Origin: Chthonomonadaceae bacterium
Lineage (GTDB): Bacteria > Armatimonadota > Chthonomonadetes > Chthonomonadales > Chthonomonadaceae
Length of the DNA stretch: 42,256 nt
Assembly: GCA_025352825.1 (NCBI GenBank)
Contig: JANXSG010000235.1
Location: 1-42,256 of the forward strand
Direction: 5' to 3'
Shown: positions 1 to 42,256 of the stretch, in pieces
Layout of the letters: every line of letters starts with the position of its first letter
How positions within the stretch are numbered: the first letter of the stretch is position 1
Notes under the pieces: generated by a model
What the model was told of the DNA's origin: nothing
Database searches by the model: none
What the model saw: the letters and a program-made list of their open reading frames with translations, nothing else
Position numbers and translations under genes: made by a program

Positions 1-35
1 GCAAGCGATACCTCTGCTTCAACCTCATCCTCCGG

Positions 36-76
36 CCCCTCTCCCATGTTGCTCGATAGCTCGCAAGGGAGAGGGG
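36..76. repeat. G-rich hairpin of the CCCCTCTCC repeat family
   Basis: CCCCTCTCCC at 36-45 pairs perfectly with GGGAGAGGGG at 67-76, leaving a 21-base loop. The same stem recurs in many gaps of this window, and the loop word CTCGCAAG is shared with the copy near 39.88 kb. The stem lies upstream of the radical SAM gene and is probably one arm of a dispersed element. Confidence 0.7.
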
Positions 77-159
77 GTAATCATTTCTGGTCATTTTACT
101 GAATTCGCGGTACAATACATACCATGAGAATTGTGAGACGATTTAGGAGTATAAACGGA

Positions 160-2181
160 ATGCTGACCCGAACTCAAATAGATGACCGATTGGAAGAGAT
201 TCTGCCCAATGTATCGAAGCCGGGCAGATACACTGGCGGAGAGCTGAACAGTATTGTAAAAGATCTTTCTACTGTGGATGTTAGCGTTGCGGTTGCCTTT
301 CCCGATGCGTACGAGATCGGAATGAGTAATCTCGCGTGCAGCATTATCTACAATCTGCTCAACAAGCGTGAAGACTGCGCTGCCGAACGTGTGTACGCTC
401 CCTGGCCAGATATGGAAAAGGAGATGCGCTCAGCGGAGATTCCACTTTTCACTCTGGAAAACCGCCGTCCCGTTTCCGATTTTGATCTATGGGGATTCGC
501 GCTCTCATTCGAACTCGCCTACACCAACGTTCTGAATATGATCGATCTAGCGGGAATGCCGATTCGATCACTTGATCGAGATACCGGCAATGCCGATGGC
601 AATCAGTGGCCTATTATATTTGCTGGAGGGCACTGCACCTTCAACCCGGAACCGATGGCTCCTTTTATCGATGTATTTGTAATTGGAGAGGCAGAGGAAG
701 TTCTGGTGGAGATGGTAGAGATCTATCGGACTCACCGAAATCTGCCACGCGTAGAACTGCTTCTCAAGTTTGCCGGAATTGCTGGCTGTTATGTACCGCG
801 TTTTTACAGCCCGGAATATGAGACCAAAAGCGCTCAGGCAGACCGACTTAGTGCTTTAGCTCGTACGACTGAAGAGATTAGCGCTTCTTACTACACCATG
901 CCACGACTGCTGGGAACACGGCCAAATCGTTCCGACGTTCCTGCAAAAGTAGTCAGGCGGCTGGTGTGGGACGTCGATTCACTCGACTATCCTACAAAGC
1001 CAATCATTCCATATATCGAGGTGGTGCACGATAGAATATCACTCGAAGTGATGCGTGGCTGTACCCGAGGATGCCGTTTCTGCCAGGCTGGAATGATAAC
1101 GCGCCCAGTTCGGGAAAAATCGCCAGATCGGCTGATGGAACTTGCTGCCGAGTTGGTTAAAAACACAGGCCACGAAGATATATCTCTGGTATCACTCTCT
1201 ACTGCGGACTACAGTCAGGTGGAAGAGGTAGTACACCGCATGATAGATAAGTATGGCGACAGCAAAATCGGTGTCTCGCTGCCAAGCCTGCGTGCCGATA
1301 AAAACTGTGTGAGTCTCGTACAAGAGATTAATAAGGTAAGGAAAACAGGTTTAACGTTTGCTCCAGAGGCAGGATCGCAGAGAATGCGCGATGTGACAAA
1401 TAAAGGGGTCACCGAAGAGAATCTATTTGCCGCGTGTGAAGCCGCTTTCCAGAACGGCTGGCAGCGCATCAAACTCTATTTCATGATCTCTCTGCCTACC
1501 GAAACCGATGAAGACGTGATCGCCATTGGCCAACTGGCGACGAAATGCGCTGCAATCGCGCGAAATAATGGAGTGAAGAACCCAACAATTAGTATCGGAG
1601 TATCTGCATTTGTACCCAAGCCGTTCACACCTTTCCAGTGGCATGGGCAGGATACGCAGGCGGAAATCGCACGCAAACAGATGATGCTCAAACGATCTAT
1701 TCGAGATAAAGCAGTCGCATATCGCCCAAACGATTCAAACGGAACGGCACTCGAATCAGTACTTTCGCTGGCGGACAGGCGTATATCCGATAGCATAGAG
1801 CTTGCTTGGCGCAGCGGGCAAGTGTTCGACGCATGGGATGAGTATTTCGATAAGAGCCGCTGGATGAAAGCTTTTCAAGATGCTGGCATAGACCCTCTCT
1901 ACTTTTCTAGCCGCCAGAAGAACTACGATGAAGTTCTGCCATGGGATCACATCGATTGTGGGGTGTCGAAATCTTATCTTCGTGCCGAAGATAAGAAGTC
2001 GCGCATCGCGAAACTCACCGGTGACTGCCATATCGATTCCTGCACCTTCTGCTCATCGTGTGATCGAGCGTATACCGAGAGCGCAAAAGGTATAAAAGAT
2101 ACAGCTTCTGTACTGGCCAAAGGACTTACTCTGCTCCCACTTACAACTGATGACAGAGTACGGATGGGTCTGCAAGTATAG
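160..2181 (+). CDS. B12-binding-domain radical SAM protein, TIGR03960 family
   Basis: The protein has about 674 residues and an N-terminal cobalamin-binding-like region (PDAYEIGMSNL, then FAGGHCTFNPEP). A radical SAM core follows, with the 4Fe-4S motif RGCTRGCRFCQAG at Cys301, Cys305 and Cys308. The C-terminus has a further cysteine cluster, GDCHIDSCTFCSSCDR. The combination and length match TIGR03960, whose substrate is not established; related genes often sit beside a TIGR03936/DUF2344 protein, which is absent here. I prefer the ATG at 160 to the one at 124: family members begin near MLTRxxID, and an AGGAG lies ten bases upstream. The gene is 37 bp from the downstream rhomboid-like gene and may be co-transcribed with it. 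The reading frame is intact. Confidence 0.9.
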   Translation: MLTRTQIDDRLEEILPNVSKPGRYTGGELNSIVKDLSTVDVSVAVAFPDAYEIGMSNLACSIIYNLLNKREDCAAERVYAPWPDMEKEMRSAEIPLFTLENRRPVSDFDLWGFALSFELAYTNVLNMIDLAGMPIRSLDRDTGNADGNQWPIIFAGGHCTFNPEPMAPFIDVFVIGEAEEVLVEMVEIYRTHRNLPRVELLLKFAGIAGCYVPRFYSPEYETKSAQADRLSALARTTEEISASYYTMPRLLGTRPNRSDVPAKVVRRLVWDVDSLDYPTKPIIPYIEVVHDRISLEVMRGCTRGCRFCQAGMITRPVREKSPDRLMELAAELVKNTGHEDISLVSLSTADYSQVEEVVHRMIDKYGDSKIGVSLPSLRADKNCVSLVQEINKVRKTGLTFAPEAGSQRMRDVTNKGVTEENLFAACEAAFQNGWQRIKLYFMISLPTETDEDVIAIGQLATKCAAIARNNGVKNPTISIGVSAFVPKPFTPFQWHGQDTQAEIARKQMMLKRSIRDKAVAYRPNDSNGTALESVLSLADRRISDSIELAWRSGQVFDAWDEYFDKSRWMKAFQDAGIDPLYFSSRQKNYDEVLPWDHIDCGVSKSYLRAEDKKSRIAKLTGDCHIDSCTFCSSCDRAYTESAKGIKDTASVLAKGLTLLPLTTDDRVRMGLQV

Positions 2182-2218
2182 TGCTAGCCTGTAAATATGT
2201 GTTAGGAGTGGTACGAAA

Positions 2219-3049
2219 ATGAGTTATGGAAGCAAAAATAGTGTGTCACAATTCCTATACAAGGCGGGCTGCCCTGCCACCATGTGCCTCATTATCGCGA
2301 ATGTGATATCATTTTTTTCTCATGCTTTCCTGGGTGCAGGAGATCCATTTCTATTACTTGTTTACTCGACTGCTAATTGGATACATCGCCCCTGGACTCC
2401 ATTTACCTGGTTTTTGGTAGGTGCGGGACATCCTATTGCTGTCATATTTTCCGGGATGATTCTATTCATGTTTGGCGGCAGCCTGGAACGAAGCTGGGGA
2501 ACTAAAACCTTTTTGGGTTTCTATCTTTTCTCCTCTGTACTGATCGCAATATCATGCTGGGTGGGCATGCTGGTAACGGGAATTCCACTCGAATTCGCCG
2601 GCCTTTATTTCTCGATTGTGGCTCCGCTAATTGCCTGGTGCATGCTTAATCCGGGAGAGACTATACGAATATATGGAATCTTTCCATTGCGGGCTACCTA
2701 TCTTGCCTGGCTGACGGTTCTATTCGTGTGGTATGGGGCTGGCCCACCTATCAACGGGCTGTTCGCTCTTTCAAGTTCCGTCTTTGCTTATTGGTTTGTG
2801 AATAAAGGAAGAAGTCTGATTGCTGTCGTGAACTCTCCGAATCGGAGGATAGCAGTTACTGGAAGAGCGGGAACTCCAAAACTGAGTTTAGAGCATTTCG
2901 ACCAAGAGCACGAAAAAATTCTTACGCCTAATCCTATTTCCTCACCATTTCGTTGGATTAGAGCTAGAAGTGAGCGTAAAAAACTGGAAGCGCTCTGGAA
3001 TCGCTCCTTCAAATCACCTCCCGATGAGAAAAAGAGCAGCCGAGACTAG
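2219..3049 (+). CDS. Rhomboid-like membrane protein lacking catalytic residues
   Basis: This 276-residue protein has about six hydrophobic segments between residues 18 and 200 and a basic cytoplasmic tail ending in a lysine/serine-rich stretch. The order of segments and the motif FGGSLERSWGTKTFLGFYLFSS in the second and third helices (residues 82-103) match the rhomboid fold, where this region precedes the active-site loop. Where a protease would show GxSG, the sequence reads EFAGLYFSIVAPLIAW, and the last helix has GPPINGLFALSS rather than an AHxxG histidine. It is therefore probably a non-proteolytic rhomboid relative, as known for derlins and iRhoms. Its function is unknown. TTAGGAG precedes the start. 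A plain membrane protein with chance resemblance is possible. Confidence 0.7.
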   Translation: MSYGSKNSVSQFLYKAGCPATMCLIIANVISFFSHAFLGAGDPFLLLVYSTANWIHRPWTPFTWFLVGAGHPIAVIFSGMILFMFGGSLERSWGTKTFLGFYLFSSVLIAISCWVGMLVTGIPLEFAGLYFSIVAPLIAWCMLNPGETIRIYGIFPLRATYLAWLTVLFVWYGAGPPINGLFALSSSVFAYWFVNKGRSLIAVVNSPNRRIAVTGRAGTPKLSLEHFDQEHEKILTPNPISSPFRWIRARSERKKLEALWNRSFKSPPDEKKSSRD

Positions 3050-3059
3050 ACTGCCCTCA

Positions 3060-3359
3060 TTAAGCAGGTATGCAAATAGGTTCGATGGATTTTGATATAT
3101 TCTCATCGACCTGGCTGAGTTCCCAGTTCTTTTGGAGAATCATCCACGTTCCAGCAGAAACAGATAATGCTTTAGAAAGCATCACGGCCATTTCAGCAGA
3201 TATACCTCGGCGGCCTCTGCATATTTCATTGATCTTTGAAGGATCCATTTTAAGATGCCTGGCCAGATGAGCCTGTGATATTCCATTTTCGTCTAGCATC
3301 TCCAGGAGTATCTCTCCTGGATGAACGGTTATAGCGAAATTACTATTATAAGTTTTCAT
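3060..3359 (-). CDS. higA: HigA-type antitoxin, XRE-family DNA-binding protein
   Basis: The protein has 99 residues with a helix-turn-helix at about residues 24-65. HPGEILLEMLDENGISQAHLARHLKMDPSKINEI is the classic HigA signature, in which the HPGE(I/x)L start distinguishes HigA from other XRE proteins. HigA binds its HigB toxin and represses the operon. It lies 13 bp after the remnant of higB on the same strand, the usual higB-higA order. The antitoxin frame is intact while the toxin frame carries a stop, so the gene may now act only as an orphan repressor or be free to decay. Residues 80-99 are a poorly conserved tail. Confidence 0.88.
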   Translation of the reverse strand: MKTYNSNFAITVHPGEILLEMLDENGISQAHLARHLKMDPSKINEICRGRRGISAEMAVMLSKALSVSAGTWMILQKNWELSQVDENISKSIEPICIPA

Positions 3360-3372
3360 TACCCAAACCTTC

Positions 3373-3669
3373 TTAGTGATAATCTACAATTTCAACAGAT
3401 TCAGCGTTTTCTCCATCCCACATAAAGCAGATGCGATACTGATCATTTATTTTTATCGCGTACTGCCCTTCTCTCTCACCTCTTAATGAATGCAGCCCTA
3501 GCCCATTTCTGGATGGTAAGTCATTAAGCGACTTAACAGCAGCTAAGAACGCCAATCGCCTTCGAGCGATAACATGCAGTTCAGAAGGCAAAGCATTACG
3601 TGATTCTCTTGTATCTTCTCCTAAAGCAATGTCTCATGTTGCTTTATTCAGATAAGATAAGATGGGCAT
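3373..3669 (-). pseudogene. higB: HigB-type toxin gene interrupted by an in-frame TGA
   Basis: Starting at the ATG at 3667-3669 the frame reads MPILSYLNKAT, then TGA (3634-3636), then continues in the same frame as DIALGEDTRESRNALPSE through DQYRICFMWDGENAESVEIVDYH. The joined 98 codons line up along the whole HigB family (RelE superfamily mRNA interferase), including the terminal VEIVDYH. The stop falls where the family usually has Glu or another charged residue. TGA is a normal stop elsewhere in the window, so recoding is unlikely. A TTG at 3589-3591 could start a 72-residue product lacking the first strand and helix, which would probably be inactive. Confidence 0.8.
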
Positions 3670-3723
3670 ATTGTTATTATGGCACAATCCAACAATATTG
3701 GCAAGCTGGTATATATTCTAGCC

Positions 3724-3955
3724 TCTTGCAAAAGCATCAAATAAGTTGAAACAATCTTCACGCGCTCACCCCTGGCCCCTCTCCCAAAAACTGGAGAGAG
3801 GTGACTTTGACGAAAGGTTTCCAGTATTTTGTCAATTGTTAAACTAATACACAATCATTTCCCATGTAGTGGGAAAGTGAAGAACCAAAAATTATAGCTC
3901 CCTTCCCCTGTTTTTGGGGAAGGGGAACGAGGGCCATGCCGAGGGTGGGGTTGGA
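3724..3955. repeat. Dispersed paired-hairpin element, copy B
   Basis: The left end, CTTGCAAAAGCATCAAAT, matches the left ends of copies at 18.93 and 41.96 kb. It is followed by CTCACCCCTGGCCCCTCTCCC with an imperfect hairpin, then a central CCCATGTAGTGGG hairpin, then CCCTTCCCCTGTTTTTGGGGAAGGGG. The order (left tip, hairpin, central CCCACnnnGTGGG, mirrored hairpin) is the same as in the copies at 18.93 and 31.48 kb. The right tip has diverged. No credible gene was seen in the 3670-4034 gap apart from this element and a terminator. Confidence 0.65.
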
Positions 3956-3976
3956 TCCCGACCTAAAATAGTTACT

Positions 3977-4011
3977 AAAATCCCCTCTCCATAGTACGGA
4001 GAGGGGATTTT
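3977..4011. terminator. Strong bidirectional intrinsic terminator
   Basis: A 14-bp perfect stem (AAAATCCCCTCTCC / GGAGAGGGGATTTT) surrounds a 7-base loop, with A and T runs at its ends. It lies directly after the small lipoprotein gene on the minus strand and would end that operon; it also reads as a terminator from the other side. The stem core resembles the dispersed hairpin family, so it may be a captured arm. Confidence 0.8.
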
Positions 4012-4034
4012 ATAAGCTCATCTGGCAGCGAATT

Positions 4035-4214
4035 CTACTTCGGCTTTCCGGCATGTACAGCATTCTGTGTGGATCCGGTGCCTCCGTCTGAAGAGGCTGC
4101 AGTCGCGCCATCTTTATTCTCGGTATTACCGTTTTTACTGCATCCGGTCAGCAGCGCTGATCCAATCAGGGCAGTACACGAGACCAACAGCATCCATTTC
4201 CGAGAGAGTTTCAT
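4035..4214 (-). CDS. Small lipoprotein
   Basis: The 59-codon frame begins MKLSRKWMLLVSCTALIG and continues SALLTGCSKNGNTE. It has a basic start, a hydrophobic stretch and the lipobox LLTGC with Cys25, so it should be a lipidated, exported protein. The mature part of about 35 residues is Gly/Ser/Thr/Asn-rich and low in complexity, and ends AGKPK. It lies 41 bp downstream of the DUF1559 prepilin-like gene on the same strand and just before a strong terminator, so the two genes probably share a transcript. Its function is unknown. The Shine-Dalgarno sequence is weak (AAAGGG some 14 bases upstream). The lipobox and operon position are the main evidence. Confidence 0.65.
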   Translation of the reverse strand: MKLSRKWMLLVSCTALIGSALLTGCSKNGNTENKDGATAASSDGGTGSTQNAVHAGKPK

Positions 4215-4255
4215 TATCCATTGAACCCTTTCACTCTTTGAGGAGAGAGAAGCAC

Positions 4256-5152
4256 CTAATTTACAAGTCCACCCGCATCGGTCAGCTTGCAGTTGTTCGG
4301 GTTGTTACCGCCATCGTATGCACTAATATAGGTACAGATATTCGGTACCACGTGGCTTCCGATTCCATTACCTGAAACTGAATCGGTCACCTGTACTGCT
4401 GTAGGATTGAATCGATAGTACTTGGCATGTCCATCTGCATAAACAAGGTTGTTGCCACCCGTATGGCGCGGCCAGTTCTGTTTGCGAGTTGAGGCGCAGC
4501 TATCTGAAGGATCATCCAGGCTCTTATCTCGCAGATCGGTTATACCCAGTCCTGCAACGGTCGTATCGGCAGTGTCTCCCAGCATGATCATAGAAGCAGG
4601 GGAGTTAAATGCTGCGATCGATTTTCCAACGATCTGAGTAGCGCGCAGGCCAACAGTAACTGATTTACCGTTTATAACGACAGTAATTGGCGTGTTATCA
4701 GTAATATTTGTGGCCAACTGTGTTGTCATTCCGGTGTTATTATTCCAAACATAACCTGTATTGTATCCATAGCTCCACTCATAGGCTTCGCCAGTAGGAT
4801 TGTTGACTCCGCCAGCAGCGAAGTCACCACCACAGGCGGTGGCCATAGTGGAAACACTGCGTTTATCTGAGGGGCAGAAGAGGATTTGAAGGCTCTTCAT
4901 GTATGGCTGAACAGCCCAGCTGAACTCACCAGGGAAACCATAGCACCAGGAAGTGACGGAAGTCTCATCATAATCCTGAGCGTACATCAGATGAGCCAGG
5001 CCTAGTTGTTTGACATTGGAAAGGCAGGAGACGGCACGTGCCTTTTCACGGGCCTGTGCAAAAACAGGGAAAAGAATGGCTGCGAGTATCGCAATAATTG
5101 CGATAACGACTAGCAGTTCGATGAGTGTGAACGCATTCTTACAACGTGACAT
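4256..5152 (-). CDS. Prepilin-like DUF1559 protein with HX9DG motif
   Basis: This 298-residue protein starts with a type IV prepilin leader: a short basic stretch, then [20 protein letters not shown], so it should be cleaved by the prepilin peptidase and anchored by the helix. The following [37 protein letters not shown] is the DUF1559 signature. Near the C-terminus [18 protein letters not shown] gives the H-x9-DG motif (TIGR04294). Such proteins are abundant in Planctomycetota, Verrucomicrobiota and Armatimonadota and are thought to be surface or pseudopilus-like; their exact role is unknown. The gene is followed by the small lipoprotein gene. Several cysteines in the middle suggest disulfides outside the cytoplasm. 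Confidence 0.9.
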
Positions 5153-5257
5153 TGATTGAGACCTTTCTTATGGAGTGCAGTATCAACTGCACGATTTACC
5201 CTGATTCAACATTGAAATGTGATCTTTACGGGATAACAAACAATTTAAAATTTAATA

Positions 5258-5275
5258 TTAGGCAAGCCTGCCTAA
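5258..5275 (-). terminator. Intrinsic terminator of the GntR-LacI gene
   Basis: On the minus strand TTAGGCA-GGCT-TGCCTAA forms a perfect 7-bp stem with a 4-base loop, followed by TATTAAATTTTAAATT. The stem overlaps the TAG stop codon of the regulator gene. Confidence 0.65.
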
Positions 5276-6330
5276 CCAGCGCAGAACACCGGTGACACTC
5301 TCAGCACTTCAGGCGCCATCACCTCCCCTTGCATTTTTCGGCATAATTTTTCCGCAGCCAACTGACCCATCTCGTGTGCCTGCTGCACAATGCGTGAAAT
5401 ATTCCCGGGCATAAAGGGTTCCAGGGGCGGGCAGTCGTTAAAACTGACTATTTCGAGATCCTCCGGGATTGAGAGCCCGAGTTCTGTACATGAGTGCAGT
5501 ACTGAAGAGAGAACATAATCATGAACACAAAATATAGCCGTGGGAGGATCCTTTCGATGCAGGAGCGTATACAAGGCATCTTGTACTGCTAGTGCTTGCT
5601 TGGAAGGACTGATCTCCAGGTCAAACGGGAATTCACGAACGAGTCTTTCATAATCATGGTTACCCACTTCGCGCATTGCATCCCTGTAGGCATTGAAACG
5701 CTCTCGCACGGAGGAGAGAGAGTTACGCAAAACTGTAAAATGAGCTATATTCTTATGCCCCTTGCCCGTAAGATACCGCAAAGCGTGTAGAGTCGCTCCA
5801 TAGTTATCTGTAATAATTGCATCGAGTTCGATATCTGCCGGTACACAGTCCAGGCAAACAATAGGACAACCACTTTTTACGACGCGCTGCAGGACATCAT
5901 TGTTCACTGGATCACACGTCGGGATGCATAATATCCCATCTGCTTCCAACGCCATCCTATCCATATACTGTGCTTCTCGCTCTGCATCACTGCGTATATC
6001 ACAAAACATCAGATGATATGCATCCGGCAGACCCGTTCTGATCCCGGAGAGATACTGCTGCTCCAGAAAGTCGCCCGTATTCAAAAACACTGCCACATTC
6101 CCTGTTTTTCTGCGATTCTGAGCCGCGACTACGGATCCAATCCGACGTCTGCGAACCACTATTCCCTGCTGCTGAAGCTCATGCATAGCACGATGGGCCG
6201 TGACACGTGAGACTTGCCACAACAGCGCTAGATCTACTTCCGAAGGAAGAGGATCCCCAGAAGAGAGCCTTCCGGAATCAATTTCTGCACTTATCGAGTT
6301 TGCAATTTCTTTCCATCGAGGAGTATGCAT
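5272..6330 (-). CDS. GntR-type HTH fused to LacI-type ligand domain regulator
   Basis: The protein has 352 residues. Residues 1-70 form a GntR winged helix (WKEIANSISAEIDSGRLSSG, PLPSEVDLALLWQVSRVTAHRAMHEL, then RRRRIGSVV). From about residue 75 a LacI/periplasmic-binding-like domain begins (NVAVFLNTGDFLEQQYLSGI), with DAIITDNYGATLHALRYLTGKGHKNIAHF, and ends in VLRVSPVFCAG. This is the AraR-like architecture, in which the C-terminal domain senses a sugar or similar small molecule. The ligand cannot be read from sequence. The gene has its own near-consensus promoter, and a perfect palindrome sits just after the -10 box, so it is probably self-repressed. The neighbouring DUF1559 gene or a distant operon could be its target. 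Confidence 0.88.
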   Translation of the reverse strand: MHTPRWKEIANSISAEIDSGRLSSGDPLPSEVDLALLWQVSRVTAHRAMHELQQQGIVVRRRRIGSVVAAQNRRKTGNVAVFLNTGDFLEQQYLSGIRTGLPDAYHLMFCDIRSDAEREAQYMDRMALEADGILCIPTCDPVNNDVLQRVVKSGCPIVCLDCVPADIELDAIITDNYGATLHALRYLTGKGHKNIAHFTVLRNSLSSVRERFNAYRDAMREVGNHDYERLVREFPFDLEISPSKQALAVQDALYTLLHRKDPPTAIFCVHDYVLSSVLHSCTELGLSIPEDLEIVSFNDCPPLEPFMPGNISRIVQQAHEMGQLAAEKLCRKMQGEVMAPEVLRVSPVFCAG

Positions 6331-6343
6331 TTATAAACCCTAG

Positions 6344-6393
6344 TGTAATAGACCAATTACATGTAGTATAAGACTGTTTCTATCAAATGTCAA
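6344..6393 (-). promoter_or_regulatory. Promoter and palindromic operator of the GntR-LacI gene
   Basis: On the minus strand TTGACA (6388-6393) and TATACT (6365-6370) are separated by 17 bases. Three bases after the -10 box lies TGTAAT-N6-ATTACA (6344-6361), a perfect 6+6 inverted repeat that covers the expected transcription start. The ATG lies 13 bases further on. The layout fits autorepression by the GntR-type domain; the binding itself is inferred. Confidence 0.75.
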
Positions 6394-6539
6394 CACATTT
6401 TTTTGCGAACGTTAAAATTGCTCAGCAAGCAGTATTAAATTTCACTAGTGTTATTCTAACAGCTGATTGTTAAGATGATATTAATAGATGATTAAATTGC
6501 GATTAAGATTCTGGTTGCAGCTAAATCTACCGGAGGTGA

Positions 6540-7388
6540 CTATGGACGCAGAGATACTAGAAGTGATGTTGGCGCGGGAAGTTCGCCTTCCACATGTCCC
6601 AGCATTATTTTCGGCTTGACACTTGGACCGTGGAAATCCGATCCGCCTGTGGTGAGAAGTTCATATCGTTCAGCAAGCTCCAAAAAGCGCGCTGTATCTT
6701 CCGGAGTGTGCAGGCTGTAACGAGCCTCAATCCCATCCAGCCCGAAACCTTTGAGGCGAAGAATCTCTGATTCCGTATCCAAAATAGAGCGTTTGAGATT
6801 ATTTGGGTGGGCGAGAACAGCTTTACCGCCTGCGGAATGGATGAGATCAATGGCCTCTCGAGGAATCAACTTATCTTTTGGAACATGGGCTAATGCTCCA
6901 TCTGCCAGGTACTTATCGAAGGCTTCCTGCATCGAAGAAACTGCTTTTATATCTAATAGAACTCTTGCAAAATGAGGTCTGCCGACGATATCACCGCCGG
7001 CTGCAGCTCTAATATCATCCAGAGTAATATCGATTCCGAGGTTTTGCAGCTTCTCCACGATACGTTCGTTGCGGCGTATACGGTTGTCCTGCAAAATTGC
7101 CAACCGTGTGAGGAGTTTGGGAGAGTGCGGATTGAGGCAGTAACCGAGCAGATGAAGCTGACCCGCATTAAATTCTACACTCAGCTCAATTCCCGCTACA
7201 ACTTCTACTCCCAGTTTAATTCCAAGCTCAATAGCAGCGGGAGAAACGCCGTCTGTCGTATCATGATCTGTGATGGCTATGGCTGTAAGGCCTGCTTGAG
7301 CAGCGAGGCGTACCAGTTCGACCGGGGATTGATCCCCATCGGAGGCGGTGGTATGGGTATGAAGATCGATAGTTCTAAGAGTATTCAT
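6540..7388 (-). CDS. PHP-domain phosphoesterase (YciV/RnaAM-like)
   Basis: The protein has 282 residues with the metal-binding PHP motifs in order: IDLHTHTTASDGDQSP at residues 8-23, AITDHDTTDG, GIELSVEF with HLLGYCL, FARVLLD, then AVLAHPN and a final TGGSDFHGP. These supply the His/Asp/Glu ligands of a trinuclear site. Close family members hydrolyse 3',5'-nucleoside bisphosphates or degrade short RNA 5' ends; here I can support only a PHP phosphoesterase. The product of cysC nearby leads to 3'-phosphoadenosine 5'-phosphate during sulfur transfer, and some PHP enzymes remove that compound, so a link with the sulfur genes 60 bp upstream is attractive but inferred. The frame is intact. Confidence 0.85.
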   Translation of the reverse strand: MNTLRTIDLHTHTTASDGDQSPVELVRLAAQAGLTAIAITDHDTTDGVSPAAIELGIKLGVEVVAGIELSVEFNAGQLHLLGYCLNPHSPKLLTRLAILQDNRIRRNERIVEKLQNLGIDITLDDIRAAAGGDIVGRPHFARVLLDIKAVSSMQEAFDKYLADGALAHVPKDKLIPREAIDLIHSAGGKAVLAHPNNLKRSILDTESEILRLKGFGLDGIEARYSLHTPEDTARFLELAERYELLTTGGSDFHGPSVKPKIMLGHVEGELPAPTSLLVSLRP

Positions 7389-7411
7389 GAAACGAAGAAT
7401 TTCGTAGGGTT

Positions 7412-7438
7412 CCCTCTCTCAAATGAATGAAGAGAGGG
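7412..7438. terminator. Possible hairpin between cysC and the PHP gene
   Basis: CCCTCTCT (7412-7419) pairs with AGAGAGGG (7431-7438) around an 11-base loop. It lies just downstream of cysC on the minus strand. No T run follows, so it may be an RNA-stabilising hairpin or a relic of the dispersed hairpin family rather than a terminator. Confidence 0.4.
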
Positions 7439-7445
7439 ATGACTC

Positions 7446-8000
7446 TCAGGCAGCTGCAATTATTCCCTGGTCAGCAAGATATTGCAAAATACGTGCAGCC
7501 GACTCCTCTATAGTCTCGGTGCTAGTGTATGCGGTCACTTCTGCATTTTCGGGTGCTTCATAGGGATCAGAAACTCCGGTGAAATTCTTAATTTCACCGG
7601 CGAGCGCTTTTTTGTACAGCCCTTTTACATCTCGCTCGACTAGTGCATCCAGTGGTGCATAAGCATACACCTCAACGAATGCTGCTCGCCCTTCCGCTTC
7701 TGTTTCTGTGCGGATCTCATTACGTATTTCCCGATATGGTGATATAGCGGCTGTTATCGCGATCACGTTATTTCTGGCAAGAACTCGGGCAACCCATCCA
7801 ATTCTCCTTATATTGGTGTCGCGATCTTCTTTAGAAAAACCCAGACCCTTGGAGAGGTTCGTGCGGATTTCGTCACCGTCCAGCAGTTCGACTTTATAAT
7901 CGCGTTTCTTAAACTCCGTTACAAGGTATTCGGCAAGCGTAGACTTACCTGCTCCTGAAAGACCAGTGAACCACAGAATACAACCTTTGTGCGCGCCCAT
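7446..8000 (-). CDS. cysC: Adenylyl-sulfate kinase
   Basis: The 184-residue protein has a P-loop GLSGAGKST at residues 13-21 and the family motifs [65 protein letters not shown], and [15 protein letters not shown]. It phosphorylates adenylyl sulfate (APS) to PAPS in the cytoplasm. An open frame continues 46 codons further upstream, but family members begin at MGxxKGxxLWFTGL, and AGGAG lies eleven bases before the ATG at 8000, so I take that start. It is divergent from cysH, and both belong to sulfate assimilation. Sulfate adenylyltransferase is not in this window. Confidence 0.93.
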
Positions 8001-8145
8001 TAAATAATTTTCTCCTCTTAGTACAATATAATTCAATTCAGTACAAATCAGTATAGCGTATAGCATCACTCTTAAAAAAATGAACTGCCTCAACAGGACA
8101 AAAACCCGCAAAACTGCGGGAACAATCAACCCTTCCAATATCGTA

Positions 8146-8175
8146 TTGACAGGAATAGCAATATTGTACTATAAT
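8146..8175 (+). promoter_or_regulatory. Near-consensus promoter of cysH
   Basis: TTGACA (8146-8151) and TATAAT (8170-8175) are separated by 18 bases, both perfect matches to the sigma-70-type consensus. The ATG of cysH lies 42 bases downstream, with AGGA as ribosome binding site at 8207. The A+T-rich ATTGATTAAGTCAAGATTAT after the -10 box could be a regulator site, but no known motif is recognised. Confidence 0.75.
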
Positions 8176-8217
8176 CTAATTGATTAAGTCAAGATTATTC
8201 TAAACGCAGGAAGCAAC

Positions 8218-8952
8218 ATGATCACCCAGCCCCGTACCAGCACCGAGACCGCCGAAGAGCTAAAATCTATTAGCACTCGATTCGAACAGGCTTCGCCAGA
8301 AGAGATTTTGGAATGGGCTGTGTGTACCTACTATCCAAAACTCACGATGGCTACAGCATTTGGCGCGGAAGGTTGTGTGCTAATGGCGATGCTGGCACAG
8401 ATTGCACCGAATGGTAAAAATGTTTCCATATTCAATCTGGAGACAGGATATCAGTTTAAAGAGACTCTGGAGACTCGTGAGCGTATTCACGAACGATATG
8501 GAATTGAAGTCGAGTATGTTCAGGCAGCTGAATCTGTGGAAAGTATGGAGAATCGTTTTGGCGGGCCAATCTACTACTCAAATCCAGACGAGTGCTGCCG
8601 AATTCGGAAAGTTATTCCGCTTCGAGAGAAAGCTGCGGACTATTCTGCGTGGATCAGCGCCATTCGTCGAGATCAGACTGCGGCTCGAGCAAATGCTGGG
8701 ATAGTAGAATGGGATAAAAAATTTGGGTTAGTCAAAATTAATCCGTTAGCGAACTGGTCTAAGCGTGATATCTGGGCATATATCACCATCAATGAAGTTC
8801 CTTATAATCCGCTGCACGATCAGGGATATCCAAGTATCGGGTGCTGGCCATGTACCCATAAAGTGACAGTGGGTGATGATGATCGTGCCGGAAGATGGAA
8901 AGATATCGCCAAACTAGAATGCGGACTGCATACCCCGGAATACGAAATATAG
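8218..8952 (+). CDS. cysH: Assimilatory adenylyl-sulfate (APS/PAPS) reductase
   Basis: The 244-residue protein is a PP-loop-fold sulfonucleotide reductase (TMATAFGAEGCVLMAMLA; NLETGYQF; WISAIRRDQTAAR; VKINPLANWSKRDIWAYI). It holds the cysteine pairs Cys126-Cys127 (DECCRIRKV) and Cys209/Cys212 (GCWPCTH), the ligands of the 4Fe-4S cluster typical of APS-using enzymes. The catalytic cysteine is in ECGLH (Cys235). Thioredoxin-dependent reduction to sulfite and AMP is expected. An APS reductase does not need CysC, so the divergent APS kinase implies either a separate PAPS need or dual use. The promoter is clear, and the frame is intact with the usual family length. Confidence 0.93.
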   Translation: MITQPRTSTETAEELKSISTRFEQASPEEILEWAVCTYYPKLTMATAFGAEGCVLMAMLAQIAPNGKNVSIFNLETGYQFKETLETRERIHERYGIEVEYVQAAESVESMENRFGGPIYYSNPDECCRIRKVIPLREKAADYSAWISAIRRDQTAARANAGIVEWDKKFGLVKINPLANWSKRDIWAYITINEVPYNPLHDQGYPSIGCWPCTHKVTVGDDDRAGRWKDIAKLECGLHTPEYEI

Positions 8953-8992
8953 AGTGTGAATCAGTACGGCGATTCTTCTTGAGGTTACATTT

Positions 8993-9517
8993 GTGGACTA
9001 CACTGAAATTCTAAATGTTCTGCGTTCCGCATCACTTTTCGACCTCTTCCGACTTCGGGCAGCGATGGATACTGAGATTGACAATCACAGCCGAATTGAA
9101 CAAGTGAAAGCTCAGTTAAGAACCGGGATGACAATTGAGTACTTCGACCCGATATCAAATTCACTTGTTAAAGCCGATATTCTGGAGTTGAAGCGTACGC
9201 GTCTGCTTGTGGTCAACTGGCACGACAAGATTCGCTGGAATATCATGTTCAGCGCGGTCAACCTCGAAGGTGTTTCTGTAGATTTGCACCCTGTCTCTTC
9301 TGCGCAGCCGCTGAACAGAAGTCTGTTGAAAGTGGGCGATTTGGTAGGTTTTCGGGATAAACAGAACCGCGAAATATACGGACAAATACATGAACTAAAT
9401 CCTAAGTCTGCTGCAGTAATTACGAATAGTGGAGAGCGCTGGCGAGTGGCATATCCTCTGCTATTTAAAGTTCTCAATCAGACTGGTGGTGACGATTTGG
9501 TATTGGATATATCCTGA
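8993..9517 (+). CDS. Unknown protein with two small beta-barrel-like repeats
   Basis: The start is GTG at 8993, supported by GAGGT just upstream. The 174 residues begin with a leucine-rich helix (EILNVLRSASLFDLFRLRAAM), followed by two similar halves. Residues 43-90 read LRTGMTIEYFDPISNSLVKA, DILELKRTRLLVV and RWNIMFSAVNL; residues 112-167 read LLKVGDLVGFRDKQNREIYG, QIHELNPKSAAVI and RWRVAYPLLFKVL. Each half has the plan Gly-x(3)-Phe-x(8)-Gly-x-Ile-x-Glu-Leu, a hydrophobic strand, then (R)WxVxYxLL, which looks like an SH3/KOW-type barrel. The function is unknown. It follows cysH by 40 bp on the same strand and could be co-transcribed. Confidence 0.7.
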   Translation: MDYTEILNVLRSASLFDLFRLRAAMDTEIDNHSRIEQVKAQLRTGMTIEYFDPISNSLVKADILELKRTRLLVVNWHDKIRWNIMFSAVNLEGVSVDLHPVSSAQPLNRSLLKVGDLVGFRDKQNREIYGQIHELNPKSAAVITNSGERWRVAYPLLFKVLNQTGGDDLVLDIS

Positions 9518-9751
9518 AAAACTGTCAAGACCGAAAAAACTTCTTCACAACGGCACCATATTTTAAGCTTCCTCAACGAAGAATGTGTTTTATTGAAAAT
9601 TGGTGAATTTATCTCTCGTAATTAAGAAACACCGAAGTCATTTTTGCGTCACACAGGGTTGTGTTTGCACGGGGGTATTAACTCCTAACTACTGTATTCT
9701 ATTCAACAACACTACCATACTCAACCATTTTTCAAAAACAAAGGAGTAAAC

Positions 9752-10573
9752 ATGGAGATTTCGAAAATCATCAAGATCAGTGGAGTAATATCTGCTATCG
9801 CCATCACAGTAGGTCTGACGGGCAGCCGTGCAGAGGCCAAGCCAGAGTTTGCTGTAAAGGAGAAAGTGAACTGTCTCTATTGTCATGTAAAGCCGGGTGG
9901 TGATCGTAATTTCCGCGGACTTTATTACCATGCCCACAAACATTCATTCGCAGAGTTTGACAACGAGTATGAGGCGAAAGCTGCTGGAGTAGACCCGAAA
10001 AGCGATGGCCCAGATGCAGTAGCTACTGTATCTGACTATCCTGATATAAAAGTTCCTGACACACTGAACTACGTAATGAAAGATATTGATGGTAAGCCAG
10101 TCAATCTTGCACGCTATCAGGGCAAAGTTATCTTGCTGATGAATGTCGCTTCTAAATGCGGCAACACTCCGCAATACGCAGACATGGAAAAACTTTACGA
10201 TAAATATAAGAGCAAGGGATTAGTAATCCTTGGCTTCCCTGCAAACGAATTTGGCAAACAAGAGCCTGGAACCGAAAAAGAGATCAAGGAGTTCTGCACC
10301 CTGACCTATGGTGTGAAATTCCCAATGTTCTCAAAAATCGTGGTAAAGGGAGAAGGCCAACATCCGCTTTACAAGTTCCTCACAGATAAGAAAACCAATC
10401 CGAAATATGGCGGGGACATCCAGTGGAACTTTGATAAATTCCTTATCAATCGTAAAGGTGAAATTGTAGCACGAATTGAACCACGAACTAAACCGACAAA
10501 TGATGATGTTGTCGCTCAGATTGAAAAGCTGCTTGAAGAACCATCGCCGAACGACAAAACGCTAGTAAAGTAA
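9752..10573 (+). CDS. Exported CxxCH-domain glutathione peroxidase fusion
   Basis: The 273-residue protein has a signal peptide (residues 1-28, ending SRAEAKP). A short haem-binding-like domain follows, with CLYCH at Cys41/Cys44/His45 and conserved text around RNFRGLYYHAH. From about residue 100 to 265 lies a glutathione peroxidase domain. Its catalytic cysteine is in ASKCGNTPQ (Cys136), the Gln in FPANEFGKQEPG, and the Trp-Asn in IQWNFDKFL, so the peroxidase tetrad is complete with Cys instead of selenocysteine. It should reduce peroxides outside the cytoplasm, perhaps with electrons from thioredoxin-like proteins or through the c-type haem. The latter is inference. GGAG lies 8 bases upstream of the ATG. 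The CxxCH might instead be a redox pair. Confidence 0.88.
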   Translation: MEISKIIKISGVISAIAITVGLTGSRAEAKPEFAVKEKVNCLYCHVKPGGDRNFRGLYYHAHKHSFAEFDNEYEAKAAGVDPKSDGPDAVATVSDYPDIKVPDTLNYVMKDIDGKPVNLARYQGKVILLMNVASKCGNTPQYADMEKLYDKYKSKGLVILGFPANEFGKQEPGTEKEIKEFCTLTYGVKFPMFSKIVVKGEGQHPLYKFLTDKKTNPKYGGDIQWNFDKFLINRKGEIVARIEPRTKPTNDDVVAQIEKLLEEPSPNDKTLVK

Positions 10574-10583
10574 CGCATATTAA

Positions 10584-10766
10584 CCTTCACCCCCCTTCCC
10601 CCTCTCCCAAAAACAGGAGAGGGGGTTACAAGAGTATGTTCTTGACTTCATTGTGATTGGTATCATTCTCGATTCAAGATCATCCCATGCCTGAATGTGA
10701 TTCGGTGACCGATGATTTAAGCTCCCCATCTCCTGTTTTTGGGAGAGGGGGTTGGGGGTGAGGGTA
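10584..10766. repeat. Dispersed paired-hairpin element, copy E
   Basis: CTTCACCCCCCTTCCC leads into the stem CCCCCTCTCC/GGAGAGGGGG around CAAAAACA (10598-10625). About 90 bases later the mirrored hairpin CTCCTGTTTTTGGGAGAGGG is followed by GTTGGGGGTGAGGG. The two halves are an inverted pair. The element fills the gap between the convergent peroxidase and dehydrogenase genes and ends a few bases from the dehydrogenase stop codon, so it may also act as a terminator for both. Confidence 0.7.
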
Positions 10767-10770
10767 ATTC

Positions 10771-11802
10771 CTACGGTACCAGAACACTCTTCGCTATTGC
10801 CAGTGAATCCATCGTTTTGAAAGCAGTCTCCCAGTCGGCAAGTGAGAAAACACGTCGCATAGGGGCGAGATTGAGCTGTCCATTTGCCATCAATCCGATA
10901 ACTCGCTCCCAGGTTTTGTAGTTGTGCGAAAATGAACCCTGTAAAGTCACTGCTTTTTGAACTAGCGGATCGAGCGAGAATCCGACAGGCGCTTTCCCCC
11001 AGCCAACTTTTGTGATCTGGCCTGCCGGGCGAACCATCTCCAGGCAGGGTTTGAGTGTCTCGGAAATCCCGACACAGTCGATCACTAGATGCGCCCCAAA
11101 TCCATCTCCTAAAGACTGCACCTTTGCAACCACATCCTCTTGATCGCTCATTATAGTGAGGTCTGCGCCGAGCAGACGTCCCATCTCTAAACGTTCCGTA
11201 TCTTTTGAAGTCCCCACGAGCACCAGTTTGCCTGGGCCGCAGAGCTTGCACATCTGCAGCACCATCAGCCCAATCGTTCCCGGCCCCAAAACCACCACCG
11301 TATCGCCTGGGGAGATATGGGAGAGTTCCAGCACCGCATTACACGCGACGCATCCCGGCTCGGTCATCGCGGCATCCTCAAAAGGAACGTGATCCGGAAC
11401 ATGATGCAGGCATCGCGAAGGCACTCGAACGAAATCCGCCATAGCTCCATCCAGTCCGTATCCAAACCCTAGGCGTTTTGGGCAGAGGTTATAGTTTCCG
11501 CTTCGACAGTAGACGCACTGGTTGCAGATCGATGCCGCTGTTTCACTAACGACACGATCACCCTCTTTGAATCCCTGTACTTTTTTACCAACCTGCGATA
11601 TAATCCCCCCAAATTCGTGCCCCAAAGTGACAGGATAGTTCACCGGCCAGGAGTGCGAAGCGTGCCACTGATGCAGGTCACTCCCACAAACCCCCACTCC
11701 TCTTACACTTAGCAGTACATCATCATCACCAATCTCCGGAGTTGGTTTTTCCCGCATCTCCACTTTGAATGGCGATCTCTCATAATTCACCAGCGCTCTC
11801 AT
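10771..11802 (-). CDS. Zinc-dependent medium-chain dehydrogenase
   Basis: The 343-residue protein has the catalytic zinc site CGSDLHQWH and GHEFGG, the structural zinc cysteines in CNQCVYCRSGNYNLC, and a Rossmann nucleotide-binding motif VVVLGPGTIGLM. It belongs to the sorbitol/threonine/alcohol dehydrogenase group of the MDR superfamily. The substrate is probably a polyol, sugar or threonine-like alcohol and cannot be fixed from sequence. The start has TTTCTCC in the complement, giving GGAGAAAGTTT before the ATG. It stands alone on the minus strand, facing the peroxidase gene. Length and motifs are complete. Confidence 0.9.
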   Translation of the reverse strand: MRALVNYERSPFKVEMREKPTPEIGDDDVLLSVRGVGVCGSDLHQWHASHSWPVNYPVTLGHEFGGIISQVGKKVQGFKEGDRVVSETAASICNQCVYCRSGNYNLCPKRLGFGYGLDGAMADFVRVPSRCLHHVPDHVPFEDAAMTEPGCVACNAVLELSHISPGDTVVVLGPGTIGLMVLQMCKLCGPGKLVLVGTSKDTERLEMGRLLGADLTIMSDQEDVVAKVQSLGDGFGAHLVIDCVGISETLKPCLEMVRPAGQITKVGWGKAPVGFSLDPLVQKAVTLQGSFSHNYKTWERVIGLMANGQLNLAPMRRVFSLADWETAFKTMDSLAIAKSVLVP

Positions 11803-11894
11803 AAACTTTCTCCTTTAATGCAAATATGTGTGGATATCATATGTACGAGATGTATTCCTTTGCGTCCATTTGCGCCGCGGGCTGGATACTGACT

Positions 11895-12194
11895 TTATAA
11901 GGCAAGTTTGGCTCTTAAATCGTTAAGTGCCTCTTCGGCATTTTGTTCTTGCCGGGCTTCCATCTCCTGAATACCCTTGTTCACATCCGATATAAACCAG
12001 GCGCGCTCAACCTCGTTAAGCAGTTCTTGGTAGGTTTCCGCATTCTGAACAACCAGTTCAGCTTTCCCCTTGACGGTCAACACCATTGGCGTATGCGAAT
12101 CTTTCAATGTCTTTACGTACAGTTTAATGTTCTTCTGAAACTCTGTAACAGACTTAATTTCGCGCGATCGATCATGGATAGTCGCCCCAATCAT
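11895..12194 (-). CDS. Phd/YefM-family antitoxin without a visible toxin
   Basis: The 99-residue protein shows the Phd/YefM fold signature: REIKSVTEFQKNIKLYVKTLKDSHTPMVLTVKGKAELVVQNAETYQELL, followed by an acidic and glutamine-rich C-terminal helix. The N-terminal part should bind operator DNA and the tail should wrap a RelE- or Doc-type toxin. Neither the 90 bp after its stop nor the upstream flank holds a toxin frame, so it is an orphan in this window. It sits at the edge of a region with four further toxin-antitoxin-like loci, several broken. The frame itself is intact. Confidence 0.8.
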   Translation of the reverse strand: MIGATIHDRSREIKSVTEFQKNIKLYVKTLKDSHTPMVLTVKGKAELVVQNAETYQELLNEVERAWFISDVNKGIQEMEARQEQNAEEALNDLRAKLAL

Positions 12195-12316
12195 GTAGTA
12201 ACCCTGTTATTCCTGGATACTCCAAAAATTGACATTCGTCAAGCCGTCCACATTGCCTGCGCCTGTACAGGCCGCTAACACTTTTCATACACGATTGGCG
12301 GGCTTAGCGTCGGAAT

Positions 12317-12675
12317 TCATGTCTCAGCGAAATAGCGGAATGTACTCTGTACAGTATCCCTCATAACCAGGGTAAGGTTCGGCCAAACCACAGTCTCATG
12401 AAGACTCATTGCCAGTATGACGCGCGCATGAATCTTGGATAAGTTGGGCTGGCGCAGACGAATTAAGAGGATGCCGAAATGGGGTTCACTTCGGTGGCTT
12501 GCAAATCCCTTGTCCGTGGTGATAAGAAGCGCTTTCTTCTGCTGGACTTATTCCAGACCTCCAGGTCTTCGGCGCCCTGTTCCGGCGTTCCGCGCAGGTC
12601 AAAAACAACGTGCCCATTCGATCGCAGGGTTTCCACCGTAAGCTTTGGTAGATTCTCATCCACCACGATGTTCAT
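12317..12675 (-). pseudogene. DUF5615 PIN-like toxin gene with a single-base frameshift
   Basis: The frame starts at 12675 with MNIVVDENLPKLTVETLRSN, then GTPEQGAEDLEVWNK, the usual DUF5615 start with its acidic residues. Around 12546-12550 the reading frame must shift by one base; it then continues VQQKKALLITTDKGFASHRS, PHFGILLIRLRQPNLSKIHARVILA and on to TGA at 12317-12319. The joined text matches the family over its length, including TTDKGF. Restoring one base (AATAAG to AATAAAG, say) would repair it. DUF5615 proteins are PIN-like predicted RNases. The ATG overlaps the stop of the DUF433 gene, the standard antitoxin-toxin arrangement. Unrepaired, the product would be a 70-residue truncation with a foreign tail. 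Confidence 0.8.
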
Positions 12676-12908
12676 CCCGTAAGCGCCATGGCGTCGAGCG
12701 GGGTAACTTGTTCCTCTGCAAGCGATGCCGCGTAATCCAAACCGGCTAAGATGCTCTCACGAGTAAGAGATGGGTACTCGCGCAGAAGATCATCGATGCT
12801 ATTTCCGTTCGCCATCATCCGAACGATCTGATACACTGGAATGCGGGTACCTCTGAAACATGCCTGTCCATGGCAGACGCGTGAATCGATTGTAATGTGC
12901 TTGTGCAT
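12672..12908 (-). CDS. DUF433 VapB-like antitoxin
   Basis: The 78-residue protein reads MHKHITIDSRVCHGQACFRG, then TRIPVYQIVRMMANGNSIDDLLREYPSLTRESILAGLDYAASLAEE, the complete DUF433 signature with its wHTH-like region. It is expected to neutralise the DUF5615 toxin and regulate the operon. A longer frame opens 24 codons upstream, but GAGGAG lies four bases before the ATG at 12908 and the family begins at this position, so that start is preferred. The stop overlaps the toxin ATG by four bases. With the toxin frameshifted, this antitoxin has no functional partner here. Confidence 0.85.
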   Translation of the reverse strand: MHKHITIDSRVCHGQACFRGTRIPVYQIVRMMANGNSIDDLLREYPSLTRESILAGLDYAASLAEEQVTPLDAMALTG

Positions 12909-13007
12909 TGAACTCCTCGGTAATATGATTCGTTTCTGTGACACTTTGCCGTTAATCTCAATCTTTAACTTGTCACACACGATACCATCATTAATGGGAT
13001 GACTTTA

Positions 13008-13259
13008 CTAGTCGCGCTCAGTTTTAGCGAGTGTCAGGGCTGCGATTCGTTTTGCCGAGACTACCTTTTCGGTAAGAGCAAGAAGACTGGCAAGCGCTTC
13101 GTTTACCGCTTGCGACGTAGGAAATACTTTAGCTATAGCTGGTTCCAACAATGCCACGGTAGTTCCTTCAGCGACTTCCGTATAAAATTTGCCTCTTTCC
13201 AGACTTGCGAAGTCGGATCGATGCTATTCTGAGCGCATTTCGTCTTTAGGTTTCGTCAT
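13008..13259 (-). pseudogene. Small RGKFY-type conserved gene with an in-frame TAG
   Basis: From the ATG at 13257-13259 the frame reads MTKPKDEMRSE, then TAG (13224-13226), then HRSDFASLERGKFYTEVAEG, TTVALLEPAIAKVFPTSQAV and NEALASLLALTEK to TAG at 13008. Residues around RGKFY, VxLLEPxIAKVFP and AVNEAL match a widespread small-protein family commonly met near toxin-antitoxin genes. In that family a Tyr follows MRxE, so TAT or TAC to TAG is the simplest lesion. Its molecular role is not established. The joined frame has 83 codons. GGAAACTCT precedes the ATG. The same frame stays open upstream to 13389 but does not resemble a gene I know. Confidence 0.7.
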
Positions 13260-13388
13260 AGAGTTTCCTTTTCGCCATGAGATAGGCAGCGTTATGCCAA
13301 TAATGTTGCATGGACTATTGGGATTGGGATGTCTCACTTGGTTCTTCTCATGCGATAATATAAGCCCATCTTCATAGTAGATTATCCA

Positions 13389-13850
13389 TTATATGCCTTT
13401 CTTGCGCAGCATTATATAGAGCGCAAGTATTTGTTCCAGTTGGTATGGCACACCTTCTTGCGGCATTGATTCGTCAATGTGATAGGCAATATCTGACGTA
13501 CTCTCATAAACTTTGGACTCTTCCCACTCTTTCTGTGCATCGTCAATCCCAGCGAGTACTTCATCTGGTGTTCGCCGACTCTTGGTAGCAATATTGTTGA
13601 GTGCAGTAGTAAGTTCTGGGGACGTCGATTTACTCTCCTGTTTCTCCCCACTAACGGCAGGGTGAGAATCGGATAACGACTTTGTTGGTGTTGTATATTC
13701 TGGCGAGACTTCGCGTGATGTGGTAGTGGGAGACGGTATATCAGTTGTCGTTGAATACGTCTCTGGGCTCGATCCGAATGCTAAGAATCCGCAGAACAAG
13801 ACAACAATGCCTACAACGATGTAAGTCAACGGGGAAGTCGTTTTAAACAT
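13389..13850 (-). CDS. Unknown single-pass membrane protein with Ser/Thr-rich linker
   Basis: The 153-residue protein has one hydrophobic segment (residues 8-26, LTYIVVGIVVLFCGFLAFG), then a Ser/Thr/Pro-rich linker of about 55 residues, then a predicted helical domain (residues 80-153) rich in Glu and Lys. The likely topology is an anchored protein with an extracytoplasmic domain. No family is recognised. Its ribosome binding site GGAAGGA lies in the first copy of a 27-bp tandem duplication, which starts immediately upstream of the gene. It lies between two broken toxin-antitoxin loci on the same strand; a functional link is not supported. Confidence 0.6.
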   Translation of the reverse strand: MFKTTSPLTYIVVGIVVLFCGFLAFGSSPETYSTTTDIPSPTTTSREVSPEYTTPTKSLSDSHPAVSGEKQESKSTSPELTTALNNIATKSRRTPDEVLAGIDDAQKEWEESKVYESTSDIAYHIDESMPQEGVPYQLEQILALYIMLRKKGI

Positions 13851-13851
13851 A

Positions 13852-13905
13852 GGTCATTCCTTCCGTGCCACCATACACGGTCATTCCTTCCGTGCCACCA
13901 TACAA
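13852..13905 (-). repeat. 27-bp tandem duplication containing a ribosome binding site
   Basis: Two units (13852-13878 and 13879-13905) differ only in the last base. On the minus strand each reads ATGGTGGCACGGAAGGAATGA with short flanks, so each carries GGAAGGA and a possible six-codon peptide MVARKE followed by TGA. The proximal copy supplies the ribosome binding site of the membrane protein gene. Confidence 0.85.
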
Positions 13906-14029
13906 GGTGGTCTCGCTTGAGTGGAGCCATTTTTACGTCAGAATTCCACTTCCAAATTTAATGCCATCGTTCTATCTCTCCAACTATTTCTCAGAACCGA
14001 GATGAATATTCCGACTTCACACTTCCCAA

Positions 14030-14365
14030 CTATTTAATGCAGGCATTGACCACAGCTATTGCATCTTCGACAAGTTGCAGCGGAGCTTTTTCAACAAATA
14101 ATACATTGCGAGCAATGTAATCAAGCGACTTTACCTGCTCTACCATCACGAAACCTGTCAATGAAGACGAAGTTGGCACGGGTAAATGAAATGGGATACC
14201 ACGATCGGTGTTCGTAATCGGGCAAACAATTGCCAGTCCTGTTCCTTGATTGAAAAGCAAGTTGCGTATGACAAGAGCTGACCTTCTGCCTCTTTGCTCA
14301 TGACCTGATTGGGGATCGAACGAAAGAGTAATTAAATCCCCTTTCTCAGGAATGTAAGCGGGCAT
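14030..14365 (-). CDS. mazF: MazF/PemK-family mRNA interferase toxin
   Basis: The 111-residue protein begins with PEKGDLITLSFDPQSGHEQRGRRSALVIR, the conserved GDxxxLxFDPQxGHEQxGxRxALV core, followed by CPITNTDRGIPFHLPVP and VMVEQVKSLDYIARN. These include the loop residues and the VEQVKSLD block found in active MazF ribonucleases that cleave single-stranded mRNA. The frame is complete. The ATG follows directly after the stop codon TAG of the upstream antitoxin frame (TAGATG), as in intact mazEF operons. The antitoxin frame is broken, so the toxin must be silent, weak, or restrained by another antitoxin. Confidence 0.9.
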   Translation of the reverse strand: MPAYIPEKGDLITLSFDPQSGHEQRGRRSALVIRNLLFNQGTGLAIVCPITNTDRGIPFHLPVPTSSSLTGFVMVEQVKSLDYIARNVLFVEKAPLQLVEDAIAVVNACIK

Positions 14366-14586
14366 CTACCATTCTTCCTTCCCAACAGGATCTCCAAAGC
14401 TTTCTTCATCCGCTTGATAATTAGACGGCATCCGAGAAATCATCTCGCTCAAATTAAACTTTGTACCTTCTTTTTTTCAAAATCCGGCACCACAACATAA
14501 ATTTTCGTTTATTCAGGCAAGATGACATCGGCCGATAGGCGGACTTTACCTTTTTCTATAGTTCCCTGAAATGTTTTAACTGCCAT
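14366..14586 (-). pseudogene. mazE: MazE-like antitoxin gene with TAA stop and frameshift
   Basis: From the ATG at 14586 it reads MAVKTFQGTIEKGKVRLSAD, VILPE, then TAA (14509-14511), then TKIYVVVPDFEKK. The frame then shifts by one base at a run of seven T (14471-14477 on the given strand) and continues EGTKFNLSEMISRMPSNYQA, DEESFGDPVGKEEW to TAG at 14366. The start fits an AbrB-like swapped-hairpin DNA-binding domain, and the tail is an acidic toxin-binding segment. Lys (AAA) is the likely residue replaced by TAA. Two separate lesions are present, so even readthrough would not give the toxin-binding tail. Full length would be about 73 residues. Confidence 0.8.
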
Positions 14587-14627
14587 AAATATGCCTCAAA
14601 ATATATTTGGAATTGGGTTGTAAACAC

Positions 14628-14656
14628 ATACTATCATGTCGTTCGACATTTGTCAA
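14628..14656 (-). promoter_or_regulatory. mazEF promoter with palindromic operator
   Basis: On the minus strand TTGACA (14651-14656) and TAGTAT (14628-14633) are separated by 17 bases. The perfect palindrome ATGTCG-TT-CGACAT (14636-14649) fills the spacer, so a bound dimer would block RNA polymerase. MazE-MazF complexes usually repress their own operon this way. The start codon of the antitoxin frame lies about 40 bases downstream. Confidence 0.75.
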
Positions 14657-14717
14657 TTCTCTGCATTGAAATTTACGTTCACGCTAAATATAGGGTGAAA
14701 TCAAATGGTTAACATCC

Positions 14718-17342
14718 TCACCCTGTACCCTCTACCACGCCAACCCAGATGGTATCGGATTTCAAATAGCGTGCTGCAGCATCACGCAGTTCTTCCGCGG
14801 TAAGGCTGGCCATCTTGCTGAGATATCTTTCGGCCTCATCCAAGGGCAGACCATATACTCCAGCGCTTGCCAGTTCTCCCGACTGTGACCCGAAACTTTG
14901 CATTCCTATTGCGTGCTCACCTATCACAGCAGCCTTCGCGGAGTTCAGCTCTTCTTCAGATACGAGAATTTCGCCGAGTAGCCTGCACTCCTCAAGCAGA
15001 AGATCACGTGCTTTGTCAGCATTTTCTGGTGCGGTCGAAGTGTAAGCAATGAACGTGCCGGCATCTAGGCGTGATCGATGAAAACTCGTCACCTGATAAG
15101 CAAGTGCATTCTCACCTCGCACCGACCGGAAAAATCTGCCACTCATACCTGAAGTAATCTCCGAAAGCATGTCGAGTGCATATCTGTCCTCATCGAAAAT
15201 TCCCGCCCCCGGAAAACCAACGACCGTGGCAGTCTGCTTTTTAGCGAGTTCGATTCTCTTTTCCCCATACTCCCTATAAGGTGGTGCTGCAGCAGAATCG
15301 CTCCACGCCTTATAGCCTGCTGAGCGATCTCCCCAGTTTGCGCAGCCAGCATCCTCAAATAGCTGCACTGCTTCGCTGGCAGTAATATCTCCCACTATGC
15401 TGACCGTCATATTCGCAGCCGTAGTTCTGGAGTGCCACCACGATTGAAGCTGTTCAGGGGTGAGTGCCCCTACAACCGACTCTATTCCGAGCGCAGGCAA
15501 ACCGTAAGCGCTGTCTCCAAAACAGGCTGCGGTAAAAAGGTCGACAGCCAGGGAAAAACTATTGTCTTTCTGCCGTTGTATCTCTGCAAAGATCGCCTGT
15601 TTTTCTCGCTCCACCTCTTCTGATCGAAATGCAGGCTGCGTGATCACTTCGCTAAGCAGTGAAAATCCCTCCTGCAGAACATCTCGTTTCAGCTTCATCC
15701 CAACGCCGAAATAGTCAGTGCCAATCGCTGTGCCAATGCCCGTTCCCAGACCCTCAATTTTGTTCGCTATCTCCTCCGCAGTATATTTAACGGTACCCTT
15801 AAGCAGAGTTTTCATGGTCAGGTTTGTGATACCACATGTAGATAACTGCTCATCGTATTTACCGCCTCGAAAGAGAATATTGATGGCAACAATCGGAAGG
15901 TCAGCTCGAGCTCGCCAGGCAAGTTTTGCACCGCCTGGCAGATCAATTAACTGTGCAGGTTCTGCTTCAGCAACCACTCTCGTACTTATGGCAGAAAATA
16001 TGTCTTCATGAATATACTGCTGTTTGGAATGTGACGGTATCGATTCTAATTTATCAATAATATTCTCTACTATGGATGCATCATGATTTTCGGTGAGCAG
16101 AGCAGTCTTCAACTGAAGCGGACTGCGATCATTCGGCAGTGGAATAGTCTCCGGCCAGTATTCAAGCAGCGAAGCATGATCAAGGTGGAAATAGTTCTTT
16201 ACCACACGCATGATATCTTCCGCGGTTACGGCATGCAGTCGTTCGAGCAGAACATCACTTAACCGAAAATCACCGAGATTCTCGTAGCTGCAGAGCGTGC
16301 GCGCTACCCCCATTGCCTCTTCTTGCGCAAACAGCCTTCTGCTCTCCACTCTGATCTTGATTCGGTTTAGCTCATCTACGCTGATCAATTCCTTCTGGAG
16401 TCTAAGAATCTCCGCCCAGAGCGCACACTGAAGCTCTATAGGATCGTCATGTTTGCTCTCAGCCCCCAGCATGAATATTCCCATGTCTGCGAACGATTCA
16501 TAGGATGCCCACGAGCGATTTGCTAATTTCAACTCCTCCTCAAGACGCCGGTATAGCCGCGCAGATCGTCCATCGGAAAGCAGTGAATTCAGAATCATCA
16601 GTGCCGCGCCGTCGGGATGAGTCAGTTCAGGAACGGGCAGAATCATCGCGAACAACTTCTGCTGTGCACCCCCAGTGAGTCGCTTGTATCGGAATTCAGG
16701 GTGCAGTGGTTCTTCGAAGGACTCCTCTTTCTGCAATTGCCCCTGTTCCACCGATCCCCAAATACGTTCCACCAGTGCAATTACTGCTTCACTACTCACG
16801 TCGCCGACCACCGTAAATGTCATATTCTCTGGACGGTAGTTGCGACAGACGAAATCGACCAGATCTTCACGCGTGAAAGCACGCAGTGTATCGGGCATGC
16901 CCATTCGCCATCGCCGGATTCTATGGTCATCAAATGCTAGTTCATACAGCGACTCGATCAGCATTGCATTCGGATTATCACGTTTTTGAAGGCTTTCCTG
17001 AACAATCACTTCAATCTCTTTGGCAAGCTCTTCGGCATTAAAAAGTGAGTTCTGAAATGCATCTGCCTGAAGCTCCATTGCACGCACTAAATTCTCCGAA
17101 GGTACCTGTATATAGTAGTAAGTCTCTTCGTAATAGGTGGCAGCATTCACTACACCGCCGAGTTTTCTAATTTCGGAAGCTATTTCATCATTGCCGGGAT
17201 GAGTGGAAGTCCCCTTGAACATCATGTGCTCCACGACATGGGCAATCCCGTTCCAGTGATCCGGCTCATTAAAATAACCCGACCGAACGGAAACCAGCAG
17301 TGCAGCAACAGGCGCGTTATGGTTTTCTTTAACGAGCAGCAT
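14718..17342 (-). CDS. M16-family zinc peptidase, duplicated-domain form
   Basis: The protein has about 874 residues made of two pitrilysin/insulinase halves. The first half holds the inverted zinc motif HVVEH (His35, Glu38, His39 from the ATG) and the EVIVQE region that supplies the third ligand. The second half (from about residue 470) has the same fold text (ADLPIVAINILFRGGKYDE, REKQAIFAEIQRQKDNSFSL) but no HxxEH, so only one active site remains, as in long M16B proteins. No clear signal peptide is seen. The first ATG is at 17342, but homologous text runs upstream in frame (ITEGVTRLKLKNGLMLLVKE) to an ATC at 17403-17405, eight bases after GGAG. Translation may therefore start at ATC, giving 21 more residues. 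Confidence 0.88.
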   Translation of the reverse strand: MLLVKENHNAPVAALLVSVRSGYFNEPDHWNGIAHVVEHMMFKGTSTHPGNDEIASEIRKLGGVVNAATYYEETYYYIQVPSENLVRAMELQADAFQNSLFNAEELAKEIEVIVQESLQKRDNPNAMLIESLYELAFDDHRIRRWRMGMPDTLRAFTREDLVDFVCRNYRPENMTFTVVGDVSSEAVIALVERIWGSVEQGQLQKEESFEEPLHPEFRYKRLTGGAQQKLFAMILPVPELTHPDGAALMILNSLLSDGRSARLYRRLEEELKLANRSWASYESFADMGIFMLGAESKHDDPIELQCALWAEILRLQKELISVDELNRIKIRVESRRLFAQEEAMGVARTLCSYENLGDFRLSDVLLERLHAVTAEDIMRVVKNYFHLDHASLLEYWPETIPLPNDRSPLQLKTALLTENHDASIVENIIDKLESIPSHSKQQYIHEDIFSAISTRVVAEAEPAQLIDLPGGAKLAWRARADLPIVAINILFRGGKYDEQLSTCGITNLTMKTLLKGTVKYTAEEIANKIEGLGTGIGTAIGTDYFGVGMKLKRDVLQEGFSLLSEVITQPAFRSEEVEREKQAIFAEIQRQKDNSFSLAVDLFTAACFGDSAYGLPALGIESVVGALTPEQLQSWWHSRTTAANMTVSIVGDITASEAVQLFEDAGCANWGDRSAGYKAWSDSAAAPPYREYGEKRIELAKKQTATVVGFPGAGIFDEDRYALDMLSEITSGMSGRFFRSVRGENALAYQVTSFHRSRLDAGTFIAYTSTAPENADKARDLLLEECRLLGEILVSEEELNSAKAAVIGEHAIGMQSFGSQSGELASAGVYGLPLDEAERYLSKMASLTAEELRDAAARYLKSDTIWVGVVEGTG

Positions 17343-17498
17343 CAGTCCGTTTTTCAGCTTAAGCCTGGTAACGCCTTCTGTAATTGTATGATCAGTGTGT
17401 TTGATTGGTATTACTCCAAAATTTCATATGTCGACCTATTGTATCACAAATAGTGATTGGCCACTCGATTTTTCGTCAAGCATCCGTTTGACTTTTCA

Positions 17499-18635
17499 CT
17501 ATTTCACTTCCGATAAACTTCCGATTAGCTTCCGATAAACTTCCGATAACTTATAAGATCGTGAGCGGTTGGAAGGGTTTGCAACATCCAAAACACCCTG
17601 TGCCACCAGCCCCTTCAGTATGCTACGTGCCGCCCGATCTGAGAACCCGAAAAGCACAGCCACCGTACTTGCTGTAATCGTTTCCGAAGATGCGAACATA
17701 CTCAGAAGACGCCGCGTTCTGGCGTCCAACCTCCGAATGGCTGTCGGCTCTATGGGCATTCCTTCCCGTGCTATATGCAGCGCTTCTTCTTGAGCTAGTA
17801 TGAACACGCGCTCAAGAGTTGATATAAAGTATAGGAGCCAGGATGTAATGTCAGCTTCTGCGCGTCCTTCGTAGTAGTTATGGTGCGGGTGTAGTGAAAG
17901 CGATTGATAGTAAGCATCTAGATCACGCGCGTGGAACTCTTCGAGCGAAAAGATGCCGTTCAAACCATAGCCGCCGCGTTGGAGGATAAATGTTGCTAAC
18001 AGTCGCGCCGTTCGTCCGTTGCCGTCGTAATATGGATGTATCGTAACGAACTGATAGTGAATAAGCGCTGCGATAAGCGGAATGGGAAGCTTTTCTCGTT
18101 CCGACTGAACACATCCATCGATGAGAGCCGACATGAGAGATGGTACATCCTTTGCCATCGGAGGAAGATAGAAGATACGACCTGTTGCACTGTCCCGAAT
18201 AACGTTTTGACCATCGCGATAAGCTGACGGCTTTGCACGTGGACTTTTCTCTACCAGCGCATGCAGGCTTTTTATCAAACTCTCTGTATGTGGACGCTGG
18301 CGTGCAGCCCAATCTTCTACGCGTAGAAATGCATTCCAGTAGTTCTTAACTTCCCGTACATCGCGTTCCTTGCCGACAGTGTTTATGGGCTGCCCGGATA
18401 TTACCCGGCTAGCTTCCTCTAATGTTAAACGATTACCTTCGATTTGTGTTGAATAGTGAGTGGAACGTAATCGTGCTTTGCGCCGTAATTCTTCTGCCGC
18501 TGCGGGGGGCAGCGGTGTTTGATCCACAATAGCACGAGCTGCCTCTATTCGCATGAGCGCATTTGCGATCTCAGGTGTGATCGTGAAGCGTGGACGCCAC
18601 ATGACAGCATCTTGCTTGTTGTTTATGTCGCTCAT
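17499..18635 (-). CDS. Fic-domain AMP transferase, class II, with winged helix
   Basis: The 378-residue protein has an N-terminal inhibitory motif STQIEGN (residues 62-68), the class II form in which the glutamate blocks ATP binding. The catalytic loop HPYYDGNGRTAR (200-211) is complete. The C-terminus (about 305-375) forms a winged-helix domain (ASTVAVLFGFSDRAARSILKGLVAQGVL). The enzyme would AMPylate Ser, Thr or Tyr hydroxyls on proteins. The last 45 coding bases contain four near-identical 11-base units (TTCCGATAAAC type), so the C-terminal tail may vary in length. No Shine-Dalgarno sequence precedes the ATG; instead two 12-base direct repeats abut it. Confidence 0.92.
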   Translation of the reverse strand: MSDINNKQDAVMWRPRFTITPEIANALMRIEAARAIVDQTPLPPAAAEELRRKARLRSTHYSTQIEGNRLTLEEASRVISGQPINTVGKERDVREVKNYWNAFLRVEDWAARQRPHTESLIKSLHALVEKSPRAKPSAYRDGQNVIRDSATGRIFYLPPMAKDVPSLMSALIDGCVQSEREKLPIPLIAALIHYQFVTIHPYYDGNGRTARLLATFILQRGGYGLNGIFSLEEFHARDLDAYYQSLSLHPHHNYYEGRAEADITSWLLYFISTLERVFILAQEEALHIAREGMPIEPTAIRRLDARTRRLLSMFASSETITASTVAVLFGFSDRAARSILKGLVAQGVLDVANPSNRSRSYKLSEVYRKLIGSLSEVK

Positions 18636-18664
18636 GATTTTACAATTCGCTCGATTTTACAATT
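18636..18664 (-). promoter_or_regulatory. Direct repeats abutting the fic start codon
   Basis: GATTTTACAATT occurs at 18636-18647 and again at 18653-18664, a spacing of 17 bases. On the coding strand AATTGTAAAATC ends immediately before the ATG. The repeats could bind the winged-helix tail of the Fic protein or another regulator, or be a slippage product. No ribosome binding site is visible between them and the ATG. Confidence 0.4.
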
Positions 18665-18931
18665 TTCCTTAGGGAAATTATCGTTGATTTCGCACTTTAT
18701 TACGCAGTGATAGTTGAAATACATAACCAATAATTTAATTCTAGCATATTAAATCTCGCTTACATCAAACTTTATACCATGTATATGGGTTGATTGCTCA
18801 AAACGTTGCCATAGTGGCTATCACTTTTACAAGTTCTTCGCTTTCATCATCTTGGCAAGCTCCTCACAATTAATATTTTATTCTTCCAACTATTCTGCTC
18901 AAAGGTACGACAAACGCTTAGATATAAGCGA

Positions 18932-19190
18932 TAATTGCAAAAGTCTCAAAGATGATGAAAAACTCGTTCTTGCCCTCACGCCCTGCCCCCTCTCCCAAAA
19001 ACAGGAGAGGGGGGTGAATATGTCATCAGTTTTTCAAAAGTATTTAAGTTTTTGATCTTAATATAAGTATAAATCCCACGAAGTGGGAGAGCGGAAACCT
19101 ACGATTTAAAGTCACCCCCTCTCCTGTTTTTGGGAGAGGGGGCTGGGGGTGCGGGCTGAAATATGCGTGTATGTACGACTTTTGCAATTA
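18932..19190. mobile_element. MITE-like element with 14-bp terminal inverted repeats (copy F)
   Basis: TAATTGCAAAAGTC at 18932-18945 is the exact reverse complement of GACTTTTGCAATTA at 19177-19190, giving a 259-bp element. TA at both outer ends could be a target-site duplication as left by IS630/Tc1-mariner enzymes. Inside lie CCCTCACGCCCTGCCCCC with the hairpin CCCCTCTCC-CAAAAACA-GGAGAGGGG, a central CCCACGAAGTGGG hairpin, and the mirrored hairpin followed by GGGGGTGCGGGC. There is no coding capacity. Copies or fragments occur at 3.7, 10.6, 31.5, 39.9 and 41.96 kb. It is presumably moved in trans by a transposase not present here. Confidence 0.75.
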
Positions 19191-19833
19191 CCTCAAAACA
19201 TTATCATAACGTAAAAAATTCGGCATCGAAGGACAGTTGAATGGACAGTATAAACAATTTCTTGGAATGGCAACTCTATTTTCCATGATGCTAGCTTTGG
19301 TTTCAGGCCAGGTAACCGCACATCCATAGCTCATTTGCGTTTTGAACTATCAATTGAAAGCCGCATTACTCTTCCGATAGTGATGGGATATTGTTTATGA
19401 ATTTATCTGTTCCCGTCATTCCAAATTCAATCTGTAATTGCTCAGCATGGCTATCCGCCACGATCGAGTATTGTCTTATTTCAAATTTGAATTATTGAAG
19501 ATGTAGGCTGAGTGAACTCGAAGACAGTATAAAATAGCCGTAAAAAAGCACAAAAAGACAATCAGAAATTTCTAAGTACAAAAAATTGGCATAATTATAA
19601 GCAGAAACCTTTTTTACGCATTTTGTACTTTTTTGTGGCTATTTGTACTCACTTATATTGATCATTAATACCTATTTTCGAGATTAATACTAACGCAATT
19701 GACTATAATCAGATTTTGCTGAGTAGTTACCTGCAATCTGCAAATGTTCGATATTGAAGAATCAGAGGAAATTGTACACTGTATAGATAACATCTGTCAG
19801 AAGTGATCACTATGAAACTGAGTTAAGAACACC
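19191..19833. other. Gene-poor gap upstream of the secreted esterase
   Basis: No reading frame with a recognisable product was seen on either strand. The stretch is A+T-rich and holds the inverted repeat listed separately at 19532-19644. A short open stretch near 19270-19390 does not resemble a family and lacks a start, so it is not called. Confidence 0.5.
19532..19644. repeat. A-rich imperfect inverted repeat
   Basis: AAATAGCCGTAAAAAAGCAC at 19532 onward is mirrored at 19621-19644; 21 of 24 bases pair, with a separation of 65 bases. Inner A-rich words such as AAGTACAAAA recur between the arms. It may be the pair of ends of a very short element or a structured leader of the esterase transcript. 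Confidence 0.5.
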
Positions 19834-19863
19834 TTGTGCATCGAAAGTGGCGGAAATATCAGC

Positions 19864-21906
19864 ATGATAAAAAAAAGAATCTTAGCAAAGATCACAACGG
19901 GCTCAATCTTTCTAATTTTTTACGGCTTTGTTTGTCCTTCGATCTCAAACGCGCAAAACAATCAGTCTGTAAAAATACCTTATCGTGCAGACGTTAATGC
20001 ATTATCCTTCATTAAAGATGAAACCAAACAGCTGTCATTAAGGATGGAATCAGTACGAAAGAGGCTCTGGATATCTTCTGGAAAAGCAGCAGATGCAGCG
20101 ATTTTTCTTAAAGGGGCGCAGTGGGCGATGAGATATGAGACGAACCCCTCCCCCTCAGATATTAATCTGATCTCAACAGCTCTCATACGCGGCAGAGAAC
20201 GTATTGAAGAGCTAGAATCGGGGACTGAGAAATGGGGACAACTAAAAGGTCGGCTGGTTCGAGGCTATGTCTCAAAAGTGGATGGGTCTGCGCAGCCATA
20301 CGGCCTTATCATCCCTTCAAACTACAGTCCTGATCAAGCAATTCGCCTCGATGTGGTGCTTCACGGAAGCTCTCAACCAACGGGAATGAGTGAACTGAAT
20401 TTCATGTCGAGATTCGACAGAGGAGATAAAGACAACAGCGATGCGCCTGATGCGGAATGTATCGAGCTCCATCCACTCGGCCGGGTGGAGAACTGCTACC
20501 GTTGGGCTGGTGAAACCGATGTATTCGAAGCGATTGAGGATGTCTGTGGCCATTATCATATCGATAGAGATCGAATCGTGCTGAGAGGGATGTCGATGGG
20601 AGCGTCTGGAACGTGGCACATCGGACTCAAACATCCGGACTATTTCGTGGCGCTCGGCCCTTACTGCGGTTATGTGGATACTCACCGCTTCTCCGAGACA
20701 CCTGGTATGAACTTCGTGAAAGTTGGATCGCTGCCGGAGTATCAGGAACTGGGACTGCACATGCTCGATTCGGTGGACTATGCTGCTAATGCCGGTATGG
20801 TTCCCGCGATAGGAGCGATAGGGGACAGAGATCCTTTCTTCCAGGCACATGTCATTATGGGCGAAGCGATGCGTAAAGAAGGACTCCAGATGATCAACCT
20901 CATCTCACCGGGCACGGCGCATATACAGGATCCTGCCAACTTCTCCCGGCAGATGGGGCAGATTGAGCGGATCGCTGTAAAAGGTCTCAATCATCTCCCA
21001 CTTCATATCCGATTCGTAACTTGGACGCTAAAATACGCCTCCTGCTACTGGATCAAAATACTACGTTTAGGTGCGCACTACCACCGCGCTGAAATCACAG
21101 CGGATATCAGTGACATCAACTCTATTCGAGTTCAGGAGCCTCTGAATATAACGCGCTTCGCGATTCTCTCGGCGGCGATAAACGGAGCAACAACTCAACT
21201 TAAAATTGGTGATCAGAAAGTAAATATACCTCGGTATGGAGGGCATGCGCACTCTCTGGGGATAGCACTCGTGAAAAAGGGCAAACGATGGGTTGCATCG
21301 GAGTATAGTGATTCGGACTTAAAGCGCGGCAAAACTCCTGACATGCAAGGCCCTATAGACCATGCTTTCACCACACCTTTCCTCTGTGTAAGTGGAACCG
21401 GAAAAGCCTGGAATCCTGCAGTTCAGCGTTGGGTTGAGGCTAATCTGCGCAGATTCTCTTACGAGTGGAGCCGCTACTTCCGAGGTGACCTGCCATTAAA
21501 GAAGGATACTGAAGTTACTCCAGATGATTGCAAACGCTGCAATCTTATTCTCTTTGGAGACCCTGGCAGTAATATTTGGATTCGCAAAGCTCTCAAATCG
21601 TCGCCATTAAAATGGAATCGTGAAAGCTTCCAGATTGCGAATCGTAGTTACCCCTCCACAAATACTGCCCCAGCCCTCATCTGCCCCAGTCCGTTCACCA
21701 GAGAAGGAGAGAAACAGCACTATCTGGTAATCAACAGTGGGCATACATTCCACGAGGCTGAGCTGAATCGCCTGAACTACCTCCTCTACCCGCACCAGGC
21801 CGACTGGGCTGTATTCAAAATAGGCGACACTCAGCCTGAAAACCCTTCTGCTCTCCTAGCGGAAGAGCTTTTACTCAGTGGATACTTTAATGAAGAGTGG
21901 AAGTAG
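19864..21906 (+). CDS. Secreted prolyl-oligopeptidase/esterase-like alpha/beta hydrolase
   Basis: The protein has about 680 residues with an N-terminal signal peptide (KKRILAKITTGSIFLIFYGF, cleaved near SNAQNN). The region from residue 130 to 380 is an alpha/beta hydrolase: VVLHGSSQP oxyanion loop, then RIVLRGMSMGASGTWHIGLK with nucleophile Ser244, IGDRDPFFQ as the acid-bearing loop and SPGTAHIQDP with a candidate His. From about 395 to 680 a second, mixed region resembles parts of secreted depolymerase-like proteins and has no catalytic motif I recognise. It probably acts on polymers, peptides or esters outside the cell. The ATG at 19864 is chosen over 19834 because the signal peptide starts there and GGCGGA precedes it. 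Confidence 0.75.
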   Translation: MIKKRILAKITTGSIFLIFYGFVCPSISNAQNNQSVKIPYRADVNALSFIKDETKQLSLRMESVRKRLWISSGKAADAAIFLKGAQWAMRYETNPSPSDINLISTALIRGRERIEELESGTEKWGQLKGRLVRGYVSKVDGSAQPYGLIIPSNYSPDQAIRLDVVLHGSSQPTGMSELNFMSRFDRGDKDNSDAPDAECIELHPLGRVENCYRWAGETDVFEAIEDVCGHYHIDRDRIVLRGMSMGASGTWHIGLKHPDYFVALGPYCGYVDTHRFSETPGMNFVKVGSLPEYQELGLHMLDSVDYAANAGMVPAIGAIGDRDPFFQAHVIMGEAMRKEGLQMINLISPGTAHIQDPANFSRQMGQIERIAVKGLNHLPLHIRFVTWTLKYASCYWIKILRLGAHYHRAEITADISDINSIRVQEPLNITRFAILSAAINGATTQLKIGDQKVNIPRYGGHAHSLGIALVKKGKRWVASEYSDSDLKRGKTPDMQGPIDHAFTTPFLCVSGTGKAWNPAVQRWVEANLRRFSYEWSRYFRGDLPLKKDTEVTPDDCKRCNLILFGDPGSNIWIRKALKSSPLKWNRESFQIANRSYPSTNTAPALICPSPFTREGEKQHYLVINSGHTFHEAELNRLNYLLYPHQADWAVFKIGDTQPENPSALLAEELLLSGYFNEEWK

Positions 21907-21924
21907 AAAAGTGCCTGGAATAAT

Positions 21925-22857
21925 TCAGCGCAACCTCAAACGGATATACTCTTCAAGAGCGTGGAAATAACTGTCCATCGCTTTATAAGTTCTCGTAGCT
22001 GCCGGCATCGCTGCGATTACAATTGCTAAGCGATGAAGCTTCTCGCTGTCTTGTGTAATTTCTGATATCGGGGTCAGATAGGTGTGAATAGTGAAGAGAA
22101 TGGCTCTTGAGCTCGCCATCCTGCTAATAGTCTGCCGTTCAATCCGCAGAAAACAGCGATCCCCCGCATTCTCTGTGGTGATCTCGCCTTCTTTAGGAGT
22201 CCACTCGCTGCGTAAATCGGGTGAAAGATTGAGTTGATTAGTCGGTGGTACACTCCAGTTCAGCCTTGCCACAGGCCGCTTCGGTTTTAATCTCCTCATC
22301 AACTGATCGGAAACACCACCTATCTGTTCGTGAAATTCGGGAACGATGGCATGCGCTTCGAGAAACGACTGACCAAGTTTATCCCTCAGACTCCATCCAG
22401 AGCCAAAACAGAGATGCCCCGCCACACAGATACTCTCACCCGTCTCATCCTCCATCATTAAAATCAGATCTTCCTGCACCTGCCTTCCCAGCCAATCAAG
22501 AGGCGGCAGTGGTAATGAGCTGCAATCATTCGAACTAAAGCTGGTAATTGTTCCCAGGAGTTTATTCATCCAAACCACACTATGTAGGTTCACTTCGAGA
22601 TGAAACCACTGAGGATAGTCAGCAGACATGGAATTCAAAACATAGAGTATGATTTCCATCACAACTGGATTGTAACAAGGAGGACTATTAAAATAGGCTT
22701 CATAGTTCGACTCAAGTATCCTTTCTTTGAGCGCAATCTCGTCTGCAAAGTTCTTCTCATCCACTTCTATAAGCGGTGAAGTCATTGCCTTAGCGTTCAT
22801 GGTCATATAATTGTAATCGTTTTCGAAGGGGAAGTATTTCATCGGATCAAATCTCAA
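21925..22857 (-). CDS. DUF3445 haem-dependent oxidative N-demethylase-like protein
   Basis: The 310-residue protein shows the DUF3445 (PF11927) pattern: an early RFDPMKYFPF, the QEDLILM region with GHLCFGSGWSLRDKLG and AIVPEFHEQI, the RLNWSVPP block, and FLRIERQTISRMASSRAILFTIHTYLTP. Proteins of this family were named haem-dependent oxidative N-demethylases; the substrate range is narrow and not readable here. It lies convergent with the esterase gene, 18 bp apart. No signal peptide is visible, so a cytoplasmic enzyme is expected. The frame is intact and the length fits the family. Confidence 0.82.
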   Translation of the reverse strand: MRFDPMKYFPFENDYNYMTMNAKAMTSPLIEVDEKNFADEIALKERILESNYEAYFNSPPCYNPVVMEIILYVLNSMSADYPQWFHLEVNLHSVVWMNKLLGTITSFSSNDCSSLPLPPLDWLGRQVQEDLILMMEDETGESICVAGHLCFGSGWSLRDKLGQSFLEAHAIVPEFHEQIGGVSDQLMRRLKPKRPVARLNWSVPPTNQLNLSPDLRSEWTPKEGEITTENAGDRCFLRIERQTISRMASSRAILFTIHTYLTPISEITQDSEKLHRLAIVIAAMPAATRTYKAMDSYFHALEEYIRLRLR

Positions 22858-23010
22858 TCTTAACCTTCAATCTACTATTGACTGCACTAAAGCTGAATCT
22901 CCGGATATATTACTAGATTCACAGAAACGTTGGTCGATTCCTTTACAGTAATAATAGATTAGGGTAGAACATTCCGTCATCCGACGGACACGCCCAGAAG
23001 GAAACATCCT

Positions 23011-23397
23011 ATGAAACAAAATACTTTCAATCGCGTTCGACTAATTTTAAGTGGCGTCACGGCCGTTTCTCTGCTTGCTGTTGGAATCAGCCCAGTAGTA
23101 CTAGCACAAAAGATGGACAGCAAAATGACGAAGGCGCATTTCCATGTCAAGATCAGCGCAGCACAGGCGAAAGCGGTTGCGCTGAAAAAATACCCAGGCA
23201 AAGTAGAAGGTAAAATTGCACTCGAAGATGAAGAGGGATCATGGCAGTATGCTGTCAATATCCGTGCCGGTAAAACTTTGAGAGAAGTCATGGTAAATGC
23301 CACCACAGGTAAAATTGCCAATGTTGAAGTGACCACGAAAGCAGAAGAGGCGAGCGAACAAAAGGCGGAACTAAAAGCATCCAAAAACCACAAATAG
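23011..23397 (+). CDS. Exported PepSY-domain protein
   Basis: The 128-residue protein has a signal peptide (residues 1-33, ending PVVLAQK) and one PepSY domain (about 47-112): KISAAQAKAVALKKYPGKVE, then WQYAVNIRAGKTLREVMVNATTGKI. PepSY domains occur in periplasmic proteins and are thought to act as inhibitors or chaperones of peptidases. The tail is Lys/Ala/Glu-rich. AAGGA lies eight bases upstream of the ATG. It has its own transcript, judging from the hairpin terminator behind it, which it shares with the convergent glycosidase gene. Confidence 0.88.
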   Translation: MKQNTFNRVRLILSGVTAVSLLAVGISPVVLAQKMDSKMTKAHFHVKISAAQAKAVALKKYPGKVEGKIALEDEEGSWQYAVNIRAGKTLREVMVNATTGKIANVEVTTKAEEASEQKAELKASKNHK

Positions 23398-23461
23398 CTA
23401 TATAATCCGCATTTTATGATGTGCCAGTACTATAATATCTTCATTTCGTAAACTCTGAAAG

Positions 23462-23489
23462 CTCCTGTAACCAAATGTGATTACAGGAG
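23462..23489. terminator. Hairpin terminator between convergent genes
   Basis: CTCCTGTAA (23462-23470) pairs perfectly with TTACAGGAG (23481-23489) around a 10-base loop, followed by ATTCGTTGGTTT. It lies between the stop codons of the PepSY gene and the glycosidase-like gene and probably serves the former. Confidence 0.6.
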
Positions 23490-23507
23490 ATTCGTTGGTT
23501 TACTTGA

Positions 23508-25685
23508 TCATTCTGCTTCCTCAATTACCAGAACTCGCGGGCTATCTGTCAGCTCGGCTTCAAGATCAATAGTGGATGATCCTGCGTTTATAACATGCAC
23601 CCCAGCTTCCTGCCCTGTTAAAGGGTCATAAAGCGAAACCTTCGCATTTGACCCCACGACATTTCCAATATTCAGCCTGAAAGTCTCTTTTGGCATATCA
23701 AATCGTGTGATATCCGTGTTGGGTGCATTTTGCTTGTATCGCTGGAGCATATTCCTGGTCATTACATAGACAGGGATTACGAACTTATGTTTTGTCGCCT
23801 GAAAAGGGAAAAAGGCAACCACTTCACGATTGTACAACGGCGGATAAGGATTCGGATTGCTATTTGCCATGGAGGCATTGCCAGCAAACTGGAAATGGTC
23901 ATTGTCGTGTTCGGAAACTCGAATGAGGCTGATCTGCCTTGGTTTGCCGACTGAACTATCTCCCTTCATCACTGTGAGGAGATTCTGAATTGCAAACATC
24001 GCTGGGGAGGTGATTGACTTTTCGTCGGATGGCACCTCATATCTATTCGCCTTCACAGCCGATATAAACTCTCTGCTCATCAGGCCGAGTCCCATTTCAT
24101 CATTCTCGTACGCTTCGAAGAAGTATATCCTGGCAACTCCCTTATTCACATAGCTGCTGAGATAACGAAGTACAGATTTTGCTTTGAGATGTTCGGCATC
24201 TGCAGGAGTCACCTCATTGTCACTTGTATGTTTACTGCTCTGTAAATATTCAGGCGAAATTCCGGGATCAGCCCCCCGCGCGTCTATATTAACCTCGGTT
24301 ATCCAGGTTCTGGGAGGTGGCGCGCTTTTTCCGGTGCTATATACAGCATGAGACTGTCTGCTGTGCACTGAATTACCTACCACATTATCAAAAGGCGCTA
24401 AATCTCTGATGAGCGATTCAGTCTGCAAACCTAATAAAAAATATTCCGGGAGGAATGCAGCATAGGTAGGTATAAAATCATCCTGCCACCGGCCGCTAAC
24501 GGACTTCCCTTCTATTTCACCTAGAGCATCGACAGATTTGCCCGAGTAGAGATTCCTCTCATTCGGATATTTCGTCATACCCCTGTAGGGATGTTTGCTA
24601 ATCGCTGTCAGCCCCGCAGGAAGTGAGGAGCCTGTAGACCATGGCCGTTGGGATTCAAAACCGTCGGTTACTCCTACATTCGGCATATGGTTTTTTGGAT
24701 CGCGAATGTATTCTACCGAGTATTTAATGATCGCCTCAGGTGAATAGTCGCCCTGAGCAATGGGTTTATCGTAATAGCGATTAATATTCAGAAAGCTTGA
24801 TCCAAACGACATTTCGTTCCACACTTCTACATCAAAACCCGCATCTGCAGTGCCTTCTGTTCCTAAGACTCGTTTCGCATTCGATGATATTGTACTAATA
24901 TAACTTAGCCAGCCATTCATAGTCTCTCGAAATTGCGATGGTTCTCGGCCAGTGGTTTTATCTCTTGAGGGATAGAACGGCAGATACTTCAGCGTCATAG
25001 CAGGATGAGCTCCTGCTGGAATATCCTTACCAAGAGCCTTAGAAAGACTGCATGTTCCATCTGGCATAATTTGAGTAAATAGATTCTCTGCACCCCAGCC
25101 CTTCATTGAAAGATTACTGAGCCCTGATCGACTTGCTATTGCGTCCTTCAAGGTGTTGGGATCGATATGCACCACAGTATCACCTTTGCTTGCTGGCTGG
25201 GTGAGGATAACACTATACTGTTTGGAAGGGCAGGGAATTCCATGATTAGAATTCAGAAGTATTAATGGCCTGAGTCTGGTTTTTTTGCAGGCGGACAACA
25301 GTTTTTCAAATACTTCTGGCCTGGTAAGTTTGGAAGGATCATCCCAGCTTATATTGTTCCAACCAAATTCCAAACGCACATATTTAAAACCGATTTTCGC
25401 TAGATGTTTAAATACCGGTTCAATACTGGCAAGATCATTTCCTACTCGATAATTAACACCCAATGCGTGCTCCATCCGCGAGGATGGCCAGGTATCCATA
25501 TAGGCGCGCCAAGGCTGGATCCAGTGACTTCTAGTTCCCCAGGGTAACTCTGTCATGTACGCTTTATCTGTATATTTCAGGACGGTGCCTCCCGTTGAGA
25601 CCCCTCCTGCTGCACGCCCGGATGCATTAAATAAACTAGACAAAATCACAATCCCTAGCGATATCTTAAAGTATCTCGTATTCAT
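23508..25685 (-). CDS. Secreted glycoside hydrolase-like (clan A type) protein
   Basis: The protein has about 725 residues with a signal peptide (KISLGIVILSSLFNASGRAA). A TIM-barrel-like region follows: LGVNYRVG, LAKIGFKYVRLEFGWNNISW, LRPLILLNSNHG, DVEVWNEM near residue 288, and WITEVN near 462. The Asn-Glu pair and the later Glu are the acid/base and nucleophile arrangement of clan GH-A enzymes such as GH5, GH39 and GH30. A C-terminal beta region (from about 640) follows. The polysaccharide target is unknown. The ATG at 25685 is favoured because GGAG precedes it by seven bases, whereas the GTG at 25697 overlaps that site. The gene stands alone. Confidence 0.7.
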   Translation of the reverse strand: MNTRYFKISLGIVILSSLFNASGRAAGGVSTGGTVLKYTDKAYMTELPWGTRSHWIQPWRAYMDTWPSSRMEHALGVNYRVGNDLASIEPVFKHLAKIGFKYVRLEFGWNNISWDDPSKLTRPEVFEKLLSACKKTRLRPLILLNSNHGIPCPSKQYSVILTQPASKGDTVVHIDPNTLKDAIASRSGLSNLSMKGWGAENLFTQIMPDGTCSLSKALGKDIPAGAHPAMTLKYLPFYPSRDKTTGREPSQFRETMNGWLSYISTISSNAKRVLGTEGTADAGFDVEVWNEMSFGSSFLNINRYYDKPIAQGDYSPEAIIKYSVEYIRDPKNHMPNVGVTDGFESQRPWSTGSSLPAGLTAISKHPYRGMTKYPNERNLYSGKSVDALGEIEGKSVSGRWQDDFIPTYAAFLPEYFLLGLQTESLIRDLAPFDNVVGNSVHSRQSHAVYSTGKSAPPPRTWITEVNIDARGADPGISPEYLQSSKHTSDNEVTPADAEHLKAKSVLRYLSSYVNKGVARIYFFEAYENDEMGLGLMSREFISAVKANRYEVPSDEKSITSPAMFAIQNLLTVMKGDSSVGKPRQISLIRVSEHDNDHFQFAGNASMANSNPNPYPPLYNREVVAFFPFQATKHKFVIPVYVMTRNMLQRYKQNAPNTDITRFDMPKETFRLNIGNVVGSNAKVSLYDPLTGQEAGVHVINAGSSTIDLEAELTDSPRVLVIEEAE

Positions 25686-25904
25686 TTTTTTCTCCACTTC
25701 AATTTATTACATTTTTGCTTTACTAAGAACTCTACATGAGGATAAAACTACATTCGTATAACAAACTCTTTTTAGACAAGATAGCTGTAAAAGTTAATAA
25801 CTGATGTTACGCAGGCGAGCTATTCATGAGATCGAAAAAAGATTTTCTATCTTTGGTATAAGCGAAAGTTAGCAGAGTCTGAACAGTAAGATTCGTGCGA
25901 CGGG

Positions 25905-26081
25905 TTTAAGGGGCTGTGAAAGTAATCTTAATTTCTACATTTCCCGGGAGTTGAAAACTCCTGACATCAAAAAACAGGCGTCTTTCAGACGCGAATCCCG
26001 CACGCAGGCCTTCCAGACGGGTACTTCAGTGCCTGGCAATGCATGATGAACTATACGGTATCACTTTCACAACCCCTTAAA
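25905..26081. mobile_element. Second MITE-like element with 22-bp imperfect terminal repeats
   Basis: TTTAAGGGGCTGTGAAAGT at 25905 onward is mirrored at 26060-26081 (20 of 22 bases pair). The 177-bp interior carries a small hairpin array listed separately. It has no coding potential. A solitary copy of the terminal sequence occurs at 39810-39831. This suggests a short element moved in trans. The gap 25698-26491 holds this element, further hairpins, and no gene that I can support. Confidence 0.6.
25945..26040. repeat. Short-hairpin array, left copy
   Basis: In order: GGGAGTTGAAAACTCC, GCGTCTTTCAGACGC, a degenerate CAGGCCTTCCAGACGG, and GGGTACTTCAGTGCCT. Stems of five or six bases surround loops of about three to four bases. 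The same hairpins occur in the same order, inverted, at 26927-27041. Confidence 0.65.
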
Positions 26082-26100
26082 AGTCTTCACTATGAAGTGC

Positions 26101-26185
26101 AAATGTCCTTGCGGACATGAATTCGTGTCCTCGGGACACTTGTTTTTTTCAGCGAAGGGCTTTAGTCCGTCGCGTAATAGCATTA
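26101..26185. repeat. Short-hairpin cluster
   Basis: ATGTCC-TTG-CGGACAT is followed by GTGTCC-TCG-GGACAC and by an imperfect GGGCTTTAGTCC hairpin. The style (six-base stem, three-base loop) matches the arrays at 26.93-27.04 kb and 42.06 kb. Confidence 0.6.
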
Positions 26186-26195
26186 ATACTAACCT

Positions 26196-26245
26196 CAAAA
26201 ATCCTTAACTTAACGCTTATAGGGATGGGGGTGAGGTTAAGCTGC
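26196..26245. repeat. Fragment shared with the 3'-edge repeat
   Basis: TAACGCTTATAGGGATGGGG followed by GTGAGGTTAAG is the reverse complement of the stretch at 41994-42027 (CCCTCACCCCCCATCCCCAT, then AAGCGTTAGGTTA), with few differences. It shows that this end of the dispersed family is also scattered on its own. Confidence 0.55.
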
Positions 26246-26491
26246 TTTTTATTGCACCAAATATCTGAAGGAACAGTAGTGGGATTATGAGAATAAAATG
26301 AAGGATCACTTGTGTATCAGGCTTATCGATTCGCCTGATACTTTATCCGCATCTATAGACAGTATTTCTGTTGGCAGTTCTCGCCGACAGTTTTTGGCCA
26401 CTGATGTTCTCATTAATCCCTGGCAAACTATTTTCTCAACACCAGGTCGGAATCAACATTGTACGCTGAGTGTTCAAGCTGCATTTTCAGA

Positions 26492-26734
26492 TCACGCTCC
26501 CCAGACTCTACGCTTGGCGAAGAAACAGACTGGTTTTGTAGCTGCGCCTGCATGCGCGGCGCTTCTTGCCCCATATGTTCCAACGCCTTCACCACTGTTC
26601 ACGCATAGGCACGATTCCGCCGCCCCGATGGCTACGAAGTGACCCACAAAGAGTACGACTAAAAAAGCAATGAAGGCCGGCATAAACGTAATGACGGCAG
26701 TCCAGCCATGTTCTAAACCTATTGTCCAATTCAT
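26492..26734 (-). pseudogene. Truncated membrane-channel-like gene relic
   Basis: GGAGGAG lies seven bases before the ATG at 26734. The frame begins MNWTIGLEHGWTAVITFMPA and continues FIAFLVVLFVGHFVA, very like the first transmembrane helix of CmpX/MscS-type TM-helix proteins. After about residue 36 the similarity stops and the frame runs into an unrelated Cys/Ala-rich tail. In another frame downstream, TVVKALEHMGQEAPRMQAQL is open for some 55 codons, which suggests deletion or rearrangement joining two gene fragments. A genuine short 80-residue membrane protein is the alternative. Confidence 0.5.
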
Positions 26735-26926
26735 ATTAAACTCCTCCGTGAAAAGTCAGAAAGAGATCGCGGTTAATACAACGTCATTATTTTCCTTCTG
26801 GGGAACATTCATCACACGTTGAGTAGACTGGAGATAGGACTCTATGGTTCCGAAAAGTAAGCCCCTTACGCAAAATACTGAATAGATAGGAAGAAAAATG
26901 AACCATAATATCATTCCTTAATCGAA

Positions 26927-27041
26927 CAGGCACTGAAGTACCTGTCTTGGAAGCCTGCACCCAGCCGTCCTCCGGACGGGAATTGCGTCTGAAGGACGCC
27001 TGTTTTTTGATGCCGGGAGTTTTCAACTCCCGGAGGTTTCA
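26927..27041. repeat. Short-hairpin array, right copy (inverted)
   Basis: In order: AGGCACTGAAGTACCT, CCGTCC-TCC-GGACGG, GCGTC-TGAAG-GACGC, and GGGAGTTTTCAACTCCC. It is the inverted counterpart of the array at 25945-26040. Its end touches the stop codon of the acyltransferase gene, and it may serve as that gene's terminator. Confidence 0.7.
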
Positions 27042-28157
27042 TACCCTGAGATAGATTTTCTGACGATGCAAGAAGTAAAGAAACAGCCATTTGATCCCGA
27101 ATACAGCAATTGCCATGATCAGGCCTTCGTACACTGGAGTAAGATGAGCGATACCGCCAAAAAAGAATTTTGCCGTGTATTCGAACCGAATAAATCTCTG
27201 ACCGAGATAGATTGTGAGTGGATTCAGCCCGATCACTACGAATCCAGCAGCCCATTTTTTCCAACCCTTGATGTCAATCAACCAGTAGAAAAGCGCCAGC
27301 AGCAGCATGCTCCATCCGCCAGCAATCAGTACATATGAGCTTGTCCATATCTTTTTGATCACCGGAAACCACGGACTCCAGGCGTATCCAAGTGCGATAC
27401 AAGCAATACCAGCAATCACCAGCCCAAAAACTTTCTTCAGCTGTGTTCGATCGGATAGGAGCCACTGCCCACATAGCACCCCAAGTAGCGCTGTCGATAT
27501 AGCTGGAATTGTGCTAAACAGCCCTTCCGGATCTCCGTAACTCGTATATAGCTGACCGGGCAAAAACCATTTACGGTCAAAATAGTTCGCCACATTCCCC
27601 ATCTGAGTCATGCTGCCAAGAGGTACTCCAGGAACAGGTATCTTGATCATGAGAATCCAATAGAGAATGAGCAGACCCGCGCAGATCGCAGCCTGAGCCC
27701 GCTCTTTCGTGTAGAGTAAAATAGTCGCTGCACATCCATATCCCAAAGCAAGCCGCTGCAGCACTCCCATGATTCGCAGATGGTCAAAACCCTTGAACTC
27801 AAGAAGCCCTGCAGCGAGTAATGCAAGGACTATAAGTGTGACGGTTCGCTTAATAATTTTAAGTTGAAGGTGTTTTTGCGAATCACCTCGCTCCCTTCGC
27901 TTTGCAAGTGTATAAGGAAGCGCTACACCAATTATGAATAAGAATAGCGGGAATATCATATCATGAAAATGGAAACCCTCCCACTCCACATGTTCGGTCA
28001 GGTTTGAGTTTATCGCATGGATAAACTTGTTGTGAAATTTGGATAATAACTCGTCAACGATATCAGCTCCGGTCATGATCCAGAACATATTAAAACCTCG
28101 GAGTGCATCCAAAGAATGAAGGCGGCCGGCAGGTTTTTGAATTGGTAACTCAGACAT
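27039..28157 (-). CDS. HGSNAT/DUF5009-like membrane acyltransferase
   Basis: The protein has about 372 residues and roughly ten hydrophobic segments. It begins RLHSLDALRGFNMFWIMTGA, the signature shared by bacterial DUF5009 proteins and heparan-alpha-glucosaminide N-acetyltransferase. GFHFHDMIFPLFLFIIGVAL (residues 62-81) carries the His-Asp pair of the proposed catalytic loop, and VLQRLALGYG and NPLTIYLG are further conserved blocks. It probably transfers an acyl group to a sugar across the membrane. Which glycan it acts on is unknown. The start lies within or directly behind the DUF421 gene stop, so translation is probably coupled. An alternative ATG is at 28175, overlapping that gene. Confidence 0.85.
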   Translation of the reverse strand: MSELPIQKPAGRLHSLDALRGFNMFWIMTGADIVDELLSKFHNKFIHAINSNLTEHVEWEGFHFHDMIFPLFLFIIGVALPYTLAKRRERGDSQKHLQLKIIKRTVTLIVLALLAAGLLEFKGFDHLRIMGVLQRLALGYGCAATILLYTKERAQAAICAGLLILYWILMIKIPVPGVPLGSMTQMGNVANYFDRKWFLPGQLYTSYGDPEGLFSTIPAISTALLGVLCGQWLLSDRTQLKKVFGLVIAGIACIALGYAWSPWFPVIKKIWTSSYVLIAGGWSMLLLALFYWLIDIKGWKKWAAGFVVIGLNPLTIYLGQRFIRFEYTAKFFFGGIAHLTPVYEGLIMAIAVFGIKWLFLYFLHRQKIYLRV

Positions 28158-28161
28158 TGTA

Positions 28162-28656
28162 TTACGGTACTCCATCCAGATTACTGCTTCTTGCAGCAGG
28201 TATTACACTCAAAGCCCCATCAACTTCGAGAACAACCATGTGCGCCTGCTCCAATCGAGACAGCCCATGCTGGCGAAGTGCTGTCAATATTTGCACCTCA
28301 GAGACGCACTCTTTTCGGAGCTTCTCAGCGATCAACTTCCCATCAAACAGAAGGAGAGAGGGAGTACCCATGACTCTGCTTTCAGTTAATGGCGATCTGA
28401 CAAATACTTTCGTCAGCGCCCAGCCTATTAAAAACAGAGTTCCTGCCGACGTGATTCCGACGGTTAAATCTCCTCTGCCGTGCGTCATTGCATTCTGTAC
28501 TGAGTTCGCCAATGCGATTATGAGGGCTAGATCGTAAATGTTTATCTGCCCAATCTGACGCTTGCCTACAATTCGGAGTCCAAGCCCTAAAAACAGAACG
28601 ACAACGAATGTTCTTGCGCAAATCAAAGATAGAAACCACCAATAGTCCGAAGTCAT
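28162..28656 (-). CDS. DUF421 membrane protein, first paralogue
   Basis: The 164-residue protein has three hydrophobic segments in its first 80 residues and the DUF421 text LGLRIVGKRQIGQINIYDLALIIALANSVQNAM. A small cytoplasmic domain follows: PSLLLFDGKLIAEKLRKECV, ILTALRQHGLSRLEQAHMVVLEVDGALSVI. YetF-like members of this family are known, but the biochemical role is not. The ATG at 28656 is preferred because GAGGTG lies just upstream; a longer start at 28671 would overlap the preceding gene's stop. It is in an operon with the second DUF421 copy and the acyltransferase. Confidence 0.85.
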   Translation of the reverse strand: MTSDYWWFLSLICARTFVVVLFLGLGLRIVGKRQIGQINIYDLALIIALANSVQNAMTHGRGDLTVGITSAGTLFLIGWALTKVFVRSPLTESRVMGTPSLLLFDGKLIAEKLRKECVSEVQILTALRQHGLSRLEQAHMVVLEVDGALSVIPAARSSNLDGVP

Positions 28657-28667
28657 ATCCACCTCTA

Positions 28668-29210
28668 TCACGGAAGCCGTAGTGCTTTAAAATGACGTCG
28701 GGTCTGGTGCACTTTAGAATCTTTTGGCACTACGGAGATAGTACCATCCACTTCCAGCACGCAAATATGAGCATCTTCAAGTTTTTGAAGGCCGTGTTCC
28801 CTGAGTGCCGTCATGAGCTGCTCGATGGTGATACCTTCTCGCCGCATTTTATCGGTAAGCATCTTTCCATCATTCACTATAAGAAGCGGTTCACCCACCA
28901 GAATGTGTTCGAGCTTCGATGATTTTGCCATCGCTACAGTGAGTGCTCTATTTAGTATTAGCAGTGTAGTGGCTGCCACGAGCCCGCCTACAAGTGTACT
29001 ATCATCACCAACCATTGCATTCTGAACTGCGTTTGCTAATACTATGATCAGCACAAGATCGTATATGTTCATCTGTCCAAGCTCACGTTTACCCAGAATC
29101 CTTAGGCCGAGAACTAGAAACAGATAGACTATAGTTGTTTTTCCGGCAATACCCAGTGCACCATGCAGAGTGGGGTGCGTAAAAACTTCCGTGAACCAAT
29201 GTAAAATCAT
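28668..29210 (-). CDS. DUF421 membrane protein, second paralogue
   Basis: The 180-residue protein matches the neighbouring copy along its length: GLRILGKRELGQMNIYDLVLIIVLANAVQNAM in the third membrane segment, EPLLIVNDGKMLTDKMRREG and LMTALREHGLQKLEDAHICVLEVDGTISVVP in the C-terminal domain. AGGAG lies ten bases before the ATG at 29210, which gives the natural start MILHWFTEVF; a frame from 29252 adds 14 unlikely residues. It heads the operon continuing to 27039. The two paralogues may form hetero-oligomers. Confidence 0.87.
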   Translation of the reverse strand: MILHWFTEVFTHPTLHGALGIAGKTTIVYLFLVLGLRILGKRELGQMNIYDLVLIIVLANAVQNAMVGDDSTLVGGLVAATTLLILNRALTVAMAKSSKLEHILVGEPLLIVNDGKMLTDKMRREGITIEQLMTALREHGLQKLEDAHICVLEVDGTISVVPKDSKVHQTRRHFKALRLP

Positions 29211-29317
29211 CCCAACTCTTCTCCTGAACAAGCAGGTTTCAGTCGAATACATGTCGAAGCTCTGAATACATAAATATTACGAAATGGAGTGTTCTCATAC
29301 AACCATTCATTTATCAG

Positions 29318-29779
29318 ATGTCAACAATAGTATTCCATACAATTGTTATGTATATATTCTTGATATTCATGCTCAGATTTATAAACAAACGGCAGCTAGG
29401 CCAGCTTACGTTACTCGATCTCGTCGTCGTTATCTTGATTGGAAGCGCCGTTGAAACCGCTATGGTGAATGCAAATACTTCCCTCATTGCAGGGCTGATT
29501 TGCGCTGCGACATTGCTGATAACAAATCGAATAATCTCGCTGTTATTCAACCGGTCCAAGCGATGGAGACATATTTTTGGAAGCGGTCCAATTCTGCTGG
29601 TGCACAACGGGTGTTTCATTGAAGATCACTTGAAGCGAGCAGGTCTGACTCATCAGGATGTAATGCAGGCTCTCCGACAGCGCGAATGTGGAATGCTGGA
29701 GCATGTCCGTTTCGCAGTGATGGAAGTTGATGGCGCCATTAATGTAGTTCTGAGAAAATCAGAAAATGATGAGATTTAA
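29318..29779 (+). CDS. DUF421 membrane protein, third paralogue
   Basis: The 153-residue protein has the same plan: FLIFMLRFINKRQLGQLTLLDLVVVILIGSAVETAM, then GPILLVHNGCFIEDHLKRAG and VMQALRQRECGMLEHVRFAVMEVDGAINVVL. It is more diverged than the two minus-strand copies and points away from them. Its TAA stop (29777-29779) is shared, on the other strand, with the TAA of the convergent DUF1003 gene, so the two frames overlap by four bases. No good ribosome binding site is seen before the ATG; TTATCAG precedes it. Confidence 0.83.
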   Translation: MSTIVFHTIVMYIFLIFMLRFINKRQLGQLTLLDLVVVILIGSAVETAMVNANTSLIAGLICAATLLITNRIISLLFNRSKRWRHIFGSGPILLVHNGCFIEDHLKRAGLTHQDVMQALRQRECGMLEHVRFAVMEVDGAINVVLRKSENDEI

Positions 29780-30288
29780 CCGGGCTTACTATCTGCAATC
29801 TTTGCAATCCGAAGTGAATTCGCCTCAGCAAGCTGCAGGAGTATCTCCTGCTGTCGCTCCAGATGCTGAAGTATCACCTCGATCTCCTGTTCAGCCTTTA
29901 TATTCACTTCCAAATCGTGTTCGGCGCGCAGTTCGGAGTGCCGCCCCTGCAGGTTCTGCCCTACCATGATGAGTGGCATCAGCAGAATCTGAATAACATT
30001 ACTGATGAGCAGATAGGCAACGAATGCGGGAAACGGATCGAACGCTTTCCAGTGGAGCGATATTACTTCGCTTGCGAGAATATTGTATCCGCACCACAGC
30101 ACTGTCCAGGCGAAGATACACAGGAAAAACCCCATTGTACCTACTCGGTCAGTGATGATCACAGCCAGCTTTTCGAGGGGTTTCAGACTCTCTTCGTGCT
30201 CTTTATTTACATTGCGATGCGGTTTTAGTTTTGTGCGTAATTCGCTTAGTGAAGGCGTGTTTCGATGATCTTGATTTTCTTCTGGCAT
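29776..30288 (-). CDS. DUF1003 membrane protein
   Basis: The 170-residue protein has a charged N-terminus, two hydrophobic segments (about residues 53-70 and 85-110) and the DUF1003 motifs ITDRVGTMGFFLCIFAWTVLW, FDPFPAFVAYLLISNVIQILLMPLIMVGQNLQGRH. A C-terminal coiled coil (LRAEHDLEVNIKAEQEIEVI, LQHLERQQEILLQL) follows. Its role is unknown; members are small inner-membrane proteins. It is adjacent to the DUF421 cluster, which suggests, but does not prove, a shared envelope function. The C-terminal stop overlaps the convergent DUF421 gene. Confidence 0.85.
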   Translation of the reverse strand: MPEENQDHRNTPSLSELRTKLKPHRNVNKEHEESLKPLEKLAVIITDRVGTMGFFLCIFAWTVLWCGYNILASEVISLHWKAFDPFPAFVAYLLISNVIQILLMPLIMVGQNLQGRHSELRAEHDLEVNIKAEQEIEVILQHLERQQEILLQLAEANSLRIAKIADSKPG

Positions 30289-30555
30289 TAGCGGAATACT
30301 CCTTTAGAGCGCAATTACTAAAATTTTGTCCATCTGAAGTTATACCACTCATTGATTTGATTTATGGGAACTGCGCCTATTTCGAGATAAGACGAGAAAT
30401 GACCTGCTAAGGTTCATAAACTCGGATTTGGCCGATTTCGAAAATGTTAACTTGTATTTTGTGATTAAGTGCATCGCTGATTGTTACTCATCTGATGAAA
30501 AATAGTAAAGTACGAATGTGATTTACGTATAATTCATGAGGATAAAGGATTAGAT

Positions 30556-31455
30556 ATGGATCGCCTGAAAGATAAGATAGCTTTGGTTACTGGGGCAGGA
30601 CGTGGCATCGGCGAAGGAATTACAAAGATGTTTGCTCATGAAGGTGCGATGGTAGCGCTCGTCGATAAAGCAGCGGAGAACCTTCATAAAGTCGCGGACG
30701 AGATAGAGGCTGCTGGAGGCAAGGCTTTCCCTATTGAAGCCGATATCACTGACAACAGTGCAATTGAACGGATGGTGAACGCGACGGTCGGGCACTTCGG
30801 GGGTTTGGATATCCTCATAAATAATGCTGCAATCGTAATGTTCACACGCAGCCTTGAAGACGAACTTATGGAAACAGAATATGATCGACTGATGGCCACC
30901 AATCTCAAGAGTGTCTGGATGACTCTCCACCATGCTATCCCGCATCTCCGGGCACGCGGCGGCGGATCAATCGTGAATATAGCATCCGTCCATGCGCTTG
31001 CCAGCGGTGGATACATGTCCGCTTATGCGGCGAGCAAAGGCGCTTTGGTGGCTGGAGCCAATGCCATCGCGATGGAATTAGCCGAGGATCGAATTCGAGT
31101 AAACTGTATTTCACCAGGAACTATCTGGACGAACGCATCCGGCTCGATGGCAAAGCGGCAACTCAGCCCTGAAGCTTATGAAGAGTTTATGGAGATCTTC
31201 GGCGAAGAGGAGCTGAAATTGAGGACTATGCAGCAGCCTCTGCCAATAGCAGGAAAACCGGAGGATGTTGCCTATTGCGCACTCTATCTGGCATCAGATG
31301 AGGCGCGTTTTGTAACAGGATCAAATTTTGTAGTGGATGGCGGAATGACTGCCTGCCTTTCTGATCCATACTATATCTCACCCTCGGTACTGGAAGGGCT
31401 AGAACGTCGGAAGGTGATGCAGGCATGGATTGCATCCCACAGGGTCAGCATCTGA
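30556..31455 (+). CDS. Short-chain dehydrogenase/reductase
   Basis: The 299-residue protein has the classical SDR sites: TGAGRGIGEG for cofactor binding, NNAA (residues 93-96), the catalytic Ser in IVNIASVHA, and YAASK. The C-terminus GSNFVVDGGMT matches the FVTGSxxxVDGG signature. Asp37 after the second strand (LVDK) points to NAD+ rather than NADP+. The substrate is unknown. A 27-residue extension after the VDGG motif is longer than usual. The gene stands between the DUF1003 gene (divergent) and a dispersed repeat, and appears to be monocistronic. Confidence 0.9.
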   Translation: MDRLKDKIALVTGAGRGIGEGITKMFAHEGAMVALVDKAAENLHKVADEIEAAGGKAFPIEADITDNSAIERMVNATVGHFGGLDILINNAAIVMFTRSLEDELMETEYDRLMATNLKSVWMTLHHAIPHLRARGGGSIVNIASVHALASGGYMSAYAASKGALVAGANAIAMELAEDRIRVNCISPGTIWTNASGSMAKRQLSPEAYEEFMEIFGEEELKLRTMQQPLPIAGKPEDVAYCALYLASDEARFVTGSNFVVDGGMTACLSDPYYISPSVLEGLERRKVMQAWIASHRVSI

Positions 31456-31481
31456 CTTGAGTATCCACAGAAGTTGGGAAT

Positions 31482-31680
31482 AGCCCTCACCCTCCGACCC
31501 CCTCTCCCGAAGCTTCGGGAGAGGGGGTGACTGTGGTATGGATTTATCAATATTACATAAGACTTTGCTATTAATATAAGCACATATCCCACGAAGTGGG
31601 AGACAGCAAACCAACGATATAAAGCTCCCCCTCTTCTTCGGGAGAGGGGGTCGGGGGGTGAGGGCTGACTTTTGCGACTT
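31482..31680. repeat. Dispersed paired-hairpin element, copy G
   Basis: CCCTCACCCTCCGACCCCC leads into CCCCCTCTCCC-GAAGCTTC-GGGAGAGGGGG. The centre ATATCCCACGAAGTGGGAGA is nearly identical to the centre of the 18.93-kb copy. A mirrored hairpin and GGGGGGTGAGGGCTGACTTT follow, ending in a TIR-like ACTTTTGCGACTT. The left terminal repeat is not recognisable, so this copy looks left-truncated. It lies between the SDR and secA genes. Confidence 0.75.
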
Positions 31681-31851
31681 CCTCGAGAGATTAGCAAATC
31701 TGTCAGTAGTAATTTCGAAACCTTCTCGGTCTTGGAAAACGTATTGTGAGCATGGTATACTATCACGGCGTTGTTACAAATACCAGTAAAAATGTGGAAT
31801 TAATAACTATTAACTAAGTACGCTCCCGCCGATCTGAGGTGAATTCATATT

Positions 31852-34800
31852 ATGGTTGCACTCCCTTCCTTTATTAGCAAGTGGTTTGATGGTAATGCGC
31901 GAGATATTGTCCGATATCAGGCCAACGCTGTCAAGATCAATGCATTTGAATCTCAATACGAAAAGCTGACAGACGATGAGATAAAACAGAAAACAGAAGA
32001 GCTTCGAGAGCGAGTTCAGAGAGAGTATAGTACGAAGAGGTCGGAGGCCGAAACTACATCGGAAGGCGGCACCGATCAGCAGCGCCGCGAGGCCGACCGC
32101 AAAATATACGATCCCATCCTGGATATGGTATTGCCGGAAGCTTTTGCTCTGGTGCGCGAGGCTTCGAAACGTACTATCGGGCTTCGCCACTACGATGTCC
32201 AGATGATCGGAAGCAGCGTTCTTCACGATGGACGTATTGCTGAGATGCGCACCGGCGAGGGAAAAACACTCGTTGCCACCTGTTCTCTATATCTCAATGC
32301 TCTTTTGGGCAAAGGCGCTCATCTCGTTACAGCCAACGACTACCTTTCTAAGCGAGATGCAGTTTGGAACGGCCCTATCTACCATCTACTCGGGATGAGC
32401 GTCGGGATTATCCAAGGTCAGTCTGCAGAAACGGGTAACGAAGGCGGCTCCTTCATCTACGACCCAGACAGCGACGATCCAGCAATCCGTGAAAGCAGTG
32501 CCAGAGAGTGTATGCGTGCCGAAGCCTATGCCTGCGACATCACGTATGGCACCAACAACGAATACGGTTTCGACTACCTTCGCGACAATATGGCGTTCAA
32601 TAAGGACGATCTTGTTCAGCGTGAGCTTCACTATGCAATCGTTGATGAAGTCGACTCCATCCTTATAGATGAAGCACGAACGCCGCTTATCATCTCAGGT
32701 ATGGTAGAACAGTCCACCGATAGATACTCCGTAGTAGATAAAATCGTCACCCAGATGAAACGCGGTATCGATGATCCTAAAACTGATAAAGACAACCCGG
32801 ATGCCGATAAACTCAATCCGAAAATTCACTTTGTAGTCGATGAAAAAGCAAAAACTGCCACCATCACGGATGCGGGTGTCACGTTCGTAGAGGAGCGACT
32901 GGGAGTACAGAATCTCGCAGATAATCATGAGATTATGCACTACCTCTCCGCATCAATGAAAGCATACGGCGTCTTCCGAAAAGACATAGACTATGTGGTG
33001 AAAGATAATGGTGAAGGCCCGGAGATCATCATCGTCGATGAAAATACGGGCCGTTTAATGTTCGGGCGGCGCTACTCCGACGGGCTGCATCAGGGCATTG
33101 AAGCTAAAGAGAAAGTGGAAATCAAGAACGAGAGCCAGACACTCGCGACTATCACCTTCCAAAACTATTTCCGCCTCTACTCGAAACTTGGGGGGATGAC
33201 CGGCACGGCCAAGACCGAAGAGGATGAGTTCCGAAAGATCTACGCCCTCGATGTCGTTCAAGTTCCTACAAACCGCCCCGTCAAGCGTCTGGATCATCCG
33301 GATGTTATCTACAAGTCGGAAGAGCACAAACTGCGCGGCATCACTGCTGAAATCCTTCGAATCTATTGCAAACAGCAGCCCATTCTCGTTGGAACACGAT
33401 CTATTGAGATGAGCGAACGTGTCAGTTCCAGGATGCGCCCATCCAGCCTTTCTACCCTCTGTATGGTAGAGGTTGCTCGTGCGAAGATTGAGAATGATAA
33501 GACACTTTCAGCAGAGAAGAAGGCGGAGTTTACGACGCTCATCAATCAAGTGTTAGATAAATTGAGTGTGATTGGAATGAAGCCAATACTTAAAGAACTG
33601 GGCATAGACTCGGATCCGCTCTCGCCTGCCAATATGAATGAGATGGCGCGCATATTCGAAATTTCGGATGCAGGGCTTGATAATCTGGAGACCGCACTCA
33701 CACAAGGAGTTGGGCACAACATTCTGAACGCCAAGTATCATGAAAAAGAAGCCATCATTATTGCGGAAGCAGGCCGATTGGGCGCAGTCACCATCGCAAC
33801 GAATATGGCCGGTCGCGGAGTCGATATTCTGCTTGGCGGTAAACATATCAAGCAGGAACTGCCTCCGGTCGATGGCAGCTTGAAATCGCTGAAACAGGCG
33901 GAAAGCGCTGCAGAGAAACTGGACAACGAGGAAGAGGCAGAAGACTCTGAGAATTCTGCAGAAGAAGAACCCAGCTATCGCAGATACGGCAGCGCAAGCG
34001 TTCTGGATGCCGTAACCACCGGAGCCTTAACCGACGAAGAGCATAAACAAGCGGCAGAAGATGTTTGTAAGTTAGGCGGGCTTTTCATCCTGGGTACGGA
34101 GCGCCATGAGAGCCGCCGTATAGATAATCAGCTTCGAGGGCGCGGCGGCAGGCAGGGTGATCCCGGTGAGAGCAGATTCTTTGTCTCGCTGGAAGATGAA
34201 CTGTGGCGGCTATTCGGTGATCGGGCAAACCATCCACTGCTGAAAACATGGGAAGAGAATCTTGGAATGGACAATAAGATCCTCTCCGCTATGATCCAGC
34301 GGGCTCAAAAGAAAGTGGAAGAGCACTATTTCGAATCTCGAAAACATGTCCTGAACTACGACGACGTTATGAACCGCCAGCGTGAACTCATCTACAAAGA
34401 ACGTCGGCGTATTCTGGAAGGCGTCAACCTCAAAGAGACTATCACGAACTATATTCACGATAATATTGAGGACGCTGTCCGCGCATATACACCTTCTAAC
34501 CAGGATCAGAATGACTGGGATCTGGATGAGATGTATAGTGAGCTCAACGACTATTTCATGCTATTCCCAATTATCACTGTGGAAGATCTCAAGGGTAAAT
34601 CACCTGCAAACATGATCGACTTCCTGGTGAATCATGTCGAAAATGTCTACAACTCGCGCGAAGCGGAGTTTGGCGATGCCACGGGCGAAAATACGATGCG
34701 CGATCTGGAGCGTTGGATGGCACTTCGCGCCGTCAATGCCAAGTGGATGGAACATCTCGCGAATATGGACTACTTGCGCGAAGGTATTCACCTGCGCAGC

Positions 34801-35175
34801 TACGAACAGAAAGACCCGCTTCTCATCTACCAGAAAGAGGCGTTCGATGAGTTCGAGAGAATGCAGCAGGCAATTCAGGATGATATTGTACGCAACGTGT
34901 TCCGTGTTCAAATAGCACAGGAGCCGCCACCTCAGCCGCAAATCACTCGCAATGTTCCTGCCATACCTTTGCCGGATAATCTGCCCAGAGCGCCTAAGTA
35001 CTCGCAGATGCAGGATATAGATAAGCCAGTACGGATGACTGCCAACCGCGAGGGCGTGGCTGGGATAGCCATTAAAAAAGATGACGGCGCCCCTGCGGAT
35101 TGGAAAGGCGGCCGCAACGATCCGTGCTGGTGCGGCAGCGGTCAGAAGTACAAGAAGTGCCATGGAAGCAAGTAG
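31852..35175 (+). CDS. secA: Protein translocase ATPase SecA, with lineage insertions
   Basis: The protein has 1107 residues, longer than the common 840-900. Walker A MRTGEGKTLVAT, the DEAD-type VDEVDSILIDEARTPLIISG, the helicase-like TNMAGRGVDI and RGRGGRQGDPGES blocks, and a C-terminal SEC-C zinc motif CWCGSGQKYKKCHG are all present. SecA drives post-translational export through SecYEG. An unusual stretch of about 90 residues (near 530-620) interrupts NBD2 between SIEMSERVSSRM and GVGHNILNAK. An acidic insertion (about 680-740, EEAEDSENSAEEE) precedes LGGLFILGTERHESRR. The N-terminus also carries an extra Ser/Glu/Gly-rich loop. GAGGTG lies upstream of the ATG. Confidence 0.95.
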   Translation: MVALPSFISKWFDGNARDIVRYQANAVKINAFESQYEKLTDDEIKQKTEELRERVQREYSTKRSEAETTSEGGTDQQRREADRKIYDPILDMVLPEAFALVREASKRTIGLRHYDVQMIGSSVLHDGRIAEMRTGEGKTLVATCSLYLNALLGKGAHLVTANDYLSKRDAVWNGPIYHLLGMSVGIIQGQSAETGNEGGSFIYDPDSDDPAIRESSARECMRAEAYACDITYGTNNEYGFDYLRDNMAFNKDDLVQRELHYAIVDEVDSILIDEARTPLIISGMVEQSTDRYSVVDKIVTQMKRGIDDPKTDKDNPDADKLNPKIHFVVDEKAKTATITDAGVTFVEERLGVQNLADNHEIMHYLSASMKAYGVFRKDIDYVVKDNGEGPEIIIVDENTGRLMFGRRYSDGLHQGIEAKEKVEIKNESQTLATITFQNYFRLYSKLGGMTGTAKTEEDEFRKIYALDVVQVPTNRPVKRLDHPDVIYKSEEHKLRGITAEILRIYCKQQPILVGTRSIEMSERVSSRMRPSSLSTLCMVEVARAKIENDKTLSAEKKAEFTTLINQVLDKLSVIGMKPILKELGIDSDPLSPANMNEMARIFEISDAGLDNLETALTQGVGHNILNAKYHEKEAIIIAEAGRLGAVTIATNMAGRGVDILLGGKHIKQELPPVDGSLKSLKQAESAAEKLDNEEEAEDSENSAEEEPSYRRYGSASVLDAVTTGALTDEEHKQAAEDVCKLGGLFILGTERHESRRIDNQLRGRGGRQGDPGESRFFVSLEDELWRLFGDRANHPLLKTWEENLGMDNKILSAMIQRAQKKVEEHYFESRKHVLNYDDVMNRQRELIYKERRRILEGVNLKETITNYIHDNIEDAVRAYTPSNQDQNDWDLDEMYSELNDYFMLFPIITVEDLKGKSPANMIDFLVNHVENVYNSREAEFGDATGENTMRDLERWMALRAVNAKWMEHLANMDYLREGIHLRSYEQKDPLLIYQKEAFDEFERMQQAIQDDIVRNVFRVQIAQEPPPQPQITRNVPAIPLPDNLPRAPKYSQMQDIDKPVRMTANREGVAGIAIKKDDGAPADWKGGRNDPCWCGSGQKYKKCHGSK

Positions 35176-35192
35176 ATTTCTGAATTTTGACC

Positions 35193-35552
35193 ATGACGAT
35201 TAATATTTCACTACAACCAGAAGTCGAGGCGCGTTTCCAAGCGGAAGCTGTTCAAAATGGCTTGACATTAGAACAGCTCGCTTCGCAGCGTCTATTGGAA
35301 GCGGAACTGTTGTGGCGTATCCGTACTGCATCTCCTGAATCCGAAAAACGACGAATTCATCTTCTTCTGCGAAAACAAAGAGATGGACTACTTGCTGCTC
35401 ACGAGCAGGCTGAACTGCAGGCGATTTTAGATGATCGAGAAATGCGAGGTGCTGAACGCCTAAATGATCTAGTGGTTCTCGCCTCACTTCGAGCTATGTC
35501 AGTACGTCAACTCATGGAACAGCTTGGTATCCATCCTCTAGCGGCCTGCTGA
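35193..35552 (+). CDS. Small unknown protein preceding an HNH gene
   Basis: The 119-residue protein begins with MTINISLQPEVEARFQAEAVQNGLTLEQLASQRLLEAEL, the look of a ribbon-helix-helix or CopG-like N-terminus with a start such as in antitoxins. The rest is helical and rich in Leu, Glu and Arg. The stop is four bases before the ATG of the HNH nuclease gene, so the two form a tight pair. The TTG at 35187 is an alternative start. The function is unknown; an antitoxin or partner of the nuclease is plausible but inferred. Confidence 0.65.
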   Translation: MTINISLQPEVEARFQAEAVQNGLTLEQLASQRLLEAELLWRIRTASPESEKRRIHLLLRKQRDGLLAAHEQAELQAILDDREMRGAERLNDLVVLASLRAMSVRQLMEQLGIHPLAAC

Positions 35553-35556
35553 AAAA

Positions 35557-36000
35557 ATGGTGGAACGACGAAAAATCCCGGCGCGTCTCCGAAAAGAAGT
35601 AGCAAAAAGAGCGAAATATCGCTGTGAATATTGCCAGTCCCCCGAACACTTCTCCCTTGATACTTTCACTATTGACCATATTCTTCCACTATCTGAAGCG
35701 GGAGGAGACGATCTGGAAAATCTAGCATTCGCCTGCCACAACTGCAACAATAGAAAGCAGAATACAATTTCAATCATGGATCCTGAAACAGAAGTTCGTA
35801 TTCCTCTATTTAATCCCCGAATTGATAGATGGTACGATCACTTTCGATGGAGTGATGACACCCTTACATTAGAACCTTAAACCCCAACCGGGCGAGTAAC
35901 CATATCCCGACTCCAACTCAATCGTGTTGGAGTGGTGAATGTCAGGCGTGCGCTGTTGTCCTTAGGCAAGGAGCATCCTGCAAAGAATGCTGAAAAGTAA
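35557..36000 (+). pseudogene. HNH endonuclease gene with premature TAA
   Basis: The frame starts MVERRKIPARLRKEVAKRAK, with YRCEYCQSPEHF, FTIDHILPLSEAGGDDLENL and AFACHNCNNRKQ, the CxxC zinc pair and the His-Asp-His core of small HNH nucleases. TAA at 35878-35880 interrupts it after LTLEP; the same frame then continues TPTGRVTISRLQLNRVGVVN, VRRALLSLGKEHPAKNAEK to TAA at 35998-36000. Family members continue LTPTGRxTxxxLQLNR, so a Leu TTA to TAA change is the simplest explanation. The catalytic core is intact and the truncated 107-residue protein might keep some activity. The gene is therefore a truncated or degenerating gene rather than an obviously dead one. Confidence 0.75.
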
Positions 36001-36040
36001 TGCAGAAGGAAAAGAATTCGTGCGGGATGAAGTATGATAT

Positions 36041-36880
36041 GTGATGAATAGAAATTCAAATCCAACTTCAAATAGTAAAAATAGTGAGTCAGGAGGCCGG
36101 GAACTCGGAGCGCCTGCTAGATTACTCATAGATTTTATTGATTCAATCAAACTTTTCTGGGATAGAATAGGTATGTGGATTGCAGTGAGCCTCACATTCG
36201 CTCTGCTTGTTACAGCGATATTCTCATTGGCTAGAATCCTACCAATCGGAACGATACTTGTTCGAAATATGACAGCATTTATCATAGCATCGATTGTTCT
36301 TCCTGCTCCGGCAGCTGGCGCCTATGGTCTGGTTCTCAGAGTATGTAATCACAAAGAGTTCGAATACGTGGATCTCTGGCGTGGCGCTAGAAAAATGCTG
36401 GTTCCAGCTATGGTCATGGGGCTAATCTACCTATTGGTATTCGGAATCGGAATTACAAACGTATGGTTCTATTTTCGTTTTCGCAACATGGTGGGCGGAA
36501 TCGCTATGCTTGTGAGTGTTTATGGCTGCCTGTTTGTAATGCTTATGTCTCAATTTCATTTCAGCCTGCTGGCGATGGCGTTTGCCGGCCAATTCGACGG
36601 GCAATCCACTCGGACCCCTCGTGCATTTATATCAATCTGGAAGAGGGCATTCTATCTGGTGCTAGGCGATCCGATCTACTCTTGTGGAATGCTTGCTCTC
36701 ATGGTCATTCCATCTGTGCTGATGACTACGTTAGTAGTTCCATTTATGCTGCTTTGGCTCGGATATGTAGCTGTCCTGCAAATGGTCTGTACAAGAGCAC
36801 AGCTTATGAAGTATGGAGTTCTGCCACGTCCTGAAGTATTGGAAGCAGTTTCCGATGCCGATTTCCGTGTAAAAGTATGA
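36041..36880 (+). CDS. Unknown multi-pass membrane protein (DUF624-like)
   Basis: The 279-residue protein has a polar N-terminus, then about six hydrophobic segments (for example IGMWIAVSLTFALLVTAIFS, AFIIASIVLPAPAAGAYGLV, MVMGLIYLLVFGIGIT, SCGMLALMVIPSVLMTTLVV). The text resembles YesL/DUF624-type membrane proteins in its APAAGAYGL turn and the long positively charged loop, but I am not certain of the family. It leads a co-directional run of genes up to 41.95 kb, 152 bp before the PfkB kinase gene. No enzymatic motif is visible. Confidence 0.65.
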   Translation: MMNRNSNPTSNSKNSESGGRELGAPARLLIDFIDSIKLFWDRIGMWIAVSLTFALLVTAIFSLARILPIGTILVRNMTAFIIASIVLPAPAAGAYGLVLRVCNHKEFEYVDLWRGARKMLVPAMVMGLIYLLVFGIGITNVWFYFRFRNMVGGIAMLVSVYGCLFVMLMSQFHFSLLAMAFAGQFDGQSTRTPRAFISIWKRAFYLVLGDPIYSCGMLALMVIPSVLMTTLVVPFMLLWLGYVAVLQMVCTRAQLMKYGVLPRPEVLEAVSDADFRVKV

Positions 36881-36910
36881 AAGTTGAGATTCTTACAGCA
36901 ATCAAGGTCC

Positions 36911-36987
36911 TTATTAAATGAACCGCGAATTACGCGAATAGAATTCTGTATTTATTCGCGTAATTAGCGTAATTCGTGGTTAATAAA
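36911..36987. repeat. AT-rich inverted repeat
   Basis: AACCGCGAATTACGCGAATA near 36920 is mirrored by TTATTCGCGTAATTAGCGTA and ATTCGTGGTTAATAAA around 36953-36987. The word AATTACGC is repeated inside the right arm. Sequences of this style (CACGAATTACGCGAATTA) are common dispersed hairpins in bacterial gaps. It fills the space before the PfkB gene and rules out a start upstream of 37033 for that gene. Confidence 0.6.
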
Positions 36988-37032
36988 ATAGACATTTCAT
37001 TTTCTGAAGGCTGTGAATTGGAGGTCTATCTG

Positions 37033-37983
37033 TTGTCTGAAGTTATTTGTGTTGGTATATTGACAGCCGATGTGGTGGGCAAGCCAATTGATATTATTCC
37101 AGATCGTGGCAAACTCGGGCTGGTGGATAGGATGGAGTTGCATTCCGGTGGATGCGCTGCAAATACGGGAATCAGCCTTGCAAAACTCGGAGTTCAGACA
37201 GGTATTATTGGCAAGGTAGGCGATGACGGTTTTGGGGATTTCCTTGTGCATCGGTTTGAAAAATTTGGGATGGAAGCAGGCGGGGTGGTGCGTGATTACG
37301 AGAATGCCACCTCTGCAACCATGGTAATGGTTCACGCGGATGGCGAGAGAACCTTCCTCCACTATTTTGGCGCTAATGGCTCTCTCAGTCTGGAAGATAT
37401 CGATATAAAACGTGTGCATGAAAGTAAAATACTGCATATTGCGGGCAGCTTTCTGATGCCCTCTTTCGATGGTGAACCGACAGCAATACTGCTTAAGCAG
37501 GCGCAGGATGCAGGGGTAGTCACGTCACTGGATACTGCGTGGGATGCACGCGGAAACTGGCTAAAGACTTTGAAGCCTTGCCTTCCGTATATGGACTATT
37601 TTCTGCCCAGCCTTGAAGAAGCCAAAATGCTTTCAGGAGGCATGGAAAACCCTGTAGATATTGCAAAATTCCTGCTGGATGCTGGTGTGGGTGTGGTGGG
37701 GCTAAAGATGGGTGAGCACGGAGCGTACATTCGCACTTCGCAGGGAGAAGAATTCCGAATTCCTGTTTATAAAGTAGACGCCGTAGACGCTCTCGGTGCG
37801 GGGGATGCATTTGTTGCGGGCTTTCTAGCAGGGCTAACTAAGGGCTGGGACATCGAACAGTGCGCAAGATTTGCGAATGCAGTAGGAGCCTGCTGTGTCA
37901 CGGCACTTGGCGCGACTACTGGCATTAAGAGTTTCGAAGAGACGTTACAGTTTATGGGTCAGCATACTGCCGAAAGCGATTAG
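37033..37983 (+). CDS. PfkB-family carbohydrate kinase
   Basis: The 316-residue protein has the two PfkB signatures: GGCAANTGISLAKLG with VGDDGFGDFL near residue 40-70, and DAVDALGAGDAFVAGFLAG near 250-270, where the Asp is the catalytic base. It phosphorylates a sugar or nucleoside; the sugar cannot be named. TTG at 37033 is preceded by GGAGGT with seven bases between, and the family N-terminus (ICVGILTADVV) begins right after it, so it is preferred to the upstream GTG at 36976, which lies within an inverted repeat. It ends eight bases before the glycosyltransferase start, pointing to an operon. Confidence 0.9.
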   Translation: MSEVICVGILTADVVGKPIDIIPDRGKLGLVDRMELHSGGCAANTGISLAKLGVQTGIIGKVGDDGFGDFLVHRFEKFGMEAGGVVRDYENATSATMVMVHADGERTFLHYFGANGSLSLEDIDIKRVHESKILHIAGSFLMPSFDGEPTAILLKQAQDAGVVTSLDTAWDARGNWLKTLKPCLPYMDYFLPSLEEAKMLSGGMENPVDIAKFLLDAGVGVVGLKMGEHGAYIRTSQGEEFRIPVYKVDAVDALGAGDAFVAGFLAGLTKGWDIEQCARFANAVGACCVTALGATTGIKSFEETLQFMGQHTAESD

Positions 37984-37990
37984 CAATGTC

Positions 37991-39136
37991 ATGAGCGATC
38001 GACCGATTAGAGTTTCGATGTTAGCACCAGTCCGGCTGCAGTGCGGGATAAGTGATTACACGGATTATCTTGTTAAAAGCCTCCATGAAGAGCCACAGAT
38101 TTCTGAAGTACATATAGTTGATTGCTATGCTGGCACAAATAGTGAGAAAGCTGGTTATTTATCCGAACGAAGGCGCTATCAGCGGATGGCACGGAATATG
38201 AGCATGACTTCTCCGGATTCCCATGATGAAGTGGCTCACATTCAGCATCAGTACTTTCATTTCGGTGGAGTTGCACCTCATAAAACTCATGTCCGGGCAT
38301 TTCTCGATTCGCTTAAAATACCGAGTGTACTGACTGTGCATGAGATAGTCGATGAACCGATTGGTGCATCACTGCCTGTTCGTATGGGGATAAGGCTTGC
38401 TAATCGGTTGAATTTTCTGCATCCTGCTATTAAGCATTTTGTAGTTCATACCCGTGCAGATCGAGAACACCTCGCTGAAATCGGAGTGGATAAATCTAGT
38501 ATCAGTGTTCTAGTGCATGGAATTCCGCCTGCGCAGCCTTTGCCTGACTCTGTGGATGCTAAACAGAAACTACAGATTACCGGCAAGCGTGTAGTTACAC
38601 TATTTGGATTTCTATCTCGGAAAAAGGGGCATCTACTCGCCATCGAAGCCATGAGTACTCTTCCTGAGGATGTGGTGCTTCTCTTTGCAGGTGGGCAGCA
38701 TCCCGATGACTCCAGCACTTATGCCGCAGAGCTACAAGATAGTATAGAGAGAAAAGGCCTCGGCAACAGAGTGAAAATTACGGGTTATCTTCCGGAACAA
38801 GATTTGCCAGTTGTGATGGCGGCAACAGATGTGGCTATCGCACCCTATTTTCAGACTTCAGGGTCTGGCTCAATTGCGAATCTGCTGGCTTACGGCCTGC
38901 CAGTTATTGCTTCTGATATTGACCCTCATCGACAGATTACCGAAGAGTTACCGTCCTCGCTGTTTCTGTTTGAAACGGGGAGTTCGCAAAAGCTTGCGCA
39001 ATCAATTGATGCTCTTCTTGGTGATAGCGCAGCCCGGGAACAGCTGCATCAAGCAGCTTTAGCATATGCACAACGCCACTCCTATGGCAGTATGGCGCAT
39101 GATTTAGTACATATTTACCGCAGAGCGCTATGCTAA
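37991..39136 (+). CDS. GT4-type glycosyltransferase
   Basis: The 381-residue protein is a GT-B-fold glycosyltransferase: N-terminal APVRLQCGISDYTDYLVKSL, HIQHQYFHFGG, VLTVHEIVDEPI, and a C-terminal half with TLFGFLSRKKGHLLAIEAM, VVLLFAGGQH, VKITGYLPEQDLP, GSGSIANLLAYGLPVIASDI. The glycine-rich and Glu/Asp-containing stretch near residue 290-320 is the nucleotide-sugar site. The donor and acceptor sugars are unknown. The ATG at 37991 is eight bases after the PfkB stop. An upstream in-frame extension overlaps the kinase and is not credible. The next gene is a GNAT acetyltransferase. Confidence 0.88.
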   Translation: MSDRPIRVSMLAPVRLQCGISDYTDYLVKSLHEEPQISEVHIVDCYAGTNSEKAGYLSERRRYQRMARNMSMTSPDSHDEVAHIQHQYFHFGGVAPHKTHVRAFLDSLKIPSVLTVHEIVDEPIGASLPVRMGIRLANRLNFLHPAIKHFVVHTRADREHLAEIGVDKSSISVLVHGIPPAQPLPDSVDAKQKLQITGKRVVTLFGFLSRKKGHLLAIEAMSTLPEDVVLLFAGGQHPDDSSTYAAELQDSIERKGLGNRVKITGYLPEQDLPVVMAATDVAIAPYFQTSGSGSIANLLAYGLPVIASDIDPHRQITEELPSSLFLFETGSSQKLAQSIDALLGDSAAREQLHQAALAYAQRHSYGSMAHDLVHIYRRALC

Positions 39137-39177
39137 AATTGAAATCTTAAGTAATAGTTCGAGTCAGGAGTAATTCC

Positions 39178-39708
39178 ATGAGCCAACTTTTTATGCGTCG
39201 CCCCAATCTGGAGCATCTTCCCGCGAATTCAGTTTTACCGGAAGGTCTTGTCATGCGTGCATACAAGCCTTCAGATATGCCTTCGCTCACATCAATGATG
39301 CAAATAGCATTTAAGGATGAAAACTGGACTTCGGAACGGCTGCACAAATCTCTTTTTGAAGATTCTACAGTCATACAGACTCTCGTGATTCTCGACAATG
39401 AAAAAGTAGTAGCCTCCGCATCAGCACGACTGATTCCCGAACGATTTCCACATTCGGGGTATGTTCACTGGGTAGGTGCTCTTCCAGAATATAGTGGAAA
39501 GAAACTGGGATATATCATCTCTCTAGCTATCTTGCATATCTTTGTAGAACTTGGCTGCAAGGATGCCGTACTTGAAACGGATGACAATCGACTTGCAGCT
39601 ATAAAAACCTACAAAAATCTTGGTTTTGTTCCAGAACATCGTCATGAGTCTCACCCAGAAAGATGGGCACAGGTAATTTCCGATCTTATGGCCGCTGCTA
39701 ATTTATAG
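39178..39708 (+). CDS. GNAT-family N-acetyltransferase
   Basis: The 176-residue protein holds the acetyl-CoA-binding motif VGALPEYSGKKLGYIISLAI (the Q/RxxGxG/A type loop, here SGKKLGY) after the strand GYVHWVGA, and LETDDNRLAAIKTYKNLGFVPEHR near the end. These are motifs A and B of the GNAT fold. The overall pattern is close to mycothiol synthase-type acetyltransferases, but the substrate cannot be read. AGGAG lies nine bases upstream of the ATG. It follows the glycosyltransferase by 41 bp on the same strand. Confidence 0.88.
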   Translation: MSQLFMRRPNLEHLPANSVLPEGLVMRAYKPSDMPSLTSMMQIAFKDENWTSERLHKSLFEDSTVIQTLVILDNEKVVASASARLIPERFPHSGYVHWVGALPEYSGKKLGYIISLAILHIFVELGCKDAVLETDDNRLAAIKTYKNLGFVPEHRHESHPERWAQVISDLMAAANL

Positions 39709-39809
39709 CTGCTTGGCCATACCTATGCTGGCATAGTCAGTACCAAAAGGTGTGCGCGATAGGATAACGTGGATTTGAAAGTATTTTCAAAACTACTGGT
39801 TCGCCGGGG

Positions 39810-39831
39810 TTAAAGGGGTTGTGAAAGTAAT
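39810..39831 (+). repeat. Solitary terminal repeat of the second MITE-like element
   Basis: TTAAAGGGGTTGTGAAAGTA followed by AT matches the terminal repeat at 25905-25926. No mirrored partner was seen nearby, so this looks like an orphan end. Confidence 0.55.
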
Positions 39832-39860
39832 ACGAAATGCAGATATAATCGCTTAAATAC

Positions 39861-39988
39861 ACCTCACCCCAACCCCTCTCCCGGTAACTCGCAAGCTCGT
39901 TGGGAGAGGGCCAATGCATGGTTTTAGTCACCCCTTCTCTGTTGCGAGGAACGAGCAATATGGGAGAGGGGGCAGGGGGTGCGGTTGA
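39861..39988. repeat. Dispersed paired-hairpin element, copy H
   Basis: CCTCACCCCAACCCCTCTCC leads into a first hairpin (closed by GGGAGAGGG at 39902-39910). CACCCCTTCTC later pairs with GGGAGAGGGGGCAGGGGGTGCG, the mirrored half. The two halves are close together, so the central part is missing. The element ends at the ATG of the TIGR03790 gene and forms its leader. Confidence 0.65.
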
Positions 39989-41083
39989 ATGAGTCATCTA
40001 TACAATTGTTCGCTTCGTTTGACTTTGATAGCAGCCCTCCTATTCGAAGGGCTGCATTTGTATGCAGACGAACACCCCACTCCTGTAACATCAGAACATG
40101 TGCTAGTGGTACAGAATCGGGCTAGCGCCGATTCTGTCGCTATTGCCAGCTACTATATCCAGAAACGGAATATCCTCAAATCAAATATCTGTACTATAAC
40201 CTGTCCATCTATTGAACAGTGCTCCATGCAGGAGTATCTCGATCTCATCAAACGTCCGATACAGCTTTTTCTGGCGAACAGCATTCATCCGATTGACTTT
40301 ATCGTACTCACAAAAGGAATTCCTATTCGCACGAATGAGGGGCCAGCAGGTGGATTTGGAACGGATAGTATGCTGGCGCTTATGGATTCTCCTGAGCAAA
40401 AGAATCGTGTCGCAAACCCATACTTTGGCAAGCGCGAAAGATTTTCTCACGCAAAGTTCCATTTCTATCTCGTCACCCGGCTCGACGGGTACACCCGATC
40501 CGACTGCATGAAATTAGTGGATAGATCTATCGAATCTCGCCCTCGCCGCGGAGTGTATCTTATTCATTTGGGACCCGGCCACGAAAATGGTGGGTATAAA
40601 CCAGTTAACGATGGTATGCGTCGGGCTCAGGTAATATTGCAGCAGCGTGGAATAGATTCCGTACTCGATACTATGAATGAATTCCCTGGCGGGCAGAAGG
40701 ATCTGATGGGATATTTTAGCTGGGGAAGTAACGACGGCAGATTCAATCGAATGTCCTACAGAAGCATGACATTTGCTCCCGGTTCCATTGCAGAAACTGC
40801 GGTATCAACGAGCGGCCGAACCTTCGCAAACCCGGATGCGCCAGGCCAATCGTTAATTGCAGATCTTATTAAACAGGGTGTCACCGGATGCAAGGGATAT
40901 GTTTCCGAACCGTATGCAGATTCGATTGCCCATGCGGATATACTTTTCGAGCGATATACCGCAGGCTACAATCTCGCTGAGAGTTTCTATATGGCATCGG
41001 CAAGTGCACATTGGAAAGATGTTGTTATAGGAGATCCGCTCTGCGCACCGTATGCTTCTAAAAATTCTGCTGTGAGAAAATAG
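39989..41083 (+). CDS. TIGR03790-family secreted protein
   Basis: The 364-residue protein has a signal peptide (LRLTLIAALLFEGLHLYADE) and the TIGR03790 blocks: EHVLVVQNRASADSVAIASYYIQKRNI, FIVLTKGIPIRTNEGPAGGFGTDSMLALM, FYLVTRLDGYTRSDCMKLVDRSIESRP, MGYFSWGSNDGRFN, SLIADLIKQGVTGCKGYVSEPY and VVIGDPLCAPYA. Its function is unknown; members occur in Planctomycetota, Acidobacteriota and related phyla. The ribosome binding site is unclear and may lie in the G-rich tail of the adjacent repeat. The stop is two bases before the next ATG, so the metalloprotease-like protein is co-transcribed. Confidence 0.87.
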   Translation: MSHLYNCSLRLTLIAALLFEGLHLYADEHPTPVTSEHVLVVQNRASADSVAIASYYIQKRNILKSNICTITCPSIEQCSMQEYLDLIKRPIQLFLANSIHPIDFIVLTKGIPIRTNEGPAGGFGTDSMLALMDSPEQKNRVANPYFGKRERFSHAKFHFYLVTRLDGYTRSDCMKLVDRSIESRPRRGVYLIHLGPGHENGGYKPVNDGMRRAQVILQQRGIDSVLDTMNEFPGGQKDLMGYFSWGSNDGRFNRMSYRSMTFAPGSIAETAVSTSGRTFANPDAPGQSLIADLIKQGVTGCKGYVSEPYADSIAHADILFERYTAGYNLAESFYMASASAHWKDVVIGDPLCAPYASKNSAVRK

Positions 41084-41085
41084 AT

Positions 41086-41952
41086 ATGGAGAAGATGGAA
41101 GTATTCGAAGTGAGGGACGAGGTATGGCTTGCCGAAAGAGTCAGCATTCTGCGTGAGGTACATTTTGCTGATGTACCTCAAGGATTGCCTATTGTCACTA
41201 GATTCGGCCCGAGGGCTCAGTATCGATTCGGCTCAATTGCAGAACGCCAAGGTGTCTCATTAATTATGGTGAACCGCCTCTTTGCTAATCTCCGAGTCCC
41301 CGTATTTGTGCTAGATGGCACCCTCGCCCATGAATTAGCGCACTATGCCCACGGATTCGGTTCTGGGCTTCCCCGGTTGTATCTGCATCCACACAGGGGT
41401 GGTGTGGTGGATATTGAACTGGCAAAACGCGGACTTGGCGAGTTAGACCGAAAAGCAGATGAGTGGCGTAAAGCCCATTGGGATACCTTTTATAAAAGCC
41501 AATGTGGAGATATCACCGAAAGAAAAACAGTACAATCCGAAACAATTGATGCAGTCTGGAGAAGGTTTATTGAACAGCCTGGCAACCGAACAGAATCCGA
41601 TATCAATCACAAGCTTCAAATTTTAATGAAGCAAATGAAAGTTCAATTCACAGAAAACCGAACAATTAATGTGGAGTGGATGCATGCTTCTGTCAGGCAG
41701 AAAGGCCTCTCATACTGGTTTCCTATAGAAGGAAAAATAAGTCTGCATGGCCTGCTTTCCGATAGACGTGTTCCTGAAACGGTAATAGAATTTGAACTGA
41801 GTTACTGGCTTGCAAGATTGGTCGTGGGGTCGAATTGGCAAAAAGTTCATGCCGTGCTCAATAGAGTCGGGCTTGGAGTAACTATGGAAAATGGAGTGCA
41901 TTGGCGAACGAAATCGTGGCCTTCGTTCATGAAACGTAATCACCCTATATAG
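41086..41952 (+). CDS. Putative zinc metalloprotease with HELAH motif
   Basis: The 288-residue protein has HELAHYAHGFGSG (His82, Glu83, His86), the HExxH zincin signature, after SLIMVNRLFANLRVPVFVLDGTLA. HPHRGGVVDIELAKRGLGELDRKADEW could supply the third ligand (a downstream His or Glu). The C-terminal half is diverged and has no second motif. I do not recognise a named family; it resembles SprT- or M48-like minimal proteases only in the motif context. No signal peptide is seen. It is tightly coupled to the TIGR03790 gene, so the pair may act together. The sequence gives no substrate. Confidence 0.68.
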   Translation: MEKMEVFEVRDEVWLAERVSILREVHFADVPQGLPIVTRFGPRAQYRFGSIAERQGVSLIMVNRLFANLRVPVFVLDGTLAHELAHYAHGFGSGLPRLYLHPHRGGVVDIELAKRGLGELDRKADEWRKAHWDTFYKSQCGDITERKTVQSETIDAVWRRFIEQPGNRTESDINHKLQILMKQMKVQFTENRTINVEWMHASVRQKGLSYWFPIEGKISLHGLLSDRRVPETVIEFELSYWLARLVVGSNWQKVHAVLNRVGLGVTMENGVHWRTKSWPSFMKRNHPI

Positions 41953-41954
41953 CC

Positions 41955-42027
41955 TTTTGCAAAAGTCTCAAAATGATCAAAACACTCTTCACGCCCTCAC
42001 CCCCCATCCCCATAAGCGTTAGGTTAA
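41955..42027 (+). repeat. Left end of the dispersed paired-hairpin family, copy I
   Basis: TTTGCAAAAGTCTCAAAATG and CACGCCCTCACCCCCC match the left end of the 18.93-kb MITE-like copy. It then continues CATCCCCATAAGCGTTAGGT instead of the usual stem. A relative of this second part lies inverted at 26196-26245. Confidence 0.65.
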
Positions 42028-42059
42028 GCTGTAAAATAGGGTTCCACAGTAGATTTTAT

Positions 42060-42256
42060 GCGACGAAATGAATTTCTTCGCTTGGTAGCCTGCGGCTAAG
42101 TGTCCTTCGGACACAGGATTCGATGATGCTAGAATCGTGTGCGAAGCACACTCGGGTGCGCCTCACAGCGCACTTCGCTAGCGGGTTTAAATCCCGCCAG
42201 GGGAACCTGTGCATTAGTTGTATCCCCTGTAGGAAACATGACAGCCGTCCTTCGTG
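42060..42256. repeat. Short-hairpin array at the window edge
   Basis: Six or more small perfect hairpins follow each other: TAGCC-TGC-GGCTA, GTGTCC-TTC-GGACAC, GTGTGC-GAA-GCACAC, GTGCGC-CTCACA-GCGCAC, GCGGG-TTTAAAT-CCCGC, and a GAAAT/ATTTC stem. The last resembles a tRNA T-arm but is part of the palindrome series. The array is cut by the end of the window. Confidence 0.7.

Follow-up and report, generated by a model that had tools for sequence, protein, structure and literature searches.

Twin triplex-motif-like arms carried by a probable IS1182-like miniature transposon in a Chthonomonadaceae genome

REPIN and BIME repeats are inverted pairs of short palindromes that lie between genes in many copies, and triplex-type palindromes are otherwise known as orphan repeats whose spread is unexplained. 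The triplex motif (TM), earlier called the PIT element, is described by Holder et al. (2015, PMC4666352) as a C-rich/G-rich hairpin with a G-rich third strand after it, located between genes and sometimes present as inverted pairs, and the authors report that it is not associated with transposons or mobile elements in E. coli MG1655. The repeat studied here has the three-block layout, the intergenic position and the inverted pairs of TM/PIT, but unlike the E. coli motif it is the cargo of a transposon. Its arms also resemble the hairpins shown for Enterobacter sp. 638 in PMC2869309. On the transposon side, it is similar to MITEPye1 of Paracoccus yeei in having 18-bp IS1182-family-like ends, direct repeats, a mainly intergenic location and a long stem-loop, but PMC11578231 gives MITEPye1 only 1-3 copies per chromosome. 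The ISMac2-derived MITEs of Methanosarcina acetivorans are likewise of the IS1182 family (14 and 7 copies) and have 4-bp direct repeats in one of two table rows in PMC3852290; they differ in being 160-169 bp long. ISUnCu17 and its plasmid relatives share GAG ends running into TTGCAAAA (or TTGC) and 4-bp duplications with our repeat, but they are autonomous, ~1.4-1.5 kb long, and no twin-arm cargo was seen in them.

The focal copy lies in a window of 42,256 nucleotides, meaning the whole stretch of DNA that was analysed, which is contig C182 of a draft Chthonomonadaceae genome (G000; 4,870,727 bases in 298 contigs). The SecA encoded in the window is 72% identical over its length to SecA of an uncultured Chthonomonas sp.; matches were obtained in 15 of the 17 genomes searched, and outside that genome the best single stretch has 62% identity over 441 residues. 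The organism is thereby placed in Armatimonadota. The ends of the repeat are 18-bp terminal inverted repeats with the consensus GAGGTAATTGCAAAAGTC, and therefore the boundaries of the focal copy are at 18928-19194 (267 bp). An earlier note on this DNA, made from the letters alone, had described perfect 14-bp inverted ends; these are present as TAATTGCAAAAGTC and GACTTTTGCAATTA at 18932-18945 and 19177-19190, but the true repeat is 18 bp. A sample of 703,245 bases, which is 14% of the genome and was partly picked for matches, yielded 149 matches to the ends, and in these conservation extends 4 bp past the TA at which the shorter repeat stops, out to GAG, leaving the TA internal. Variants of the end include GAG[AC]CTTTTGCAAAAGTC and GAGACTTTTGCAAAAGTC.

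Reading from the left, a presumed target duplication ATAA (18924-18927), its 4-bp length set by the family, precedes the left terminal inverted repeat GCGATAATTGCAAAAGTC (18928-18945, plus strand), whose outer GAGG is degraded to GCGA. After a subterminal stretch (18946-18971, plus strand) comes the first G/C-rich arm, GCCCTCACGCCCTGCCCCCTCTCCCAAAAACAGGAGAGGGGG (18972-19013, minus strand), which resembles the TM motif as set out in PMC4666352. A spacer of about 100 bp (19014-19114, plus strand) separates it from the second arm, inverted relative to the first and placed by arm complementarity (19115-19156, plus strand), and a right subterminal stretch (19157-19176, plus strand) leads to the right terminal inverted repeat GACTTTTGCAATTACCTC (19177-19194, minus strand) and a presumed right target duplication AAAA (19195-19198), read at the focal copy itself and matching the left one at only three of four positions. 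The terminal repeats were placed from the collection of ends, and the subterminal stretches and, in part, the spacer from an alignment of 22 full copies. The two mirrored hairpins claimed earlier are these arms, which are 93% complementary, and the central CCCACGAAGTGGG hairpin is likewise there, at 19075-19087 in the spacer, though poorly conserved across the 22 aligned full copies. No open reading frame of 80 aa or more lies inside the 267 bp, hence the element has no transposase gene of its own.

The TA found on both sides of the 14-bp repeat had led to the suggestion that this is an IS630 or Tc1/mariner MITE duplicating TA, a reading we now regard as virtually untenable. The TA is part of the 18-bp repeat, some ends have no TA at that position (TGAGACTT), and what is duplicated are the 4 bp outside GAG. 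In our genome 12 of 43 non-redundant flank pairs are exact 4-bp duplications against 0.69 expected, with 5 the highest of 500 shuffles, and mean flank identity is 0.58 versus 0.33 for shuffled pairings. Scanning other lengths and offsets gave no comparable excess of exact matches except at two positions within the same 4 bp. The same ends in other genomes behave alike: in a set of 37 short elements (79-291 bp), 15 of 37 non-redundant pairs are exact (0.71 expected, highest of 1000 shuffles 5). The remaining 31 of the 43 pairs from our genome have no exact 4-bp duplication, and some duplications look 5 bp long (ATACT at C60, ATATT at C34).

Empty sites, which the earlier note had proposed to seek in a relative as a single TA, were found as paralogous copies in the genome itself and contain, in three cases, a single 4-bp target rather than one TA. 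Joined flanks were used as queries for 47 elements; six gave spanning matches, one of which (C164) was a self-hit and was dropped, leaving 5/47 with paralogous copies that do not contain the element. Such copies are available because the element sits within other repeats. Two elements (C261:20600 and C212:4795) occupy the same position in another palindromic mini-element; an empty version of that host in C34, in which ACTT (AAGT on the other strand) occurs once, can be aligned to both without gaps. C74:34175, a sister element that bears a different cargo, is inserted in a member of the focal family, and dozens of members of that family are empty and have one TATT. The fourth case, C298:22756, aligns gap-free to empty copies in which its 4 bp are not conserved, and C34:9846 needs a one-base gap against its empty copy, and its duplication may be 5 bp long. 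For 27 elements from other genomes the joined flanks gave three matches that spanned the junction, and none was counted: L116 and L162 had matched themselves, and the match of L180 to L143 extended just 14 bp beyond the junction. The IS630/mariner reading is refuted by where the duplication lies and how long it is, and by the empty sites.

A search for a transposase with the same ends, also proposed earlier, was successful. An exact scan of named genomes with GAGRTAATTGCAAAAGTC gave at least 89 stretches, and among the matches listed are Lentisphaerae, Syntrophaceae/Smithella, Fibrobacterota, Chlamydiae, Treponema and others. One of the loci, L126 in Syntrophobacterales GWC2_56_13, is a complete element of 1510 bp with the same ends, a duplicated TGTT and an ORF of 366 aa that encodes a DDE transposase matching PF05598 and PF01609, both above cut-offs, which again does not fit IS630 or Tc1/mariner. 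This transposase is under every NCBIfam cut-off, the best being IS1182 (NF033551) with 68.8 bits against a cut-off of 270, so that by NCBIfam's curated rule it is not IS1182; IS5_4 gave 63.3 bits against 140. Its nearest plasmid relatives, ISUnCu17 among them, are annotated as IS1182-like and their transposases are 43-48% identical to it. GAG ends with a 4-bp duplication are seen for ISUnCu17 in Aeromonas (ATGA) and for a relative in Comamonas (TGGT), while an Acinetobacter relative has TTAG duplicated in one of its two copies and TATA/TTAA at the other. The ends are thus common to L126, ISUnCu17 and the Comamonas element, and the 4-bp target duplication of our repeat is that of the plasmid elements. 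Since the 4-bp duplication and the GAG ends go with the L126 transposase, we assign the repeat to IS1182-like MITEs and not to IS630/mariner; it is very probably a miniature transposon with ends of the IS1182-like ISUnCu17 group and a twin-arm cargo, spread to hundreds of copies.

A transposase relative at an E-value of 0.001 or better is present in 6 of 31 genomes bearing the ends, and so in most of them only ends or mini-elements were found. In our genome a 982-bp remnant (C213:34724-35705) has both ends and internal stops, and has only the ends in common with the MITE. Further transposase fragments lie in C149, which has two, and in C95 and C139, where they are N-terminal. With the queries used, an intact transposase was not found in this assembly, which is 95% complete and in which repeats may be collapsed, and it appears that the autonomous partner has decayed here. 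We envisage that an IS1182-like DDE transposase supplied in trans would bind the 18-bp ends and cut out or copy the element; the flanks and empty sites show that it inserts with duplication of a 4-bp target. The cargo-bearing form has come to number, by estimate, several hundred copies, complete or partial, and those retained lie almost exclusively between genes and often just past stop codons.

The genome-wide search for the terminal repeat, set as a check beforehand, gave 89 exact matches to the 14-mer and none to its reversed control, which speaks against a chance repeat, and a search with the 259-bp element gave 396 first-look candidates, of which 40 were scored, many at full length, the best being 78-100% identical. 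A profile built from the 22 full copies has 128 merged matches in the 703,245-base sample, 33 of them covering at least 0.9 of the model. Scaling from 20 matches in 206,663 bases (20 contigs chosen by number) gives ~470 copies per genome, fragments included. Conserved ends, target duplications, empty sites and copies in the hundreds bear out the earlier description of the repeat as MITE-like. Six profile matches in the window likewise agree with the figure of one copy per 7 kb given before, and all five related copies listed then do exist. These are a decayed MITE copy at 3720-3933 (nhmmer 121 bits, placed with regional identities); a twin-arm copy at 10570-10764 without recognisable terminal repeats and with a strongly diverged spacer, directly past the stop of the ORF at 9752-10573; a left-truncated copy at 31482-31683, in which a degraded right terminal repeat adjoins the arm; a weak twin-arm-like match of the arm region only at 39899-39988 (E 4e-4; given as 39.86 kb in the earlier note); and the left end of a truncated copy at 41951-42011 (given as 41.96 kb). 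All are on the plus strand and are among the profile matches.

Median pairwise identity among full copies is 0.78, and most copies are old. A pair of elements with a sister cargo, in C60 and C122, differs at only 2 of 222 positions, from which we infer that movement continued until recently. The exact 18-mer occurs in 5 of 291 genomes of the phylum; it is present 67 times here, whereas each of the other four has one to three copies, a pattern suggestive of horizontal arrival and a subsequent burst in this genome.

Genes are avoided, with 5 of 79 matches within ORFs of at least 150 aa against 60.6 expected. Of the 57 intergenic matches, 26 lie no more than 30 bp past a stop codon, where the null has a mean of 11.4 and the highest of 500 draws is 17. 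This bias would fit arms that have a cellular function, for instance as terminators or 3'-end structures, so that copies are kept for that function and transposition only seeded them. Termination has been suggested for the similar repeats of Enterobacter 638 in PMC2869309, and the arms stay ~0.9 identical where spacers drop to ~0.6. Against this, the stop-codon bias may reflect target choice, and earlier work, as reported in PMC4666352, saw no promoter or terminator activity of such motifs. Moreover, none of 53 arm-stem substitutions is compensated in the local partner, and 2/53 are shared with the other arm where 1.2 would be expected. A role of this kind is compatible with a miniature transposon, but we think it unlikely. 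Selection for the hairpin as an RNA was rejected on the same lack of compensation (0/53). The window has no RNA family at gathering thresholds, and at permissive E-values the element gave a microRNA precursor and other models far under their cut-offs, as any long hairpin may.

The cargo itself consists of two G/C-rich arms in inverted orientation that resemble the intrastrand-triplex (TM/PIT) motif. The strict E. coli TM consensus, as given in PMC4666352, has no match in the 703,245 bases, and a relaxed version, which keeps the three-block layout but allows one mismatch in each block and looser linkers, has 59 matches, both focal arms included, and none in a shuffle. In 200 kb of a relative, G034, in stretches picked for matches, the relaxed layout has 34 matches. 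Among 127 arms in our genome, 125 overlap profile matches, and for 72 a terminal repeat that faces outward lies no more than 60 bp away. The family spacer is present in 30 of 45 twin pairs and 28 of these have at least one end, while 11 of the 15 with diverged or unrelated spacers have no end at all. Two of the 15 have both ends, lie at or just below the spacer cut-off and belong to the family; in setting that cut-off one background draw probably fell on a real copy, and the background was repeated with 300 draws and known copies masked.

Twin arms without ends are a minority here and abundant in G034, in which exact ends were not found. The flanks of the G034 twins, inspected by eye for a target duplication, gave no consistent pattern and were left out of the counts. 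Being intergenic and inverted, they recall REPIN or BIME elements, and one could ask whether the whole repeat is such an element, moved by a RAYT (Y1) transposase, with incidental terminal repeats. The likeness extends to the high copy number of intergenic inverted palindrome pairs, but our element has conserved terminal repeats with target duplications, its empty sites coincide with those repeats, and the candidate enzyme is a DDE rather than a Y1 transposase. RAYT products are not known to have terminal repeats or target duplications. We therefore consider this reading highly improbable for the element, and it may still apply to end-less twin arms.

End erosion in old copies is the main alternative for these end-less twins, and would mean that they are eroded MITEs and that the cargo has no independent existence in this genome. 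Nine of the diverged twins have spacers of 91-98 bp, close to the canonical ~97, with a likeness that is weak but above all 300 draws, which argues for erosion. Four others have unrelated spacers of 84-174 bp, which argues against it, as does the abundance of end-less twins in G034. In the diverged twins the arms are ~0.9 identical to the consensus and spacers ~0.6, with ends at background and no compensatory changes; uniform decay would not give this pattern, though detection favours conserved arms. Overall, we judge erosion as the full explanation possible but somewhat doubtful.

The miniature transposon is not the only element on these ends. Besides the twin arms, at least two more palindromic units lie between these ends in our genome. 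Six paired elements are twins of the type GCCTAACCCCC...CCCCCTTCCC (e.g. C60:6024), CGACGAAATGAATTTCTTCGC palindromes with the same ends are found in C11, C84, C124 and C159, and a probable fourth cargo in C22, C142 and C237 is cut by contig ends. An end lies within 60 bp of 25/57 type-2 arms and 10/17 type-3 arms, and at least two cargo types occur also without these ends. Only the 18-bp ends are common to different cargos, the subterminal stretches being different. Other genomes, in other phyla, have the same ends around other palindromes; 11 of 19 such cargos fold with z <= -2.5 versus 3/19 flanks, and the other eight are not markedly palindromic, so a palindromic interior is common and not universal. 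A search of 12 genomes found the GTCATTTCGAGCG...GGAATGAC repeat in 9, with 51 matches and three exact ends in G280 and 47 matches and no exact ends in G049. Among 20 loci inspected, it has these ends in G280 (Armatimonadota) and Smithella/Syntrophaceae and is without them in G280, Smithella/Syntrophaceae and Fibrobacterota. Neither the focal cargo nor that of L136 matched plasmids, and the exact 28-mer of the triplex hairpin had no match in viral contigs.

Having at least three unrelated palindromic cargos on one 18-bp end in this genome, and the GTCATTTCGAGCG cargo both inside and outside the ends, we tentatively propose that IS1182-like ends may act as a general carrier that has repeatedly packaged resident palindromes and dispersed them both inside single genomes and across phyla; that resident repeats were captured is inferred. 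If this is true, orphan palindromes such as the triplex motifs and GTCATTTCGAGCG...GGAATGAC owe part of their spread to carriers.

By its ends and duplications, and as far as sequence can tell, the element is one of the IS1182-like mini-transposons, a known kind. The triplex-type cargo and the interchangeability of cargos look new. The earlier view that no named family has this structure is accordingly right in part: IS1182-like MITEs are known and the arms resemble a published motif, but in open-licence full texts, where absence is weak evidence, neither the core terminal repeat as a bacterial element nor anything joining such ends to the triplex motif was found. Most triplex-type motifs in this genome ride a transposon whose ends and target duplication are defined and for which there is a candidate group of transposases, and their dispersal is therefore testable. 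It also raises the question of whether other orphan palindromic repeats have eroded transposon ends.

Several neighbouring repeats and individual copies were recorded along the way. Members of a second mini-element family, whose ends are like GGGCGGGTCAAAAGTC...GACTTTTGACCCACCC, sit in the G-rich arms of at least three copies of the focal family, apparently a preferred target (C34:9846-10272, L039; C212:4795-5218, L044; C166:46425-46722, L051). A palindromic repeat with AGCCGTAAAAAAGCAC-like ends adjoins the focal element in the window (19502-19678), and it is also found inside other copies of the focal family and as host to such copies (C10:20954-21525, C212:8823-9395 and C117:7516-8065). Another repeat, which has GGGTTTAAGGGGCTGTGAAAGTAAT ends and small hairpins in series, is in the window at 25902-26081, 26927-27033 and 39807-39833, and its arms at 25944-26008 and 26969-27033 are 88% complementary. 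The copy at C117:33902-34168 has the loop of its second arm inverted (AAAAACA for TGTTTTT), as might result from a cruciform or from template switching. In a Chlamydiae genome, the 291-bp element at L172:7448-7738 has the same ends and is an almost complete palindrome with a folding z of -23.6 and flanks TGGA/TCCA. Two genomes of the same family as ours, G012 and G003, each have a related mini-element of 99 bp in which these ends surround a different interior (L268, L269). A CRISPR-array-like stretch with the repeat CTCTACTCGAACCAATGTGGAATTGAAAC occupies positions 1-230 of L203 in C149 and ends slightly more than 100 bp before an IS1182-like remnant.
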